Shown here one piece after another: positions 1 to 64,000 of a stretch of 64,000 nt of DNA. The DNA lies in the NCBI RefSeq assembly GCF_022869825.1, contig NZ_CP094971.1:311501-375500 (forward strand), read 5' to 3'. Position numbers and translations under genes: made by a program. The stretch comes from Clostridium sp. BJN0001. Lineage in GTDB: Bacteria > Bacillota > Clostridia > Clostridiales > Clostridiaceae. A model generated the notes under the pieces. The model was not told the DNA's origin and did not search any database. It saw nothing but the letters and a program-made list of their open reading frames with translations. Numbering within the stretch: the first letter of the stretch is position 1; each line of letters opens with the position of its first letter.

Positions 1-1
1 A

Positions 2-415
2 CCGTTTTTCAAGCTAAATCATTTTAAAATAATTGGGGAAAAGCCGGTAGAAAAGCATGAAATGAGTTCGACAGCAGTAATCAATATAGCAGTAGATGGA
101 CAAAATGAAATGACAGCAGCTGAGGGCGATGGTCCTATAAATGCACTTGATAAGGCATTAAGAAAGGCGCTTGAAGTATTTTATCCAGAATTAAAAAGGG
201 CTAGGCTTGTAGATTATAAAGTAAGAGTTTTAGACTCGAGAAGTGCTACAGAAGCAAAGGTAAGAGTATTAATAGAATCAACAGATGGGGTAGAGAACTG
301 GACAACAGTTGGGGTTTCAAGAGATGTTGTTGAAGCAAGTTGGATAGCTCTTGTTGATTCAATAGAATATAAACTTATAAAAGATATAGAAAAAAAATTA
401 AAAATGTTTTTTTAA
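2..415 (+). CDS. cimA: (R)-citramalate synthase, C-terminal part (5' end outside window)
   Basis: This is the last 137 residues of an acyl-CoA-condensing enzyme of the LeuA/CimA family. The frame is open from base 2, and the catalytic TIM barrel lies upstream of the window. The visible part is the C-terminal regulatory (LeuA-dimer) domain. Its ending, DYKVRVLD...[10 protein letters not shown]...[21 protein letters not shown], is of the citramalate synthase type. True LeuA ends with an ASxxAYxxAxN-like pattern that is absent here. CimA joins pyruvate and acetyl-CoA to citramalate, which LeuCD and LeuB convert to 2-oxobutyrate for isoleucine. It lies 16 bases before leuC in the same operon. The LeuA alternative is less likely but cannot be excluded without the barrel. 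Confidence 0.8.
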
Positions 416-431
416 AAAGGAGGAAGAACAA

Positions 432-1700
432 ATGGGAATGACAATGACACAGAAGATTTTAGCTTTTCATGCAGGACTTGACAGCGTAAGAGCAGGACAA
501 TTAATTGAGGCAAATCTTGATTTAGTACTTGGAAATGATATTACAACTCCGGTTGCCGTAAATGAATTTAAGAAATTTAATGCTGATAAAGTATTTAGCA
601 AAACTAAGATAGCAATAGTTCCAGATCATTTTACACCGAACAAGGATATTAAGGCTGCAGAACAAGTTAAATACGTCAGAGAGTTTTCTAATAAAATGGG
701 GATTGAAAATTTCTTTGAAGTAGGTCAGATGGGTATAGAACATTGCCTTATTCCTGAAAAGGGGCTAGCAGTTGCAGGAGATGCAGTAATAGGGGCAGAT
801 TCACACACATGTACTTATGGGGCACTTGGAGCTTTTTCAACAGGGGTAGGCTCAACAGACATGGCAGCAGGAATGGCAACAGGAAAGTGTTGGTTTAAAG
901 TACCTTCAGCATTAAAATTTGTATTAAAAAATAAACCTGCAAAATGGGTAAGTGGAAAAGATATAATTCTTCACATCATTGGAATGATAGGCGTTGATGG
1001 AGCATTATATAAATCAATGGAATTCACAGGTGATGGACTTAACTATCTTTCAATGGATGACAGATTTACAATTGCAAATATGGCAATTGAAGCAGGTGGA
1101 AAGAATGGAATCTTCCCAGTTGATGAAAAAACAGAAGAATACTTAAAAGAACATGCACCAAACAAAAAGTGGAAAAAATATGAAGCTGATGAAGATGCAG
1201 TTTATGACAAAACATATGAAATAGATTTAAGCACTTTAAGACCAACAGTTGCATTTCCACATCTTCCAGAGAATACAAAGACAATTGATGAAAGCGTAGG
1301 GGTTAAGCTTGATCAAGTAGTTATTGGTTCTTGTACAAATGGAAGAATGACAGATTTAAGAATTGCAAGAGACATTATAAAGGGAAAGAAAGTTAAGAAG
1401 GGATTAAGATGTATTGTAATTCCAGGAACTCAGAAGATATACCTTCAGGCTTTAGAAGAAGGAATCATAAAAGACTTAGTTGAAGCTGGAGCAATTGTTT
1501 CTACTCCTACATGTGGACCTTGTCTTGGAGGACATATGGGAATATTAGCAAAAGGAGAAAGAGCATTATCTACTACAAACAGAAACTTTGTAGGAAGAAT
1601 GGGACACGTTGAATCAGAAGTATATTTAGCAAGTCCAGCAGTAGCAGCAGCATCAGCAATAACTGGAGAAATCACAGATCCAGAGAAAGTAGCTAAGTAA
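432..1700 (+). CDS. leuC: 3-isopropylmalate/(R)-2-methylmalate dehydratase large subunit
   Basis: This is the large subunit of the aconitase-family isomerase that interconverts 2- and 3-isopropylmalate. In the citramalate route it converts citramalate to 3-methylmalate. The protein has 422 residues, the length of the short LeuC class. The three [4Fe-4S] ligands are visible as C301 (in SCTNGR), C361 and C364 (in TCGPCLGG). [13 protein letters not shown] near residue 120 is the usual substrate/cluster-proximal motif. A strong AAGGAGG lies just before the ATG. It forms a heterodimer with LeuD, encoded 16 bases downstream. Placement after cimA suggests isoleucine synthesis is at least one of its jobs; I see no leuA in the window. 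Confidence 0.95.
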
Positions 1701-1716
1701 GGGGAGGTTTTTTAAG

Positions 1717-2205
1717 ATGAGCGTAAAAGGTAAAGTATTCAGATACGGAGATAATGTAGATACAGATGTTATAATTCCTGCAAGATATTTAAACACATCA
1801 GATCCAAAAGAACTTGCAGCACATTGTATGGAAGACATTGATAAAGAGTTTGTTAAAAAAGTACAAAATGGAGACATCATTGTAGCAGATAAAAACTTTG
1901 GATGCGGTTCATCAAGAGAACATGCACCACTTGCTATAAAAACTGCAGGAGTAAGCTGCGTTATAGCTAAGACATTTGCTAGAATCTTCTACAGAAATTC
2001 TATTAATATAGGGCTTCCAATATTAGAATGTGAAGAAGCTGTTAATAAAATTGAAGCAGGAGACGAACTTGAAGTTGATTTTTCAACAGGAGTTATTAAG
2101 AACTTAACAAAAAATGAGCAATATCAGGGAGAGGCTTTCCCAGAGTTTATGCAAAAGATTATAGACAGCGATGGATTAATTGGATATATAAAAAGCAATA
2201 GATAA
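1717..2205 (+). CDS. leuD: 3-isopropylmalate/(R)-2-methylmalate dehydratase small subunit
   Basis: This is the swivel-domain partner of LeuC, 162 residues long. Diagnostic stretches are [15 protein letters not shown] near residue 11 and [12 protein letters not shown] near residue 66, the latter carrying the conserved Ser/Arg substrate-binding loop. A GGGGAGG ribosome binding site precedes the ATG. The length matches the archaeal/clostridial short LeuD class that pairs with a roughly 420-residue LeuC, as here. It is separated from leuB by about 207 bases holding a palindromic repeat, an unusual interruption in an otherwise tight operon. Confidence 0.95.
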
Positions 2206-2390
2206 ATGACAATTGACAAATTAGTTTGAAGTAATAAGTTAGAAGAATCATTGGATGCAGGATGTTGACCCCCTGCAACCATGATTACAATTAATAATTG
2301 ATAATTATTAATTAAGGTAGAAAATCCTATGGATTTTCATCCTTAAATTATCAATTATACATTATACATTATCAATTATTTAGGTTTTAT
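2206..2390 (+). repeat. Divergent palindromic intergenic repeat inside the operon
   Basis: This stretch between leuD and leuB begins with AATGACAATTGACAAATT and ends with AT-rich terminal units (ATTATACATTATCAATTA). Inside are a hairpin with TGCAGG/CCTGCA arms and a hairpin GAAAATCC-TAT-GGATTTTC near 2326-2340. The latter matches H4 of the dispersed repeat (GAAATTCC...GGAATTTC) with one base pair exchanged on both sides. It is the only copy I see inside an operon. No open reading frame is present. Confidence 0.7.
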
Positions 2391-2412
2391 ATAAATAAGG
2401 GGGATTTTTAAT

Positions 2413-3495
2413 ATGAAATGTAAAGTAGCTGTAATTAAAGGAGATGGAATTGGTCCTGATATCGTAAAAGAAGCCGTTAAAGTTTTAAAAACAGTAGGTG
2501 AAAAGTTTGGACATAGATTTGAATATGAGTATGTACTTGCTGGAGGATGTGCTATTGATAAATGTGGGGAAGCACTTCCAAAAGAAACATTAGATGTTTG
2601 TAAAAATAGTGATGCCGTACTTTTAGGAGCAGTTGGAGGACCAAAATGGGATAATCCAGATGCAAAAGTAAGACCAGAACAGGCTCTTTTAGGATTAAGA
2701 GGTGGAATGAATTTATATTGCAATTTAAGACCAGCAGTTTTATATAAACCTCTTAAGAATGCTTCACCATTAAAAGACAGCATCGTTAAAGATGGAATAG
2801 ATATTGCAATTGTAAGAGAACTTACAGGAGGTATTTATTTTGGAGAAAGAGGAAAAGAAGTAGTAGACGGAGTTGAAACAGCTCATGATACAGAAAAATA
2901 TAATACAGTTGAGATAAAAAGAATCGTAAAAATCGGTTTTGAAACAGCAATGAAGAGAAAAAAGAAACTTACATGCGTTGATAAAGCAAACATTCTTGAA
3001 TCTTCAAGATTGTGGAGAAAAGTAATGGCAGAAATGTCAAAAGAGTATCCAGAAGTTTCTGTTAACTATTTATATGTAGATAATGCTTCAATGCAGCTTG
3101 TAAAAGATCCTACACAGTTTGATGTTATAGTAACTTCTAATATGTTTGGAGATATTTTATCAGATGAAGCAAGTATGGTAACAGGTTCAATAGGAATGCT
3201 TCCATCAGCATCACTTGGAGATGGAACTTTAGGAATGTACGAACCAATACATGGAAGTGCTCCTGATATTGCAGGAATGGGAATTGCAAATCCACTTGCT
3301 ACAATTTTATCAGCAGCAATGATGTTAAGATACAGCTTTAACCTTGAAGAAGAAGCAAGAGCAATAGAAAAAGCAGTTATGAAAGTGCTTGAAGACGGAT
3401 ATAGAACAGGCGATATAATGAGCGAAGGAAAAAAGAAAGTAAAAACAGAAGAAATGGGAGACTTAGTTTGCCAAAGAGTTAAAGAAGGGAAGTAA
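2413..3495 (+). CDS. leuB: 3-isopropylmalate / 3-methylmalate dehydrogenase
   Basis: This is an NAD-dependent oxidative decarboxylase of the isocitrate/isopropylmalate dehydrogenase family, 360 residues. It starts with the family hallmark [12 protein letters not shown], where the glycine-rich turn is near residue 10. It contains [17 protein letters not shown] (substrate-binding arginines), [12 protein letters not shown], the YVDNASMQL region and [12 protein letters not shown] followed by [12 protein letters not shown], the cofactor-binding loop. In the citramalate pathway the same reaction converts 3-methylmalate to 2-oxobutyrate. The ATG follows AAGGGGGA. Six bases separate its stop from ilvD, so the two are probably translationally linked. 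Confidence 0.95.
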
Positions 3496-3501
3496 TTATT
3501 T

Positions 3502-5160
3502 ATGAAAAGTGATGTAATGAAAAAAGGCTTAGATAGAGCGGCACAAAGATCACTACTTAGAGCGCTTGGCCTTACAGATGAAGAAATGAAGAGACCTTTA
3601 GTTGGAATAGTATCTTCTCAAAGCGAAATAATTCCAGGACATATGAATCTTGACAAAGTAGTAGAAGCAGTAAGAAAAGGAGTCTTAATGGCTGGAGGTA
3701 CTCCATTTGTAGTGCCTGCCATAGGAGTATGTGATGGTCTTGCAATGGGCCATGGTGGAATGAAATATTCATTAGTCACAAGAGAACTTATTGCAGATTC
3801 AGTTGAATGTCTTGCAAAAGCACATGCGCTTGATGCATTAGTACTTGTTCCAAACTGTGACAAGATTGTACCTGGTATGTTAATGGCATCATTAAGAGTT
3901 AATGTCCCTTCAGTTATGGTAAGTGGAGGTCCAATGCTTGCAGGTCACTATAAGAAAAAAGCAGTCTCACTTTCATCAATGTTTGAAGCAGTTGGTTCAT
4001 ACGAAGATGGAAAGATGACTAAAGATGAATTATGCGATCTTGAAAAATGTGCGTGTCCAACATGTGGTTCATGTTCAGGAATGTTTACAGCAAATTCAAT
4101 GAATTGTCTTTGTGAAGTATTAGGTTTAGCACTTCCTGGAAATGGAACTATTCCAGCTGTATATTCAGAAAGATTAAGACTTGCTAAAAAAGCAGGTATG
4201 GCTGTAATGGATCTTTTAAAGAAAGATGTAAAGCCAAGAGATATAGTAACAGAAAAGAGTATTTATAATGCACTTAAAGTTGATATGGCACTTGGATGTT
4301 CAACAAATAGTGTACTTCATATGACAGCAATAGCACATGAAGCAAAAGTAAATATGAATCTTGATATTATAAATGAATTTTCAGCAAAAACTCCAGACCT
4401 TTGTAAATTAGCACCAGCATCAGATGTTCATATTGAAAGATTATATGAAGTTGGTGGAGTTGCAGCTGTAATGAATGAACTTGATAAAAAGAAACTTTTA
4501 GATCTTGATACAATGACTGTAACTGGAAAAACTCAAAGAGAGAATATCAAAGGCATATTTGATGAGGAACATGAAGTTGTACGAGACATTGATAATCCAT
4601 ATAGCAAAACAGGCGGAATTGCAATACTAAGAGGAAATTTAGCACCAGAAGGTTCTGTTGTAAAAAGAGCAGGAGTTTTACCTGAAATGCTTAAACATGA
4701 GGGACCTGCAAGAGTATTTGATTCAGAAGAAGAAGCAAATAAAGCTATATTTGATAAGAAAATTCAATCTGGGGATGTAATTGTAATAAGATATGAAGGA
4801 CCAAAGGGTGGACCTGGAATGAGAGAAATGCTTCAAGCAACAGCAGCAGTTGCAGGAATGGGACTTGATAGATCAGTTGCTCTTATTACAGATGGAAGAT
4901 TCAGCGGAGCTACAAGAGGAGCATCAATTGGGCACGTTTCTCCTGAAGCAGCAGATGGAGGTCCAATTGGACTTATAAAAGATGGGGATATTATTTCAAT
5001 AGATATAGAAAACGCAAAACTTGAAGTTAAATTATCTGATGAAGAGCTTGCAGAAAGAAGAAAGAATTTTAAGCCTATCGAGCCAAAAGTTAAAGAAGGA
5101 TATTTAGCAAGATATGCAAAGCTTGTAAGTTCAGCATCAGAAGGGGCAATACTAAAGTAG
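3502..5160 (+). CDS. ilvD: Dihydroxy-acid dehydratase
   Basis: This iron-sulfur enzyme of the IlvD/Edd family dehydrates 2,3-dihydroxy acids to the 2-oxo acid precursors of isoleucine and valine. It has 552 residues. The signature [11 protein letters not shown] has C119, D120 and the carbamylated-lysine-region K121. A second Cys group, CPTCGSCSG, gives C188 and C191, and LALPGNGT follows. The position that is Cys in the [2Fe-2S] plant-type subgroup reads [10 protein letters not shown] here. That suggests the oxygen-sensitive bacterial [4Fe-4S] subgroup, fitting an anaerobe; this subgroup call is inference. It starts 6 bases after leuB with GAAGGGAAG as ribosome binding site. Confidence 0.95.
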
Positions 5161-5206
5161 TAAAGTAATAAGTAATAAAACAATAAGTTTTAAAGGGGTT
5201 GAGACG

Positions 5207-6865
5207 ATGTTATTAACTGGAGCAGAAATCCTTCTAAAGTCTCTTATTGACGAGGGCACTGATACAATTTTTGGATATCCTGGGGGTGCAGTATTAAATA
5301 TCTATGATGAACTTTATAGATATAAAGATAAATTACACCATGTGCTTACAAGCCATGAGCAGAATGCTGCTCATGCAGCTGATGGATATGCAAGAGCAAC
5401 TGGAAAAGTTGGGGTATGCCTTGCAACCTCAGGGCCAGGAGCAACAAATTTAGTTACAGGAATTGCAACAGCATATATGGATTCAGTTCCTATGGTTGCA
5501 ATTACTGGAAATGTTGCAGTACCACTTCTTGGTAAAGATAGTTTCCAAGAAGTTGATATAAAAGGAATTACAATGCCTATTACAAAGCATAATTATATTG
5601 TTAAAGATGTAAATGATCTTGAGGAAACGATAAAAAAAGCATTTTATATAGCACAAAGTGGAAGACCGGGGCCTGTTCTTATCGATATTCCAAAAGATGT
5701 TACTGCAAATAAAGCTGAATATAAAAAGCTTAAGCCAATGGAGATTAGAAGAAAAACAGAGTTTTTAACGGAAGACAAGTTAAAAATAGCAATTGATTTA
5801 ATAAATGAAAGTAAAAGACCATTTATATATGCAGGAGGCGGAGTTGGAATTTCAGAAGCTACAGATGAGCTTATTGAATTTGCAGAAAAAATAGATGCAC
5901 CTGTTTCAACATCACTTATGGGGGTTTCATCATTTCCAAATGAGCATAAACTTTATACAGGACTTATAGGAATGCATGGAACAAAAGCTTCAAATATTGC
6001 AGCAACACAGTGTGATTTATTAATTGCACTTGGGGCAAGATTTAGCGATAGAGTGATAGGAAGCAAGGAAGATATAAAAAATGCAAAGATACTCCATATA
6101 GATGTAGATCCTGCAGAAATTAATAAAAATGTTAAAGTTACAGCATCACTTGTAGGTGATCTTAAAGAAGCACTTTTAAAATTGATGATGCGTGTAAATA
6201 AGTCAGAAAAAAAAGAATGGAATGAAAAAATAAATAGTCTTAAAGAAAAGCCAAAAACTAATTTTGGAGACACACTTACTCCAGAATTATTATTTAATAA
6301 ATTAAATACGTTAAATGATGGAAGCTTTGTGATAACCACTGAAGTTGGTCAACATCAGATGTGGGCAGCACAGAATTTCATATTTAAAAATACAAGAACC
6401 TTTATAAGTTCAGGTGGTCTTGGAACAATGGGCTATGGATTAGGGGCAGCTATAGGAGCACAGACTGGACGAATGGACAGAAAAGTGTTTAATATAGCTG
6501 GTGATGGAAGTTTCGGAATGAATTGTAATGAGATAGTTACGGCAGTAAAAAATAATCTGCCAATTGTTGAAATTATAATGAATAATAATTGTCTTGGAAT
6601 GGTAAGACAATGGCAGACATTATTTTATGGCGGTAGATATTCAGAGACCACATTAAATAGGCCTACAGATTATGTAAAACTTGCAGAAGCTTTTGGAGCA
6701 AAAGGTATAAAAGTTACTGATGAAAAAGAACTTGATTATGCGTTAAAAGTAGCTCTAAATTCAAAGGGACCTGTAATAATAGATTATTTAATAGACACTG
6801 ATAAAAAGGTTTATCCAATGGTTGCACCAGGTGCACCAATAAGTCAGATAATGACTGAAAAATAA
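5207..6865 (+). CDS. ilvB: Acetolactate (acetohydroxyacid) synthase catalytic subunit
   Basis: This thiamine-diphosphate enzyme condenses pyruvate with pyruvate or 2-oxobutyrate in the first common step of valine and isoleucine synthesis. It has 552 residues. GYPGGAVLNIYDEL near residue 24 and E51 in the HEQNAAHAADGYAR motif form the ThDP-activating site. GDGSFGMNCNEI (from residue 432) through MNNN is the ThDP/Mg motif. Order of domains is ThDP-Pyr, central FAD-binding-like, ThDP-PP. The gene is followed 31 bases later by ilvC, and no ilvN (ACT-domain regulatory subunit) is present between them or elsewhere in the window. Either the subunit is encoded remotely or the enzyme works without feedback control. 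Confidence 0.93.
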   Translation: MLLTGAEILLKSLIDEGTDTIFGYPGGAVLNIYDELYRYKDKLHHVLTSHEQNAAHAADGYARATGKVGVCLATSGPGATNLVTGIATAYMDSVPMVAITGNVAVPLLGKDSFQEVDIKGITMPITKHNYIVKDVNDLEETIKKAFYIAQSGRPGPVLIDIPKDVTANKAEYKKLKPMEIRRKTEFLTEDKLKIAIDLINESKRPFIYAGGGVGISEATDELIEFAEKIDAPVSTSLMGVSSFPNEHKLYTGLIGMHGTKASNIAATQCDLLIALGARFSDRVIGSKEDIKNAKILHIDVDPAEINKNVKVTASLVGDLKEALLKLMMRVNKSEKKEWNEKINSLKEKPKTNFGDTLTPELLFNKLNTLNDGSFVITTEVGQHQMWAAQNFIFKNTRTFISSGGLGTMGYGLGAAIGAQTGRMDRKVFNIAGDGSFGMNCNEIVTAVKNNLPIVEIIMNNNCLGMVRQWQTLFYGGRYSETTLNRPTDYVKLAEAFGAKGIKVTDEKELDYALKVALNSKGPVIIDYLIDTDKKVYPMVAPGAPISQIMTEK

Positions 6866-6875
6866 AAAGCAATAA

Positions 6876-7910
<1,035 letters not shown>

Positions 7911-7946
7911 ATTTTAAAATAGTAAAATATTTAGAATTTATAATAT

Positions 7947-8066
7947 AAGCTTTCGCTTCAGGCGAAAGCTTATTTTATTTTGCGCAAGTCGCAAAAGACA
8001 TATAATGAAATTCTGAAAGAATTTCTACCCCATTTGTACTTTGTCACCTGTCCTTTGTCATTTGGT
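7947..8066 (+). repeat. Dispersed palindromic repeat, right-hand part; likely operon terminator
   Basis: H2 (AAGCTTTCGC-TTCAG-GCGAAAGCTT, 7947-7971) is followed by T-rich sequence, so it can act as the ilv operon terminator. H3 is TTTTGCG-caagt-CGCAAAA. H4 is GAAATTCT-GAA-AGAATTTC (8007-8025), in which the usual C:G closing pair is replaced by T:A on both arms. Right terminal units (TTTGTCACCTGTCCTTTGTC) follow. Left terminus and H1 are missing. Confidence 0.85.
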
Positions 8067-8160
8067 AGAGCAGTTTTTTTTATTTTGTATTAATATTTAA
8101 AATCCCTAGAAATATATTTAGTAAAGAATGAATATATTTCAAATAAAGGGGAAATTCACT

Positions 8161-9102
8161 ATGTATCCAATAAAATTTGATAACTTATATTATAAGAAAA
8201 TCTGGGGAGGAAGAGACTTAAAAAAATTTAGAAGTAATCTTCCAAAAGGTAATATTGGAGAGAGCTGGGATATTGCATGTCACAAAAATGGGATAGGAAT
8301 AGTTAAAAATGGAGAATATAAAGGGGTAAGGTTTAATGATTTAATAAGCGTTTTAGGAAAATCACTTGTAGGAGATAAAGTATCAGAAAAGAGATTCCCA
8401 CTTCTTGTTAAAATAATAAATTCTAAAGAAAAACTTTCTGTTCAGGTTCATCCTGGAGATGAGTATGCTATGAGAAATGAAAATGAATATGGGAAAACAG
8501 AATGCTGGTATGTTATTGATGCGAAAGAAGGAGCATCAATTATTGTTGGAACGAAGAATTGTTATACAAGAGGTATGTTTGAAGATGCAGCAAAATCAGG
8601 AAAACTTTCTAAGTATTTAAATAGAGTTAATGTTAAAAAAGGAGACTTCTTTTTAATAAATAGTGGACTTGTACATGCTATAGGTGAAGGTGTAATACTC
8701 GCAGAAATTCAGCAAAATAGTGATATTACATATAGAGTTTATGATTATGATAGAGGAAGAAAGACTAATCTTAAAAAGGCTCTAGATGTAATTGATTTTA
8801 ATCTTACATGTGAAAATTTAAATAAAGATAGAGAAGTAGAATATGACAATAAAAAAATAACTTTATGTCATAATAAATATTTTGATGTGGAGAAAATAAA
8901 TGTAAATACAAGCTTTAAAGATATAAGCGAGAGAGAAAGATTTTCTATACTAACATGTGTAGATGGAAGTGGAGTAATTAAGTCAGATGGAGGATACAAA
9001 GAAGAAATAAAAGTAGGAGACAGCTATTTAATTCCTGCATATCTAGGTGAATATAGAGTAGAAGGAAAAGCTACTTTATTAAAAAGTTATCCTAATAGAT
9101 AA
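8161..9102 (+). CDS. manA: Mannose-6-phosphate isomerase, class I
   Basis: This zinc enzyme interconverts mannose 6-phosphate and fructose 6-phosphate. It has 313 residues, the length of the Bacillus/Firmicute type I PMI. The metal ligands are visible in QVHPGDEYA (Gln, His), GKTECWYV (Glu) and LVHAIGEG (His). NSDITYRVYDY is the conserved block after the cupin. The frame is open further up with an ATG at 8128, but AAAGGGGA at 8145-8152 sits correctly for the ATG at 8161, and MYPIKFDN is the typical family start. It is a single gene flanked on both sides by dispersed repeats. Confidence 0.93.
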   Translation: MYPIKFDNLYYKKIWGGRDLKKFRSNLPKGNIGESWDIACHKNGIGIVKNGEYKGVRFNDLISVLGKSLVGDKVSEKRFPLLVKIINSKEKLSVQVHPGDEYAMRNENEYGKTECWYVIDAKEGASIIVGTKNCYTRGMFEDAAKSGKLSKYLNRVNVKKGDFFLINSGLVHAIGEGVILAEIQQNSDITYRVYDYDRGRKTNLKKALDVIDFNLTCENLNKDREVEYDNKKITLCHNKYFDVEKINVNTSFKDISERERFSILTCVDGSGVIKSDGGYKEEIKVGDSYLIPAYLGEYRVEGKATLLKSYPNR

Positions 9103-9109
9103 AGGGTAA

Positions 9110-9435
9110 AGTAAATGACAAAGCACAAATGACAAAGGACAAAGAGGGATGTTTCTGCTCAAAATCGCAGAAACCTAAATTAATGTAAAAATTGACAATT
9201 GACAATTGACAATTGTGGAAGTTTCTGCTTGAGCGCAGAAACCAAAATATATGAGCTTTCGCTTCAGGCGAAAGCTTTATTTTTTGCGAGAATCGCAAAA
9301 AAACATACAATGAAATTCCGTAGGAATTTCCACCTGAATTATCCATTATCCATTATTAATTCTCAATTGCACAGGATTTCCACCACATTTGTCATTTGTC
9401 CTTTAACAATTTGTCCTTTAACATGTCATTTGTAT
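9110..9435 (+). repeat. Dispersed palindromic repeat, near-complete copy
   Basis: The left terminus (AATGACAAAGCACAAATGACAAAGGACAAA-like units, from 9113) is followed by H1 (GTTTCTGC-TCAAAATC-GCAGAAAC, 9151-9174). Then come ATTGACAATT units and a second H1 with loop TTGAGC (9221-9242). Next are H2 (9254-9276), H3 TTTTGCG-AGAAT-CGCAAAA (9282-9300), and H4 GAAATTCC-GTA-GGAATTTC (9312-9330). Right termini TTTGTCATTTGTCCTTTAAC and repeats of it run to 9435. The element lies between two convergent genes and contains no coding sequence. Confidence 0.9.
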
Positions 9436-9436
9436 T

Positions 9437-9805
9437 CTATTTCATTTTAGAAATATGTTTTTTTAGAGCATCAAAACTTTCGCTGCTTATAACATGTTCA
9501 ATTCTGCAAGCATCTTCTGATGCTGTTTTTTCATTTACACCGAGTTTTATAAGACATGAAGATAAAATTCTATGTCTTTCAAAAATCATTTCTGCGATGT
9601 ATTTACCGGATTCTGTAAAATATATAAATCCTGAATCTGTTACAGTTATGTGATGCTTTTCTCTAAGATTTTTCATAGCAACACTTACACTTGATTTTTT
9701 GTAACCAAGCTCATTAGCTATATCAACTGATCGTACAACAGGAAGTTTTTTGCTTAAAATTAATATTGTTTCAAGATAATTTTCTGCTGATTCATTTTGT
9801 TTCAT
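9437..9805 (-). CDS. DtxR/MntR-family metal-dependent transcriptional regulator
   Basis: This 122-residue protein has the DtxR family layout without the C-terminal SH3-like domain: a winged helix (about 1-65, with SVDIANELGYKKSSVSVAMKNL) followed by a dimerisation/metal-binding part with H and E residues (ERHRILSSCLIKLGV and EDACRIEHVIS). Such proteins repress metal-uptake genes when loaded with Fe or Mn. It is divergent from feoA with a shared 197-base control region. It is therefore probably the iron-responsive repressor of feo, although the MntR-like size leaves manganese possible. The start has an AGGAGGTGT ribosome binding site. Its stop lies directly against the dispersed repeat. Confidence 0.85.
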   Translation of the reverse strand: MKQNESAENYLETILILSKKLPVVRSVDIANELGYKKSSVSVAMKNLREKHHITVTDSGFIYFTESGKYIAEMIFERHRILSSCLIKLGVNEKTASEDACRIEHVISSESFDALKKHISKMK

Positions 9806-9905
9806 ATAAACACCTCCTATAGTTAGTCATATGAAATTATAGTTAGTATACCATTAAAATAAGTTTCTTTCAAATAATATTGATAATAATTTATCAATAA
9901 AGTTA

Positions 9906-9961
9906 TTGACACGAAACAGAAGTTAGAATATAGTAATTGTATCAAGTGAGAATGATTTTCA
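9906..9961 (+). promoter_or_regulatory. feo operon promoter with Fur-box-like operator
   Basis: TTGACA (9906-9911) and TATAGT (9929-9934) are spaced by 17 bases. Just downstream, TGAGAATGATTTTCA (9947-9961) is a 7-1-7 inverted repeat differing at two positions from the Bacillus Fur box TGATAATNATTATCA. A regulator bound there would cover the transcription start. Two copies of TATAGTTAGT (about 9818 and 9838) lie nearer the divergent regulator gene. Confidence 0.65.
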
Positions 9962-10002
9962 GTATTATTAGAAAACAAATTTCAGAAAGAAGATGATTTA
10001 TT

Positions 10003-10212
10003 ATGCATTTAACTATGGTGAGAACAGGTGAATCAAATATAATAAAAAGAGTTGGAGGATTAGACAAAACAAAAAGATTTTTAGAAAACTTAGGATTTGT
10101 CACAGGAGAACCAGTAATTGTTATATCTGCAATTGGTGGAAACATTATAGTAAATGTTAAAGATTCAAGAGTTGCTATTGGCAAAGACATGGCAAATAAG
10201 ATATTAGTCTAA
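10003..10212 (+). CDS. feoA: FeoA-family ferrous iron transport protein (first copy)
   Basis: This 69-residue protein is a single SH3-like FeoA domain, with VGGLDKTKRFLENLGFVTGEPVIVI followed in frame by the short beta strands ending ANKILV. FeoA proteins bind or modulate the cytoplasmic part of the FeoB ferrous iron permease. The gene starts 41 bases after the Fur-box-like site and is followed after 21 bases by a second feoA. Tandem feoA genes before feoB are common in clostridia. This copy is the more divergent of the two. Confidence 0.88.
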   Translation: MHLTMVRTGESNIIKRVGGLDKTKRFLENLGFVTGEPVIVISAIGGNIIVNVKDSRVAIGKDMANKILV

Positions 10213-10233
10213 AAGAAAGAAGGAATTATTTTT

Positions 10234-10461
10234 ATGAAATTTAAAACACTTAAAGAGCTACCATGTGGTATGGAGGCAAAAGTTGTAAAGCTTAGAGGGG
10301 AAGGGGCTGTTAAAAAACGTATCATGGATATGGGAATAACTAAAGGAGTTGATGTTTTTGTAAGAAAAGTAGCACCTCTTGGAGATCCTATTGAAATAAC
10401 AGTAAGAGGTTATGAACTTTCAATCAGAAAAGCTGATGCTCAAATGATTGAAGTAGAATAG
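10234..10461 (+). CDS. feoA: FeoA-family ferrous iron transport protein (second copy)
   Basis: This 75-residue SH3-like FeoA domain protein shows the classical pattern LKELPCGMEAKVVKL, then RIMDMGITKGVDVFV and GDPIEITVRGYELSIRKADA. It probably interacts with FeoB, whose gene follows after 75 bases. A GAAAGAAGGAA ribosome binding site precedes the ATG. The two FeoA proteins share the fold but little sequence, so they may have distinct roles, for example one at the G domain and one at the membrane part (inference). Confidence 0.92.
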   Translation: MKFKTLKELPCGMEAKVVKLRGEGAVKKRIMDMGITKGVDVFVRKVAPLGDPIEITVRGYELSIRKADAQMIEVE

Positions 10462-10468
10462 TATGTCA

Positions 10469-10487
10469 TTAGGTTAGCTTAGGCTAA
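10469..10487 (+). promoter_or_regulatory. DtxR-box-like sequence before feoB
   Basis: TTAGGTTAGCTTAGGCTAA lies in the feoA-feoB gap. Its first half (TTAGGTTAG) equals the half-site of the DtxR consensus TTAGGTTAGSCTAACCTAA, and the end CTAA also matches, while the inner right half does not. It may be the operator for the adjacent DtxR-type regulator. The assignment rests on sequence similarity only. Confidence 0.45.
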
Positions 10488-10536
10488 TTAATAATAGTGT
10501 TATAAAACTACGTTTTATATTGGAAGGAGTTAATAC

Positions 10537-12735
10537 ATGGAAATTAAAATAGCACTCGCAGGTAATCCAAACTGCGGAAAAACAACATTGTTTAATGCAC
10601 TTACAGGTTCAAATCAGTTTGTGGGAAACTGGCCTGGAGTAACAGTTGAGAAAAAAGAGGGAAGAATTAAAGGACATAAAGATGTTAAAGTTATGGATCT
10701 TCCCGGAATTTATTCATTATCACCTTATACATTAGAAGAAGTGGTTGCAAGAAACTATCTCATTTCTGAAAAACCTGATGCAATATTAAATATTGTAGAT
10801 GGAACAAATCTTGAAAGAAATCTTTACTTATCAACTCAGCTTATAGAACTTGGAATTCCAGTTGTAATGGCTGTTAACATGGCAGACATAGTGGAAAAAA
10901 GAGGAGACAAAATAAATATCTCATCTTTGAAGGACAAGCTTGGATGCGAGGTCGTTGAAATTTCAGCATTAAAAGGTACAGGAATTCAAAATGCAGTAGA
11001 TAAAATAATATCTGTAGCAGAAAATAAAAAGTATTCTGGTACTGTTCACAAATTTGCACCTAAAGTAGAAAAAATAATTGCAAATGTAGAGGACAAGCTT
11101 GGAAACAGTGTACTTGAAAATCAAAAAAGATTCTTTGCTATTAAATTATTAGAAAAAGATAATAAAATTAGTGAAATGATTGATATTAATCCTCCTGATG
11201 TATCAGCAGAAATAGGAATACTTGAAAATGAATTTGATGATGATACTGAAAGTATTATAACTAATGAAAGATATGAATATATATCATCAATTATAAATTC
11301 ATGCTTAAAAAAGACTAGAAAGCAAAAAATGAGTGCTTCAGATAAAATTGATAGAATAGTTACAAATAGATATTTGGCACTTCCTATTTTCGCACTTGTT
11401 ATGGTTCTTGTTTATTATGTATCAGTAACAACTGTTGGATCAGCAGCAAATGGCTGGGTTAATGATGGAGTATTTGCAGATGGATGGAACTTCCTTGGTA
11501 TAGAATCCCTTCACGTTTCATCAATACCAGATTTCGTAACTTACGTTTTAGAATCAATTGGATGTGCAGACTGGCTTTCTGGATTAATTATTGACGGAAT
11601 TGTTGGTGGAGTTGGTGCAGTGCTTGGATTTGTTCCACAGATGCTTGTATTATTCTTATTCCTTGCATTCTTAGAATCATGTGGATACATGGCAAGAGTT
11701 GCATTTATAATGGATAGATTCTTTAGAAAATTTGGTCTTTCAGGAAAATCATTCATACCTATGCTTATAGGAACTGGATGTGGTGTCCCTGGAATTATGG
11801 CATCAAGAACAATTGAGAATGACAGAGACAGAAAAATGACAATTATGACTACAACATTTATTCCTTGTGGAGCAAAGCTTCCAATAATCGCTCTTATAGC
11901 AGGAGCTTTATTTAATGGTGCATGGTGGGTAGCCCCAAGTGCTTATTTTGTAGGAATTATGGCAATTATTCTTTCAGGTATTATGTTAAAGAAAACTAAG
12001 ATGTTCAGTGGTGAACCTGCTCCATTTGTTATGGAACTTCCAGAATATCATATGCCAACAGTTTTAAATGTTTTGAGAAGCATGTGGGAAAGAGCTTACT
12101 CATTCATAAAAAAAGCAGGAACAATTATTCTTCTTTCAACTATTATATTATGGTTCTTAAAGAGTTTTGGATGGGTAGATGGACAGTTTGCAATGCTTGA
12201 TGAAATGCAGCTTGATCACAGTGTATTAGCTGTAATTGGAAATTATATAAGTGTAATATTTATTCCTCTTGGATTTGGAGATTGGAAGAGTGCAGTTGCA
12301 ACAGTAACAGGTCTTATAGCTAAAGAAAATGTTGTTGGTACATTCGGTATTTTATATGGATATGCAGAAGTTGCAGAAGATGGAACTGAGATATGGGCAA
12401 GCTTAGCTTCTAGCATGACAGCAATTGCAGCTTATTCATTCTTAGTATTTAACCTTTTATGTGCACCTTGCTTTGCAGCTATGGGAGCAATAAAAAGAGA
12501 AATGAATAGTCCAAAATGGTTCTTATTTGCAATAGGATATCAAACAGGATTTGCATATTTAGTATCATTATGTATCTATCAAATGGCAATGTTTATAACA
12601 ACTGGTACACTTGGAATTGGAACTATTGCAGGATTTGCAATAATAATATTCTTTGCTTACATGTTATTAAAACCTTATAAGGAAAGTGACAAGCTTGATG
12701 TTAATTTAAGCAGTGTAGCAGCTAATATGAAATAG
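10537..12735 (+). CDS. feoB: Ferrous iron transport protein B
   Basis: This is the Fe(II) permease of the inner membrane, 732 residues. The N-terminal G domain shows GNPNCGKTT (9-17, G1), the G2 threonine region NWPGVTVEKKEG, DLPG (54-57, G3) and NMAD (114-117, G4). A helical GDI-like spacer follows to about residue 260. The membrane part then carries the two Gate motifs, including SCGYMARVAFIMDR and GTGCGVPGIMASRTI with conserved Cys, and IPCGAKLP. Eight or so membrane helices run to the C terminus. It is cotranscribed with two feoA genes upstream and a small Cys-rich membrane protein downstream. Confidence 0.97.
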   Translation: MEIKIALAGNPNCGKTTLFNALTGSNQFVGNWPGVTVEKKEGRIKGHKDVKVMDLPGIYSLSPYTLEEVVARNYLISEKPDAILNIVDGTNLERNLYLSTQLIELGIPVVMAVNMADIVEKRGDKINISSLKDKLGCEVVEISALKGTGIQNAVDKIISVAENKKYSGTVHKFAPKVEKIIANVEDKLGNSVLENQKRFFAIKLLEKDNKISEMIDINPPDVSAEIGILENEFDDDTESIITNERYEYISSIINSCLKKTRKQKMSASDKIDRIVTNRYLALPIFALVMVLVYYVSVTTVGSAANGWVNDGVFADGWNFLGIESLHVSSIPDFVTYVLESIGCADWLSGLIIDGIVGGVGAVLGFVPQMLVLFLFLAFLESCGYMARVAFIMDRFFRKFGLSGKSFIPMLIGTGCGVPGIMASRTIENDRDRKMTIMTTTFIPCGAKLPIIALIAGALFNGAWWVAPSAYFVGIMAIILSGIMLKKTKMFSGEPAPFVMELPEYHMPTVLNVLRSMWERAYSFIKKAGTIILLSTIILWFLKSFGWVDGQFAMLDEMQLDHSVLAVIGNYISVIFIPLGFGDWKSAVATVTGLIAKENVVGTFGILYGYAEVAEDGTEIWASLASSMTAIAAYSFLVFNLLCAPCFAAMGAIKREMNSPKWFLFAIGYQTGFAYLVSLCIYQMAMFITTGTLGIGTIAGFAIIIFFAYMLLKPYKESDKLDVNLSSVAANMK

Positions 12736-12754
12736 AAATTAGGAGGTATAATTT

Positions 12755-12931
12755 ATGGGAACAGTTATCGTAGGGTTAATTATTTTAGGAGTCGTATTTC
12801 TTATAGTAAGAAAAATGGTTCATGATAAGAAAAATGGCAAGTCATCATGTGGATGCAATTGCGGTTCATGTGGTGGAAGTTGTGGAAGCAATATAAAAGA
12901 TCAAAGAAATAATATAGTTATTAAAAAATAA
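12755..12931 (+). CDS. FeoB-associated Cys-rich membrane protein
   Basis: This is a short gene of 58 codons beginning 19 bases after feoB with a perfect AGGAGG (12741-12746). The product has one N-terminal membrane helix (residues 3-18), a short basic segment, then a cluster CGCNCGSCGGSC (32-43) with five cysteines, and a polar tail. Small proteins of this layout regularly follow feoB in Firmicutes. They are proposed to bind or pass on iron in the manner of FeoC-like accessories. The exact role is unknown. Confidence 0.88.
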   Translation: MGTVIVGLIILGVVFLIVRKMVHDKKNGKSSCGCNCGSCGGSCGSNIKDQRNNIVIKK

Positions 12932-12982
12932 GCTTATTGAAAAACTCGCATCAAAGTTAGAGATAGGAGAATTAATTTTAAA

Positions 12983-13444
12983 ATGGAAAATCAGACATAT
13001 TTAAGGAAGAAGGCACATGATTCTAGAAATTACTGTAGGACGCAGATGCAGAAAAAGGCAGTTATTAGAAAGCTTCAGGAGAGAAAATATCGTATAACAA
13101 AACAAAGACTGATGCTTCTTGATATTGTTTTAGAAAATGAATGTGCAAACTGTAAAGAGATTTATTATAAAGCTGTAAAAGCAAATAAAAGTATTGGTAC
13201 AGCTACTGTATATCGTATGATGAGCGTTTTAGAAGAAATAGGAGCTATAAAGAGAAATAATATATATAAAATTGATTGCAGTATTGAACATAATATAGAG
13301 AATGCGTGTGTTGTGGAACTCGATGATGAAAACAAAATATGTTTATCAGCTAACAAGCTTAAAGAAGTTATCTCGCGAGGACTTAAAGTATGCGGATATA
13401 TAAATAGTGAGGAAATAAAAAGCGTAACTGTTCAAAAAGAGTAG
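12983..13444 (+). CDS. Fur-family protein lacking the canonical metal-binding motif
   Basis: This 153-residue protein has the N-terminal winged helix of the Fur family: RKLQERKYRITKQRLMLLDIV, then TATVYRMMSVLEEIGAIKRNN as recognition helix and wing. The dimerisation half is degenerate. Where Fur/Zur/PerR carry HHHHxxCxxC, this protein reads EHNIENACVVELDDEN, and the C-terminal CxxC pair is absent. It also has a basic, roughly 25-residue N-terminal extension. It follows the feo genes, so a role in iron homeostasis is plausible, but metal sensing through the usual sites is not. The ribosome binding site is AGGAGA, 12 bases before the ATG. Confidence 0.82.
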   Translation: MENQTYLRKKAHDSRNYCRTQMQKKAVIRKLQERKYRITKQRLMLLDIVLENECANCKEIYYKAVKANKSIGTATVYRMMSVLEEIGAIKRNNIYKIDCSIEHNIENACVVELDDENKICLSANKLKEVISRGLKVCGYINSEEIKSVTVQKE

Positions 13445-13494
13445 AGAGAAAATTTTATGATATGATCTATAGTATTTGCTTATTAGGAGGTTTA

Positions 13495-14067
13495 ATGATT
13501 GACTACCATGAAATAATTGAATGTATTATGAGTGCGCTTGATGCAAAAGATTCATATACAGCCTGTCATTCTCAAAGGGTAAGCGATATGGCGCTTGAAG
13601 TGTGCAGGCTATTAGAACTTAGTGAAGATGAAATTGAAAAGATACACATAGCAGCACATCTTCACGATATTGGGAAGATAGGTATAAAAGATGCTATTTT
13701 AAATAAAAATGGCAAGTTAAATGATGAGGAATGGGGCGAGATAAAAAAGCATCCTGAAATTGGAGCAAACATTTTAAGTAAATCTCATCATTTAAGAGAA
13801 GTTAAAGACATGGTTTTATGTCATCATGAAAGATTTGATGGGAATGGATATCCACTTAAGCTTAAAGGAAAAAACATTCCTTTAGGCTCAAGGATAATAG
13901 CAGTATGTGATTCAATAGATGCTATTACGTCAAATAGAAGTTATCGAAAAGCACATGATTTTTCATTTTGCTATAGAGAGATAGAAAAAAATATTGGTAT
14001 AATGTATGATCCATTAATAGGTGAATGCGTTTTGAGAAATTGGGAGAGAATTATTACTATAAAATAG
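13495..14067 (+). CDS. HD-GYP domain phosphodiesterase-like protein
   Basis: This stand-alone HD-GYP protein has 190 residues. The hallmark is complete: HSQRVSDMAL, then HLHDIGKIGI (the HD pair), ILNKNGKLNDEEW, IKKHPEIGANIL, and HHERFDGNGYP with GYP, then IPLGSRIIAVCDSIDAI. Such domains hydrolyse c-di-GMP or related cyclic dinucleotides; no sensory or receiver domain is attached. The frame is open from 13462, but AGGAGG at 13485-13490 favours the ATG at 13495, although the spacing of four bases is short. It is followed by a clear terminator. It may be cotranscribed with the Fur-like gene 50 bases upstream. Confidence 0.9.
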   Translation: MIDYHEIIECIMSALDAKDSYTACHSQRVSDMALEVCRLLELSEDEIEKIHIAAHLHDIGKIGIKDAILNKNGKLNDEEWGEIKKHPEIGANILSKSHHLREVKDMVLCHHERFDGNGYPLKLKGKNIPLGSRIIAVCDSIDAITSNRSYRKAHDFSFCYREIEKNIGIMYDPLIGECVLRNWERIITIK

Positions 14068-14071
14068 AAAA

Positions 14072-14118
14072 AATTCAGGTTTTATTCTTTAATTAAAAGG
14101 ATAAAGCCTGATTTTTTT
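14072..14118 (+). terminator. Rho-independent terminator after the HD-GYP gene
   Basis: Arms CAGGTTTTAT (14076-14085) and ATAAAGCCTG (14101-14110) pair with one G-U, followed by a run of seven T. Confidence 0.85.
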
Positions 14119-14187
14119 ATTTGTTATTTTATTATAAGTACCTTAAAATAATAAAGAATGAATATAAATAAAAGGGGGTGATGGTAA

Positions 14188-14982
14188 ATGAAGGCAAATC
14201 ATAATCATGATGGAGTATATAGAATAGATTATTATGCGTATATGTCACAAATAAGAGGTTTAAACAGCTCATATAAAGTGCTTTTTGGGTTTCTATCGCT
14301 TCTTTTCTGTATTATTTTAGATAATGTATATGTTTCACTTTCTGCAATCATAATAATGGGGTTTATTACTGTTTTTATTGGAAAACTCAATTTAAAAAAG
14401 TACATATTACTTCTTAAAATTCCATTTATATTTATGATTCTTGCAAGTATTACCGTAGCTATTTCAATATCTCATTATCCATATGGACAGTATAATTTAA
14501 ATTTTCATTTCTTTTATATTTACACGACAAATGAAAGCATATTAGATATGTTTTATCTTATACTAAAAGCATTTGGTGCAGTATCTTCAATGTATATGAT
14601 AACTTTATCAACTCCTGCATCTGAAATAATCTGTGTACTTAAAAAAATACACGTTCCAGAAATTATAATTGAACTTATGAATATGATATATAGGTTTATT
14701 TTTATACTTATGGATTCTCAAGGCAGAATGAAAAATGCAGCAGAATCAAGGCTTGGATATTCAACATTTAAAGCTGCACTTCATTCATTTGGAAATTCTC
14801 TTTCTAATCTTTTAATTGTATCTTTAAAAAAAGCAGATTCGTATTATATGGCAGCAGAGTCACGCTGTTATGATGGCACTATGCACTTTATTGAAGAGGA
14901 TAAGAGAGTTACAAGTTTAAATATAATACTTTTTTCAGTATATTTTATTTTTCTTATAGCGCTTAAAATATTTTTAAAGTAA
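14188..14982 (+). CDS. cbiQ: Cobalt ECF transporter, T component
   Basis: This is the energy-coupling transmembrane subunit of a cobalt transporter, 264 residues. Five or six hydrophobic helices are visible, for example the segments at residues 30-50, 55-75 and 80-100. The two cytoplasmic coupling motifs with A-R-G-like signature occur as AAESRLGY and AAESRCYDG, which contact the CbiO ATPase. The ATG follows AAAGGGGGTGATG. It is followed by cbiO after 12 bases. The substrate-binding parts CbiM and CbiN are encoded downstream behind a cobalamin riboswitch, so the usual MNQO order is rearranged here. Confidence 0.9.
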   Translation: MKANHNHDGVYRIDYYAYMSQIRGLNSSYKVLFGFLSLLFCIILDNVYVSLSAIIIMGFITVFIGKLNLKKYILLLKIPFIFMILASITVAISISHYPYGQYNLNFHFFYIYTTNESILDMFYLILKAFGAVSSMYMITLSTPASEIICVLKKIHVPEIIIELMNMIYRFIFILMDSQGRMKNAAESRLGYSTFKAALHSFGNSLSNLLIVSLKKADSYYMAAESRCYDGTMHFIEEDKRVTSLNIILFSVYFIFLIALKIFLK

Positions 14983-14994
14983 GGAGATGAATTT

Positions 14995-15822
14995 ATGGAC
15001 AATAAGGACATATATATATTAAGAGTTAAGGATTTATGTTATTCATATGATGAGGATAAAGATGTATTAAAAAACATTAATCTTAATATAAAAAAAGGTG
15101 AAAAGATAGCAGTAATGGGTTCAAATGGAGCAGGAAAATCCACATTCTTTTTGAATTTAAATGGTGTTTTAAGAAAATCTTCAGGGCAGATATTTTTTAA
15201 AGATAAAGAGATAACCAAAAAAGATGTTAATGAGCTTAGAAAAAATGTAGGAATAGTATTTCAAGATGCAGATAATCAGATAATTGCATCGACAGTTCTT
15301 GCAGAAGTTTCATTTGGACCTATGAATTTAAAACTTCCAAAAAATGAGGTAAAAAAAAGAGTAGACATGGCACTTTCTTATATGAATATAAGTGAATTTA
15401 AATTAAGACCGCCGCATTATTTAAGTGGAGGAGAAAAAAAGAAAGTTACTATTGCAGATATAATTGCTATGAAAAGTAAAGTCATTATATTTGATGAACC
15501 TACAGCATCACTTGATCCATTAAATGCACAGATGCTTGAAAATGTTCTATCAAAACTTGCAGATGAAGGGAAAACTCTTCTTATTTCAACACATGATGTT
15601 GATTTTGCATATAGATGGGCAGAAAGGATAGTTGTATTTAGTGATGGAAAAATAATTGCAGATGATACTCCTGTTAATATTTTTAAAAATAAGGATGTTA
15701 TTAAAGAAGCAAATTTAAAAAAGCCAATACTTTTAGATGTCTATGAGTCTCTTTTAGAAAAAAATATTGTTAAAGAGAATATTTATCCAAAGAATATAGA
15801 GGAATTTAAGGAGATGATATGA
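14995..15822 (+). CDS. cbiO: Cobalt ECF transporter, ATPase component
   Basis: This ABC ATPase of the ECF type has 275 residues. The Walker A motif GSNGAGKST lies at residues 42-50. The Q-loop is VFQDADNQ. The ECF-specific signature is LSGGEKKKV near 144, and Walker B VIIFDEPTA is near 163. The switch histidine is in STHDVDFA. It energises uptake together with CbiQ. The C-terminal extension of about 45 residues is typical of CbiO/EcfA. It begins with a good AGGAGATG ribosome binding site. Confidence 0.92.
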   Translation: MDNKDIYILRVKDLCYSYDEDKDVLKNINLNIKKGEKIAVMGSNGAGKSTFFLNLNGVLRKSSGQIFFKDKEITKKDVNELRKNVGIVFQDADNQIIASTVLAEVSFGPMNLKLPKNEVKKRVDMALSYMNISEFKLRPPHYLSGGEKKKVTIADIIAMKSKVIIFDEPTASLDPLNAQMLENVLSKLADEGKTLLISTHDVDFAYRWAERIVVFSDGKIIADDTPVNIFKNKDVIKEANLKKPILLDVYESLLEKNIVKENIYPKNIEEFKEMI

Positions 15823-15831
15823 AATAATTAA

Positions 15832-15861
15832 TTGACAATATTGAAGTTCTTATTATACAAT
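15832..15861 (+). promoter_or_regulatory. Promoter of the riboswitch-cbiMN unit
   Basis: TTGACA (15832-15837) and TACAAT (15856-15861) are spaced by 18 bases, with the cobalamin aptamer starting about 25 bases further on. This suggests cbiMN can be transcribed separately from cbiQO. Confidence 0.55.
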
Positions 15862-15889
15862 TAAAATCGTATAATTTAATAATATAGAG

Positions 15890-16190
15890 GGTGCCTGTGA
15901 AAAAAAATTTTTTACAGGATAATAGGGAAAAAGGTGAAATTCCTTTACGGTCCCGCCGCTGTGTAAGTGTAGCTTATTTTTGATGCCACTGAAATTAATA
16001 TATTTTGGGAAGGCTATTTAAGTGCATGATACTTGAGTCAGAAGACCTGCCCACTATAGCGCATGATTTTAAGTTACGAGCGATGACTTAAATATCAAAG
16101 AAACCTTTTAAAAGAAAATTTTTAGGGGGTTATTTTGTAATGCCAGTTTAATGAGTGGGAATCATTAGATTTATGGCATTATTTTATTTT
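15890..16190 (+). ncRNA. Cobalamin riboswitch with terminator platform
   Basis: The leader shows the conserved cobalamin aptamer blocks in order: GGTGAAATTCC with CGGTCCCGCCGCTGT, GATGCCACTG, GGGAAGGC, and the B12 box AGTCAGAAGACCTGCC (near 16037-16052). Downstream, TAATGCCA (16138-16145) pairs with TGGCATTA (16174-16181). A nested TAATGA/TCATTA stem and the tract TTTTATTTT complete an intrinsic terminator just before the cbiM ribosome binding site. High cobalamin should therefore stop transcription of cobalt uptake genes. Confidence 0.95.
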
Positions 16191-16204
16191 AAGGGGGAAT
16201 AAAA

Positions 16205-16951
16205 ATGGAAAAAAATAAAAAACTATTAAGGTTTTTAACCGCTCTTATTATCTCATTTTCAGTAATTCCATCAGCTTATGGAATGCATATCATGGAAGGA
16301 TACCTTCAGCCCAAATTTTGTGTATTATGGGGAGTTATCTGTATACCTTTTTTAATTGCAGGATTTGTATCATTAAAAAAGACACTTAAAACAGATAGAA
16401 AATCTATAATACTTATTGCGATGGCAGGTGCATTTATTTTTGTACTTTCATCTCTTAAGATACCATCTGTAACAGGAAGCTGTTCACATATGACAGGAAC
16501 AGGACTTGGAGCACTTTTATTTGGACCATTTGCAGTAAGCATACTCGGAATTATCGTACTTATTTTTCAGGCAATTATGCTTGCCCATGGTGGAATAACA
16601 ACACTTGGAGCAAATACTTTTTCAATGGCAATTGCAGGACCGATATTATCTTATGTATTATATATTTTATTAAAAAAAGTAAAAGTAAACAGAAAAGTAT
16701 CAATATTTATAGCAGCAGCTTTAGGTGATCTTTTTACTTACTGCGTAACAAGTTTTCAATTAGCGATAGCTTATCCATCTCAAAATGGAGGAGTTTTAGC
16801 ATCTGTTTTTAAGTTCTTAGGAGTTTTTGCACCTACACAAGTTCCACTTGCAATTATAGAAGGAATACTAACAGTAATTATAATTATAGGACTTGAAACA
16901 TACGCAAAATCTGAACTTTCAGCTATTGGGTTTTTAAAGGGGGAGAAATAG
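16205..16951 (+). CDS. cbiM: Cobalt ECF transporter, substrate-binding membrane protein
   Basis: This is the metal-specific S component, 248 residues. A cleavable signal peptide ends at SAYG, leaving the mature N terminus MHIMEGYLQP, whose Met-His pair is the known cobalt ligand region of CbiM/NikM. The core has about six further helices, with a conserved SCSHMTGTGLG stretch and LAHGGITTLGANTFSMAIAGP, the latter carrying a metal-binding His. It starts directly behind the cobalamin riboswitch terminator (AAGGGGGA ribosome binding site), so it is the regulated gene. Cobalt is preferred over nickel because of the riboswitch and the CbiN partner. Confidence 0.95.
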   Translation: MEKNKKLLRFLTALIISFSVIPSAYGMHIMEGYLQPKFCVLWGVICIPFLIAGFVSLKKTLKTDRKSIILIAMAGAFIFVLSSLKIPSVTGSCSHMTGTGLGALLFGPFAVSILGIIVLIFQAIMLAHGGITTLGANTFSMAIAGPILSYVLYILLKKVKVNRKVSIFIAAALGDLFTYCVTSFQLAIAYPSQNGGVLASVFKFLGVFAPTQVPLAIIEGILTVIIIIGLETYAKSELSAIGFLKGEK

Positions 16952-17293
16952 ATGAGTAAGAATAAGAAGACAGTAATAACATTATTAATACTTGTAGTGC
17001 TTATAGCTATGGTGCCTCTTTTCACATTAAAAGGAGCAGAATTCTCAGGCTCTGATGATGCAGGAAGTGAAATGATAGAAGAAATAAAAGGCGACAAATA
17101 TGAACCTTGGTTTACACCAGTTTTTGAAAAAGCTATAAACGGAGAACTTCCAGGAGAAGTTGAAAGTCTTTTATTCTGCATTCAGACAGGAATAGGAGTT
17201 GGAGTGTTTTCATTCTTTATGGGAAGATTCGTTGAGAGAAAGAAATGGACAGACCTTGCAAATGACAAAGCACAAAGGACAAAGGACAAATAA
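16952..17293 (+). CDS. cbiN: Cobalt transport protein, CbiN (tail encoded by repeat)
   Basis: This small two-helix subunit supports CbiM metal loading, 113 residues. The first helix is at about 7-25, an extracytoplasmic loop contains DDAGSEMIEEI and YEPWFTPVFE, and the second helix lies at about 82-97, ending MGRFVERKK. The start codon directly follows the cbiM stop. The last 14 or so residues (TDLANDKAQRTKDK) are encoded by the terminal units of the dispersed repeat (AATGACAAAGCACAAAGG...). The natural C terminus has therefore been extended by, or lost into, the repeat. Function is probably unaffected because the helices are complete. Confidence 0.9.
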   Translation: MSKNKKTVITLLILVVLIAMVPLFTLKGAEFSGSDDAGSEMIEEIKGDKYEPWFTPVFEKAINGELPGEVESLLFCIQTGIGVGVFSFFMGRFVERKKWTDLANDKAQRTKDK

Positions 17294-17417
17294 AAGGACA
17301 AAGGACAAATGACAAATGACAAAGATGGTTGTTTCTGCTCAAAATCGCAGAAACCTAAATTAATATAAAAATTGACAATTGTGGAAGTTTCTGCTTGAGC
17401 GCAGAAACTTGAATATA
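17255..17417 (+). repeat. Dispersed palindromic repeat, left half, overlapping cbiN end
   Basis: Terminal units (AATGACAAAGCACAAAGGAC and more, 17262-17322) are followed by H1 with loop TCAAAATC (17331-17354), ATTGACAATT, and a second H1 with loop TTGAGC (17387-17408). H2, H3, H4 and the right terminus are missing. The first bases are inside the cbiN reading frame. Confidence 0.85.
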
Positions 17418-17420
17418 TGA

Positions 17421-17456
17421 GGGGCTGTTGCACTAAAAAATTAGTGCGATAGCTCC
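17421..17456 (-). terminator. Hairpin between convergent cbiN and HTH gene
   Basis: GCTGTTGCACTAA (17424-17436) pairs with TTAGTGCGATAGC (17441-17453), allowing two G-U pairs. The hairpin directly follows the stop of the minus-strand HTH gene and probably ends its transcript. No long T-run follows on either strand. Confidence 0.55.
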
Positions 17457-17462
17457 TTACTC

Positions 17463-17711
17463 TTATTTGTTAGGATTTGGAGGTAATATAGTTGGTTCGT
17501 TATAACCTAATTCTACCAAAGCAGATTTTGCTTCTGCAAGTTCTGCTTTTAAATTAGAAACAGTTCTTCTAAAGTCTACTTCTTTTATTGCATTACTAAT
17601 AGTTGACTGAGAAACTTTCATTAATACTCCAATAGCAGTCATACTATAGTTCATTTCTTTATTAAGTATGTAAGCCATTAATTTATGTTGATCTGTTAGT
17701 TTTGATTTCAT
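17463..17711 (-). CDS. Small helix-turn-helix protein
   Basis: This 82-residue protein has an N-terminal helix-turn-helix (HKLMAYILNKEMNYSMTAIGVLMKVSQSTISNAIKEV, residues about 9-45) and a short helical tail with possible coiled-coil character (VSNLKAELAEAKSALVEL). It resembles transposase-type or phage-type HTH domains, but I do not recognise a named family. AAAGGAG precedes the ATG. A 39-base palindrome lies 32 bases upstream of its start and is a likely operator, so autoregulation is plausible. It may be a free-standing regulator or a remnant of a mobile element. Confidence 0.65.
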   Translation of the reverse strand: MKSKLTDQHKLMAYILNKEMNYSMTAIGVLMKVSQSTISNAIKEVDFRRTVSNLKAELAEAKSALVELGYNEPTILPPNPNK

Positions 17712-17742
17712 AGCTAAAAGCTCCTTTTTTAAAAAATTATTT

Positions 17743-17781
17743 ATAAATATTTGATATTATCGAATAATATTAAATATTTAT
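17743..17781. promoter_or_regulatory. 39-base palindrome upstream of the HTH gene
   Basis: Arms ATAAATATTTGATATTAT (17743-17760) and ATAATATTAAATATTTAT (17764-17781) are complementary except for one position, around a CGA centre. The site lies in the promoter region of the minus-strand HTH gene. It may be its operator. Confidence 0.5.
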
Positions 17782-18072
17782 GTCTGATTCAATTATATAA
17801 CAAATAAACGGAAAGTCAATTATTAATATATTATTTTTTATTTCTAAAGGATATATTATACAAAGTGAGCTATTGGTATGTTCATTTTTTATATATTTAT
17901 TTGATTTATATATAAAAAATACACTTATAAAAAATAAGAATACTTTAATAAAGCATCGTTAATTATAAAAAAGAATATAAAAAATTACAAAATGAATATA
18001 GTGATTTAAAATTAGAGGTTGCTGTTTTACGAGATTTATTATTTAATTTGTTTATTTTATTTAAATATTTGG

Positions 18073-18212
18073 TATAATATAAATAAGAAAAGCTTAGTAA
18101 CTGCGAATTACTAAGCTAATCCTAGAACGTTTTTAGTTTTAGGGCCATTAGATTTATTTAATTTATATTAGAAAATAGACACTACATTTTGTTTGATGGG
18201 GTGTCTTTTTAC
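18073..18212 (+). ncRNA. Candidate small RNA with own promoter and terminator
   Basis: A TATAAT (18073-18078) with a weak TTGTTT upstream precedes a stem AGCTTAGTAA/TTACTAAGCT (about 18091-18116). After a linker, a second hairpin AGACAC...GTGTCT is followed by TTTTT (ending near 18212). The transcript would be about 130 bases and has no convincing reading frame. The stretch 17780-18070 upstream holds no gene. A start-less open frame there encodes EYKKLQNEYSDLKLEVAVL, possibly a coiled-coil gene remnant. Confidence 0.4.
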
Positions 18213-18267
18213 GTTGCCTTAAAATTTATTTTAAAACCTTTTATGTTAAATTATAGGTTAAATTCAC

Positions 18268-18473
18268 AATATTGTGAATTGACAATCCAAAGGACAAAGG
18301 ACAATTGTGGATGTTTCTGCTCAAAATCGCAGAAACTTTATATTTAGCTTTCGCTTCAGGCGAAAGCTTTATTTTTTTGCGAGAATCGCAAAAAAACATA
18401 CAATGAAATTCCTGCGGAATTTCCACCACATTTGTCATTTGTCCTTTGAAAGTTTGTCATTTGTAGTTGTCCT
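18268..18473 (+). repeat. Dispersed palindromic repeat interrupted by IS110 copy 1
   Basis: H1 with loop TCAAAATC (18313-18336), H2 (about 18346-18368), H3 TTTTGCG-AGAAT-CGCAAAA, and H4 GAAATTCC-TGC-GGAATTTC (about 18405-18423) are followed by right terminal units TTTGTCATTTGTCCTTTG and TTGTAGTTGTCCT. The IS110 element starts immediately after the last CT. The rest of the terminus (TTAACAATTTGTCATTT) continues at 20301. Compare the uninterrupted copy near 32600-32660, which reads through the same junction. Confidence 0.85.
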
Positions 18474-18631
18474 CGTATAATAGGTTTGTAATAAGAAATT
18501 TTCTTATTATAAACCTATTTTTATTATATAGAATAAAGAAAGTGTCTTTTTTCCTATGGGAGTTCTCCCGATATTTTGTTACTCATTCTTATCTGCTTTC
18601 TAAATCTATATTTCAAAAAAATATTTATAAA

Positions 18632-18860
18632 GAATTATCCTAATGTTAAAATATCCGTAATGGAAATTAACAAAGGTTACAGCCGCATTTGTCCTGCAAA
18701 ACATTATGTTATTGCCTTTAAAGCTTGCTGCCTAATCAGAATATCAAATTCTGCTTACACAAATGTTGCATCTCCTACCGTAGCCGCCAGCAAGGTATTT
18801 CGGTTTGGATGAATGCTGATTACGCGAGGGTTCAGTTAATATTCTGAATTAGGATAATTC
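18632..18860 (+). ncRNA. Predicted IS110 bridge RNA, copy 1
   Basis: GAATTATCCTAAT (18632-18644) pairs perfectly with ATTAGGATAATTC (18848-18860), closing a 229-base domain directly upstream of the transposase. Inside, CATTTGTCCT (18686-18695), a hairpin with GCAA/TTGC and ACA/TGT pairs (18696-18715), and CTTTAAAG (18716-18723) have the left guide, stem, right guide layout of a target-binding loop. TTTGTCCT equals the left flank plus core, and CTTTAA equals the right flank of copy 1. A second domain is closed by TCAGAATAT (18736-18744) and ATATTCTGA (18839-18847). It contains ATTACGCGAG (18819-18828), which resembles the complement of the element's own left end (CTCGTATAAT). Confidence 0.7.
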
Positions 18861-18900
18861 CTTTTTAACTTCCTTATTATATTTGAAAGGTGGTGATTTT

Positions 18901-20178
18901 ATGAAGAATATAAATTACTTATCAACGCTATTTGTAGGAATTGATATAAGTTCACGAGAAAATGTTGTTTCTGCTTTAAATTTCAATCAAGATTTTTTAA
19001 TTAAAATGAAAGCGGTCGCGAATACGCAGACCGGTGCAAAGCAGCTTGAAACTATGCTTGTTGATGTATTAAAAAATAATATTTATAGATCTGTAATAAT
19101 TGGATTAGAATCTACTTCGTTTTACGGAGTTCACATCGCTAATTTTTTATCAACAAGTGAAATATTAATGCCATATAAACCATATGTTTATTGTTTAAAT
19201 CCAAAGGAGATTGCTAACTACAAAAAATCATTTAATGACCTCAATAAAAATGATGGTATAGATTCATTTGTAATTGCTGATTTTGCAAGGGTTGGGAGAA
19301 TACATATCGAACCATGGCATGGCTCTCAATATCTTGCTTTGCAAAGACTTACAAGACATAGGCTTCATATAGCAAATTCCTTAACAAGAGAAAAAACCTA
19401 TATGCTTTCAAATGTATTTCTCAAATTTAGTGAATTTGCTTTATTAGATGATGAAAAGCATCCTTTTTCAGACAAATTTGGAGCAACTGCATCATCAATA
19501 TTAACAGAATTTTTGTCTACTGAAGATATCGCAAATACTCCCATGGAGGAGCTTGTGAATTTCGTAAATAAAAAAAGCCGAAAACAAATTTCTAATCCTG
19601 AACTTACTGTTGAAATTCTGCAGCAAGCGGCGCGAAACTCGTATCGGCTTGATAAATGTTTATATGAACCCCTTACAACTTCTATTGCCTGTTCTTTTAA
19701 CTGTATTCAGGCATTTCAAAATCAACTAAAAACTATTAACAGAGCTATCGAAAAAACTGTAAAGGGTTTAAATGCTAACGAATATCAAATCTTGATGTCA
19801 ATCCCTGGATTTGGTCCTGTATACTCTAGTGGTATAATCGCCGAACTAGGTAGCATAAAAAACTTTCCTAACAATGATACCGTTGCAAAATATGCCGGTA
19901 TCGTATGGAAGGAAAATCAATCCGGTAGTTTTAAAGCTGAAAAAACACCTATGAGCAAAGCTGGTAACAGATATTTGCGTTATTATCTTATAGAAGCTAC
20001 TACAAGTGTCATAAGACACATTCCGGAATATGAAAAATTCTATAAAAAGAAATACGCTGAAGTTACTACTCATCAACATAAACGAGCACTTGCGTTAACA
20101 TCTCGTAAATTAATTCGTTTGATTTTTGGATTGCTGGCTAAAAATCAACTCTATTCTGCAGATAGTGTAGATAGATAA
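18901..20178 (+). CDS. IS110-family transposase (DEDD recombinase), copy 1
   Basis: This 425-residue transposase has the two family domains. The N-terminal RuvC-like DEDD domain begins with FVGIDISSREN (first Asp), then GLESTSFYG (Glu) and DSFVIADFARVGR (Asp). A helical middle follows. The C-terminal Transposase_20 domain has MSIPGFGPVYSSGIIAELG, with the serine region acting as nucleophile, then KYAGIVW and PMSKAGNRYLRYYLIEA. The frame is open from a TTG at 18883, but GAAAGGTGGTG at 18885-18895 fits the ATG at 18901. It differs from copy 2 by one residue that I can find (Arg versus Lys in NNIYRSVI). Confidence 0.95.
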   Translation: MKNINYLSTLFVGIDISSRENVVSALNFNQDFLIKMKAVANTQTGAKQLETMLVDVLKNNIYRSVIIGLESTSFYGVHIANFLSTSEILMPYKPYVYCLNPKEIANYKKSFNDLNKNDGIDSFVIADFARVGRIHIEPWHGSQYLALQRLTRHRLHIANSLTREKTYMLSNVFLKFSEFALLDDEKHPFSDKFGATASSILTEFLSTEDIANTPMEELVNFVNKKSRKQISNPELTVEILQQAARNSYRLDKCLYEPLTTSIACSFNCIQAFQNQLKTINRAIEKTVKGLNANEYQILMSIPGFGPVYSSGIIAELGSIKNFPNNDTVAKYAGIVWKENQSGSFKAEKTPMSKAGNRYLRYYLIEATTSVIRHIPEYEKFYKKKYAEVTTHQHKRALALTSRKLIRLIFGLLAKNQLYSADSVDR

Positions 20179-20374
20179 CTTAATACATAATTTGGCGAAC
20201 ATACATTCCCGCCAGACTGTATGTCTATTAGTGTTGACTTTTTTTATAAAAATTATTCAAAATTATTTTCATTTTTCTCTTGACCTATTACCAAATTGCT
20301 TTAACAATTTGTCATTTAGTACGTACATTCTCAATTGCAATTTTTCATTTGAAAAAACTTAATCATTAATAACA

Positions 20375-20403
20375 TTGACTAAAAACGCTATGTTAGGTAT
20401 TAT
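20375..20403 (+). promoter_or_regulatory. Promoter of the DUF2325 gene
   Basis: TTGACT (20375-20380) and TATTAT (20398-20403) are spaced by 17 bases. Downstream, GTTAG-agata-CTAAC (within TGTTAGAGATAACTAACCT) is an inverted repeat with DtxR-like half-sites, ending at the ribosome binding site. Confidence 0.6.
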
Positions 20404-20444
20404 TAATATGTGTTAGAGATAACTAACCTGAAAGGAGAATATCT

Positions 20445-20726
20445 ATGAGTGTTGTAATAATTGGAGGACATGACAGGATGGTCTGTCAATATAAGAAAAT
20501 ATGTAAGGATCATAAGTGTAAGGCGAAGGTATTTACAAAAATGCCTGGAAATCTTAAAGGTCAGATAGGAAGTCCTGATCTTATTATATTATTTACAAGT
20601 ACGGTGTCGCACAAGATGGTAAGATGTGCAACAGCTGAAGCAGAGAAGAGAAATGCGTCAATTGTAAGAAGCCATACAAGCAGTCAGAATGCTTTAAATG
20701 AGATTCTTCAAAAAGTCTGTATGTAA
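20445..20726 (+). CDS. DUF2325 family protein
   Basis: This 93-residue protein matches the DUF2325 pattern: VVIIGGHDRM at the start, a short basic/Cys segment (CKDHKCKAKVF), PDLIILFTSTVSHKMVRCA in the middle, and a final helix with SQNALNEIL. The fold is Rossmann-like. Family members occur in many anaerobes, often near metal or redox genes, with no settled function. A single gene with its own promoter and an AAAGGAG ribosome binding site. The DtxR-like inverted repeat in its leader hints at metal control (inference). Confidence 0.8.
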   Translation: MSVVIIGGHDRMVCQYKKICKDHKCKAKVFTKMPGNLKGQIGSPDLIILFTSTVSHKMVRCATAEAEKRNASIVRSHTSSQNALNEILQKVCM

Positions 20727-20727
20727 T

Positions 20728-21420
20728 TTATTTTTTGGAAATCATATGTTTTTGAGGGCGCAGTGTAATATCTGTTGAAAGTATGTTTGAGCGCATATTC
20801 AAAATAAATTCTACAGCGTCTGCTATATCATCAGGGTTTAAAAATGTATCTAAAGATAAACCTTCTTTAAAATCTGCGTTTCTATAGAAATTGCTTTTTG
20901 TTATGTCTGGATGTATTGTGACTATTTTTACTCCATATTTTCTATTTTCATCAAAAAGGCTTTCTGAAAAATGGGTGAGACCAGCTTTTGAAGCACCATA
21001 TGCACATCCATGAGGACTTGTCTTTTTAGCTTCTATTGATGATATATTTATTATATATCCTTTATTCTTTTTTAAAGTACGCATTAAAATTTGTGAAAGT
21101 ATCATTGGAATTTCAAGATTTATTGTTACTATTTCATGTATTTTTTTTAAGTTTAACTCTTCGTGAAGTCCAAAATAGCCTATACCTGCATTATTAACGA
21201 GAAGAAAAACAGGTGATTTCTTATTTATATTTTTTACAGTATCTATAAAAAAGTGGACATCAAGCATATCACATTTTACCTTTATAAAATTTTCATCATC
21301 TACATCTGAATTTGAAAAATCTCTTCCTACTGCATAGACTTTAAAGCCTAAAGACAAAAGCTTTTTTGATATACTTAAGCCAATTCCTGATGAACCCCCT
21401 GTAACTATTGCATTTTTCAA
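20728..21420 (-). CDS. Short-chain dehydrogenase/reductase family protein
   Basis: This classical SDR oxidoreductase has 230 residues. The NAD(P)-binding motif is TGGSSGIG near the N terminus. NNAGIG follows the fourth strand, with an INISS serine, and the catalytic Y-x3-K is in YGASK. The substrate is not predictable. The frame also has an ATG at 21429, but AAAGGA touches it. The TTG at 21420 is correctly spaced and gives the typical start MKNAIVTGG. It is the last gene of a minus-strand group with splB and a nucleosidase-like gene, 27 bases after splB. Any role in spores is inference from position only. Confidence 0.85.
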   Translation of the reverse strand: MKNAIVTGGSSGIGLSISKKLLSLGFKVYAVGRDFSNSDVDDENFIKVKCDMLDVHFFIDTVKNINKKSPVFLLVNNAGIGYFGLHEELNLKKIHEIVTINLEIPMILSQILMRTLKKNKGYIINISSIEAKKTSPHGCAYGASKAGLTHFSESLFDENRKYGVKIVTIHPDITKSNFYRNADFKEGLSLDTFLNPDDIADAVEFILNMRSNILSTDITLRPQKHMISKK

Positions 21421-21446
21421 AAAAATCATTCCTTTCTTTTAGTTTA

Positions 21447-22475
21447 TTAATTATTTAAAAAGTCATCTGTATAGATTTTATTTTTATCTATATATTTACT
21501 AACAATATAGGAGATATATGATATCATTTTTGTGGATAACTTCTTATTATATGTGCACATTTTATTTTTTGTTTCAAATGGATAATTTAATATTACAGAA
21601 TCAAATCTTGCCTTTCTCATTATTTTAAGATAATATGAGGAAACTCTAAAAACGCCTATGCTTACATCATAGATTTTATCTTTAGGAAGAACTTTAAATG
21701 TTTTTTCAATAAGATTTTTATAATTTTCCTGCCAATTTTTTAGATATAAAACGGGATCAAAGCATATCCTAACATTAAAGCCCTTATCTATCGCTTTTTT
21801 TGCACTTAAAAGTCTTTCATTTAATGATGGAGTTTTAGATTCATAATTTTTTGCAATTGTATCTGGTGATAAAGTCCATGCAAGAATTACATTATCTGAT
21901 GGAGGGACATCTTCTATAGAATTAAAATTTGCACTTTTTGTTCTAAGTTCAATTTTTAAAGCCTTATTTTTCTTTGCAAAGTTTATCCATTGTCTTGCGT
22001 AATGAAGCACATTTTCAAAAGCGAGAATATCAGTATCATATGAAATACATAGATATACTGGATGCTTTTTTAAAAGAGCACTTGTTTCATTAAATATATC
22101 TTCTATATTTACAAATATGACGATATCTGCTGATGGATACATACCTTGAAGATAGCAGTATTCACAGTTATAAATGCAGTTTTTCATGCTTGATGTATAG
22201 TAAAAATATACATTTCCAAAATCATCACAAAACCTTGCACCTTTGTATATAATATTATCAGTTTTTACTGCAAGTATAAGGCTTGGACTTTGTTTTTGAA
22301 GATAAAAATCTTGATGGCTTCTTGAAAAGATATCTTTATAGTGGTCTATTATTACTTTTTCAGAAGATTTAAAGTAGGATAATATCTTCTTAGTATTTGG
22401 ATGATTAAGAGCTTTTTTTTCAATATAAATATGAGAAAAATATTGATTAAATATATCTTTGTTTAATTTTTTCAA
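21447..22475 (-). CDS. splB: Spore photoproduct lyase
   Basis: This radical SAM enzyme reverses the thymine dimer 'spore photoproduct' formed by UV in dormant spores, using SAM and a [4Fe-4S] cluster. It has 342 residues. The cluster ligands are C100, C104 and C107 in NCIYNCEYCYLQGMYP, a signature close to that of characterised SPL proteins. C143 (LCISYDTD) aligns with the hydrogen-donor cysteine region. It starts with TTG behind GGAGGG. It overlaps the preceding nucleosidase-like gene by 29 bases, so translation is probably coupled. It is evidence that the organism makes endospores. Confidence 0.92.
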   Translation of the reverse strand: MKKLNKDIFNQYFSHIYIEKKALNHPNTKKILSYFKSSEKVIIDHYKDIFSRSHQDFYLQKQSPSLILAVKTDNIIYKGARFCDDFGNVYFYYTSSMKNCIYNCEYCYLQGMYPSADIVIFVNIEDIFNETSALLKKHPVYLCISYDTDILAFENVLHYARQWINFAKKNKALKIELRTKSANFNSIEDVPPSDNVILAWTLSPDTIAKNYESKTPSLNERLLSAKKAIDKGFNVRICFDPVLYLKNWQENYKNLIEKTFKVLPKDKIYDVSIGVFRVSSYYLKIMRKARFDSVILNYPFETKNKMCTYNKKLSTKMISYISYIVSKYIDKNKIYTDDFLNN

Positions 22476-23268
22476 GGATGATTTTTCCCTCCTTTTTGCA
22501 TCCGCATTTTAAATTGGATAATGAATCTGTTATTTTAAAAACACCCTTAGATTTTAAATTATTATATTTTATAATGCGTTTTAGCTCATTTTCCATACTT
22601 GATGAAAACTTGAGATTGCAGGAGATAGTGTCTATAGTTTTTACATCATCTTCTGATAAAATGTTAGTCTTATATGAAAAATCATTATCTAATTTATTTA
22701 AAAATGTAATTATTTTATCAGAGTTTTTATAAATAAGTGATTTTACCTTTTCTATATCTTTCTTAATAGAATCATTAAAAAAGTCAGATACTATTTTTAT
22801 AAAAAATATCTGATACGTTTTAAAAAAGTAAGAAGCTGATTCATAAATTCCGCTGCTTTCCATATCGGCAAGAGAACATGATACTGTATCATCTTTTTTT
22901 ACTATAGTAGAAAATGTCTCTATATCACTTTCTTTAAATGGATGTTTAAATAATACATCAGTATAATATGATTTTTTAGTATCATTATCAATTATCTTAT
23001 TTATAAGAAAAGCATCACCTTCATTATTACAATTTTTAGAGCCGCATAAGCCTATATTAAAAATAAAATCTGATGGAGATGGATTTCTCTTTGTAAGAAT
23101 ATAAGTTAAACATATACTAGCTTTTATTTTTCCACATCCAGTTATAATAAGAAGAAAATTTCCACCATAAAAAAGCTGAAATTTTGTTATAGAAGTATCT
23201 TTCTTTAAATTAAGCTTTTTTATAAAAGGTTCTGCTTCTGCATACATAGATGTACATATATAAATCAT
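22447..23268 (-). CDS. Nucleoside phosphorylase/nucleosidase-like protein upstream of splB
   Basis: This 273-residue protein has an N-terminal part (1-170) resembling the PNP/MTAN superfamily: MIYICTSMYAEAEPFI, then IITGCGKIKASICL, FNIGLCGS, the nucleoside-binding DMESSGIYESA motif, and VSDFFND with the catalytic Asp position. A C-terminal extension of about 80 residues, rich in Lys and Cys (NLKCGCKKEG), is not part of that fold. It overlaps splB by 29 bases. Coupling to a radical SAM enzyme suggests it may remove adenosine-type by-products or process nucleosides in spores; this is inference. The ribosome binding site is weak. Confidence 0.7.
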   Translation of the reverse strand: MIYICTSMYAEAEPFIKKLNLKKDTSITKFQLFYGGNFLLIITGCGKIKASICLTYILTKRNPSPSDFIFNIGLCGSKNCNNEGDAFLINKIIDNDTKKSYYTDVLFKHPFKESDIETFSTIVKKDDTVSCSLADMESSGIYESASYFFKTYQIFFIKIVSDFFNDSIKKDIEKVKSLIYKNSDKIITFLNKLDNDFSYKTNILSEDDVKTIDTISCNLKFSSSMENELKRIIKYNNLKSKGVFKITDSLSNLKCGCKKEGKIILEKIKQRYI

Positions 23269-23519
23269 AAAATTTAATGTTACCTGTTTTTACAGTAACT
23301 AGCTCCTTTCCTATTTTTTAGATATTCTATAGCTTAATTATAGCATTATCATTTTTTAAAGTCTTTAATATATCTATAATTAATATAAAACTTAAATACA
23401 GATATAAAAACGGCATAAATAATTAAAAATATTAATATGATAATTAAATATATTGATTAGAAATATTTACAAAATATATTAATAGTGTTAAATTATAAAT
23501 AAAGATTGGGGGGATAATT

Positions 23520-23888
23520 ATGTATAAAGTAATAAATAAATGTCCAGTCTGCTCTGGAAATCTTAAGGTATTAAAGCTTAAATGTGACAGCTGTAATACT
23601 GTTATTGAAAATGAATTTGCATTATCTAAATTTGATTATTTAAATAGTGAGCAGCTTTATTTTATTGAGATATTTATAAAGTGCAGAGGAAACATAAAAG
23701 ATGTTGAAAAAGAACTTAAAATATCTTATCCTACAGTAAGGTCAAAGCTTGATGAAGTAATAGAAGCACTAGGATATAATGTGAAACCTGAGAAAGAAAA
23801 AGATGAATATAAAAAAAGCATACTGGATGCACTAGAAAATGGAGAAATAACTGCATCTGAAGCTATAGAGAAATTAAAAGAAAATTAA
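23520..23888 (+). CDS. DUF2089 family protein (zinc ribbon plus HTH)
   Basis: This 122-residue protein has three parts. The first is a zinc ribbon with CPVC and CDSC pairs (residues 8-29). The second is a helix-turn-helix-like segment (YFIEIFIKCRGNIKDVEKELKISYPTVRSKL, about 50-80). The third is a short helical hairpin, KKSILDALENGEITASEAIEKLKE, of the SHOCT-like kind. This matches DUF2089, a presumed transcriptional regulator that in Firmicutes neighbours YvlB/LiaX-like envelope stress proteins. The gene is followed after 15 bases by another protein starting with the same helical hairpin. Confidence 0.82.
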   Translation: MYKVINKCPVCSGNLKVLKLKCDSCNTVIENEFALSKFDYLNSEQLYFIEIFIKCRGNIKDVEKELKISYPTVRSKLDEVIEALGYNVKPEKEKDEYKKSILDALENGEITASEAIEKLKEN

Positions 23889-23903
23889 AAGAGGTGATTT
23901 TTT

Positions 23904-24293
23904 ATGAGCAAAGATATGGATCAAATTTTAAAAATGCTTGAAGAAGGAAAAATTACGGCTGCAGAAGCTAAACAGCTTATTGAAGCAATTTCAAAAAGTC
24001 AGAATAGTATAATTGAAGTAAAAACTGAGAAGAAGAATTATAATGACAGATTCTTAAAGATAAAAATGATAAGTGATGATGGTAATAAGTTAAATTTTCA
24101 GCTTCCTGTAAAAACTATAAAAGCAATATTAAAAATTTCAGGAAAGCTCCCAATACAGGCAGAAGGAATAAATGGAATTGATATGGCAGATCTTATAAGT
24201 ACAATATCAGAATCATTTGAAAATGAAACTGTTGGAGAAATTTTAAATATCACATCTAATGATGGAAATGTAATAAAAGTAGTAATAGAGTAA
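23904..24293 (+). CDS. SHOCT-like (YvlB/LiaX N-terminal-like) protein
   Basis: This 129-residue protein begins with a bihelical SHOCT-like domain (QILKMLEEGKITAAEAKQLIEAI, residues 7-29). It continues with a beta-rich region (FLKIKMISDDGNKLNFQLPV) and a helical segment. The first domain is also at the end of the preceding DUF2089 protein, so the two probably act together. The pair resembles envelope-stress systems of the YvlB/LiaX type but lacks their long beta-helix domain. A GAGGTGATT ribosome binding site is present. Its function is unknown. Confidence 0.72.
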   Translation: MSKDMDQILKMLEEGKITAAEAKQLIEAISKSQNSIIEVKTEKKNYNDRFLKIKMISDDGNKLNFQLPVKTIKAILKISGKLPIQAEGINGIDMADLISTISESFENETVGEILNITSNDGNVIKVVIE

Positions 24294-24308
24294 ATTAAAG
24301 TTAATTAA

Positions 24309-24398
24309 TTTACTTATTGGAAAAAAGTGATATAATGTATCTATATTATATTACGCAAAGAGGCGCTGATAATCTTTTTAGATTATTAGTGCCTCTTT
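24309..24398 (+). promoter_or_regulatory. Promoter and leader hairpin of the chemoreceptor gene
   Basis: TTTACT (24309-24314) and TATAAT (24331-24336) are spaced by 16 bases. The leader then has a strong hairpin: AAAGAGGCGCTGATAATCT (24357-24375) with AGATTATTAGTGCCTCTTTT (24380-24398), followed by AGTTTTAG. It is terminator-like and stands between promoter and ribosome binding site (AGGGGG, 24406-24411). It therefore either ends the upstream pair's transcript or attenuates the receptor gene. Confidence 0.55.
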
Positions 24399-24419
24399 TA
24401 GTTTTAGGGGGCAGGGCTT

Positions 24420-26579
24420 ATGAAATTAAGGGTAAAATTGGAACATTTTTTATATGGTGGGCTTGAAGAACATTCAAAAAAGGTGTTTGAGGGGATTTCA
24501 AACGGAAGAAAAAAAGCACTTTACAATTGGTTTGATGATAAGTGGGTACAAGTTAATAACATTAAAGAGTCGCTTACAGCACTTCAAAATGATAAAAGTG
24601 TCATAAATAAATATTTAGAAGAAGTAGTAAAAAAGTACGAAGATTTTTGTGAAATCTTTGTTATTGACACAAATGGAAAAGTTAAAGTTTCTTCATGTGC
24701 TAAACATAGAGATTCTAATATGTCTGATTTAGAGAACCTTAAAAAAGGAATTGAAGGGAAAAAGTTTATGTATGGACCATACATAGATGAGCGTACACTT
24801 GATGCAGATATAAACGAAAAGAAATTTTTTGACGAAGTTACTCTTATGTTTTCAGTTCCATATGAAGATGAAGAAAATGAAAAGAGAATATTATGCTGCA
24901 GAGCGTTAAATGATGATATGAGTAATGTAATTCAGGATGAGGACACTCATATATATAAAAATTCAGGGGACAATTATCTATTTATGGTAAAGTCAAACAG
25001 ACAGATAGAAACTGGAGCTGCAATTTCACGAAGCAGGTTTGAGGATAATTTAAAAGAGGGTGTTAAGACTGCAAAGTGGGGCGAAGTAAAGGTAAAAAAT
25101 CATACTGAATTTGAAATAGTATTTACAGATCCCAAAACAAAAAATCTTCATATGGGAATAAAAAATACTATAAGTAATGGACAAAACATGGATGTATGGC
25201 CTGGCTATCCAGATTATAGACACATCTTAGTTGGAGGAAAAGGAACTTTAATAAATCCTCCAAATTCTGATGAAGTCTGGGGTATGATGTGTGAAGGCGA
25301 TATTGATGAGATTTATGATTTTAAAGGAATTAATCTTTATATACCTCTTTTAATATCATCATTTACAGGAATTTTACTTATTTTAAATAATTTAATAAAG
25401 AAATTTATGGATTCATATAATGTATTTTCTGATTTTATAACATGGATTTTAATTTCAGTTTTCTGTATTTTTATATGTAGAAAATTTATTGTTTCTCCTT
25501 TAAATAAAACAGTAGACATACTTCAAGATATAGCAGAAGGTGAGGGAAACCTTACAAAGAGAGTAGATAAGATGTCAAAAGATGAAATAGGAGAACTTTC
25601 AAGATGGTTTAATAAATTTATAAACAGTCAGATGACAATGCTTAAACGAGTAAAAAAATCTTCAAAGGTAACAAAAAAATCGGTAAGCGTAGTTTCTAAT
25701 ATATCTACAGAGATACATGATGCAATAACAACCGTATATGACACTATAGTAAGTCTTCTTGAAAACTTTAAAAATCAGAATAGCGTATTTCAGAATATGA
25801 AAAATAAGTTCTCTGATATTTCTTCATCAATTCAGGAAATGGACAGCCTTATTATTGAAATGTCACAAGTTATTCAAAATACAAATAATAGTTCTAAAGA
25901 AGCTAATAATAATGCAGTTTTATCTCTAAAGAGCATGGAAAATCTTGAAAAAATAATAAAAAATACTGTAAGTTCTGTAACTGAACTTCAAAAACATTCA
26001 GATAAAATAACAAAGGTAATAAGTACAATAGAAGATATAAGCAGACAAACTCAGATGCTTTCTCTTAATGCCTCTATAGAAGCTGCAAGAGCAGGGGAAA
26101 GTGGAAAGGGATTTACAGTAGTTGCAAAGGAGATATCAAAACTTGCACTTGAAACAGAAAGTGCAACAAATTCAATAAGAGATGTAATAAATAATGTACA
26201 AAATCAAACTGAAAATACATGTATTTATGCAGACAAAATAGATAAAAATGTTTACGTATCTATACAAGGAGTAAAAGATACAATAAGTTTATTTTCTGAT
26301 GTAAATAATGATATTAATATGATATCTGACTCAATGAAATCAATATCTTCTGTTACATCAAAACAGAGCAGTGATGTAAATGATGTACTTGTTAGAGTAT
26401 CTGAAGAGGCTGAAAAAGCAAATAGAGTCACAAAAGATAGCTCAAAAGATAGTAAAGAGTCACTAAAAAAGGTAAAAAATATGCTTGAAAATATAAAACA
26501 GCTAAAAAAGGCAACAAATGCACTTTACTATTCATCAGATAATATGGAAGAAATAGTTGAAGGCTTTAAACTTAAGTAG
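24420..26579 (+). CDS. Methyl-accepting chemotaxis protein with unusual topology
   Basis: This 719-residue chemoreceptor has a sensor-like region at residues 1-300 ([39 protein letters not shown], all Cache-like strands) but no N-terminal membrane helix before it. Two membrane helices follow at about 305-323 and 339-354, then HAMP (about 355-410, with GNLTKRV and [13 protein letters not shown]). The MCP signalling domain has its hairpin tip near 540-580 ([23 protein letters not shown]...GFTVVAKEI). The sensor would thus be cytoplasmic unless the true start lies upstream. I see no upstream start with a ribosome binding site: AGGGGG precedes this ATG. The ligand is unknown. Confidence 0.9.
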
Positions 26580-26662
26580 TTACGGTGACATTAAACATTT
26601 TAAAATAGCACTATTTGGGATATAATAAAATATGTACTATAGAGTTTAATGGAGGGATAAAT

Positions 26663-27499
26663 ATGCTTAATATAGGTTGTCATCTGTCAGCATCAAAAGG
26701 ATTTAAGAATATGGCAGAAGAGACAGTAAAAATAAATGGAAATACATTTCAGTTTTTTAGTAGAAACCCAAGAGGTGGAAGCAAGGCAAAAGAAATTGAT
26801 ATGGACGATATTGCTCAATTTTTAAAAATAGCAAAAGAAAATCACTTTGCAAAGATACTTGCTCATGCACCATATACAGTAAATGCGTGTTCAGCAAATG
26901 AAAAAACTAGGGAATTTGCTATTTCTGTACTTTCAGATGATTTAGACAGAATGGAAATTCTGCCAGGAAATCTTTACAATTTTCATCCTGGAAGTCATAT
27001 AAAGCAAGGAGCTGAAGTAGGAATAGAATATATAGCAGAGGCGTTAAATAAAGCTTTAAAAAAGGAGCAGACTACAAAAGTTCTTCTTGAGACAATGGCT
27101 GGAAAAGGAACAGAAGTTGGAAGAACCTTTGAAGAGATAAGAAGCATAATGGATAAGGTTGAGCTTAATGATCACCTCGGGGTATGCCTTGATACATGCC
27201 ATGTTCACGATGCAGGGTATGATATAGTAAATAATCTTGATGAAGTTCTTGAAAAGTTTGATAAAGTAATAGGTCTTGATAGACTTTGTGCAATACATTT
27301 AAATGATAGCAAGAATCCATTTGAAAGTCATAAAGATAGACATGAAAAAATAGGTGAAGGATATATAGGAATTGAAGCTATTGAAAGGATAATAAATCAT
27401 CCTCTTCTTAGAGATAAACCATTTTTCTTAGAAACACCAAATGATATTGATGGATATGCAAAAGAGATTAAAAAACTGAAAAGTTTATATAAGGAATAA
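26663..27499 (+). CDS. nfo: Deoxyribonuclease IV (endonuclease IV, AP endonuclease)
   Basis: This zinc-dependent AP endonuclease of base excision repair has 278 residues and the TIM-barrel EndoIV fold. It has [10 protein letters not shown] at the start, [71 protein letters not shown] and FFLETP, which supply the His/Glu/Asp zinc ligands. The frame is open from a TTG at 26615, but GGAGGG at 26651-26656 and the family start favour the ATG at 26663. It is a single gene and ends at a dispersed repeat. It adds to DNA repair with splB in this region. Confidence 0.95.
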
Positions 27500-27635
27500 A
27501 GGAAAAGGACAAATGACAAAGGACAAAGGACAAATTAAAGGACAAAGGACAAATGTGGAGATTTCTGCTTGGCGCAGAAACTTTGAATATATGAGCTTCC
27601 GCTTTTTTAGGCGAAAGCTTTTGTCTTTTAAAGAA
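27500..27635 (+). repeat. Dispersed palindromic repeat, short copy
   Basis: Left terminal units (GGACAAATGACAAAGGACAAA and similar) are followed by an H1 variant ATTTCTGC-TTG-GCGCAGAAAC and an H2 variant GCTTCCGC-ttttttag-GCGAAAGC with one mispair. T-rich sequence follows. H3, H4 and the right terminus are absent. It follows the nfo stop and can serve as its terminator. Confidence 0.8.
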
Positions 27636-27658
27636 TTAAAAAAGGGAGATGTTTCAAT

Positions 27659-27850
27659 ATGAAGAAGAATAAAATATATATTTTAAGTATAGTAAATCTT
27701 ATAATAACAGTTGCTATGATTGCTACTAGTCGTTTAAGTGATAGAATATCTAATGATATGTTTGATAATTTAATGATTATATATGAAATAGGTTATTTTT
27801 GTGTAGCAATAATAGCTATTATTATTGTATACATAAGTAGAAGAAAGTAA
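27659..27850 (+). CDS. Small two-helix membrane protein
   Basis: This 63-residue protein has two hydrophobic helices (residues 6-23 and about 40-58) separated by a polar loop RLSDRISNDMFDNLM. It has a basic N terminus and C terminus (MKKNK, SRRK), so both ends are probably cytoplasmic. I do not recognise a family. A good ribosome binding site (AAAGGGAGATG, 27642-27652) supports translation. It is monocistronic, between a dispersed repeat and a structured leader. About 220 bases of AT-rich sequence without features follow it. Confidence 0.6.
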   Translation: MKKNKIYILSIVNLIITVAMIATSRLSDRISNDMFDNLMIIYEIGYFCVAIIAIIIVYISRRK

Positions 27851-28060
27851 AATTTTAAAACATAAAACTTTAAAATAGCTAAAAAATCCAACAATTAATA
27901 CATAAAATAGAATATAAGAAAACACTATACTAAATGAGGAAAAATAATACACATAAATTATAAAAAAAGTAAGTAAATTACAGATTTATGATAGAATTTG
28001 AAAGCATAATAGAGAAGATTAAGTCTAATCGTGTTTAAATGGAGTTTATGCGTATGATAT

Positions 28061-28118
28061 ATTTTTTAGCCTATGTTATTATATGGCTACAGGGCGGAAG
28101 ACAGTCCCCCTAAAAAAT
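28061..28118 (+). ncRNA. Structured leader of unknown class upstream of the CAP protein
   Basis: ATTTTTTAG (28061-28069) pairs with CTAAAAAAT (28110-28118), enclosing two smaller helices. One is AGCC...TGGCT around a TATGTTATTAT loop. The other is GGG...CCC around CGGAAGACAGT. The three-way-junction layout between a probable promoter and the ribosome binding site is riboswitch-like, but I cannot match it to a known class. No terminator follows, so control could be at translation. Confidence 0.4.
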
Positions 28119-28144
28119 ACATAAGGATAAAAGGAGAAAAACTA

Positions 28145-29104
28145 ATGAAGAGAAGTATGTTACTCAAAAGTATAAGCGCAGCAGTTCTAGCAGGAACAAT
28201 TGTTATATCGACTCCATTAGGAGTATCTGCACAGTGGAGACAGATATGTGATAATACTAGTTGCTCTGCACAAAATGATACTAAGACAAATTGTTTAAAA
28301 AGTACAAATGGAAAAGTATGTTATCTAAATAGTCAATGTGCAATTAAAGATGGAAAAATTAAAGTAAATGGATATACAATTGATTTATCATCATTTACAT
28401 GCAAATCCGGAAACTGCACAAACAAATCAGATAAAAATAATACTGATACAGTTAAAAATATAACTACTACAGAAGATGCAATTACAACAACAACTACTAC
28501 TGATGATACTTCAGATAAAAATGGTACTGAAGAAGTAAATACTGATAAAACAGTGGACACTACTGTAAAGGATACCACTACAAAGACTACTACTACAGTA
28601 GAAACAGAAGATACAAATGTAGAGGACAAAGCAGCAGAAACTACTACCGAAGATACTACAAATAGTCAGTATAAAGATGCAAGTGGACTTCCAAGCGTTA
28701 CTAAAAAATATGATGTTGCTATTCAAAACAGTGCTGAAAATAAAATACTTGAATTAATGAATGAAAAGAGAGTAGAAGCAGGATTAAAGCCATTAACAAT
28801 GGATAACACTTTATTAGATGTTGCAAGATATAAGAGTAATCACATGATTCAGCTTAACTACTTTAGCCACACTAATCCTGATGGAACAAACTGGACAAGC
28901 TGGTTAAAAAGTATAGGATATTCATATACTACAACAGCAGAGAATATTGCATATAACTCATATGATGCTGTAGAATTATTTAATCAATGGTGGAATTCAG
29001 CAGGACATAGACAAAATATGATGAATCCATCATACACAAAAGTTGGAGTTGGAGTTCTTTATGGAGACGGAAAATACATGGGAACACAAACATTCTCTAA
29101 TTAA
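28145..29104 (+). CDS. Secreted CAP/SCP (YkwD-like) domain protein
   Basis: This 319-residue exported protein has a signal peptide (1-29, ending PLGVSA). A Cys-containing module follows (six to seven Cys, about 30-110). Then comes a Thr/Asp-rich linker of about 90 residues, and a C-terminal CAP domain (about 200-319) with ILELMNEKRVEAGLKPL, HTNPDGTNWTSWLKSIG, AENIAYN and WWNSAGHRQNMMNPSYTKVGVGV. It is probably wall-associated or secreted; CAP proteins of spore formers have no settled enzymatic role. The frame extends upstream to 28073, but AAAGGAG and the signal peptide fix the start at 28145. A structured leader and a strong terminator bracket it. Confidence 0.9.
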   Translation: MKRSMLLKSISAAVLAGTIVISTPLGVSAQWRQICDNTSCSAQNDTKTNCLKSTNGKVCYLNSQCAIKDGKIKVNGYTIDLSSFTCKSGNCTNKSDKNNTDTVKNITTTEDAITTTTTTDDTSDKNGTEEVNTDKTVDTTVKDTTTKTTTTVETEDTNVEDKAAETTTEDTTNSQYKDASGLPSVTKKYDVAIQNSAENKILELMNEKRVEAGLKPLTMDNTLLDVARYKSNHMIQLNYFSHTNPDGTNWTSWLKSIGYSYTTTAENIAYNSYDAVELFNQWWNSAGHRQNMMNPSYTKVGVGVLYGDGKYMGTQTFSN

Positions 29105-29148
29105 TTAAAGAATGGGCTAGTACAAAACTTATTTTGATACCAGTCTAT

Positions 29149-29186
29149 AAAAAAGGCAGATTCAATTTATGAATCTGCCTTTTTTA
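29149..29186. terminator. Bidirectional terminator between convergent genes
   Basis: AAAAAAGGCAGATTCA (29149-29164) is complementary to the following TGAATCTGCCTTTTTT. It serves the CAP gene and the minus-strand wall-binding protein gene. Confidence 0.92.
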
Positions 29187-29195
29187 TGATTATTT

Positions 29196-30185
29196 TTATT
29201 GTAAAGAGCCATCTGCTCCTAAAGTATAACCACTGATATTGCAATTACTTGCCATTTCACCGTTTGAATAGAAGTAGTACCATGCTCCGTTTATCTTCTG
29301 CCAACCTGTTCTCATTTTACCGTCAGTTCCTAAGTAATACCATTTATGAGTTTGAGTTGAATTATATAAATCTTCTTGATACTGCATAAAATCAGTAGAA
29401 TGAGAATTACCGAATAAACCTGTTATTTTATAAGTGTCTACCCAACCTGTTTTCATTATTCCTAGTTCTTGTATATTATTATGGTCTTGGTAATCTTGTT
29501 CTCCCTCTTCATTAATAAATGGAGTAGTCCATTCTTTCATTGGAGTAAATAAATACCAGCTATTATCTACCTTTGCCCAGCCTATCTTCATTCTTCCATC
29601 TGCTCCGATATAGTATTTAGAATTTCCAATAGTAAACCATCTGTTTGTCTGCATTACACCATCTATTAAGTAATACCAAGTTCCACCATATGCTACCCAA
29701 CCTGTTACTTTTGCTTTATCCATGAATGTTGCTATCCATTCACCTTTTTCATTCTTTTTCCATATAGGTGTTTCCCACGCATGAGTTGTTCCTACTTGTG
29801 ATATTTGTCTTAATAACTCTGTTAATAAACATTCACCATAATCTCCATAATAAGTTGCATACCCGTTTTTTGTTTCTACCCAGTTATGTGAAGCTATCCC
29901 CTCTACATCAGTTGTATAATAGCCCTCTATATGAGGTAAATAATTATAATGTGCCTCATTAGGTACACCCCCCTCTGCACAGTTAACTTCTTTAGTTCCA
30001 AAATCAAATACTACTCTATCTTCGTAGGATGAATCAGTTGCACGTATAGGCTCACACATTCTTCCATAAGTATGAAGTGTTGCTGCACTGACTGGAGCTG
30101 AATTAAATAAACCCATTAAACCTGCACTTGCAAGTGCCATAGACATTGTTTTTGCTACATTTTTCTTTATATTATTTCTTTTCAT
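29196..30185 (-). CDS. Secreted protein with choline-binding-type cell-wall repeats (copy 1)
   Basis: This 329-residue exported protein has a signal peptide (ending SAPVSA, about residue 34). A unique N-terminal domain of about 110 residues starts ATLHTYGRMCEPI and contains GYYTTDVEGIASHNWV and TELLRQISQVGTTHA. At least five aromatic repeats follow (VTGWVAYGGTWYYL, RMKIGWAKVDNSWYLF, GIMKTGWVDT, KMRTGWQKINGAWYYF) of the CW_binding_1/choline-binding type. Such repeats anchor proteins to choline-decorated wall polymers. The N-terminal domain is not recognised. The next gene on the same strand is a paralogue. A terminator shared with the CAP gene lies 9 bases after the stop. Confidence 0.85.
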   Translation of the reverse strand: MKRNNIKKNVAKTMSMALASAGLMGLFNSAPVSAATLHTYGRMCEPIRATDSSYEDRVVFDFGTKEVNCAEGGVPNEAHYNYLPHIEGYYTTDVEGIASHNWVETKNGYATYYGDYGECLLTELLRQISQVGTTHAWETPIWKKNEKGEWIATFMDKAKVTGWVAYGGTWYYLIDGVMQTNRWFTIGNSKYYIGADGRMKIGWAKVDNSWYLFTPMKEWTTPFINEEGEQDYQDHNNIQELGIMKTGWVDTYKITGLFGNSHSTDFMQYQEDLYNSTQTHKWYYLGTDGKMRTGWQKINGAWYYFYSNGEMASNCNISGYTLGADGSLQ

Positions 30186-30306
30186 AATTTACCCCCTAAA
30201 ACAAAATACATAATAAGAAAAAAATTCTAATATATAGAAAAATTATATCACTCTTCTTTTTTGTATTCAATTAGCATAGGGTAGATAAGAACATTATTTC
30301 ATTATA

Positions 30307-30490
30307 GCGGGGCATTTTTTAGCTGTATTTGATTTTTTGAAAGACTAGAGAAAAGATAGAGACGCAGAGAAGAAATATTTGATTCAGTTTTTGTTTTATT
30401 ATAAAAAAATAGATATTTCGTAGCGGAGACTCTATCTTTTCTCGTAGATTAGTAACAATTAGTTTGAAATTAAGTCTATCAAAGCCCCGC
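30307..30490. repeat. Long imperfect inverted repeat in the gap between the paralogues
   Basis: Nested arms are GCGGGGC (30307-30313) with GCCCCGC (30484-30490), CTAGAGAAAAGATAGAG (30345-30361) with CTCTATCTTTTCTCGTAG (30430-30447), and inner GAAATAT/ATATTTC. The 184-base fold occupies the 363-base gap between two minus-strand genes. It could be a structured RNA or a decayed mobile element. No reading frame fits it. The rest of the gap shows nothing else. Confidence 0.55.
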
Positions 30491-30548
30491 CGACAAATTT
30501 TTTACTATAATAATAAATACAAATAGTTAATATAAAAATAGATTAATT

Positions 30549-31577
30549 TTACTGTAAAGAACCATCTGCTCCTAAAGTATAACCACTAATATTGCAATTA
30601 CTTGCCATTTCACCGTTTGAATAGAAATAGTACCATGCTCCGTTTATCATCTGCCAACCTGTTACCATTTTACCGTCAGTTCCTAAATAGTACCATTTAT
30701 GTGTTCTAGTTGCTTTCCATAGTTTTTGCTGTTTTACTGTATAGCATGGATCGTCTTCTATTAAGCAGACTTCACCAGTTTTATCGTCTAATATACCTGT
30801 ATTACCAGCTAAGCCAGTTACATCATATGTGTCTAGCCAACCTGTCTGCATTTTTCCTATTTCTTTTGCGTTATTATATGAATATACATCTCTATCCCCA
30901 TTTTCGTCTATAACTGGGGTAACCCATTCTTTGTATGGAGTAAAGAAGTACCAATTATTATCTATCTTTGCCCAGCCAGTTTTCATCTTACCATCTGTGC
31001 CAATATAGTATTTTGAATTGTCTATTGTAAACCATCTATTTGTCTGCATTACACCATCTTCAAGGTAGTACCAATGTCCACCATATGCCACCCATCCTGT
31101 TACTTCTTTTCTATCTATAAATGTTGCTATTTTTTCTCCTTTTTCATTCTTTTTCCATATAGGCGTTTCTTTTGCATGAGTTGTGCCTAGCTGCGATAGA
31201 AGTCTAAGTTCATATGTTAATGTTTTTTCTCCAAAATATCCATAATAATTTGCTTTACCATCTCGTATTGGTTCATAGCTATGAACTGCTTCACTTTCTA
31301 TGCCTGTCTGATAATATCCCTCTACATTTGGTAAATATTTTAAATTTGACTCGTCTGGAATTAATCCCTCTGGACAGTCTACTTCTTTTTCTCCAAAGTC
31401 AAACGTTATTCTATTTTCATAGCATACCTCATTTGGAACAATATCAGTCATTTTGCCATAAGTGTGTAATGTTGCTGCACTTACTGGCACAGCATTAACT
31501 AAAGTAAAAAAGCCTGCTCCAGCTAGTGATATTGACATTGTTTTTGTTATACTTTTCTTTATTGAAATTTTTTTCAT
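30549..31577 (-). CDS. Secreted protein with choline-binding-type cell-wall repeats (copy 2)
   Basis: This 342-residue paralogue of the preceding protein has a signal peptide ending AVPVSA. The same unknown N-terminal domain is present (ATLHTYGKMTDIV, GYYQTGIESEAVHSYEP, LRLLSQLGTTHA), followed by the same aromatic repeats up to an identical C-terminal stretch NISGYTLGADGSLQ. Differences concentrate in the N-terminal domain and in an insert before the last repeats (TGILDDKTGEVCLIEDDPCY). Tandem duplication with divergence of the presumed ligand domain is the likely history. The ribosome binding site AAAGGGGTAA is present. Its function beyond wall attachment is unknown. Confidence 0.85.
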   Translation of the reverse strand: MKKISIKKSITKTMSISLAGAGFFTLVNAVPVSAATLHTYGKMTDIVPNEVCYENRITFDFGEKEVDCPEGLIPDESNLKYLPNVEGYYQTGIESEAVHSYEPIRDGKANYYGYFGEKTLTYELRLLSQLGTTHAKETPIWKKNEKGEKIATFIDRKEVTGWVAYGGHWYYLEDGVMQTNRWFTIDNSKYYIGTDGKMKTGWAKIDNNWYFFTPYKEWVTPVIDENGDRDVYSYNNAKEIGKMQTGWLDTYDVTGLAGNTGILDDKTGEVCLIEDDPCYTVKQQKLWKATRTHKWYYLGTDGKMVTGWQMINGAWYYFYSNGEMASNCNISGYTLGADGSLQ

Positions 31578-31705
31578 AAATTACCCCTTTAAAACAAATG
31601 TATATAGTAAGAGGATATTATAATATGTATAAAATTATGACACTTTCACTTTTACTATTGTATTAAATAGAGTAGAGAAGAAGATTATAATATTTATATA
31701 AAAAC

Positions 31706-31760
31706 AAAAAATGACCATATCAAAATAATTTTTTATAATCATTTTGATACAGTCATTTTT
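31706..31760. terminator. Terminator downstream of the CYTH gene
   Basis: AAAAATGACCATATCAAAAT pairs with ATTTTGATACAGTCATTTTT (31741-31760), with a CA/CA internal mismatch. A/T runs on both sides allow function on the minus strand after the CYTH gene. Confidence 0.8.
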
Positions 31761-31771
31761 ATATTTAAAAA

Positions 31772-32314
31772 CTAAAGTTTTTTATTTTTATAATCTTCTA
31801 TTATTTTATAAATAGTTTCAGAAGTTGTATCAGAAGTTTTATAGCCTAAAAGTTCAACTACTTTTTTTAAGCTTTCCTCTGAATTTGTTTCAATTTCAAG
31901 ATAGGGAAATGGACAGAAACTTTTTTCGTTTATATCAATTTCAACTAGAGAATCAAAAATTCTGTAGCTTTCTCGATATTTTTTTATAGACTGATTTAGG
32001 CATAGACCGAGTGATTTAAATATCCCTTCACCAGCTTTTTTATTTTCTATTATAGTTTCATTCTCGTCCATAACTTTAAATTTGCCCTGTGAAACTATTT
32101 TTTTAGTAGTCATATAATAGATAGTTTCATTATGTAAATGGTCATAAATTGTTCTTATTCTTGCATATCCTTTTTTATTTAAAAGCCTTTTATCTTCAAA
32201 ATCATAAATATCATTTATCTGATCTTCAACTTTAACTTTCTCTGCGTTATTATCTGTTAATATTTTTCTTATGTTATCTACATTTATATCTATAAGTCTT
32301 GTCTCAAATTCCAT
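31772..32314 (-). CDS. CYTH domain protein
   Basis: This 180-residue protein is a single CYTH (triphosphate tunnel) domain. The entry strand MEFETRLIDI carries an ExExR version of the ExExK signature. KKGYARIRTIYD, TIYYMTTKKIVSQGK, ENETIIENK, YRESYRIFDSLVEIDIN and PFPYLEIETNSEESL supply the alternating charged residues of the tunnel. Family members include class IV adenylate cyclases, thiamine triphosphatases and inorganic triphosphatases, and the substrate cannot be read from sequence. An AAAGGTGG ribosome binding site precedes the ATG. It lies between a terminator and a dispersed repeat, so it is monocistronic. Confidence 0.87.
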   Translation of the reverse strand: MEFETRLIDINVDNIRKILTDNNAEKVKVEDQINDIYDFEDKRLLNKKGYARIRTIYDHLHNETIYYMTTKKIVSQGKFKVMDENETIIENKKAGEGIFKSLGLCLNQSIKKYRESYRIFDSLVEIDINEKSFCPFPYLEIETNSEESLKKVVELLGYKTSDTTSETIYKIIEDYKNKKL

Positions 32315-32329
32315 AAAACCACCTTTTAG

Positions 32330-32665
32330 AATTGATAATTAATAATGAATAATTGATAAAATAATTGACAATTATCAATGGACAATTGTGGATGTTTCTG
32401 CGAAGGCGCAGAAACTAAAATTTAGTTTAAATGACAAAGGACATACTAAATGACAAAGGAAAAAGGACAAATGACAAAGATGGAAGTTTCTGCTCAAATC
32501 GCAGAAACTAAAATTTATTTAGCTTTCGCTTCAGGCGAAAGCCTTAGTATTTTGCGAGAATCGCAAAATACCATACAATGAAATTCCGTAGGAATTTCCA
32601 CCTCATTTGTCATTTGTCCTTTGAAAGTTTGTCATCTGTAGCTGTTCTTTAACAGTTTGTCATTT
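32330..32665 (+). repeat. Dispersed palindromic repeat, near-complete copy
   Basis: AT-type terminal units (GATAATTAATAATGAATAAT) are followed by H1 with loop GAAGGC, TGACAAAGGACAT units, a second H1 with loop TCAAATC, H2, H3 TTTTGCG-AGAAT-CGCAAAA, and H4 GAAATTCC-GTA-GGAATTTC. Right termini TTTGTCATTTGTCCTTTG and TTCTTTAACAGTTTGTC follow. The last part shows the uninterrupted form of the site into which IS110 copy 1 has inserted elsewhere. It lies between the CYTH gene and the end of thrS. Confidence 0.88.
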
Positions 32666-32667
32666 TA

Positions 32668-34599
32668 CTAAAGAGCTTTGGTAGCAATTTCCTTAAGAAC
32701 TCTTCCGATAAAGTCGTCAAGCTTTTGAGCTCCTTCATCATCGTTCTTTCTGCTTCTTACAGAAACTTCGTTATTTGCTGCTTCTTTTTCGCCGACAACT
32801 AACATGTAAGGAACTTTTTCAAGTCTTGCTTCTCTTATCTTGTAGCCGATCTTTTCAACTCTTGTATCAAGTTCACATCTTATTCCGCTGTCTTTAAGAT
32901 TCTTAGTTACATTTTCAGCGTAATCCTTGTATTTATCAGATATAGGAAGAACTTTTACTTGTACTGGTGCAAGCCATGTTGGGAAAGCACCTGCATATTT
33001 TTCAATAAGCATTGATAATGTTCTTTCATAGCATCCGATTGAAGATCTGTGGATTATATAAGGTCTCTTCTTTTGACCATCTTTGTCTGTGTAAGTCATA
33101 TCAAATCTTTCAGCAAGAGCAAAGTCTATCTGAATAGTGAATAATGTATCTTCTTTTCCATGAACGTTCTTGCACTGAAGGTCAAGCTTTGGACCATAGA
33201 ATGCTGCTTCATCATCTGCTTCAACATAGTTTATATTTAAATGATCAAGAATTTGTTTCATAACCTTTTGAGTGTGATCCCATGCTGCTGGATTGTTTAT
33301 ATACTTTTCAGCATTGTTTGGATCCCATTTTGAAAATCTATAAGTGATACCCTCAGTCATTCCTAAAGTATCCATTATGTATTTTATAAGTTCAAGTACA
33401 GATTTAAATTCTTGTTCTAATTGTTCTGGCATACACATGATATGTGCATCAGCTAATGTAAATTGTCTTACTCTTGTAAGTCCGTGCATTTCTCCTGATG
33501 CTTCATTTCTGAATAATACAGAAGTTTCATTGTATCTTAAAGGAAGATCTCTGTAGCTTCTCTGTTTTGATTTGTAGATGCAATACTGGAATGGACAAGT
33601 CATTGGTCTTAATGCATATACTTCATCATCTTTTTCTTCATCACCTAAAACAAACATGTCTTCTTTATAATGATCCCAGTGTCCTGAAACTTTATATAAA
33701 TCGCTCTTAGCCATTAAAGGAGTTTTAGTTAAGAGATAGCCTCTCTTTTCTTCTTCATCTTCAACCCATCTTTGAAGAAGTTGAACAATTTTAGCACCCT
33801 TTGGCATAAGAAGTGGAAGTCCTTGACCTACTAATTCGTTAGTTGTGAATAATTCAAGTTCTCTTCCAAGTTTGTTATGATCTCTCTTAGCAGCTTCTTC
33901 TAAAGCTTTTAAGAATTCATCAAGTTGAGATTTCTTTAAGAATGCTGTTCCATATATTCTAGAAAGCATCTTATTTTTCTCGTTTCCTTTCCAGTAAGAA
34001 CCAGAAGTTCTTGTAAGCTTTATAGCCTTTACGTTTTTAACGCTCATTAAATGAGGGCCTGCACAAAGATCTGTGAAATCTCCAATTTTGTAGAAAGAAA
34101 TAACTTCTCCTTCAGCAAGATCATTTATAAGTTCAACTTTATAAGGTTCATCTTTCATAAGATCTAAAGCTTTGTCCTTTGGAAGTTCAAATCTTTCAAT
34201 AGAAGGATTTTCCTTTATTATTTTCTTCATTTCTTTTTCGATTGCTACTAAATCATCAGTTGAGAAAGAACCTTCTTTATCAAAATCATAGTAGAATCCA
34301 GTATCAATTGATGGTCCTATTGCAAGCTTTGCTTCAGGGAATAATCTTTTTACAGCATATCCAAGTACATGTGATACTGTGTGTCTTATTGTAGCTAATC
34401 CTTCCTCTGAATCAGCAGTAAATATTTCAAGGTTAACATCTTTATCTATTATAGTTCGAAGGTCTTCGGTCTTTCCGTCTACCTTTGCGCAACATGCGTT
34501 CCTTGCTAAACCTTCGCTTATTGATTTTGAAATGTCTAAGATAGAAAGCTCTTTATCAAATTCTTTAACTGAGCCATCTTTTAAAGTAACTTTAATCAT
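32668..34599 (-). CDS. thrS: Threonyl-tRNA synthetase
   Basis: This class II aminoacyl-tRNA synthetase has 643 residues with full domain order. It has an N-terminal TGS domain (1-62), the editing domain with HTVSHVLGYAVKRLFP and DLCAGPHL (metal-like HxxxH and CxxxH), and the catalytic core with motif 2 VLFRNEASGEMHGLTRVRQFT. Zinc ligands lie in MTCPFQYCIY and downstream His. The anticodon-binding domain runs from about 540 to the end (APVQVKVLPIS...CELDTRVEKIGYKIREA). It starts with AAAGGAG and is preceded by a T-box leader, so it is induced by uncharged tRNA-Thr. Confidence 0.97.
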   Translation of the reverse strand: MIKVTLKDGSVKEFDKELSILDISKSISEGLARNACCAKVDGKTEDLRTIIDKDVNLEIFTADSEEGLATIRHTVSHVLGYAVKRLFPEAKLAIGPSIDTGFYYDFDKEGSFSTDDLVAIEKEMKKIIKENPSIERFELPKDKALDLMKDEPYKVELINDLAEGEVISFYKIGDFTDLCAGPHLMSVKNVKAIKLTRTSGSYWKGNEKNKMLSRIYGTAFLKKSQLDEFLKALEEAAKRDHNKLGRELELFTTNELVGQGLPLLMPKGAKIVQLLQRWVEDEEEKRGYLLTKTPLMAKSDLYKVSGHWDHYKEDMFVLGDEEKDDEVYALRPMTCPFQYCIYKSKQRSYRDLPLRYNETSVLFRNEASGEMHGLTRVRQFTLADAHIMCMPEQLEQEFKSVLELIKYIMDTLGMTEGITYRFSKWDPNNAEKYINNPAAWDHTQKVMKQILDHLNINYVEADDEAAFYGPKLDLQCKNVHGKEDTLFTIQIDFALAERFDMTYTDKDGQKKRPYIIHRSSIGCYERTLSMLIEKYAGAFPTWLAPVQVKVLPISDKYKDYAENVTKNLKDSGIRCELDTRVEKIGYKIREARLEKVPYMLVVGEKEAANNEVSVRSRKNDDEGAQKLDDFIGRVLKEIATKAL

Positions 34600-34645
34600 T
34601 TAAAAAACTCCTTTCAGAAAATTATCATTTATTTATTTATATAAT

Positions 34646-34911
34646 AAAAAAATTCGTCTCTAAAAAATTAGAGACGAATTAGAATATCCGTGGTTCCACT
34701 CTGATTACCTTATTAAAAAATACACGCAAAAATAAAAGCGCAGCATTTTTAGCATAAAGCTTAAATAAGGTCACTTAAAAAAATATCGTAACGTGATAAA
34801 AACGGGTGTTATTAAGACCGCTCAGAGGTGGTTTTCAGTCTGAATATATTTGAATGCTCGCACCAAAATACATCTTCTCTTTGAAATATAATTACAGCTT
34901 ACTGTCCTCAT
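34646..34911 (-). ncRNA. T-box leader of thrS
   Basis: Read on the minus strand, the leader begins near 34911 (GAGGACAGTAAGCTG). It passes a stem I region containing AACCACC, where ACC is a likely threonine specifier codon. It contains the T-box core AGAGTGGAACCACGG (34688-34702). It ends in a terminator AATTCGTCTC/GAGACGAATT (34651-34680) with a T-run. The antiterminator can form with the T-box core when uncharged tRNA is bound. The specifier assignment is tentative. Confidence 0.93.
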
Positions 34912-34940
34912 CAATGTTTTTTCCTATTCATGTTAGCTTT

Positions 34941-34968
34941 ATTATAACATTTTAAAAGACGATGTCAA
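34941..34968 (-). promoter_or_regulatory. thrS promoter
   Basis: On the minus strand, TTGACA (34963-34968) and TATAAT (34941-34946) are spaced by 16 bases, about 30 bases before the T-box leader. Confidence 0.85.
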
Positions 34969-35082
34969 CATAAAAATACTTAACAAAAATTAAGGAAAAT
35001 TTTAGTTAAGTGTAATGTTTATTTCATATTAATAATTTATACTATATTTATGAAATAAAATAAATGCGGGGGATAGATATAT

Positions 35083-36528
35083 ATGCATAGTTTAAAAATT
35101 GGGAAATTAAAAGGCATACATTTTAAAGGGATAAGTTCTAATAAAAAAGAAAATAAAAAGAATAAACCAAAAAAGAAGATAAAAAAGAGATTTATTTTAC
35201 TTGGAATAGTTTTAGTAATTATTTTAGCTATTATAATTAAATCGTTTATTATGCCAAAGCCATTAAAGGTGGCTGAGTGTTCTTCTCTTTCACGAGGCAA
35301 TATAAAAACAAGCATAAGTGTTACTGGAAACATAAAAGCTAAAGATTCTTATGATGTATATACAAAGCTTAATAATTCTATAAAAGAAGTAAAGGTAAAA
35401 GAAGGCGATGAAGTTAAAAAAGGAGATGTACTTGCCATTTTAGATTCATCAGAACTTGAAAAGGATCTTGAACTTGCAAAAGAGCAGGCAGGAACATTTG
35501 AAAATGCAAATAAAATAAAAGCAGATGCTGCACTTAATAAATATAAAAATGCGAAAGAATCTGATACAGAGATAAAAAATGCACAGGAGTCTGTAAATTC
35601 TGCCTTAAATAATGTACATAGTAAAAAGAAAATTTATGAGCAGAATAAAATTTTATATGATGCAGGAGCTGTTTCAGAAAGTACACTTGATGAAAAAGAA
35701 AATGATTATAACAATGCAGAAAGTGAACTTTCAAAAGCAGAAAATGCACTTTCACAGGCAAAATCAAATTTTAATAACTCTATAACAGATGCAAAGTCAG
35801 CTTATGATTCTGCTATAAATGATGCAGATGACAAAAGTAAAGACATATCTATAGAAAAACAGGAACTTGAGATTGAAAAATGCACAATAACAGCACCAGA
35901 GGATGGAACAGTTGTAAAAGTTAATGCAAAAGTGGGCAATCCTGCAGCAGGAACACTATTTACAATTGAAGATTTAAATCATAAAGAAGTTACAGCTTCA
36001 ATAAAAGAAATTGATAGACCAGATATAGAAGTTGGACAAGACGTTGAGATAAAAACAGATGCAACAGATGATGAAGTTATTCCTGGAAAAATAATAAGTT
36101 TAGATAAATCCATTCAAAGTGGAGCAAATATGATAACTTCTATGCAGTCTCAGGGAGGAGATAATAAAAATGGAGCATCTGCTTCAACTACTTCTTCAGG
36201 GTTTATGGCTAAGATTTCAATAGATGAAGATAATGAAAATATTTTATCAGGAATGAGTGCAAGACTTAATATAATAATAAATAGTAAAGATGATGTTTTA
36301 AATGCATCGTCAGATGCGATAGTTGATGATGATGAAGGAACATGCGTTTATGTAGCACAGAAAAATGAAGAAGGTAAATATATTGTAGAAAGGATTGCTG
36401 TAAATATAGGAATAGAATCTGATTTTTATACAGAAGTTTCTGGTGATGATTTAGAAGAAGGAATGCTTATAATAAATGATCCATCAAATGTTAAACCTTC
36501 TGATGTGATAGAAGTTTCTAAGGAGTAG
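35083..36528 (+). CDS. MacA-like periplasmic-adaptor-type efflux protein
   Basis: This 481-residue HlyD/MacA-family adaptor has a basic N terminus (1-36) and one membrane helix (37-54). The first lipoyl half comes next (NIKTSISVTGNIKAKDSYDVY...IKEVKVKEGDEVKKGDVLA). A long alpha-helical hairpin (about 125-260, alternating Lys/Glu/Ala) precedes the second lipoyl half (CTITAPEDGTVVKVNAKVGN) and the beta-barrel. In Gram-positives such proteins cooperate with MacB-like ABC exporters of peptides or antibiotics. The next two genes encode that ABC pair. GGGGGAT precedes the ATG. Confidence 0.9.
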   Translation: MHSLKIGKLKGIHFKGISSNKKENKKNKPKKKIKKRFILLGIVLVIILAIIIKSFIMPKPLKVAECSSLSRGNIKTSISVTGNIKAKDSYDVYTKLNNSIKEVKVKEGDEVKKGDVLAILDSSELEKDLELAKEQAGTFENANKIKADAALNKYKNAKESDTEIKNAQESVNSALNNVHSKKKIYEQNKILYDAGAVSESTLDEKENDYNNAESELSKAENALSQAKSNFNNSITDAKSAYDSAINDADDKSKDISIEKQELEIEKCTITAPEDGTVVKVNAKVGNPAAGTLFTIEDLNHKEVTASIKEIDRPDIEVGQDVEIKTDATDDEVIPGKIISLDKSIQSGANMITSMQSQGGDNKNGASASTTSSGFMAKISIDEDNENILSGMSARLNIIINSKDDVLNASSDAIVDDDEGTCVYVAQKNEEGKYIVERIAVNIGIESDFYTEVSGDDLEEGMLIINDPSNVKPSDVIEVSKE

Positions 36529-36533
36529 ATAAT

Positions 36534-37268
36534 ATGAGTAATGTAATTGAAATGAAAAATATTTCTAAGAGCTACCATGTTGGATCTGAAACTCAGCTTG
36601 ATATATTAAAAGATATAAATATGACTGTAAAAAAAGGTGAATTTGTATCTATAATAGGTCCTTCAGGTTCTGGTAAAAGTACACTTATGAATATTATAGG
36701 TGCACTTGATAGACAAACTGAGGGAACGTATATTTTAGATGATTCTGATATGAGTGAAGTTTCAGATGATGGCTTATCAGATATAAGAAACAGCAAGATA
36801 GGATTTGTATTTCAGACATTTAATCTTATTCCAAGAAGCACTGCACTTAAAAATGTTGAGCTTCCAATGCTTTATGCAGGTGTTCCATCAAAAGTGCGAT
36901 CTAATAGGGCAAAAGAACTTTTAAAGCTTGTAGGAATGGAAGAAAGAATGTTTCATCAGCCAAATGAATTATCAGGTGGACAGAAACAGAGGGTTGCTAT
37001 AGCAAGAGCACTTTCTAATGATCCTGAAATAATACTTGCAGATGAACCTACAGGAGCACTTGATTCTGCTACAGGAAGACTTGTTATGGATATATTTCAT
37101 AAAGTGCATGAACTTGAAGGAAAGACGATAGTTTTAATAACGCATAATAGAGATCTTGCAGATGAAACAGAAAGACTTATCACAATAAGAGATGGAAGGA
37201 TCGTATCTGAAGAGAAAAATGAAAATTATAAAAAAAGATATGAAGATGGTGATAAAAAATGTTTCTAA
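36534..37268 (+). CDS. MacB-type ABC transporter ATP-binding protein
   Basis: This 244-residue ATPase of the LolD/MacB family has Walker A GPSGSGKST (42-50), Q-loop VFQTFNLIP, signature LSGGQKQRVAIARAL, Walker B IILADEPTGALD and the switch His in ITHNRDLA. It starts 5 bases after the adaptor gene and overlaps the permease gene by 10 bases. The three therefore form one efflux or mechanotransmission system. The substrate is unknown. An antimicrobial-peptide exporter is the usual guess for this arrangement in Firmicutes. Confidence 0.94.
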   Translation: MSNVIEMKNISKSYHVGSETQLDILKDINMTVKKGEFVSIIGPSGSGKSTLMNIIGALDRQTEGTYILDDSDMSEVSDDGLSDIRNSKIGFVFQTFNLIPRSTALKNVELPMLYAGVPSKVRSNRAKELLKLVGMEERMFHQPNELSGGQKQRVAIARALSNDPEIILADEPTGALDSATGRLVMDIFHKVHELEGKTIVLITHNRDLADETERLITIRDGRIVSEEKNENYKKRYEDGDKKCF

Positions 37269-38506
37269 AAGAAAATATAATGCTTGCAATAGCAGGAATA
37301 AAAGCGAGTAAGATGCGTTCATTTTTAACAATGCTTGGAATAATAATAGGAATATCGTCTGTAATAGGAATTGTTTCTATAGGAAATGCAATAACATCAA
37401 CAGTATCTGCAAAACTCGACACAATGGGCGCTAATAATATGGAAGTTGAAGTCGCACAAAGAAATCAGAATCAAAATGAAGGTTATTATTTAAACCCTGA
37501 AGATAGTGATTTGCTTACTAAAAGTCAGATAGATAATTTACAAAATGTGTTTTCAGATAGAATAAAAGCTGTATCAATGGAATATATACAGGGAACTGGA
37601 AAAGCAAAAGACGAAAAACTATATGCAAATGTAAGAATTAGAGGCGTTAGTACAGGCTACGAAACAGTTCAAAATGTAAAGATGATAAAGGGAAGATTTA
37701 TAAATGAAAGAGATGTAAAAGGAGCAAAAAAAATAGCTGTAATATCAGATAAATTTGCAAATAATATGTTTAAAGACAAAAATCCTTTAGGAAAAGAGAT
37801 AAAGGTTTATGTTGATGATAATATAGAAACATATCAGATAGCAGGTGTCTATAAATATGAATCAAATTCACTTTTGGGTGGAGGAGGCTCAGTAAGCGAA
37901 AAAGATGTTACAACAGATTTATATGTACCAGTAACTCTTGGGAAAGATGATAAGAATTTTGCTTATTTTTCACTTACACCAGTTGATAATGTTGATGCTC
38001 AGAACCTTGTAAAAGATATTGAAAAATATGGAGATAAATTATATAAAAATAATAAGAAATTCAATTTGAAAGTATTTAATAATAGGGAAGAGGCACAGAG
38101 TATAACAAAAGTTCTTTCAACTATATCTATTGGAATATCAGTAATTGCTGCAATAGCCTTATTAGTTGGAGGAATAGGAGTTATGAATATCATGCTTGTT
38201 TCTGTTACTGAGAGGACAAAGGAGATAGGAACGAGAAAAGCACTTGGTGCAAAGAGCAGCCAGATAAAAATGCAGTTTATAACAGAGTCAGTTATAATAT
38301 GTACAATTGGAGGAACAATAGGAATAATACTTGGAGTTATGGCAGGAATAGTGACTTCACTTCTTTTAAAATCACCTATATCAATATCTATTCCAGCAGT
38401 AATTATAAGTTTTACCTTCTCAATGGCAATAGGAGTTTTCTTTGGATATTACCCTGCAAAAAAGGCAGCATCACTTGATCCTATTGAAGCTCTAAGATAT
38501 GAATAA
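37259..38506 (+). CDS. MacB/FtsX-type ABC transporter permease
   Basis: This 415-residue permease has the MacB layout. The N-terminal helix (about 18-40) follows the motif KASKMRSFLTMLGIIIGISSVI. An extracytoplasmic MacB_PCD domain runs to about residue 280, with IRGVSTGYETVQNVKMIKGRFI and KIAVISDKFANNMF. Three C-terminal helices are present, with the FtsX signature NIMLVSVTERTKEIGTRKALGA. It ends YPAKKAASLDPIEALRYE, a classical MacB terminus. The overlap with the ATPase gene indicates translational coupling. Confidence 0.94.
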   Translation: MFLKENIMLAIAGIKASKMRSFLTMLGIIIGISSVIGIVSIGNAITSTVSAKLDTMGANNMEVEVAQRNQNQNEGYYLNPEDSDLLTKSQIDNLQNVFSDRIKAVSMEYIQGTGKAKDEKLYANVRIRGVSTGYETVQNVKMIKGRFINERDVKGAKKIAVISDKFANNMFKDKNPLGKEIKVYVDDNIETYQIAGVYKYESNSLLGGGGSVSEKDVTTDLYVPVTLGKDDKNFAYFSLTPVDNVDAQNLVKDIEKYGDKLYKNNKKFNLKVFNNREEAQSITKVLSTISIGISVIAAIALLVGGIGVMNIMLVSVTERTKEIGTRKALGAKSSQIKMQFITESVIICTIGGTIGIILGVMAGIVTSLLLKSPISISIPAVIISFTFSMAIGVFFGYYPAKKAASLDPIEALRYE

Positions 38507-38565
38507 ATAAAAAAATATTAAAAAAGACTTGAAAAATTAAAATAAAAATACTATAATAAGCTTAT

Positions 38566-38652
38566 GCAGATGTGGCGGAATCGGCAGACGCGCTAGATTA
38601 AGGGTCTAGTGACTGAAAGGTCGTATGGGTTCAAGTCCCTTCATCTGCACCA
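38566..38652 (+). tRNA. tRNA-Leu (anticodon AAG)
   Basis: This 87-base class II tRNA has acceptor arms GCAGATG/CATCTGC and an encoded CCA (38650-38652). The anticodon stem CTAGA/TCTAG encloses the loop TTAAGGG, so the anticodon is AAG (38600-38602), reading CUU and related leucine codons. A long variable arm (TGACTGAAAGGTCG) and GGTTCAAGTCC fit leucine. A TATAAT at 38553-38558 lies just upstream. Confidence 0.93.
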
Positions 38653-38667
38653 AGCAGAGTATTTTAT

Positions 38668-38706
38668 AGACTGTTTTTAATGAGTTATTAAAAACAGTCT
38701 TTTTTG
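38668..38706 (+). terminator. Terminator after tRNA-Leu
   Basis: AGACTGTTTTTAA (38668-38680) is fully complementary to TTAAAAACAGTCT (38688-38700), followed by TTTTT. Confidence 0.93.
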
Positions 38707-38749
38707 TATATTAGTGATAAAATAAATATTATATAGTGTAGGGTCAAAA

Positions 38750-38833
38750 ATGCATCCAAATTCGTGGCTTATATTGTTTTGTGCTGTAGTAGCTACTACA
38801 ATAGCTATTGTTGTTGCTAACCAAAAGAAATAA
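38750..38833 (+). CDS. Candidate 27-residue membrane microprotein
   Basis: A short frame from ATG 38750 to TAA encodes MHPNSWLILFCAVVATTIAI followed by VVANQKK. It is a single hydrophobic helix with a polar start and a Lys-rich end. This shape is shared by type I toxins and by small membrane subunits, but no family is recognised. The ribosome binding site (TAGGG, 6 to 10 bases upstream) is weak, and no promoter stands out. It could be a chance frame. Confidence 0.35.
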   Translation: MHPNSWLILFCAVVATTIAIVVANQKK

Positions 38834-38904
38834 TTATTATAGAGAGTTATGAGTATAATTCCCTTAAATGATAGTTAAAATACACATATAAAAACAGTCT
38901 TTAT

Positions 38905-39128
38905 ACTAAATGACAAAGGACATACTAAAGGACAAAGCACAAATGACAAATGACAAAGGGGGATGTTTCTGCTCAAATCGCAGAAACTAAAATATATTGA
39001 GCTTTCGCGTTCAGGCGAAAGCTTTTATATTTTGAGAGAATCTCAAAATACATAAAATGAAATTCCAACGGAATTTCCACATTCTTTGTCATTTGTCATT
39101 TAACAGTTTGTCATTTGTACTGTCCTTT
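38905..39128 (+). repeat. Dispersed palindromic repeat with compensatory H3
   Basis: Left termini are followed by H1 with loop TCAAATC, H2 with an extra base in the loop (CTTTCGC-gttcag-GCGAAAG), and H3 in the form TTTTGAG-AGAAT-CTCAAAA. In that H3 the usual C:G pair is changed on both arms to A:T. H4 is GAAATTCC-AAC-GGAATTTC, followed by right termini. It sits between the tRNA/microprotein unit and a convergent gene. Confidence 0.9.
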
Positions 39129-39159
39129 GTACTAAGTCTAGATAAAACTAGTGATATAC

Positions 39160-40299
39160 TTATATTTCATATATTGCTGCAGAAAAATTTTTAATCAAAT
39201 CATGTATGTCTTCAAGACCTACAGAAACTCTTATTAAAGTATCTGAAATACCAAGTTTTTCTCTTTCTTCTCTTGGAATTGAAGCATGGCTCATCTTAGC
39301 AGGATATGAAACGATTGTTTCCACACTTCCAAGACTTACTGCAACAGCAACTCCTTTAATATTATTTAAAAAATGTTCAGTAGTTTTAAAATCTTTGAAT
39401 TTAAATGATAACACAGCTCCGGCTCCAGATGATTGTGAAAAATGAAGTCTTTTATATTTACATGAATTAAGACCAAGGTAATATACTTTTTCAATTTTTT
39501 CTTGCTTTTCAAGCCATAAAGCTAATTTATAAGCATTAGATTGAAGCGCATCCATTCTTACCTTTAATGTCTTTATTCCTCTTATGAGAAGATAACAGTC
39601 CTGTGGGCCTAAAATTGCACCAAAAGTATTTTGAATCTGATATATTCTGTCTGCAAGATCACTGTTATTTGTTGTAACAAGACCGCTTACAACATCACTA
39701 TGTCCTCCTAAAAATTTTGTAGCACTATGAATAACGATATCTGCTCCTAATTTTAAAGGCTTTTGAAAATATGGAGACATGAAAGTATTATCAACTATTG
39801 TAATTGCATTATGTTCTTTTGCAATGCTTATTGCACTTCTAAGGTCAGTAACTTTTAAAAGAGGATTAGATGGAGTTTCAAGGTAAATAGCTTTAGTATT
39901 TTTTTTGAAAGCAGAAACAATTTCATTTGTATTAGTTGCACTGACAAAAGTAAATTCTATATTAAATCTTGAAAATAATTTACTAATAGCTCTATATGTA
40001 CCGCCATAAACGTCACTACATACTATAATATGATCTCCTGCTGAAAAAATTGAGAATACAGAGCATATACCCGCAATTCCAGAAGAAAAGGCAAAGCCTC
40101 TTTTTCCTCCTTCAAGCTGTGCTATTAAATTTTCAAGAGCTTCTCTTGTAGGATTCCCTGAACGTGAATAATCATATTTGCCAAAATTATTTATATCAGA
40201 TTGATGAAAAGTAGATGTCTGATATATAGGAGTGTTTACAGCTCCTGTTAATGGATCAATATCGCCATTATAGTGAATTAAATTTGTTGCAAAGTTCAT
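39160..40299 (-). CDS. PLP-dependent trans-sulfuration enzyme (cystathionine lyase type)
   Basis: This 379-residue enzyme belongs to the Cys/Met-metabolism PLP family (MetB/MetC/MetZ/MGL). The key blocks are TPIYQTSTF, YDYSRSGNPTREALE, FSSGIAGI, CSDVYGGTYR, ETPSNPLLKVTD, VDNTFMSPYFQKP, and SATKFLGGHSDV with the PLP lysine. GSVETIVSYPAKMSHASIPREER is the family C-terminal block. It is probably the gamma- or beta-lyase partner of the preceding synthase-like gene. The frame also starts at a GTG (40308), but GAGGTG fits the ATG at 40299. It lies 17 bases after its paralogue, under the same SAM riboswitch. Confidence 0.87.
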   Translation of the reverse strand: MNFATNLIHYNGDIDPLTGAVNTPIYQTSTFHQSDINNFGKYDYSRSGNPTREALENLIAQLEGGKRGFAFSSGIAGICSVFSIFSAGDHIIVCSDVYGGTYRAISKLFSRFNIEFTFVSATNTNEIVSAFKKNTKAIYLETPSNPLLKVTDLRSAISIAKEHNAITIVDNTFMSPYFQKPLKLGADIVIHSATKFLGGHSDVVSGLVTTNNSDLADRIYQIQNTFGAILGPQDCYLLIRGIKTLKVRMDALQSNAYKLALWLEKQEKIEKVYYLGLNSCKYKRLHFSQSSGAGAVLSFKFKDFKTTEHFLNNIKGVAVAVSLGSVETIVSYPAKMSHASIPREEREKLGISDTLIRVSVGLEDIHDLIKNFSAAIYEI

Positions 40300-40316
40300 T
40301 TTTAACACCTCATTTT

Positions 40317-41453
40317 CTATAAATTTATTGCATTTTTAAGATCATTAATTAAGTCATCTGAATCTTCAATACCTACTGATATTCTTAAAAGGAATTCATC
40401 AATTCCTAGACGTTTCTTTATATAATCTGGTACATCTGCATGTGTCTGTGTATATGGATATGTAATTAATGTTTCAACTCCCCCAAGACTTTCTGCAAAG
40501 CTTATTATTTTTACGTTATCAAGTATTTTTTTTACCATATATTTATCTTTTACTTTAAAAGAAATGGTAGAACCAAAACCGGATGATTGTTTAGCGTTAG
40601 TTTCATATCCATCGAAATCCTTAAGACCAGTGTAATAGACTTTACTTACATTAGGATCAGTTTGTAAAAAATCAGATATTTTAATAGCATTTTGCTGTGA
40701 CTTTTTAAGACGTATAGATAAAGTCTTTATTCCTCTTAAAAGAAGCCATGAATCAAAAGGAGAAAGTATAGCTCCTGTTGTCATTTGAATATTTTTTAAT
40801 TTCTTATATAAAAACTCCTTATTTGTAACAATAAGTCCTGAAAGGGAATCATTATGTCCAGATAGGTATTTTGTTCCACTATGGATAACAATATCAGCAC
40901 CTAAATTTAATGGCTTTTGATAAAATGGAGTTAAAAAAGTATTATCAACTAATAATATCAAATTACTCTGAATTGAGATATCAGAAACAGCCTTTATATC
41001 AGTAACTTTTAAAAGAGGATTAGAAGGTGTTTCGATAAAAATAGCCTTAGTATTAGGTTTTATTGAATTTTTTATTTTCTTAGTATCTGTTGTATCTATA
41101 AAGGAGCAAGTAATTCCGTATTGTGAAAAAGTATCGTTAAAAAGCCTTACTGTTCCTCCATATAAGTCGTCTGATAAAATTATATGATCTCCTGAGTTAA
41201 ATAAATGTATACAGCATGTAATAGCAGCAACACCAGAAGAAAAAGCAAGACCGTATTTACCATTTTCAAGCTTTGCAATTGTTTTTTCAGCTTCTTCTCT
41301 TGTTGGATTTGTGTCTCTTGAATAATCGTATCCTGTACTTTTATTTAATCCTAAATGTTTAAAAGTAGCAGTTTGATAGATTGGAAAACTTATTGCACCA
41401 GTTTTTGTATCACCATTTGATATTCCGTGTACAATTAAAGTTTCAAAATTCAT
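40317..41453 (-). CDS. metB: Cystathionine gamma-synthase-like PLP enzyme
   Basis: This 378-residue PLP enzyme of the same family is about half identical to its downstream neighbour. It has FPIYQTATFKHLG, GYDYSRDTNPTREEAE, FSSGVAAI, DDLYGGTVRLF, ETPSNPLLKVTD, VDNTFLTPFYQKP, HSGTKYLSGHND (PLP lysine) and GGVETLITYPYTQTHADVP. Position directly behind a SAM-I riboswitch argues for methionine synthesis: cystathionine gamma-synthase or O-acylhomoserine sulfhydrylase. The exact reaction cannot be read from sequence, so the symbol is provisional. AGGAGATGA precedes the ATG. Confidence 0.82.
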   Translation of the reverse strand: MNFETLIVHGISNGDTKTGAISFPIYQTATFKHLGLNKSTGYDYSRDTNPTREEAEKTIAKLENGKYGLAFSSGVAAITCCIHLFNSGDHIILSDDLYGGTVRLFNDTFSQYGITCSFIDTTDTKKIKNSIKPNTKAIFIETPSNPLLKVTDIKAVSDISIQSNLILLVDNTFLTPFYQKPLNLGADIVIHSGTKYLSGHNDSLSGLIVTNKEFLYKKLKNIQMTTGAILSPFDSWLLLRGIKTLSIRLKKSQQNAIKISDFLQTDPNVSKVYYTGLKDFDGYETNAKQSSGFGSTISFKVKDKYMVKKILDNVKIISFAESLGGVETLITYPYTQTHADVPDYIKKRLGIDEFLLRISVGIEDSDDLINDLKNAINL

Positions 41454-41540
41454 AAAATCATCTCCTAAATTAAATTTTATTTAAACATAGTATTTCTCAA
41501 AATGAATCGATAAATAAAAAATTGATTTATGGAGGGAAAT

Positions 41541-41690
41541 AAAAAAATCGCTTCCCTGAAAAGAAGCGAAATTAATTCTACAATTTTCTCATCTTTCAGG
41601 ATAATCCTGCAGGATTTAGCACCATTAAAATAAATTGCATTTTATGGTTGCTGGGTTTCATAGGGCCAGTCCCTCCACCGCTCGTAATAA
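41541..41690 (-). ncRNA. SAM-I riboswitch (S-box) with terminator
   Basis: On the minus strand the aptamer reads GGTGGAGGGACTGGCCC, then GAAACCCAGCAACC, GGTGCTAAATCCTGCAG and GATGAG, the classical S-box order (about 41690 to 41587). It is followed by the terminator TCGCTTC/GAAGCGA (41548-41569) with seven T. SAM binding should end transcription before the two trans-sulfuration genes. Confidence 0.96.
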
Positions 41691-41903
41691 GAAATAAATA
41701 TTTAATTATTAAATATCATTATACAGTTAATATTATTAATGTCAATAAAATAATTTATAAAGATATAAATTTTAAAGGAGAAATATTTGACAAAATCATA
41801 AATAGGAATTATAATTCAAAACATACAATTTATACATGAGTAATTTTATGGGAATTGTAAGAATAAGATTTATAATGATTAAATATCTGGGAGGGGTGCA
41901 TAA

Positions 41904-42926
41904 ATGATCAAGCTTGAAAAAGTAGAAAAAATATTTAAAAGAAAAGATGTTAAAGTAGAAGCGCTTAAAGGAATTACTTTTAATATTGATAAAGGTGATA
42001 TATTTGGAGTAATAGGATTTAGTGGTGCTGGAAAAAGCACTTTATTAAGAACGATTAATTATTTAGAGAAGCCTACAAGCGGAAAAGTAATAGTTAATGG
42101 TAAAAATCTTGCTAAATTAAATAAAAAAGAACTTAGAGATTTAAGAAAACAGATTGGAATGGTATTCCAACATTTTAACCTTCTTAATTCTAAAACTGTA
42201 TTTGATAATATTGCTATTGCTCTTATCTTAAATAAAACACCTAAGTTTCAAATAGAAAGTAAAGTTAATGAACTTCTTAAATTTGTAGGACTTGAAGATA
42301 AGTCTAAGGCTTATCCTGATGAATTGTCAGGAGGTCAGAAACAGAGAATAGGAATAGCTAGAGCGCTTGCAACAGATCCTCTTATACTTTTATGCGATGA
42401 GGCAACATCGGCTTTAGATCCTGAAACTACACAATCTGTATTAGAACTTTTGAAGAAAATTAATAAAAAATATAATATAACAATTTTAATTATTACTCAT
42501 GAAATGAACGTAATACGTGAAGTCTGTAATAAAGTTGCAGTAATGGAAAAAGGGCAGATAATTGAAGAAGGAAATTTAATTGATATATTTGGAAATCCTA
42601 AGAAACAGACAACAAAGAATTTTGTAAGAACGGTAGTACATGATGATGTTCCAAAATCAATATTAGAGGAATTTGATTTTCATGATATTAATAAAAAGCT
42701 TCTTGAAGTAAAATTTTTAGGAAAAAGCGCAAAAGAATCAATAATTGCGGATGCATCAGCTAAAGCTGGCGTAAATATGAATATACTTTATGCAAATTTT
42801 ACTGAACTTTCGAAAGATATTTTAGGATATATAACTATTGAAGCAGAAGGAGAAAAAGAAAATATTGATAATGCAATAAATATTATAAAAGATAAAGGAG
42901 TTAAAGTTAGGGAGGTAGTTTTATGA
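41904..42926 (+). CDS. metN: Methionine ABC transporter ATP-binding protein
   Basis: This 340-residue ATPase has Walker A FSGAGKST (near residue 39-46), Q-loop VFQHFNLL, signature LSGGQKQRIGIARAL (from about 142) and Walker B ILLCDEATSALD. A C-terminal NIL/ACT-like regulatory domain (about 262-340, GYITIEAEGEKENIDNAI) is where MetN proteins bind methionine to inhibit uptake. Its last bases overlap metI by four. It is divergent from the SAM-I-controlled operon. In the 213 bases between I see no second S-box, so its regulation is separate. Confidence 0.96.
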   Translation: MIKLEKVEKIFKRKDVKVEALKGITFNIDKGDIFGVIGFSGAGKSTLLRTINYLEKPTSGKVIVNGKNLAKLNKKELRDLRKQIGMVFQHFNLLNSKTVFDNIAIALILNKTPKFQIESKVNELLKFVGLEDKSKAYPDELSGGQKQRIGIARALATDPLILLCDEATSALDPETTQSVLELLKKINKKYNITILIITHEMNVIREVCNKVAVMEKGQIIEEGNLIDIFGNPKKQTTKNFVRTVVHDDVPKSILEEFDFHDINKKLLEVKFLGKSAKESIIADASAKAGVNMNILYANFTELSKDILGYITIEAEGEKENIDNAINIIKDKGVKVREVVL

Positions 42927-43576
42927 TGAATGTAAGTTATTATCAGATAGTTAAAGCTGTATTAGAAACTCTTGAAATGGTAAGTGTATCTTTACTAATA
43001 GGATCTTTATTAGGAATACCGCTTGGAATACTCCTTGTAATAACAAATGCTAAAGGAATAATAAAAAATAAGGCAGTATCACTTATTTTAAATAATGTTG
43101 TAAATATTGTACGTTCGATTCCTTTTATTATTCTGCTTGTTGCAATTGTTCCATTTACAAAGCTGATAGTTGGTACATCCATAGGTACAGAAGCGGCTAT
43201 AGTACCACTTATTGTTTTCATAATTCCTTATATAGCAAGGCTTGTTGAGAATTCGCTTTTTGAAGTAAGTGGTGGAATACTTGAGACGGCAGAAGCGATG
43301 GGGGCTACAACATTCCAAATAATCTGGCACTTTCTATTGCCGGAAGCACTTTCATCATTAATACTAAGCATTACAACTGCTACAATAGGACTTATAGGTG
43401 CAACTGCTATGGCTGGAACTATAGGAGGTGGAGGGATAGGAGATATTGCAATATCATATGGTTATCAGAGGTTTAATACAAAAGTTATAGTCCTTACTGT
43501 AGTTATATTAGTTATTTTTGTACAACTTATTCAGAATTTTGGGAACTATTTATCTGCAAAAATAAGAAGGCATTAA
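42923..43576 (+). CDS. metI: Methionine ABC transporter permease
   Basis: This 217-residue permease has five hydrophobic helices. The coupling EAA-type motif is in ETAEAMGATTFQIIWHFLLPEA, and VNIVRSIPFIILLVAIVPFTKLIVG is characteristic of MetI. The start ATG overlaps the metN stop (ATGA arrangement). It forms the membrane channel with MetN and the lipoprotein MetQ. Confidence 0.96.
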   Translation: MMNVSYYQIVKAVLETLEMVSVSLLIGSLLGIPLGILLVITNAKGIIKNKAVSLILNNVVNIVRSIPFIILLVAIVPFTKLIVGTSIGTEAAIVPLIVFIIPYIARLVENSLFEVSGGILETAEAMGATTFQIIWHFLLPEALSSLILSITTATIGLIGATAMAGTIGGGGIGDIAISYGYQRFNTKVIVLTVVILVIFVQLIQNFGNYLSAKIRRH

Positions 43577-43641
43577 TTTTTTATAAATAAATATGACTAT
43601 TTTGATAAGAATAATTAAAAATAAAGAGGGGGAAAATAATT

Positions 43642-44484
43642 ATGAAAATGAAAATACTTAGAAAAATTTTAGCAAATGCAGTATTGGCTGTTATGGCAGT
43701 ATCATTAGCAGGATGCGGACAGGCTTCTTCTAAATCTGATTCTTCAGATAAAAAAACTATTACAGTAGGAGTATCACCAGGGCCATATAATGAATTATTT
43801 GATTCAGCTGTAAAACCTATACTTGAGAAAGAAGGATATACAATTAAATCTATTGATTTTTCTGATCTACTACAATCAGAAGTTGCAATTACAGAAGGAA
43901 AAGTAGATTTTAATGTTGCTCAGCACACAGCTTATGCTGAAAATTACAACAAAGAAAATAATGGAGATTTGGAAGCTATAGTTCATATACCAACAGTACC
44001 AGCGGGAATATTTTCAAATACACACTCGTCACTAGATGAAGTAAAACAAGGTCAAAAGGTTGCAATTCCACAGGATCCATCAAATGCAGCAAGAGCATAT
44101 AGACTTCTTAATAAAGCTGGATGGATTGAGATAGATGATAGTGCAAATCCTACAACACTTACTAAAAATGATATAAAAGAAAATAAATATGATTTAAATA
44201 TAATTGAGATGGATTCGGCTCAGATTCCACGTTCATTGGATGATCTGGATTATGCAATTATTCCTGGAAGTGTAGTTTATTCTTCAAAAATTGATGCGGA
44301 TAAATCACTTCTTCATGAAGATGTTGCTAAAGATTTAGAGCTTGTAGTTGTCGTAAGTGAAAAAAATAAAGATTCTAAATGGGCTCAAGATATAGTATCT
44401 GCCTATAAATCAGATGAATTTAAAAAGTATATGGCTGAAAATAATAAAAATGATTATTGGTTTATTCCAGATGAACTTAAATAG
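43642..44484 (+). CDS. metQ: Methionine-binding lipoprotein
   Basis: This 280-residue substrate-binding lipoprotein of the NlpA/MetQ family has a signal peptide (ending VSLAGC, lipobox Cys near residue 25). The typical blocks are TITVGVSPGPYNELFDS, the VDFNVAQHTAYAENYN binding region, KVAIPQDPSNAARAYRLLNKAGWI, and AIIPGSVVY. It delivers methionine to MetNI. A GAGGGGG ribosome binding site precedes the ATG. It is 65 bases after metI and 18 before the next gene. Confidence 0.95.
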   Translation: MKMKILRKILANAVLAVMAVSLAGCGQASSKSDSSDKKTITVGVSPGPYNELFDSAVKPILEKEGYTIKSIDFSDLLQSEVAITEGKVDFNVAQHTAYAENYNKENNGDLEAIVHIPTVPAGIFSNTHSSLDEVKQGQKVAIPQDPSNAARAYRLLNKAGWIEIDDSANPTTLTKNDIKENKYDLNIIEMDSAQIPRSLDDLDYAIIPGSVVYSSKIDADKSLLHEDVAKDLELVVVVSEKNKDSKWAQDIVSAYKSDEFKKYMAENNKNDYWFIPDELK

Positions 44485-44502
44485 ATATAAAGAGGCGCAA
44501 AA

Positions 44503-45840
44503 ATGGATAAAATTGAACAAAAAATAATAAAATTAATAGATGACAATAGTGATAAAATAATAGAATTTGCAAGAGATATATTATCGCATCCAGAACTTGG
44601 CTATAAAGAAAAAAGGACAGCAGAGAAGGTAGCTGAAATTCTTAAGAAAAATAGTGAATATGTAGAAGAAAATCTGGCAGTCACAGGGGTTAAGGCTTAT
44701 TTAAAGAATAAAAAAACTGAGGATATTAATGTAGCTCTTATAGGAGAACTTGATGCTGTAGTATCTCCTGAAAATAAAAATGCTGATAAAGTAACAGGAG
44801 CATGTCATGCGTGTGGGCATAATGCTCAGCTTGCTGGAATAATAGGTGCATCCTTTGCACTTGCAGATAATGAAATAAAAGATGCACTTAATGGAAATGT
44901 AACTTTTTTTGCTGTACCTTCGGAGGAATATGGAGAAGTAGAATATAAACTATCCCTTAAGGAGAAGAATATTATAAAATATGGAGGAGGAAAGTGTGAA
45001 CTTATAAGAATAGGTGCTTTTGATGATATAGATATATCTGTTACACATCATATATGCCCTGGAAAATATGATATAATAACAAGCAATAATACAAATAATG
45101 GATTTGTATCAAAGGTGACAAGATATAAAGGAAAAGCATCTCATGCAGCAGCAGCTCCTCATCTTGGAGTAAATGCAGTGAATGCAGCATCTATAGGTTT
45201 AGGTGCAGCTTCATATCAGAGAGAAACTTTTAGAGACGAAGATAACGTAAGAGTTCATTCTATAATAACTAAGGGTGGTGGAATTGTTAATGTAGTACCT
45301 GATGAAGTTATAATAGAAAGTCTTGTACGTGCAAATAATATGGATGCAATAGAAGATGCAGACAGAAAAGTAAACAGAGCATTTAAATCTGGAGCTATGG
45401 CAGTTGGAGGAAAAATTGAGATAATAACTTCCCCAGGATATCTTCCCATAATACCATTAGATAATGAACCTAAAATAATTTATGATATAGCAAAAAATGT
45501 TTTAAATATTGATAAAATAAAGAGAAATGATAAGAATTTTCACAGCTCAGGTTCAACAGATGTTGGAGATTTAACTTATTTAATGCCAGTATTAATGTTT
45601 GAAACAGGAGGGGCTATTGGTGGACTTCACTCAGGAGAATTTGAGATAGTAGATGAGACTACAGCTTATATTACTACAGCAAAAATAATGGCATTAACAG
45701 CATACAGGCTGTTAAGAAATAAAGCAGAAGAAGCAGTAAGGATAAAGAATGATTTTAAGCCTACATTTACTACTCAGCAGTATAGAGATTATATGGATAA
45801 ATTTGAAAATGTAATAGAAGAAGATTATTCTAGCTTATAG
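44503..45840 (+). CDS. M20-family amidohydrolase (AbgB-like)
   Basis: This 445-residue metal-dependent peptidase/amidase of family M20D has ILSHPELGYKEKRTAEKV, GELDAV (metal Asp), CHACGHNAQLAG (Cys/His ligands), VPSEEYGEVEY (catalytic Glu), and a dimerisation insert with GKASHAAAAPHLGVNA. FHSSGSTDVGDL and METGGAIGGLHSGEF-like blocks end the catalytic domain. It resembles the p-aminobenzoyl-glutamate hydrolase B type more than IAA-amino acid hydrolases. Placement directly after metQ suggests it releases methionine from an imported N-acyl or peptide conjugate (inference). Confidence 0.85.
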   Translation: MDKIEQKIIKLIDDNSDKIIEFARDILSHPELGYKEKRTAEKVAEILKKNSEYVEENLAVTGVKAYLKNKKTEDINVALIGELDAVVSPENKNADKVTGACHACGHNAQLAGIIGASFALADNEIKDALNGNVTFFAVPSEEYGEVEYKLSLKEKNIIKYGGGKCELIRIGAFDDIDISVTHHICPGKYDIITSNNTNNGFVSKVTRYKGKASHAAAAPHLGVNAVNAASIGLGAASYQRETFRDEDNVRVHSIITKGGGIVNVVPDEVIIESLVRANNMDAIEDADRKVNRAFKSGAMAVGGKIEIITSPGYLPIIPLDNEPKIIYDIAKNVLNIDKIKRNDKNFHSSGSTDVGDLTYLMPVLMFETGGAIGGLHSGEFEIVDETTAYITTAKIMALTAYRLLRNKAEEAVRIKNDFKPTFTTQQYRDYMDKFENVIEEDYSSL

Positions 45841-45957
45841 TTTATAATAAAAATTTTATTAACATTGTTATATATGTTTAAGAATTTTATGATAATGTAA
45901 AAATTATAAAAGAGTAATTAAAAAAGTTAGGATAAACGTATAAAATTACAAAGTTTA

Positions 45958-46018
45958 ATGCGTTTGTCCTTTGAAAGTTTGGCATTTGTACTGTTCTTTG
46001 AAAGTTCTTTACAAAATA
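45958..46018 (+). repeat. Right terminus of a dispersed repeat, left of tRNA-Gly
   Basis: Units GCGTTTGTCCTTTGAAAG, TTTGGCATTTGTAC and TGTTCTTTGAAAGTTC match the right terminal module. No hairpin modules precede them, so this is a truncated copy. The rest of the gap from 45841 is AT-rich without features. Confidence 0.75.
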
Positions 46019-46058
46019 ATAAAAAAGGTATATCATAAAATGGAATTATTAAGTATAT

Positions 46059-46133
46059 GCGGCAGTGACTCAATGGTAGAGTGCCACCTTCCCAAGGTGG
46101 ACGTTGCGGGTTCGAATCCCGTCTGCCGCTCCA
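46059..46133 (+). tRNA. tRNA-Gly (anticodon CCC)
   Basis: Acceptor arms GCGGCAG/CTGCCGC have discriminator T and an encoded CCA (46131-46133). The anticodon stem CCACC/GGTGG encloses TTCCCAA, giving anticodon CCC. GGTTCGAATCC is the T arm. It is flanked by repeat modules on both sides. Confidence 0.95.
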
Positions 46134-46147
46134 AAACAATTTCAAAT

Positions 46148-46358
46148 AACATACTAAATGACAAAGGACAAAGGAAAAAGGACAAATGACAAATGGGGAT
46201 GTTTCTGCTCAAATCGCAGAAACTAAAATATATTGAGCTTTCGCTTTAGGCGAAAGCTTTGTTTTTTGCGTTAAAACGCAAAAAACATAAAATGAAATTC
46301 CTCAGGAATTTCCACATTCTTTGTCATTTGTCATTTAACAGTTTGTCATTTGTATAGT
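46148..46358 (+). repeat. Dispersed palindromic repeat
   Basis: Left termini (AATGACAAAGGACAAAGG and others) are followed by H1 with loop TCAAATC, H2 with loop TTTAG, H3 TTTTTTGCG-TTAAAA-CGCAAAAAA with a new loop, and H4 GAAATTCC-TCA-GGAATTTC. Right termini TTTGTCATTTGTCATTTAAC follow. Confidence 0.88.
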
Positions 46359-46418
46359 TATCTATTTTGAAAAAAATCTAAATAGATATTGCTTTTTTAA
46401 ATGCTAGATGATAAAATC

Positions 46419-46440
46419 TATTTAGAAATATTTCTAAATA
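46419..46440. promoter_or_regulatory. 22-base palindromic operator of sdpR-sdpI
   Basis: TATTTAGAAAT (46419-46429) and ATTTCTAAATA (46430-46440) form a perfect palindrome immediately before the ribosome binding site. A related site ATCTAAATAGAT lies at 46376-46387. An ArsR-type autorepressor such as the product of the next gene is the probable ligand. Confidence 0.6.
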
Positions 46441-46460
46441 CTTTGAAGGAGGTGTTCGTT

Positions 46461-46736
46461 TTGGGATTTCCTGAAACATTTAAAGCGCTTTCTGATCCTG
46501 TAAGACGTAAAATATTAGTCATGCTTCGAGATGGCAAGATGTCTGCGGGGGATATAGGAAAGTCTTTTGATATGACAGGCGCAACAATTTCATATCATTT
46601 ATCACAGCTTAAAAAAGCTGGCTTAATTATAGAAAGCAAGTACAAAAACTTTGTATTCTATGAGTTAAACACTTCAGTTTTTGAGGAATTAATGGCGTGG
46701 TTTTCACAGTTTGGAGGAAAAATAAATGAAAAATAA
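46461..46736 (+). CDS. sdpR: ArsR-family autorepressor, SdpR-like
   Basis: This 91-residue winged-helix protein has FKALSDPVRRKILVMLRDGKMSAGDIGKSFDMTGATISYHLSQLKKAGLI, the SdpR pattern. It lacks the metal-binding CVC motif of ArsR/SmtB. AAGGAGGTG (46446-46454) points to a TTG start at 46461; the frame is open further upstream without support. It overlaps sdpI by 11 bases. In Bacillus the SdpR/SdpI pair provides immunity to the SDP cannibalism toxin, SdpI both protecting the membrane and sequestering SdpR. I see no toxin genes sdpABC here, so this is an orphan immunity-type pair. Confidence 0.87.
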   Translation: MGFPETFKALSDPVRRKILVMLRDGKMSAGDIGKSFDMTGATISYHLSQLKKAGLIIESKYKNFVFYELNTSVFEELMAWFSQFGGKINEK

Positions 46737-47355
46737 ATCAATGATATTATCAACTATAATATGTCTTTCACCAATTATTTTGTCAGTTATATTTTATAAC
46801 AGGCTTCCAGATATGGTCGCTGTTCATTTTAATAATGAAGGTATAGCAGACGGCTATATGCCAAAAGCTATTGCAGCATTTGGAATGCCTGTATTTTTGG
46901 CTGTTTTAAACATATATTCTTGGTTTATGGCTGATAAAGATCCTAAAGGCAAGAATGCAGGGAAAGCTTTGAAAGGTTTTTTAAGATGGATAATTCCTAT
47001 AATTTCAGTTGTTTTTGTACCAATTACTCTTATTATGTCAATTGGAAAAAACATACCAATCGTTTTTGTTTCACAATCACTTGTAGGTGTGATAATCACA
47101 ATTATTGGTAATTATCTTCCAAAGTGTAAGAGGAATTACACAATCGGTATTAAACTTCCATGGACACTTAATAGCGAAGATAATTGGAATAAAACACACC
47201 GTTTTTCTGGATTCATCTGGGTAATTGGTGGAATCATAATTCTTTTTAATTCATTATTAAGCATTTCAAGTTTTGTTATGATTGGAACTCTTGCAATTCT
47301 TGTTATTGTTCCTTTTATTTATTCTTATATGATTTATAGAAATGAAGAGAAATAA
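46726..47355 (+). CDS. sdpI: SdpI/YhfL-type membrane protein
   Basis: This 209-residue membrane protein has six or so helices. The N-terminal DUF1648 part contains IFYNRLPDMVAVHFNNEGIADGYMPK, the classical SdpI signature. The C-terminal part has GIKLPWTLNSEDNWNKTHRFSGFIWVIGGI. SdpI proteins confer immunity to membrane-active toxins and sense them for SdpR. The gene overlaps sdpR and so is coupled to it. Family members outside Bacillus may have general envelope roles, so specificity is uncertain. Confidence 0.9.
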   Translation: MKNKSMILSTIICLSPIILSVIFYNRLPDMVAVHFNNEGIADGYMPKAIAAFGMPVFLAVLNIYSWFMADKDPKGKNAGKALKGFLRWIIPIISVVFVPITLIMSIGKNIPIVFVSQSLVGVIITIIGNYLPKCKRNYTIGIKLPWTLNSEDNWNKTHRFSGFIWVIGGIIILFNSLLSISSFVMIGTLAILVIVPFIYSYMIYRNEEK

Positions 47356-47359
47356 TTAC

Positions 47360-47733
47360 ATTAATTGATAATGAGAAAATGGATAATTGATAATTGTGGA
47401 GGTTTTTGCTTGGGTGCAGAAACTAAAATTAAGTAAAAATTGACAATTGACAAATGGGGTTGTTTCTGCTCAAAATCGCAGAAACCCCAAATTAAATGAC
47501 AAAGTACAAATGACAAATGACAAATCAGGATGTTTCTGCGTAGGCGCAGAAACTAAAATATATTAAGCTTTCGCTTCAGGCGAAAGCTCATTTTTTTGCG
47601 AAAAAACGCAAAAAACATAAAATGAAATTCCGCAGGAATTTCCACATTCTTTGTCATTTGTCATTTAACAGTTTGTCCTTTGCATAGGATTTCCACCTCA
47701 TTTGTCATTTGTCCTTTGAAAGTTTGTCCTTTG
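47360..47733 (+). repeat. Dispersed palindromic repeat, extended copy with three H1 modules
   Basis: AT-type terminal units are followed by an H1 variant (GTTTTTGC-ttggg-TGCAGAAAC), a second H1 with loop TCAAAATC, a third H1 with loop GTAGGC, H2, H3 with A-rich loop (TTTTGCG-AAAAAA-CGCAAAA), and H4 GAAATTCC-GCA-GGAATTTC. Two sets of right termini complete it. Terminal units separate the H1 modules, suggesting growth by internal duplication. Confidence 0.88.
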
Positions 47734-47741
47734 ATAATGTG

Positions 47742-47802
47742 TTGACATTTTATCTACTTTGCAATACAATATAGTTAACAGCTACATTGTATTGCAAAGT
47801 AG
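47742..47802 (+). promoter_or_regulatory. Promoter with long split palindrome (PadR-type operator)
   Basis: TTGACA (47742-47747) and TACAAT (47765-47770) are spaced by 17 bases. CTACTTTGCAATACAAT (47754-47770) and ATTGTATTGCAAAGTAG (47786-47802) are perfectly complementary 17-base arms separated by 15 bases. The left arm covers the -10 element. The PadR protein encoded downstream is the probable repressor. Confidence 0.8.
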
Positions 47803-47825
47803 TAAAAATAAAAGGAGAGATAATA

Positions 47826-48506
47826 ATGCGTACAAACGACTATGTAAAAGAAATAAATAAATACAGCTCAATTCTTAGTGAGGAAAATAATGATAAATTC
47901 AGCTATCTTCTTTTGAAATTAAGATTTGCACCTATAAATAATAAAGATGCAGAGGAATTTTCAAGCCATGTCCTTGATATATTTATTCAGTCTCAAAAAG
48001 AGAATAAAAAGGTTGAAGAACTTTTAAATACAGAAAATATTGATGTATTTGCAAATGAATTTATAGAGCAGAGTAGAAAGGATTATTCAATTTTTGAAAA
48101 AATATATTTTAAGATTAATTATATTCCGTTACTTCTTTTGATATTTACAGGAATTTTTGAAATGCTTGTTGGATATTTGATAAAAGCATGGATAAATAAA
48201 GAAACACTTTTTACTGTGCCAGTAACAGTTTCAAATATTTTAGATATTCTTATTGCATTTTTTGTATTAAACTTTTTCTTAAAGAATGCATATCATTTTT
48301 ACAAAGTTTTTAATTCATCTGATAAGAAGAAAAATAAAATCTATACAGTAGGTTTATATGTTTTCTTTATAAGCCTTACAGGAATTTTTGTACTTAGTCA
48401 ATTATTTTTAAATTATGTAGTATTTAAGCTTAATTATCTAATTTTTATGGGAGTTCTTATTGTAATTTGTATAATTCAGCATATATTTGAGAATAAAAAT
48501 GATTAG
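47826..48506 (+). CDS. DUF1048/DUF1129-like membrane protein controlled by PadR
   Basis: This 226-residue protein has a soluble helical N-terminal half (1-90, MRTNDYVKEINKYSSILSEEN...HVLDIFIQSQKENKKVEELL). Four hydrophobic helices follow (about 100-125, 135-155, 170-190, 200-218). The N-terminal half resembles the short helical domains found next to PadR regulators. The frame is open from a TTG at 47787, but AAGGAGA (47813-47819) fixes the ATG at 47826. It is followed after 14 bases by padR, so the order is the reverse of the common padR-first arrangement. Its function is unknown, perhaps a stress-induced membrane protein. Confidence 0.72.
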   Translation: MRTNDYVKEINKYSSILSEENNDKFSYLLLKLRFAPINNKDAEEFSSHVLDIFIQSQKENKKVEELLNTENIDVFANEFIEQSRKDYSIFEKIYFKINYIPLLLLIFTGIFEMLVGYLIKAWINKETLFTVPVTVSNILDILIAFFVLNFFLKNAYHFYKVFNSSDKKKNKIYTVGLYVFFISLTGIFVLSQLFLNYVVFKLNYLIFMGVLIVICIIQHIFENKND

Positions 48507-48520
48507 GAGAGAGTGTTAAA

Positions 48521-48844
48521 ATGAAAAATAAATCGCAGCTTCTTAAAGGATGTTTAGAAGGGTGTGTGCTTAAAGTAATTGAAAGCAAAAACGAGATATA
48601 CGGATATGATATTTTAAAGATTTTAAATGAAAATGGGTTTAGTGATGTTACAGAGGGGACACTTTATCCAATGTATACAAGACTTCAAAAGCAGAAGTTT
48701 CTGTCTTTTAAAATAAAAAAATCCCCTCTTGGACCATCACGCAAATATTATAGCCTGACAGATGAGGGGAAAGAATATTTAAAAGAATTCACAGAAAACT
48801 GGAATTATATATCTAAAAAAGTAAATAAAATTTTAAAAAAGTAG
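48521..48844 (+). CDS. PadR-family transcriptional regulator
   Basis: This 107-residue winged-helix protein has LKGCLEGCVLKVIESKNEIYGYDILKILNENGFSDVTEGTLYPMYTRLQKQKFLSFK, the PadR signature with the EGTLYPxxxRLxxxG-like recognition region. GPSRKYYSLTDEGKEYL is the wing. The C-terminal helix for dimerisation is short (PadR-s1 subgroup). It is in an operon with the membrane protein upstream and is probably the autorepressor acting at 47754-47802. Its stop lies 3 bases from the stop of the convergent HNH gene, with no terminator between. Confidence 0.92.
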   Translation: MKNKSQLLKGCLEGCVLKVIESKNEIYGYDILKILNENGFSDVTEGTLYPMYTRLQKQKFLSFKIKKSPLGPSRKYYSLTDEGKEYLKEFTENWNYISKKVNKILKK

Positions 48845-48847
48845 AAA

Positions 48848-49249
48848 TTATAATTTTTGAATAAGCTTGTCTAGCTTTAGATTTATAATCATTTCTTCGG
48901 AATATAATTCTCCACCCATGATTACTTTTATAACATCAGCTTTTCTGTAACCTTCCTTATGAAGTTTTAAATTTTTAGTTATACGCTTTAAAGTATTTTT
49001 TGGAATGTCAAGAATTGCAGAGAGTTCTTTAAAGCTGTAATACTCACTTTTTAAGATATCAAATAGATGATTTTGAAGATCTAATTTATATCTTAAATCG
49101 ATTTCTTTAGAGTGGTGGGGACCATATTTTCCTCTGTGATGATACTTGCATAAATATTTATAATTCAATTTTATGTCAAATCCGCCCTCACTTCTATGGA
49201 CAATGTGATGAATATCTGCTGGAGCATTACATATTTCACAAAAATACAA
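48848..49249 (-). CDS. Small HNH-motif protein with HTH-like tail
   Basis: This 133-residue protein begins with a short HNH-type zinc module (CEICNAPADIHHIVHRSEGGFD...NYKYLCKYHH, residues 4-41): CxxC, the HHIVHRSEGG core, and a final CxxH. After a His-rich linker (GKYGPHHSKEIDLRYK) follows a helix-turn-helix-like segment (YYSFKELSAILDIPKNTLKRITKNL, about 70-95). Start is a TTG with GAGGAGG upstream. Family members are annotated as HNH endonucleases. With only 133 residues it might be a nicking nuclease or a DNA-binding regulator. It is not clearly linked to its neighbours. Confidence 0.72.
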   Translation of the reverse strand: MYFCEICNAPADIHHIVHRSEGGFDIKLNYKYLCKYHHRGKYGPHHSKEIDLRYKLDLQNHLFDILKSEYYSFKELSAILDIPKNTLKRITKNLKLHKEGYRKADVIKVIMGGELYSEEMIINLKLDKLIQKL

Positions 49250-49490
49250 ATTTAAAAGCCTCCTCTGTGTTATAGTTATGTTAATATTATAAAATAATAT
49301 AACATAAATTTCAATTTGATGAATATAAATTTTAAAAAATGAGATAATTAAAGTTAGTTAGTAATATTCATCAGATTTTGAAAAACTATCTGCTTTAAAT
49401 GGTAAATTTAAGGCTATTTACAGATTGAATAAATAGGGTGATTTACTATATAATAAAATATATACGATTAGACTAAGGAAGGTGAGTAAA

Positions 49491-50165
49491 TTGAGAGAAA
49501 ATTATAATTCATATTCATACTGGGAAGAAACTATAAGAAAAAACGAGAATAATGTTGCACATATTTTTATGGACAATGTACCAACTGAAAAAAGTTTATA
49601 TCTTCATACACTTATCTTTACAAAAAACAAAGGTATAAAAAGCATATGGTGCTATTTTCCAAACATGAGAAGCCTCATAGGCTACTTGCAATACTCCTTT
49701 TTACGAGAAGCCTTTTATAAATGGTCTTTTTCAAGAGATTCAGAAGATTTTAAGATACCTTCAGAAACTTTAGACAAATTAATAAAAAAAGCTCTAAAGA
49801 AAAGAAAAATAGATAAAGAGACAGCAAGAAATATGGATGATGATTTTCAAATTCTTTCATCATTTTGGGAGATGTCATCATCAAAAATAAACATTCAGCT
49901 TAAAAAATTTGCTGCACTATTTAATAAAAAATGGATGGGAAACAATAGCGAATTTTTATATATAAAGTATTTTAGCACTGCAAAAGAACTTGGAGAATAC
50001 GTAGTATCATCAAGTCTTATGACAAACACTGAAAGTGAACTTGAAAGAAAAATTGGAATGAGCATAGATGAATGGAACGACGTATGTACTAATGCAGCTA
50101 AAGATAGACTTAAAGGCGATAAATTTAGAGAAATATTAGTTAAAAATCTTACAGAAGTAATGTAA
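49491..50165 (+). CDS. Conserved-looking hypothetical protein
   Basis: This 224-residue soluble protein matches no family I recognise. It is rich in aromatic and charged residues, mainly helical, with no signal peptide, membrane helix or metal motif. Segments such as YNSYSYWEETIRKN, SLYLHTLIFTKNKGIKSIWCYFPNMRSLIGYLQYSFLREAFYKW and TESELERKIGMSIDEWNDVC stand out. AGGAAGGTGA places the start at a TTG (49491); a GTG at 49482 would overlap that site. It is monocistronic, preceded by 240 AT-rich bases and followed by an inverted dispersed repeat. Codon use is like its neighbours. Confidence 0.7.
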   Translation: MRENYNSYSYWEETIRKNENNVAHIFMDNVPTEKSLYLHTLIFTKNKGIKSIWCYFPNMRSLIGYLQYSFLREAFYKWSFSRDSEDFKIPSETLDKLIKKALKKRKIDKETARNMDDDFQILSSFWEMSSSKINIQLKKFAALFNKKWMGNNSEFLYIKYFSTAKELGEYVVSSSLMTNTESELERKIGMSIDEWNDVCTNAAKDRLKGDKFREILVKNLTEVM

Positions 50166-50169
50166 TGTA

Positions 50170-50580
50170 AAATGACGTACTAAAGGACAAATGTTTAAAG
50201 GACAAAGGACAGTTACAAATGACAAATTGCTAAAGGACAAAGGACAAAGTAGGTGGAAATTCCGTAGGAATTTCATTTTATGTATTTTGCGATTCTCGCA
50301 AAATAATAAAGCTTTCGCTTGAAGCGAAAGCTAAATAAATTCAAAGTTTCTGCGACTTTGAGCAGAAACATCTTGATTTGTCATTTGTCCTTTGTGCTTT
50401 GTCCTTTGGTTTAAGTTCTACGTTTCTGCGATTTGAGCAGAAACAACCATAATTATCAATTATACATTAGCACATTATCAATTCTATTAATTTTTACAAA
50501 ATATTAGAGCTTTTGCTTAAATGCGAAAGCTCTAGTATTTTCAGTTTCTGCGCCAAGCAGAAACCTCAAAATTTGTCCTT
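50170..50580 (-). repeat. Dispersed palindromic repeat in inverted orientation
   Basis: Read on the minus strand, the modules run from 50580 leftwards: H1 (loop TTG), a diverged H2 (GCTTTCGC...GCAAAAGC), AT-type terminal units, H1 with loop TCAAATC, terminal units, H1 with a long loop, H2 with loop TTCAA, H3, H4 (loop TAC) and termini. It is the only copy in the window pointing this way. It separates two convergent genes and holds no reading frame. Confidence 0.87.
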
Positions 50581-50586
50581 TGTTAA

Positions 50587-51063
50587 TTAAAACGATCTAT
50601 ACACAGAACAGATACTTTGAGTTGACATGCCTTGTCCAACTCCTGTGAAACCTAGACCTTCCTCTGTAGTTGCTTTTATATTAATTTTATTAGTATCAAT
50701 GTCAAGTGCGTCTGCGATATTTTTACGCATAGTTTCAATATAAGGTCTCATTTTAGGTGCTTGTGCTACTATTGTTGCATCAATATTATTTATTATATAA
50801 CCATGGTTAAAAATAATATCTTTACTTTCCTTTAAAAGTTTAATACTTGAAATCCCTTTGTACTTATCATCTGTATCTGGGAAATGGCTTCCGATATCAC
50901 AAAGTCCACATGCTCCAAAGATTGAATCTATTATTGCATGAATTAAAACATCAGCATCAGAATGACCTAAAAGACCTTTTTCATACGGAATATTTACACC
51001 GCCAATTACTAAATCTCTTCCTTCTACTAATTTATGAACATCATATCCTAATCCGACTCTCAT
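50587..51063 (-). CDS. ispF: 2-C-methyl-D-erythritol 2,4-cyclodiphosphate synthase
   Basis: This zinc-dependent MEP-pathway enzyme cyclises CDP-methylerythritol 2-phosphate. It has 158 residues, the standard length. GLGYDVHKL gives the first Asp/His ligands. [34 protein letters not shown] supplies the third ligand and the active-site serine loop. [20 protein letters not shown] is the C-terminal signature. The frame starts with an ATG at 51081, but GAGGAGGG lies just before the second ATG at 51063, which also fits the family. It is a single gene. Confidence 0.96.
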
Positions 51064-51248
51064 AAAAAGCCCTCCTCTCATTAATTAAATTGTATCATGA
51101 ACATGTTAAAAATCAATTAAAATCAATTTAAAAAATGTCGACACATCTAATATTATTCCCAATAGTAATAGAAATATACACCTATTAATAAATATATTGT
51201 TATTTATTATGATATAATGGTACAAAGCTTTTGTATTGGGGTGTTTTT

Positions 51249-52295
51249 ATGTCGGAAAATAAATTTATAAAAAATAAATACAGTTTTTCATCACTGCCAT
51301 CTGTTATATTAGTTGGGAAAAAGGCAGATGATATTCGTAAAAAACAGGTAATTTTATATATAAAAGAGTTATATTTTTTTAATATATTTGTAAAAGATCT
51401 TGTAAATGAAGACATAAATGTTTATAAGAGAAATTTAGCTATAAATGTTGCATATTTTATAATATCAGATGAAGATCTTGTAAAAGAAATATATAAAAAG
51501 AAAGAAATTCCTATTTTTAAGATTGCAAGAATGACAAATTTAAAGCCAATGGTTATAAGTGAATGTAAGGATTATATTACTGCATATTTTATTCTTATAA
51601 ATAATCCTTTATATAAGGTAATTCAAGATTATGTAAGAGTTGTAGTTAATGAAAATGATACACAATCTTCTAATGAAGTAGAGATTATAAAAAAAGAAAA
51701 AAATAAGAATTTAAAAACAAGGGGACTTGTATTAAAAAGAAATTATTTTAGCACCTTTATGATTACATCATATGGTGAATTTATAAAAATCAAAAATGAA
51801 AAAAATTCTTTTAAAATTGGAACTCAAGCAGAGGGAAGAAAAAAGAAAAGTTTTAAACATTACAAAATAGTGATAAGTATCTTTTTGTGCGTAATATTGT
51901 TTGCAGGTGCTTATAAGATAGCAGATTATAAAAAGGTACAAAGCATAATAGTAATAGAAACTACATCTTCAATAAAGCTTCATGTAAACAGATATGGAAA
52001 AGTTATATATTTATATTCAGCAAGTCAAAAAGGAAAAGAACTTATATCAAAGGTGAAGTATCAGAAGAAAAATACTGATACTGTATTATCTGAGATATTT
52101 GATATTGCATATGAAAGCGATATGATAGATCTTTCAAAGAGGACTCTTATAACTGTATCAGGAACTCCTCTTGAATATGGACAACTTGAAAAGACTAATA
52201 AATTCGTAAAGGAAAATAAGATATCAATTATTATAAATAATGGTGGAAATAGACAGAGACTTCCAGATATTGTTAGTGAAGATGAGGAAAATTAG
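51249..52295 (+). CDS. SigI-C/RsgI-like fusion: membrane anti-sigma-I-type protein
   Basis: This 348-residue protein has four parts. Residues 38-132 (IKELYFFNIFVKDLVNEDI, DLVKEIYKKKEIPIFKIARM, DYITAYFILINNPLYKVIQDY) resemble the C-terminal domain of sigma factor SigI, including the LPxKxL...RKYIxAxxLIL pattern in diverged form. Residues 157-195 (RGLVLKRNYFSTFMITSYGEFIKI) match the RsgI N-terminal domain that binds SigI. One membrane helix follows at 205-222. Residues 229-310 (SIIVIETTSSIKLHVNRYGKVIYL) match the extracytoplasmic RsgI middle domain. The sigma-2 domain is missing. The start ATG 51249 follows GGGGTG; a TTG at 51231 also opens the frame. Domain calls are by eye. Confidence 0.7.
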   Translation: MSENKFIKNKYSFSSLPSVILVGKKADDIRKKQVILYIKELYFFNIFVKDLVNEDINVYKRNLAINVAYFIISDEDLVKEIYKKKEIPIFKIARMTNLKPMVISECKDYITAYFILINNPLYKVIQDYVRVVVNENDTQSSNEVEIIKKEKNKNLKTRGLVLKRNYFSTFMITSYGEFIKIKNEKNSFKIGTQAEGRKKKSFKHYKIVISIFLCVILFAGAYKIADYKKVQSIIVIETTSSIKLHVNRYGKVIYLYSASQKGKELISKVKYQKKNTDTVLSEIFDIAYESDMIDLSKRTLITVSGTPLEYGQLEKTNKFVKENKISIIINNGGNRQRLPDIVSEDEEN

Positions 52296-52308
52296 CAAAT
52301 GATATAAG

Positions 52309-52589
52309 TTATCAACACTATCCACAACCTATTGTGGATAAGATGTTATTATTATGTTTATATCCATTTATTTACATGTTTATATAAAATAAATTGTTTG
52401 TATAATTTGAAATATAAGATAATATGTAGAAAATAAAAAGCACAATATATCCACAATATATATTAAAAATAAAATTTATGAACACATTATATTGTATTTT
52501 GTGCATAAACCACAGGCAAATAAAAGTTATTAACAGTTTATGCACAAATTATGTTATTAAAATTAAAAAAATCTAATTTCTGTGGATAA
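52309..52589. other. Cluster of DnaA-box-like sequences
   Basis: The 308-base gap between two convergent genes contains two perfect DnaA boxes, TGTGGATAA at 52333-52341 and at 52581-52589 (TTATCCACA on the minus strand). Five one-mismatch forms are also present: TTATCAACA 52309-52317, CTATCCACA 52318-52326, ATATCCACA 52447-52455, TGTGCATAA 52500-52508 and TTATGCACA 52538-52546. TTATTAACA at 52527-52535 differs at two positions. The region is very AT-rich. No dnaA, dnaN or rpmH is nearby, so it is more like a DnaA titration/regulatory cluster than oriC. Confidence 0.6.
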
Positions 52590-52603
52590 GCTGGGGAAAA
52601 CTA

Positions 52604-53632
52604 TTATTTTTTATCTCCTCTAAATCCAAAATTATCTGAGACAACCCTATTAAGCGTAAGGATCTTGCCGCTTATGCAATGACGACATTGTGAGGGTGTA
52701 TCACCTGTGCATATTTTTCCTGGATATAGTGCATAAAGTTTTCTAAAATGTCCTTCTGTTACATTTGGCATTACAACATTTGCACCACTTAAAAGTGCTT
52801 TTTCACGTCCATTTTTCTGGAGTGATTCCATAGCAGTAGTTGCAGGAATATTTATATCAGGAAGCAGAAGCCTTATAATAGCTATCATTTTTAGAGACAG
52901 AGTTAAAGTCCCACCTTTAGCATCTTTAAGAGGGGTGTCCATATTAGGTATAAAAGGTCCTATTCCTATCATATCGGCATTAATTTCCTTAAAATATAAT
53001 ATATCATCAGCAATAGATTCAATTGTTTGACCTGGAAGTCCTACAAGAGTACCTGTACCCACTTCATATCCTAATATCTTTAAGTTTTCTATACATTTTT
53101 TCCTATTTTCAAAACTCATGCCGGGATCCATTTTTTCATAAAGATTTTTGTCAGTAGTTTCTATGCGTATTAAGTACCTATCTGCACCGGCTTCTTTAAA
53201 AGCTTTATATTCTTCAAAAGTTTTTTCGCCAAGGCTTAATGTGAGTGCAACATTTAACGATTTTATTTTTTTTATTATGCTTACCATTTTTTCTTTTGTA
53301 AAATAATCATCCTCACCACCTTGAAGCACGATTGTTCTATATCCATAACTTACAGCTTTTGATGCAAAATCAAAAATTTGATCTTCACTAAGTCTATATC
53401 TTTTAATTTTCTTATTTTCACGCCTAAGTCCACAATACATACAATTTCTTTTGCAGATATTTGTAAATTCAATTAGTCCTCTTAAATGGACAAAATTATT
53501 TAAATATTTTTCTCGCATATTATCAGCAGCTTTAAATAATTCTTCATTTATACTATCATCTTTCAAAATAGATATAATTTCACTCTTTGAAAGTAAATGG
53601 CTCTTCTGTGCTTTTAAAATTAATTTGTTCAT
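52604..53632 (-). CDS. hydE: [FeFe]-hydrogenase maturation radical SAM protein HydE
   Basis: This 342-residue radical SAM enzyme has cluster ligands C60, C64 and C67 in FTNICKRNCMYCGLR, followed by GYRTIVLQGGEDDYFT, SLGEKTFEEYKAFKEAGADRYLIRIETTD and GTGTLVGLPGQT. The C-terminal cysteines in CTGDTPSQCRHC match those of HydE proteins carrying an accessory cluster. HydE works with HydF and HydG to build the H-cluster; neither is in the window. PylB/BioB relatives are the alternative, but the GPFIPNMDTPL and IPATTAMESL blocks favour HydE. It implies hydrogen metabolism in an anaerobe. The gene is monocistronic. Confidence 0.9.
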   Translation of the reverse strand: MNKLILKAQKSHLLSKSEIISILKDDSINEELFKAADNMREKYLNNFVHLRGLIEFTNICKRNCMYCGLRRENKKIKRYRLSEDQIFDFASKAVSYGYRTIVLQGGEDDYFTKEKMVSIIKKIKSLNVALTLSLGEKTFEEYKAFKEAGADRYLIRIETTDKNLYEKMDPGMSFENRKKCIENLKILGYEVGTGTLVGLPGQTIESIADDILYFKEINADMIGIGPFIPNMDTPLKDAKGGTLTLSLKMIAIIRLLLPDINIPATTAMESLQKNGREKALLSGANVVMPNVTEGHFRKLYALYPGKICTGDTPSQCRHCISGKILTLNRVVSDNFGFRGDKK

Positions 53633-53773
53633 TATACGCTCCTTATATTTAATTAAATTGATATAATAAGTATACTATCATAAAATAAGATTATAAAACA
53701 ATTAAGAAATATATTTTAAAATGGACGTGAAATATAGTAAAATATAACTAATTAAATGAAATGGAGGGTTAAT

Positions 53774-53983
53774 ATGGATGCTTTTATGAATGATGCTGTA
53801 CACAGCATTGTATTCGGAATAATAGGAATTGTTTTTCTTATTTTGGGATATGGCTTTTTTGATATAATACTTAAAAAAATAGATTTTAGTGAAGAACTTA
53901 AGAATAAAAATGTTGCGGTTGCTATAGTAATTGCAGGTTTTTTGATTGCTTTAGGAATTGTAATAGCAGCAGTTGTAGCGTAG
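53774..53983 (+). CDS. DUF350 family membrane protein
   Basis: This 69-residue protein has two hydrophobic helices (about 10-32 and 45-68) around a charged loop KKIDFSEELKNKN. The pattern GFFDIILKKIDF...KNKNVAVAIVIAGFLIALGIVI matches single-unit DUF350 proteins, whose function is unknown. The frame has an ATG at 53756, but GGAGGGT supports the ATG at 53774. It is a single gene between hydE and a pair of dispersed repeats. Confidence 0.82.
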   Translation: MDAFMNDAVHSIVFGIIGIVFLILGYGFFDIILKKIDFSEELKNKNVAVAIVIAGFLIALGIVIAAVVA

Positions 53984-53989
53984 GGAAAA

Positions 53990-54235
53990 GAACAAATCAA
54001 TTGACAAAGAACAAAGGACAAAGGACGAATTAAATGACAAAGCACAAATGACAAATGACAAAGAGGGATGTTTCTGCTCAAAATCGCAGAAACTTTATAT
54101 TGAGCTTTCGCTTTAGGCGAAAGCTTTAGTTTTTTGCGAGAAACGCAAAAAACCATATAATGAAATTCCTGCGGAATTTCCACCTCATTTGTCATTTGTC
54201 CTTTGAAAGTTTGTCATTTAGTACGTTATTTAGTT
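53990..54235 (+). repeat. Dispersed palindromic repeat, complete copy
   Basis: Left termini (TTGACAAAGAACAAAGGACAAAGG and similar, in short units) are followed by H1 with loop TCAAAATC, H2 with loop TTTAG, H3 TTTTGCG-AGAAA-CGCAAAA, H4 GAAATTCC-TGC-GGAATTTC and right termini TTTGTCATTTGTCCTTTG. The next 150 bases are AT-rich with no feature. The element follows the DUF350 stop. Confidence 0.9.
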
Positions 54236-54387
54236 TAGTATCTCTTGTTTTTTATTTTAAATAAATGTTGGTAATAATTTAATAAAGTTTTATGAAGTTT
54301 ACAAACAATATATAAATAACAACATTTAATTATAATAAAGTATTAAGACAAAAAATAGATACAAAATGTAAAGATAAAGTAGAAAAA

Positions 54388-54597
54388 TTAAGAGCTTTCG
54401 CGTTTAAGCGAAAGCTCTTAGTATTTTGCAAAAACATTAGTCCAAATGACAAATCAATTGACAAAGCACAAATGACAAATGACAAAAGGGATGTTTCTGC
54501 TCAAAATCGCAGAAAACCATATAATGAAATTCCCACGGAATTTCCACCTACTTTGTCATTTGTCCTTTGAAAGTTTGTCATTTGCATTGTTCATTTT
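54388..54597 (+). repeat. Second dispersed repeat copy, overlapping the ATPase gene end
   Basis: An H2 module with loop GTTTAA (about 54392-54420) and a partial H3 are followed by left termini, H1 with loop TCAAAATC (truncated arm), and H4 GAAATTCC-CAC-GGAATTTC; H2 and H3 are missing between H1 and H4. The right terminus runs into the 3' end of the minus-strand ATPase gene, and the TGA stop of that gene is part of a terminal unit (AAATGACAAA). Confidence 0.85.
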
Positions 54598-57202
54598 TAC
54601 ATGTTTTTTCTCTTATAATCTTAACAATTTGTATTATAACAGTTGGTATAAAGGCATTTAAATGAATCATCCAGAAATTTTGAGAAATAAGTGGAGTTAT
54701 TTCAAAAAGATTCTGAAGAGCTGGAATTAAAAGTACAGAATCTACAAGAATAAGTCCTGCGAAAAATGCCATTATGCTATATTTATTTGTTAAAAGTCCT
54801 AATTTTGTAATAGGCTCTTTTCCTCTACAGTTAAATCCGTGGAAAAGCCTTGCTATACATAGTGTACTAAATGCCATTGTCATAGCAGTTCCATGTGATA
54901 TATTAAGTCCTATATGATATGAAAGCATTGTAAATATTGCAATTATTATACCTTGTACTGATATATCTATTAAGAAATCTTTTGTAAGAATAGATTCTTT
55001 AGAAGATCTAGGCTTATCATTTAAAACATTTCTGTTTGATTTTTCCATTCCTATAGCTATTGCTGGAAGGCTGTCTGTTAAAAGGTTTATGAAAAGAAGA
55101 TGAACTGCTGCAAATGGTATTGGAAGAGCGAGCAGTGATGCATATAATACTGATAAAATTCCTGAAATGTTTCCAGATAAAAGGAATTTTATTGAGTTTT
55201 TAATGTTAGAATATATGTTTCTTCCGTTTATTACTGCCTTTACGATAGTTGCAAAGTTATCATCTGTAAGAATCATTGATGCAGCATCTTTTGAAACATC
55301 AGTTCCTGTAATACCCATTGCAATTCCTATATCAGCTTGTTTTAATGCAGGAGCATCATTTACTCCATCACCTGTCATAGCAACTATATTATTTTTCTTC
55401 TGCCATGCTTTTACTATTCTTATTTTATGTTCTGGAGATACACGCGCATAAACTGAAATTTTTTCAAGATTTTCTGATAAGTATTCATCAGACATCTTAT
55501 CAATTGAAGGACCATCAACTGCCATATCACCATCTTTAAATATTCCAATTTCTTTTGCTATTGCAGAAGCTGTAACTTTGTGGTCTCCTGTTATCATTAC
55601 TGGTTTTATTGAAGCTTTTATACAGTCTGCAACTGCAAGTTTTGATTCTTCTCTTGGAGGATCTATCATTGCTATAAGACCTATAAATATAAAATCTTTT
55701 TCATCATCTAAAGAAATTTCTTCAGAATCATTTAAAATTTTATATCCAAAAGCTAGAACTCTTAAGCCTTTAGATGAAAGATTTTGATTCATATCAGCGA
55801 TTTTTTCTTTATCATCTGATGTAATGTCACGTATTCCATCTTTAGTTAAGATTGATTTAAGTCTAAGTGATAAAACATCAACAGCACCTTTAGTAAACAT
55901 TAAATTAGTTGAATCACATGCGTTTAATGTACTCATTAATTTTCTATCTGAATCAAATGGAATTTCAGATATTCTCTTAAATTTGTCACGCAAACTAATT
56001 TCATCAACATTAAAAATGTGTCCTACATTTACAAGAGCTGTTTCTGTAGGATCTCCTATTTCATTTCCACTTTGACAGGTTGAATCATTACATAAAATTG
56101 ATGCTTCCATAAGAAGCTTTTGATTTTCATCATTTATATCAATCTTATCGGTATTAATAAGCGTGTCATTCACATAATATTTTTTTACTGTCATCTTGTT
56201 TTGAGTAAGTGTTCCTGTTTTATCTGAACATATTACAGAAACGCAGCCAAGTCCTTCAACAGCTTTTAATTTTTTAATTACTGCATGTTGTTTTGCCATT
56301 GATTGTGTTCCTATTGCAAGAACGATAGTAACAATTGAACTTAAAGCTTCAGGAATTGCAGCAACAGCAAGTGCAACAGCAAACATAAGTGCTTCAATTA
56401 TAGGAGTTCCTCTATAGATAGTAAGAAGAAATACTACGATACATATTGCCATTATTGCTATTGCAAGCTTCTTTGAAAAATTATCAAGAGATACTTGAAG
56501 AGGGGTTTCCTTTTCCTTTGTATCTTCCATAAGTGATGCTATTTTTCCAAGTTCGCTATTCATACCAGTTTTAGTTATTAAGATAGTGGCACGTCCATAA
56601 GTAACGAGAGAACTTGAGAAAACCATATTTACCTGATCTCCTAAAGCTACACCTTCTTTATGTAATGTTTCTGAAGTCTTATCGACACTTTCAGATTCAC
56701 CAGTAAGAGAAGACTCGTTTACTTTAAGTGAGAAGTTCTCTAAAATTCTTCCATCTGCTGGAACCATGTCTCCTGCTTCAAGAAGAAGTATATCTCCTGG
56801 AACTACGTATTTAGAATCAATTTCAATCTTTTCTCCATCTCTTATAACTTTTGCAGAAGGAGAAGAGAGAGCTTTAAGACTGTCTAAAGACTGTTCAGCT
56901 TTTACATATTGGACTGTTCCTAAAATAGAATTCATAGTTATTACGGCAATTATTACGATTGTGCTTTCAATATTTCCAGTTACAGCAGAAATTAAGGCAG
57001 CTATTATTAAGATAATAACAAGAAGATCTCTAAACTGATCTAAAAATATTGATAATATTGATTTTTTATTCCCTTCGTTTAAAACATTTTCCCCAACTTT
57101 GTCTAGAGTTTCTTTTGCCTCAGTAGAACTGAGACCTTTAGAAGAATTTACATTAAATTCTTTTAAAATTTCATCAGGGGATGTACTGTAATAAGATTTC
57201 AA
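54578..57202 (-). CDS. P-type cation ATPase (Ca/Mn type) under Mn riboswitch
   Basis: This 874-residue P2-type ATPase has an actuator domain with ESSLTGES, phosphorylation site DKTGTLT (D327), nucleotide-binding domain with FTKGAVD, TGDHKVTA and GDGVNDAPALKQADIG, and ten membrane helices. M4 carries VAAIPEAL, the Ca-ATPase-like ion site. The C terminus is of the PMR1/YloB kind. The Mn riboswitch upstream argues that it exports Mn, or Mn and Ca, as YoaB-type pumps do. GAGAGG fits a TTG start at 57202; an ATG lies at 57211 and the frame is open to 57286. Its stop codon lies in a dispersed repeat. Confidence 0.92.
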   Translation of the reverse strand: MKSYYSTSPDEILKEFNVNSSKGLSSTEAKETLDKVGENVLNEGNKKSILSIFLDQFRDLLVIILIIAALISAVTGNIESTIVIIAVITMNSILGTVQYVKAEQSLDSLKALSSPSAKVIRDGEKIEIDSKYVVPGDILLLEAGDMVPADGRILENFSLKVNESSLTGESESVDKTSETLHKEGVALGDQVNMVFSSSLVTYGRATILITKTGMNSELGKIASLMEDTKEKETPLQVSLDNFSKKLAIAIMAICIVVFLLTIYRGTPIIEALMFAVALAVAAIPEALSSIVTIVLAIGTQSMAKQHAVIKKLKAVEGLGCVSVICSDKTGTLTQNKMTVKKYYVNDTLINTDKIDINDENQKLLMEASILCNDSTCQSGNEIGDPTETALVNVGHIFNVDEISLRDKFKRISEIPFDSDRKLMSTLNACDSTNLMFTKGAVDVLSLRLKSILTKDGIRDITSDDKEKIADMNQNLSSKGLRVLAFGYKILNDSEEISLDDEKDFIFIGLIAMIDPPREESKLAVADCIKASIKPVMITGDHKVTASAIAKEIGIFKDGDMAVDGPSIDKMSDEYLSENLEKISVYARVSPEHKIRIVKAWQKKNNIVAMTGDGVNDAPALKQADIGIAMGITGTDVSKDAASMILTDDNFATIVKAVINGRNIYSNIKNSIKFLLSGNISGILSVLYASLLALPIPFAAVHLLFINLLTDSLPAIAIGMEKSNRNVLNDKPRSSKESILTKDFLIDISVQGIIIAIFTMLSYHIGLNISHGTAMTMAFSTLCIARLFHGFNCRGKEPITKLGLLTNKYSIMAFFAGLILVDSVLLIPALQNLFEITPLISQNFWMIHLNAFIPTVIIQIVKIIREKTCKNEQCK

Positions 57203-57284
57203 AATAATCATCCTCTCTAAAATGTATTTATTATAAAAATTGTATTTGTTATAAATAGTGTCTGCATTAAATTTTAAGCTATAC

Positions 57285-57422
57285 AAAAAATGAGACTTTT
57301 AATATAACTTTCTAAAAAAAATAAGAAAGCTATATTAAAAGTCTCATCACCACACGGGTATATAATACCAGACATAAAGCCGCGACTGTTGATATTATAT
57401 TTAAGATTACTCCCCTTTAATA
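57285..57422 (-). ncRNA. Manganese (yybP-ykoY) riboswitch with terminator
   Basis: On the minus strand the aptamer starts AAAGGGGAGTA (near 57419), continues ATCAACAGTCGCGGC, TTTATGTCTGG and ends ACCCGTGTGGTGATGAGAC (near 57341), the conserved order of the class. The 3' strand GAGACTTTTAATATAGC also pairs with the downstream GTTATATTAAAAGTCTC to form a terminator with a T-run ending near 57285. Ligand binding to the aptamer and termination are therefore mutually exclusive, so Mn should switch the ATPase on. Confidence 0.9.
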
Positions 57423-57510
57423 TAAACACTACTAATTGATATAAATATATTATATTAAAGTAAAAAAGTCAATTACTATTTTGTAAAATATAAAAAAATA
57501 AAATAAAGTC

Positions 57511-57556
57511 TTGCAAAAAAATTATAAAAAGAATATTATTAATACAAACGGTTGCA
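57511..57556 (+). promoter_or_regulatory. PTS gene promoter with LacI/cre-like operator
   Basis: TTGCAA (57511-57516) and TATTAT (57534-57539) are spaced by 17 bases. CAAACGGTTGCA (57545-57556) lies at the start of the transcript and resembles LacI-family (cre or sugar-regulator) palindromes built on CAAxCGxTTG. Confidence 0.6.
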
Positions 57557-57618
57557 TAGAATAGAAAACCTTTTATTTTATGAATCCGTTAATATGTTTT
57601 TACGTAGGAGGAAATGAA

Positions 57619-59259
57619 ATGAAAAAAATATTTTCGTTTGATTTTCTACAGAAATTAGGAAAAGTTTTGCTTGTAGTAGTAGCTGTAATGCCAGCTGCTG
57701 GACTTATGATAAGTCTTGGAAAAGTAGTAGAAATGCTAGGTGCAAACATAGCTTTAATCCTTACTGTAGGAAGTGTAATGGAGAATATAGGTTGGGCTGT
57801 TATTAATAATCTTCATATTTTATTTGCAGTTGCAATAGGAGGATCGTGGGCAAAAGAAAGAGCCGGTGGTGCTTTTGCAGCAGTAATAGCGTTTGTTTTA
57901 ATAAATGTAATTACAGGTTCTATGTTTGGTGTTACAACACAGATGCTAAACACAGCAGGAGCTGTAACTCATACATTATTTGGTAGAGAAATAGCGGTAA
58001 ATGGATACTTTACATCTATCTTAGGTGCTCCAGCACTTAACATGGGAGTATTTGTTGGTATTATTTCAGGTTTCGTTGGCGCAGTTATATACAATAAATA
58101 CTATAATTTCAGAAAATTACCAGATGCGTTATCATTTTTTAATGGAAAACGTTTCGTTCCACTTGTTGTAATAGTATGGTCTGTAGTTGTTGGAGTTATT
58201 CTTTCAATAATATGGCCAGTAGTTCAGACAGGTATTAATAATTTTGGTATATGGATTGCAAATTCGTCAAGTACATCACCAATACTTGCACCATTTGTAT
58301 TTGGAACACTTGAACGTCTTCTTCTTCCATTTGGACTTCACCATATGCTTACAATTCCAATAAACTATACTTCATTTGGTGGTACATATACAATAATGTC
58401 AGGTGTAAATGCAGGACAACAGGTATTTGGACAGGATCCATTATGGCTTGCATGGGTAACTGATCTTGCAAATTTCAAGGGTGCAGGAGATATGGCATCA
58501 TATAATAATCTTTTAACTACAGTTACTCCAGCTCGTTTTAAGGTTGGACAGATGATTGGTTCTGCTGGACTTTTAATTGGTGTAGCAGTTGCAATGTACA
58601 AAAAAGTAGATAAAGATAAGAGAAAGAAATACAAATCAGTATTCTTCTCAGCAGGACTTGCAGTAATCTTAACAGGAGTTACAGAACCTCTTGAATTTAT
58701 GTTCATGTTTGCTGCTCCACTTTTATATGGAGTTTATGCAGTTCTTCAAGGATGTGCATTTGCACTTTCAGGAATAATTCATTTAAGAGTTCACTCATTT
58801 GGTAGTATAGAATTTTTAACAAGACTTCCAATGACACTTCAAGCAGGACTTTTACCAGATGTAATTAATTTATTAATTTCATGTGTAGTATTCTTTGTGC
58901 TTGGATATTTTATTTCATGTTTTCTTATTGGAAAATTCAATCTTGCAACACCAGGAAGACTTGGAAACTATATAGATGATAATATAGATTCTGAAGATGC
59001 TTCTAAAAACACAAAAGCAAGCGGCAGTGAATTAGTAGAAAACATAATAAAATGTCTTGGTGGAAGAGATAATATAGTTGATGTAGATGCTTGTATGACA
59101 AGATTAAGAGTTACAGTAAAGAATCCTGAAATAGTTGGAGATAAGGATGAATGGAAATCATTAGGAGCATTAGGACTTATCAAAAAGGATAAAGGAATTC
59201 AAGCTGTATATGGACCTAAGGCAGATATATTAAAGTCAGATATTAATGATGCATTATAA
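57619..59259 (+). CDS. PTS sugar permease EIICB of the glucose/maltose class
   Basis: This 546-residue phosphotransferase permease has a C domain of about 430 residues starting MKKIFSFDFLQKLGKVLLVVVAVMPAAGLM. Characteristic blocks include FGTLERLLLPFGLHHMLTIP (the GLHH sugar-site motif) and GVTEPLEFMFMFAAP (the TEP motif). A linker and a C-terminal EIIB domain carry the phosphorylatable Cys in VDACMTRLRVTV. No EIIA is attached or nearby. The frame starts at 57580, but TAGGAGG fits the ATG at 57619. The class includes glucose, maltose and GlcNAc permeases, and the substrate is not resolved. It is cotranscribed with an EEP-family gene. Confidence 0.9.
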   Translation: MKKIFSFDFLQKLGKVLLVVVAVMPAAGLMISLGKVVEMLGANIALILTVGSVMENIGWAVINNLHILFAVAIGGSWAKERAGGAFAAVIAFVLINVITGSMFGVTTQMLNTAGAVTHTLFGREIAVNGYFTSILGAPALNMGVFVGIISGFVGAVIYNKYYNFRKLPDALSFFNGKRFVPLVVIVWSVVVGVILSIIWPVVQTGINNFGIWIANSSSTSPILAPFVFGTLERLLLPFGLHHMLTIPINYTSFGGTYTIMSGVNAGQQVFGQDPLWLAWVTDLANFKGAGDMASYNNLLTTVTPARFKVGQMIGSAGLLIGVAVAMYKKVDKDKRKKYKSVFFSAGLAVILTGVTEPLEFMFMFAAPLLYGVYAVLQGCAFALSGIIHLRVHSFGSIEFLTRLPMTLQAGLLPDVINLLISCVVFFVLGYFISCFLIGKFNLATPGRLGNYIDDNIDSEDASKNTKASGSELVENIIKCLGGRDNIVDVDACMTRLRVTVKNPEIVGDKDEWKSLGALGLIKKDKGIQAVYGPKADILKSDINDAL

Positions 59260-59280
59260 TAAAAGGTAAAGGTGAAAATA

Positions 59281-60123
59281 ATGAAAATTATGACTCTTAA
59301 TACTCATAGTTTAGTTGAAGGAAATGATAAAGAAACATTAATAGAATCTGCAGAAGCTATTATAAAGGAAGATTTTGATATAATTTCGCTTCAAGAGGTT
59401 AATCAGTCAATAAGCGCAAACCCTATATTAAAGGATGACGAAAGACTTAAATATTTTATATCAGCTGATGATACTGTAGTAATTAAAGAAGATAATTATG
59501 TATTAAGACTTGCTGAAGAATTATTAAAGCAGGGAAGAAAATACTACTGGTCATGGGTTCCATCACATATAGGATACGATAAATATGATGAAGGGATAGC
59601 TATTTTGAGTAAAACTCCAATATTAGAAGCAGATGGAATTTTTATCTCAAATATAAGAGAATACTCAAATTATAGAACAAGAAGAATTTTAAAAGTAAAG
59701 AGCAGAGTAAACGGAGAAATTAAAAACTTCTTTTCACTTCATTTTGGATGGTGGAATGATAAAGATGAACCATTTAAAAATCAGTGGGAAACATTCTATG
59801 AAAATGCTAAAAAGATAGAGAATGAACCTATTTATATAATGGGAGATTTTAATATTCCTGCAGACAACAAAAATGAAGGCTATGATCTCATAAAAAGTGA
59901 AAATTATTTTAAAGATACATATGTATTAGCTGAAAATCACGATGAAGGCTATACTGTAGAAGAAGAAATTGACGGATGGAGAAATTCTGACAAGAAGAGC
60001 AGAATGAGAATAGATTACATATTTAAAAATAGTGAAGACAGCGTAAAAGAATCCAGCGTCATATTCAATGACAAAAAGTATAAAAAAGTTTCTGATCATT
60101 TTGGTTTAATGATAGAAGAGTAA
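59281..60123 (+). CDS. Endonuclease/exonuclease/phosphatase (EEP) family protein
   Basis: This 280-residue protein has the full EEP catalytic set: MTLNTHSLVEGN (Asn), ISLQEVNQS (metal Glu), YDEGIAILSK, FSLHFGWWN (His), IYIMGDFNIPAD (GDFN Asp/Asn) and VSDHFGLMIE (final Asp/His). It lacks a signal peptide, so it acts in the cytoplasm. The frame opens with a GTG at 59272, but AAAGGTGA fits the ATG at 59281. It follows the PTS permease gene by 21 bases. The pairing suggests it acts on a phosphodiester or phosphomonoester of an imported sugar rather than on DNA, which is inference. Its own terminator has been split by an IS4 element. Confidence 0.88.
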   Translation: MKIMTLNTHSLVEGNDKETLIESAEAIIKEDFDIISLQEVNQSISANPILKDDERLKYFISADDTVVIKEDNYVLRLAEELLKQGRKYYWSWVPSHIGYDKYDEGIAILSKTPILEADGIFISNIREYSNYRTRRILKVKSRVNGEIKNFFSLHFGWWNDKDEPFKNQWETFYENAKKIENEPIYIMGDFNIPADNKNEGYDLIKSENYFKDTYVLAENHDEGYTVEEEIDGWRNSDKKSRMRIDYIFKNSEDSVKESSVIFNDKKYKKVSDHFGLMIEE

Positions 60124-60132
60124 ATAAAGTTC

Positions 60133-60153
60133 AAAAAATCCTCAAGCGGACGG
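60133..60153 (+). terminator. Terminator of the PTS-EEP unit, split by an insertion
   Basis: The left arm AAAAAATCCTCAAGC (60133-60147) matches the right arm GCTTGGGGATTTTTT (61699-61713), with one T:G pair and a loop derived from GGACGGTT. The IS4-family element with its 8-base target duplication lies in the loop. Before insertion this was an intrinsic terminator. Confidence 0.8.
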
Positions 60154-61688
60154 TCAATGTCGTCAACTTAGTAGATTAAGCTATGCAAAAATAAATTGAA
60201 AGAAATCATTTTTGATGTCTATTTTAATTTATCTTAAAAAATGGTACACTAAATAAATCCACTGGATAAAGTGAATTTTAAATATGTATTTATTTATATT
60301 TAATATTAAAAACAGGATTTAATATTATGATGGTGCTTTTTTCTTGGATGTTTGTTTTTGCGCTCACAAGATCGGTTGCAACGTATTTGTGAGCGTATTT
60401 TTATAGCTTTTTCAAGTATTAATTCTAACAGCTTATTTCTTAATCTAGATTTAACTAATAAAGCTATAATTCGTTTGAATACCTGTCCCAAAATAAAATT
60501 CCTATTTGATTGATATATTGAATTTAAATCTTTATCCTTATTATCATTTGATATCGCAGCATCGGCATCTTTTTTTATAAGAGCTGCAATCATCGATAAA
60601 TAAATAGAAACGTAAAAATCTTGCTTTATGGCAATTGGCTTAGTACCTGAAAATTCTTCGATTTTAAGACTGCATTTTAATTCTTTATATTTAGATTCAA
60701 CGCCCCATCTTAAGAAATAGAGTTCTTTGAATTTTAAAGGCGTAATAGTATCATCATAGATGTTAGTCACTAAAGTTTCTGTCACCTCATCTGACAGCTT
60801 AACTTTTACTACTCTTATTTTTTTTATTTCACCTTTAACTTTATATTTTAAAATAAAGTCAGGGGAATCTATTGATTGTGCAAGTTTAAAAGATGTTGAT
60901 ACTCGCATTAAAAATAGTAATTCCTTGGAATTTAAATAATCAAACATATCATATGAAGGATAGCCTCTATCAAAAATAACAATGCTTTTTCGAGGACAGA
61001 ATTTATCTCCTATTGACTCTATATGTTGTTTTGCAATATGTCTTTCACTTGTCTTATATTTAGTAATTCTAGAATCTACAATAATGTCATTTAATACATC
61101 ATATAAGGCTGACGCCGTCGCAATAGCAGTTCTTGTCTTATTTTGATTACTGCTTAATCCAAAATATTCACCACATTCTTTTGTATCTGGCACTTGTAGA
61201 CTAGTTCCATCTACAGCTAGAATATTAAAACCATTCCAAGTGTTTAAATTTTTATTTATACTATAAAATTTATCAACAAAAAGTCTGCATAATTCATTAA
61301 AGGCTTCTGGTGATATATTTTGTCTTGCCTTAGAAAATGCTTGTTTTGTTATTGACGGAAATTTTAAACATTTATGATCTTCAATAAAATTATCAATTTC
61401 AGAAGAGATGGATTTTCGCAATGCGGAGCAAATAAAATGAACCGTATTTGAAAAGGATAGTTTTCTATTCCTTGAGAATGAGTTACCTAAGCTGTATGCT
61501 TCTTTGTACTCACTTGAAGTAATTAAATCGTTTGTTTCTTTTAAAATTAAAGATAATAATCTAGTATTTTTCATAATGTAAAACCTCGCTATAAATTTAT
61601 TTCTCTATAGCGAGGCTGCAAAATTTTCCACTATTGTCAAGTGTTTTTTTTATTAAATTATCATTTTCTCTTAAGTTGACGACATTGA
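60154..61688 (-). mobile_element. IS4-family insertion sequence
   Basis: Perfect 17-base terminal inverted repeats TCAATGTCGTCAACTTA (60154-60170) and its complement (61672-61688) are flanked by the direct repeat GCGGACGG (60146-60153 and 61689-61696). Length is 1535 bases. The only gene is a full-length transposase on the minus strand. The intact ends and duplication suggest a recent event. Confidence 0.93.
60306..61574 (-). CDS. IS4-family transposase
   Basis: This 422-residue DDE transposase has the first Asp in ILAVDGTSLQVPDT and the second in IVIFDRGYPSYDMF. The third is in the IS4 signature Y-x2-R-x3-E-x6-K, seen exactly as YFLRWGVESKYKELK. The N-terminal part (KRxxxFSNTVHFICSALRKS, PSITKQAFSKARQNISPEAF) is a helical DNA-binding region. 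The C terminus is strongly basic with a His/Lys-rich tail (RKNKHPRKKHHHN). The gene appears intact, so the element may be active. Confidence 0.94.
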   Translation of the reverse strand: MKNTRLLSLILKETNDLITSSEYKEAYSLGNSFSRNRKLSFSNTVHFICSALRKSISSEIDNFIEDHKCLKFPSITKQAFSKARQNISPEAFNELCRLFVDKFYSINKNLNTWNGFNILAVDGTSLQVPDTKECGEYFGLSSNQNKTRTAIATASALYDVLNDIIVDSRITKYKTSERHIAKQHIESIGDKFCPRKSIVIFDRGYPSYDMFDYLNSKELLFLMRVSTSFKLAQSIDSPDFILKYKVKGEIKKIRVVKVKLSDEVTETLVTNIYDDTITPLKFKELYFLRWGVESKYKELKCSLKIEEFSGTKPIAIKQDFYVSIYLSMIAALIKKDADAAISNDNKDKDLNSIYQSNRNFILGQVFKRIIALLVKSRLRNKLLELILEKAIKIRSQIRCNRSCERKNKHPRKKHHHNIKSCF

Positions 61689-61714
61689 GCGGACGGTTGC
61701 TTGGGGATTTTTTT

Positions 61715-61756
61715 AAAGGACAAAGCACAAATGACAAAGGACATATTAAATGACAA
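61715..61756 (+). repeat. Left terminus of a dispersed repeat, split by IS110 copy 2
   Basis: Units AAAGGACAAAGCACAAATG, ACAAAGGACATATTAAATG and ACAAAG end exactly at the IS110 element. The remainder of the same repeat continues at 63584. Confidence 0.85.
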
Positions 61757-61878
61757 AGCAATTTGGTAATAGGTCAAGAGAAAAATGAAAATAATTTTGA
61801 ATAATTTTTATAAAAAAAGTCAACACTAATAGACATACAGTCTGGCGGGAATGTATGTTCGCCAAATTATGTATTAAG

Positions 61879-63156
61879 TTATCTATCTACACTATCTGCA
61901 GAATAGAGTTGATTTTTAGCCAGCAATCCAAAAATCAAACGAATTAATTTACGAGATGTTAACGCAAGTGCTCGTTTATGTTGATGAGTAGTAACTTCAG
62001 CGTATTTCTTTTTATAGAATTTTTCATATTCCGGAATGTGTCTTATGACACTTGTAGTAGCTTCTATAAGATAATAACGCAAATATCTGTTACCAGCTTT
62101 GCTCATAGGTGTTTTTTCAGCTTTAAAACTACCGGATTGATTTTCCTTCCATACGATACCGGCATATTTTGCAACGGTATCATTGTTAGGAAAGTTTTTT
62201 ATGCTACCTAGTTCGGCGATTATACCACTAGAGTATACAGGACCAAATCCAGGGATTGACATCAAGATTTGATATTCGTTAGCATTTAAACCCTTTACAG
62301 TTTTTTCGATAGCTCTGTTAATAGTTTTTAGTTGATTTTGAAATGCCTGAATACAGTTAAAAGAACAGGCAATAGAAGTTGTAAGGGGTTCATATAAACA
62401 TTTATCAAGCCGATACGAGTTTCGCGCCGCTTGCTGCAGAATTTCAACAGTAAGTTCAGGATTAGAAATTTGTTTTCGGCTTTTTTTATTTACGAAATTC
62501 ACAAGCTCCTCCATGGGAGTATTTGCGATATCTTCAGTAGACAAAAATTCTGTTAATATTGATGATGCAGTTGCTCCAAATTTGTCTGAAAAAGGATGCT
62601 TTTCATCATCTAATAAAGCAAATTCACTAAATTTGAGAAATACATTTGAAAGCATATAGGTTTTTTCTCTTGTTAAGGAATTTGCTATATGAAGCCTATG
62701 TCTTGTAAGTCTTTGCAAAGCAAGATATTGAGAGCCATGCCATGGTTCGATATGTATTCTCCCAACCCTTGCAAAATCAGCAATTACAAATGAATCTATA
62801 CCATCATTTTTATTGAGGTCATTAAATGATTTTTTGTAGTTAGCAATCTCCTTTGGATTTAAACAATAAACATATGGTTTATATGGCATTAATATTTCAC
62901 TTGTTGATAAAAAATTAGCGATGTGAACTCCGTAAAACGAAGTAGATTCTAATCCAATTATTACAGATTTATAAATATTATTTTTTAATACATCAACAAG
63001 CATAGTTTCAAGCTGCTTTGCACCGGTCTGCGTATTCGCGACCGCTTTCATTTTAATTAAAAAATCTTGATTGAAATTTAAAGCAGAAACAACATTTTCT
63101 CGTGAACTTATATCAATTCCTACAAATAGCGTTGATAAGTAATTTATATTCTTCAT
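61879..63156 (-). CDS. IS110-family transposase (DEDD recombinase), copy 2
   Basis: This 425-residue protein differs from copy 1 by Lys for Arg in NNIYKSVI. It has the same domains: N-terminal DEDD (VGIDISS, GLESTSFYG, DSFVIADFARVGR) and C-terminal Transposase_20 with the PGFGPVYSSG serine region. The start is the ATG at 63156 behind AAAGGTGGTG; a TTG at 63174 also opens the frame. The gene is intact, so either copy could mobilise both. Confidence 0.95.
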   Translation of the reverse strand: MKNINYLSTLFVGIDISSRENVVSALNFNQDFLIKMKAVANTQTGAKQLETMLVDVLKNNIYKSVIIGLESTSFYGVHIANFLSTSEILMPYKPYVYCLNPKEIANYKKSFNDLNKNDGIDSFVIADFARVGRIHIEPWHGSQYLALQRLTRHRLHIANSLTREKTYMLSNVFLKFSEFALLDDEKHPFSDKFGATASSILTEFLSTEDIANTPMEELVNFVNKKSRKQISNPELTVEILQQAARNSYRLDKCLYEPLTTSIACSFNCIQAFQNQLKTINRAIEKTVKGLNANEYQILMSIPGFGPVYSSGIIAELGSIKNFPNNDTVAKYAGIVWKENQSGSFKAEKTPMSKAGNRYLRYYLIEATTSVIRHIPEYEKFYKKKYAEVTTHQHKRALALTSRKLIRLIFGLLAKNQLYSADSVDR

Positions 63157-63196
63157 AAAATCACCACCTTTCAAATATAATAAGGAAGTTAAAAAG

Positions 63197-63425
63197 GAAT
63201 TATCCTAATTCAGAATATTAACTGAACCCTCGCGTAATCAGCATTCATCCAAACCGAAATACCTTGCTGGCGGCTACGGTAGGAGATGCAACATTTGTGT
63301 AAGCAGAATTTGATATTCTGATTAGGCAGCAAGCTTTAAAGGCAATAACATAATGTTTTGCAGGACAAATGCGGCTGTAACCTTTGTTAATTTCCATTAC
63401 GGATATTTTAACATTAGGATAATTC
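63197..63425 (-). ncRNA. Predicted IS110 bridge RNA, copy 2
   Basis: This is the inverted copy of 18632-18860 with the same closing stem (GAATTATCCTAAT/ATTAGGATAATTC). The predicted target guides lie at 63362-63371 (CATTTGTCCT on the minus strand) and 63334-63341 (CTTTAAAG). TTTGTCCT matches the left flank plus core of this insertion for eight bases; the right guide matches the right flank only for CTTT. Confidence 0.7.
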
Positions 63426-63583
63426 TTTATAAATATTTTTTTGAAATATAGATTTAGAAAGCAGATAAGAATGAGTAACAAAATATCGGGAGAACTCCCA
63501 TAGGAAAAAAGACACTTTCTTTATTCTATATAATAAAAATAGGTTTATAATAAGAAAATTTCTTATTACAAACCTATTATACG

Positions 63584-63835
63584 AGGACAAAGGGGGATGT
63601 TTCTGCTCAAAATCGCAGAAACCCCAAATAAAAGGACAAAGAACAAATGACAAATGACAAATCAGGATGTTTCTGCTAGGCCGCAGAAACTAAAATATAT
63701 GAGCTTTCGCTTCAGGCGAAAGCTTTAGTTTTTTGCGAGAAACGCAAAAAACCATATAATGAAATTCCTACGGAATTTCCACCTACTTTGTCATTTGTCC
63801 TTTGAAAGTTTGTCATTTGTACTGTTTGTTTTTTC
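63584..63835 (+). repeat. Dispersed palindromic repeat, main part, right of IS110 copy 2
   Basis: GACAAAGGGGG continues from the IS junction into H1 with loop TCAAAATC, terminal units, a second H1 with loop TAGGCC, H2 with loop TTCAG, H3 TTTTGCG-AGAAA-CGCAAAA, H4 GAAATTCC-TAC-GGAATTTC (near 63773) and right termini TTTGTCATTTGTCCTTTG. Together with 61715-61756 it is one complete element. Confidence 0.9.
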
Positions 63836-63888
63836 TAAATATGGCAATACTAATACCTAACTTTATATTATAGGAGAAAATAAATTTT

Positions 63889-64000
63889 ATGAAAGAAAAC
63901 ATTGCCGTATCGAAATCTTTTGATTTTGCTTTAAAAATCATTAAATCATCATATTATCTAAAGGAAAATGGTCATTATGTATTATCAAATCAGCTTTTAC
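63889..64000 (+). CDS. Four-helix-bundle (S23-like) protein, N-terminal part
   Basis: The first 37 codons of a gene run off the window. MKENIAVSKSFDFALKIIKS followed by SYYLKENGHYVLSNQLL is the typical N terminus of the 'four helix bundle protein' family, related to proteins encoded in 23S rRNA intervening sequences and to the Avd accessory proteins of diversity-generating retroelements. Full members have about 115-125 residues. TAGGAGA (63871-63877) supports the ATG. Nothing about its partner can be seen here. Confidence 0.8.
   Translation, partial: MKENIAVSKSFDFALKIIKSSYYLKENGHYVLSNQLL

Follow-up and report, generated by a model that had tools for sequence, protein, structure and literature searches.

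The locus described here raises the question of whether an insertion sequence of the IS110 type carries, in its left end, an RNA that directs it into a dispersed repeat of its own host. The point of comparison is IS621. The parts of the IS621 reports consulted here describe a bridge RNA with target and donor loops and with left and right guides, the left target guide being identical to the left target plus core and followed by a hairpin and a complementary right guide (PMC11208160, PMC11208158). In the circular form of IS621, the joined ends make the promoter of this RNA, as stated in the part consulted of one of these papers (PMC11208158). The window, i.e., the whole stretch of 64,000 nucleotides that was analyzed, contains two copies of the element under study (Table 1). 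With high confidence, it is an IS110-type element whose left-end bridge RNA directs insertion into the repeat. The original prediction of a repeat-targeting, RNA-guided insertion sequence is supported by the covariation of guides and flanks and by four copies at one repeat.

The element and the repeat at its borders

The genome of Clostridium sp. BJN0001 (G000; 2,688,791 bases in one contig) carries four copies of the IS110 element at about 330, 374, 451 and 518 kb, which differ by 0–1 base over 1827 bp. A comparison of the copies and of relatives places the left end at CT followed by CGTATAAT and the right end at CCAAATTG followed by CT. The non-coding ends comprise 429 nt ahead of the gene and 120 nt behind it, a layout that is typical of the IS110 group and argues against IS1111. 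The left flanks of the four copies read AGTTGTC, CTTTGTC, ATTTGTC and ATTTGTC, and the right flanks CTTTAAC in three cases and CTTTGTC in one. These borders point to scarless insertion at a core common to circle and target, with a single-CT empty site for two of the four copies. This exact empty site, TTGTCATTTGTCCTTTAACAATTT, corresponds to copies L010 and L011 and was found at six distinct unoccupied places among the retrieved stretches, one of them inside the window. No exact empty site for the window copies L008 and L009 was found among the retrieved loci.

All four copies border on one repeat family, in each case at the CT core. The repeat is about 180–200 nt long and, by eye, its copies contain four hairpins that are flanked by TTTGTCA or TTTGTCC heptads. 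A BLAST search with the repeat beside copy 1 yielded at least 77 pieces (40 of 95 candidates were scored), and 37 of the 40 main repeat copies lie at 270–810 kb, a region that makes up 20% of the genome and also holds all four IS copies. Genome counts are above chance, with 154 for TTTGTCCTTT and 21 for TTTGTCCTTTAA compared to 37 and 2 for the respective reversed words. The word TTTGTCCT alone was rejected as a repeat marker, as it is not clearly enriched (255 versus 238 for the reversed word); left and right target together mark the repeat. The expectation that these words recur at the repeats held within the window, where 26 of 42 TTTGTCCT words, including the guide words of both IS copies, lie no more than 200 nt from a repeat hairpin, an area covering 8% of the window.

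REP elements are a family of short palindromes mobilized by a RAYT (Y1) transposase. Such an origin of the repeat was rejected on account of its size and its four hairpins and because no Y1_Tnp match was found in the genome. Of 68 genus genomes, each with up to 12 candidates scored, only G000 contains the repeat; a single 21-nt match to it was seen in each of two further genomes.

Since all four sites lie in one repeat family, they are not independent draws. If homologous recombination or gene conversion had carried a single insertion from one repeat copy to the others, the four copies would be of little value as evidence on targeting. The flanks are homologous repeats, and L010 and L011 have the same inner 24 bases, as expected from such a spread. 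However, the flanking words of L008 and L009 are different, as are their places within the repeat, and neither the guide match nor what is seen in relatives (see below) depends on copy number. Such a spread is therefore regarded as improbable, and insertion directed by the RNA as the preferred reading.

Table 1. Position, strand and properties of the features of the element and of the repeat within the window.
Feature	Position	Strand	Remark
Unoccupied exact target TTGTCATTTGTCCTTTAACAATTT, another repeat copy	9389..9412	+	
Dispersed-repeat copy hosting IS copy 1	18288..18471	+	four hairpins flanked by TTTGTC words
Copy 1 left target AGTTGTC	18465..18471	+	left-guide match 6/7
IS110 element copy 1 (L008)	18472..20298	+	1827 bp counting one CT core; boundaries from comparison of four copies and relatives
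CT core, left	18472..18473	+	seen at either end in all four copies
TATAAT, -10 half of presumed circle-junction promoter	18476..18481	+	
20-bp A+T-rich hairpin, then T run	18479..18519	+	terminator-like
Bridge RNA domain (guide RNA)	18632..18860	+	closed by 13-bp stem
Left target guide ATTTGTC and core CT	18687..18695	+	guide-flank covariation
Hairpin of target-binding loop	18696..18715	+	98.4% of cells paired, compensatory changes
Right target guide TTTAAAG	18717..18723	+	complement of CTTTAAA
Left donor guide CAAAT	18760..18764	+	identical to right-end CAAAT (20292–20296)
Right donor guide ATTACGCGAG	18819..18828	+	near-complement of left-end CTCGTATAAT, matched by eye only
Transposase gene, copy 1	18901..20178	+	425 aa, DEDD_Tnp_IS110 and Transposase_20
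TTGACC, -35 half of presumed circle-junction promoter	20280..20285	+	
CT core, right, and right target TTAAC	20299..20305	+	
IS110 element copy 2 (L009)	61759..63585	-	1 base unlike copy 1
Transposase gene, copy 2	61882..63156	-	coordinates exclude stop codon
Copy 2 left target CTTTGTC	63586..63592	-	left-guide match 6/7

Fold of the RNA domain and make-up of the element

The 13-bp stem, which pairs 18632–18644 with 18848–18860, is present as described, and the left-guide word ATTTGTCCT, the hairpin and TTTAAAG were found at the predicted positions. Their order follows the IS621 scheme of left guide plus core, hairpin, and right guide complementing core and right target. The domain folds with -57.2 kcal/mol (z -2.55), and only 2 of 200 shuffled sequences fold equally well. 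The homologous left ends of 32 related sequences revealed covariation in support of the fold, with 85.2% paired cells versus 67.8% in shuffles and with changes on both sides of a pair in 277 cells versus 94 in shuffled alignments (0/500 as high); slid versions gave 45–90. The number of additional pair types does not stand out (73 versus 71.2 in shuffles; 149/500). The closing stem exists as claimed but is the least conserved helix among relatives, with 68.9% of cells paired and the weakness mainly in the outer half. RNAalifold replaces its inner part by a pairing of columns 125–128 with 255–258 that uses the same 3' strand; in the counts, the closing stem was used. A word in a second domain had been described as near-complementary to the left end; this word, ATTACGCGAG, is conserved as GCGAGG in almost all of the relatives that were aligned. 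The non-coding end encodes an RNA structure with a target loop and a donor loop. An Rfam search of 17900–20700 gave matches that were all under the gathering scores, none of them relevant.

Joining of the two ends gives TTGACC-17-TATAAT, and TTGACA-17-TATAAT in most relatives. A promoter role of these boxes is presumed by analogy with IS621. Between the presumed promoter and the guide RNA domain sits a terminator-like hairpin, and an inverted repeat at this position is kept in close relatives.

Both IS110 domains of the transposase exceed the curated cut-offs (85.1 and 81.6 bits). Residues D15, E70, D118, D121 and S341-G342 are invariant in six sequences and could be paired by eye with D11/E60/D102/D105/S241-G242 of IS621. 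The best solved relatives by sequence are ISCro4 (E 3.5e-7) and IS621 (phmmer E 1.1e-6), the best stretches being C-terminal, and judged by this distant protein similarity the window's element is not closely related to IS621. With IS621, as described in the parts of the reports consulted, it shares the DEDD recombinase, the C-terminal serine domain, the CT core and the left-end RNA (PMC11208160, PMC11208158), as well as a circle-junction promoter (presumed here) and insertion into a dispersed host repeat, which is REP in the case of IS621. Unlike IS621, it has other guides, another repeat and a 229-nt domain behind a 160-nt leader, and it belongs to a lineage that usually targets Shine-Dalgarno sequences.

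Covariation of guides with flanks

Homologues with different targets had been expected to show matching changes at 18686–18723. Here, the left guide varies strongly and follows its own flank. Over 46 elements and 96 sites, guide and own left flank agree at 5.09 of 7 positions on average versus 3.78 (sd 0.137) in permuted pairs, and 0 of 20000 permutations were as high; the permutation ignores kinship among elements, and the flank is host DNA that is not inherited with the element. The sites comprise 73 of the best 80 of 113 loci and 23 sites from G000, G026, G066 and G114. Seven of the 80 loci (L159, L162, L167, L179, L191, L197, L203) were excluded because the left flank was too short or a left end was not found, and G104, G123, G107, G039 and G142 were excluded as duplicates of named records. 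Fragments from G079, G160, G121, G114 and G104 were left out, and G106, G157, G191, G192, G094, G021, G091 and G052 contributed to the alignment only. Three Selenomonas loci were scored with the guide of one element, two of them belonging to another, which lowers the score. One Selenomonas sp. genome (L176, L178, L195) carries two elements with TTTCCCC and CACCTC guide words and broadly matching targets.

The relationship also holds inside the clade of about 80% identity. Its eight elements reach 5.66/7, a value attained by 4 of 40320 permutations and exceeded by none, and these four are accounted for by two pairs of identical guides; without G000, 4 of 5040 permutations reach the observed fit. 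Among all 46 guides, the best fit to own sites is that of the window's element with 6.33/7, the next being 5.33. The right guide scores 3.51/4 versus 3.21 permuted (0/20000; 42 elements, 90 sites), positions 5–7 being weak (196/20000). For this test, six of the 96 sites were dropped for want of a recognizable right end, and Blautia, MIB8 and INTA were kept, their right ends probably being misplaced. Where the last letters of the right guide are TTAG or TTTAG (four tested elements, from Anaerovibrio, Kineothrix, C. ljungdahlii and C. manihotivorum), the target is CTA.. at 6/6 sites. In 37 of 38 elements, the 5 nt of the left donor guide recur at the right end (variants CAAAT, CAGAT, CAGAA and CAGGT), an agreement inflated by common descent because both compared parts belong to the same element; Blautia, MIB8, INTA and the elements dropped from the right-guide test are outside this set. 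Left guide and left target are thus alike, the right guide complements the right target, both contain the core, and the donor guides match the presumed circle junction, as tested for the left donor and seen by eye for the right.

The fit is not uniform. Left fits of 0–2/7 occur at two G026 flanks, at one flank each of G066 and C. magnum and at single sites of Anaerovibrio and STD2, and several of the poorly fitting sites resemble a one-base register shift. Some right targets contradict their guide, e.g., in UBA7273 (CTATTT versus CTTTCT). Copies 1 and 2 have one left-target mismatch each, and the right guide of copy 2 matches at only 4/7. In some Lachnospiraceae elements and two others, CA replaces CT at the guide core. 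Loci L163–L169 and L171, mostly from Lachnospiraceae, have the guide core CA although CT is present at the ends of the element.

Two loci stand apart. In G026 (L048), a copy is inserted into a second copy of itself, exactly between left guide and CT, which fits the guide, since the guide DNA is a match to its own left half. The partial left end has 230 bases, is identical to that of an intact copy and ends in TATTCTC where the next element starts; later recombination between two identical elements could explain the missing rest of the first copy. The left flank of L158 ends in CATTTCACCAAATTG, 15 bases identical to its own right end, with different sequence upstream. It was rejected as the right end of another copy, as only 15 bases agree, and L158 perhaps represents an insertion at a donor-like site.

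Insertion sequences whose site choice depends on protein only exist, and the transposase itself might likewise recognize the repeat, the guide-like words then being there by chance. This explanation is hardly credible given that left guide and flank covary over 46 elements and also inside the clade of about 80% identity, that the right guide behaves likewise, and that the transposases of this clade are 80–82% identical to the window's, yet their targets differ. Site choice by the RNA is the reading retained here.

Shine-Dalgarno sites of relatives and a probable change of guide

In the relatives (56–82% identical), the guides read as the complement of the Shine-Dalgarno sequence, and a typical flank on the gene strand is AG/GAG..., followed by a start codon. 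Sites were counted as lying at a start codon if ATG, GTG or TTG was found 6–18 nt from the core and opened a frame of 50 or more codons, or of 20 or more when it ran off the sequence end. This applied to 77 of 95 usable sites (of 96), namely 77 of 91 in relatives and 0 of 4 in G000, compared to 521 of 3680 random positions (14%) in the same left flanks. Fourteen of the relatives' sites fail the test, and the unusual L158 is among the sites counted. The orientation of insertion is fixed, with the left end facing the gene; Shine-Dalgarno sequence and frame stay intact and upstream DNA is displaced.

Other IS110 groups are also found at start codons, at 18 of 21 sites in six genomes versus 209 of 2100 (10%). 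The counts are 2/4 in G136, 4/4 in G133, 3/4 in G030, 3/3 in G034, 3/3 in G152 (one with TTG only) and 3/3 for a second IS110 in G000; four of the six genomes have elements with similar ends and may represent one clade. Four G091 copies that have no left end, and G160 with two copies, are outside this count. The second, distant IS110 of G000 has a 470-codon frame that is 25% identical, and its three copies (L012, L013 and L014 at about 650, 2039 and 1465 kb) are all found at CCTCCTT, with a start codon following directly. The left end of this second element contains ATCCCTCCT, which fits its own three sites.

Guides of close relatives read AATTCTC, TATTCTC, ATTCCTC, ATCTCTC and ATCACTC. The window's ATTTGTC is two or three letters away from these and one letter away from ATTTCTC of a more distant relative. 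In a tree of 42 transposases, from which four short or broken ones were omitted, the window's element branches as the sister of six elements (98/93) whose guides are of the Shine-Dalgarno type, and elements of this type are also found further out. The nearest relatives aim at Shine-Dalgarno sites, so that the repeat looks like a derived program. A ribosome-binding-site program appears to have been changed to the repeat by two or three letters, the direction of change being inferred; few guide letters seem to have redirected the element in nature. Within its lineage, whose guides read ribosome-binding sites, it stands as an exception. The reverse course, with the repeat as the ancestral target and the Shine-Dalgarno programs of the relatives as derived, would agree with the position of the window's element as sister to the close-relative clade rather than nested inside it. 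It is nevertheless very improbable, as outer elements of the tree and other IS110 groups also read Shine-Dalgarno sequences and the repeat was found in only one of the 68 genomes of the genus.

A second switch is possible in Mogibacterium (L170), although it rests on one insertion and on an unsure place in the tree. The guide GGTCCCC matches the flank TGTCCCC at 6/7 within the word GGTTCTCTGTCCCC, which occurs in this genome at 12 places within one mismatch (reversed word, 0). The only exact GGTTCTCTGTCCCC is the IS flank, and GTCTCC is found at ten of the eleven remaining places; the L170 guide thus matches this flank more closely than it matches the other members of that repeat. The two repeat-type elements are not grouped on the tree. 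It is likely that several diverged groups of Bacillota IS110 elements settled on Shine-Dalgarno guides and that the window's element, possibly together with that of Mogibacterium, shifted to a dispersed host repeat through few substitutions in the guide.

The sequences themselves show the ends and the core, the agreement of guides with targets, the covariation of the RNA, the Shine-Dalgarno sites of relatives and the place in the tree; the steps from RNA to recombination are taken over from the IS621 system. By this analogy, the element would excise scarlessly to a circle (RE-CT-LE), joining TTGACC and TATAAT into a promoter from which the RNA could be transcribed and then bound by the transposase. 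The target loop with ATTTGTC-CT and TTTAAAG would call for approximately TTTGTC-CT-TTAA, two words that are frequent at repeat ends, and transposase and RNA would insert the circle by recombination at the CT core of the repeat, always with the same orientation. The usual guide of the lineage complements the Shine-Dalgarno sequence, which would lead to insertion directly upstream of a gene, leaving ribosome-binding site and frame whole, and few guide substitutions in the window's genome would have shifted the element to the repeat.

ISPpu9 belongs to the IS110 family. Like the window's element, ISPpu9, ISPpu10 and ISPa11 insert into abundant extragenic host repeats; as far as the consulted part of the report goes, their target is REP (Pseudomonas and others; PMC1525189), whereas here it is a multi-hairpin TTTGTC-heptad repeat, found in 1 of 68 genus genomes, and no Y1 (REP-type) transposase was found in the genome. 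The natural seekRNA reprogramming of ISEc11 and ISXne4 likewise concerns relatives whose guides have changed and whose targets have changed accordingly, with two elements and two different targets in the part consulted (PMC11187229); in the present IS110-type group, a dispersed repeat appears to have replaced ribosome-binding sites as the target. Bridge RNA guides, natural reprogramming and REP insertion are all covered by the consulted parts of published work (PMC11208160, PMC11208158, PMC11187229, PMC1525189). Repeat-targeting IS110 elements are already known, and the Shine-Dalgarno program with its apparent switch is a larger result than the first observation. Shine-Dalgarno targeting by IS110 elements was not found in the paper listings and texts searched, and it may be visible in published logos. 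In the text consulted, the main part of the bridge RNA paper contains neither 'Shine' nor 'start codon', 'ribosom' occurs twice in its full text, and the target-logo section of the seekRNA paper (PMC11187229) makes no mention of such targeting.

The lineage provides a natural experiment in guide evolution, in which close recombinases carry guides for two classes of sites with many scorable insertions. It also supplies many natural guide-target pairs for the targeting rules of bridge RNAs, including one self-insertion into a guide. If the reading is true, Shine-Dalgarno guides, which recognize a short, conserved non-coding word ahead of very many genes, would permit landing in most genomes while sparing reading frame and ribosome-binding site, and with the change to the repeat the element would have been retargeted naturally, away from genes and towards more neutral sites. 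This suggests that the evolution of RNA-guided insertion sequences favors abundant words of low harm, such as ribosome-binding sites and private repeats.
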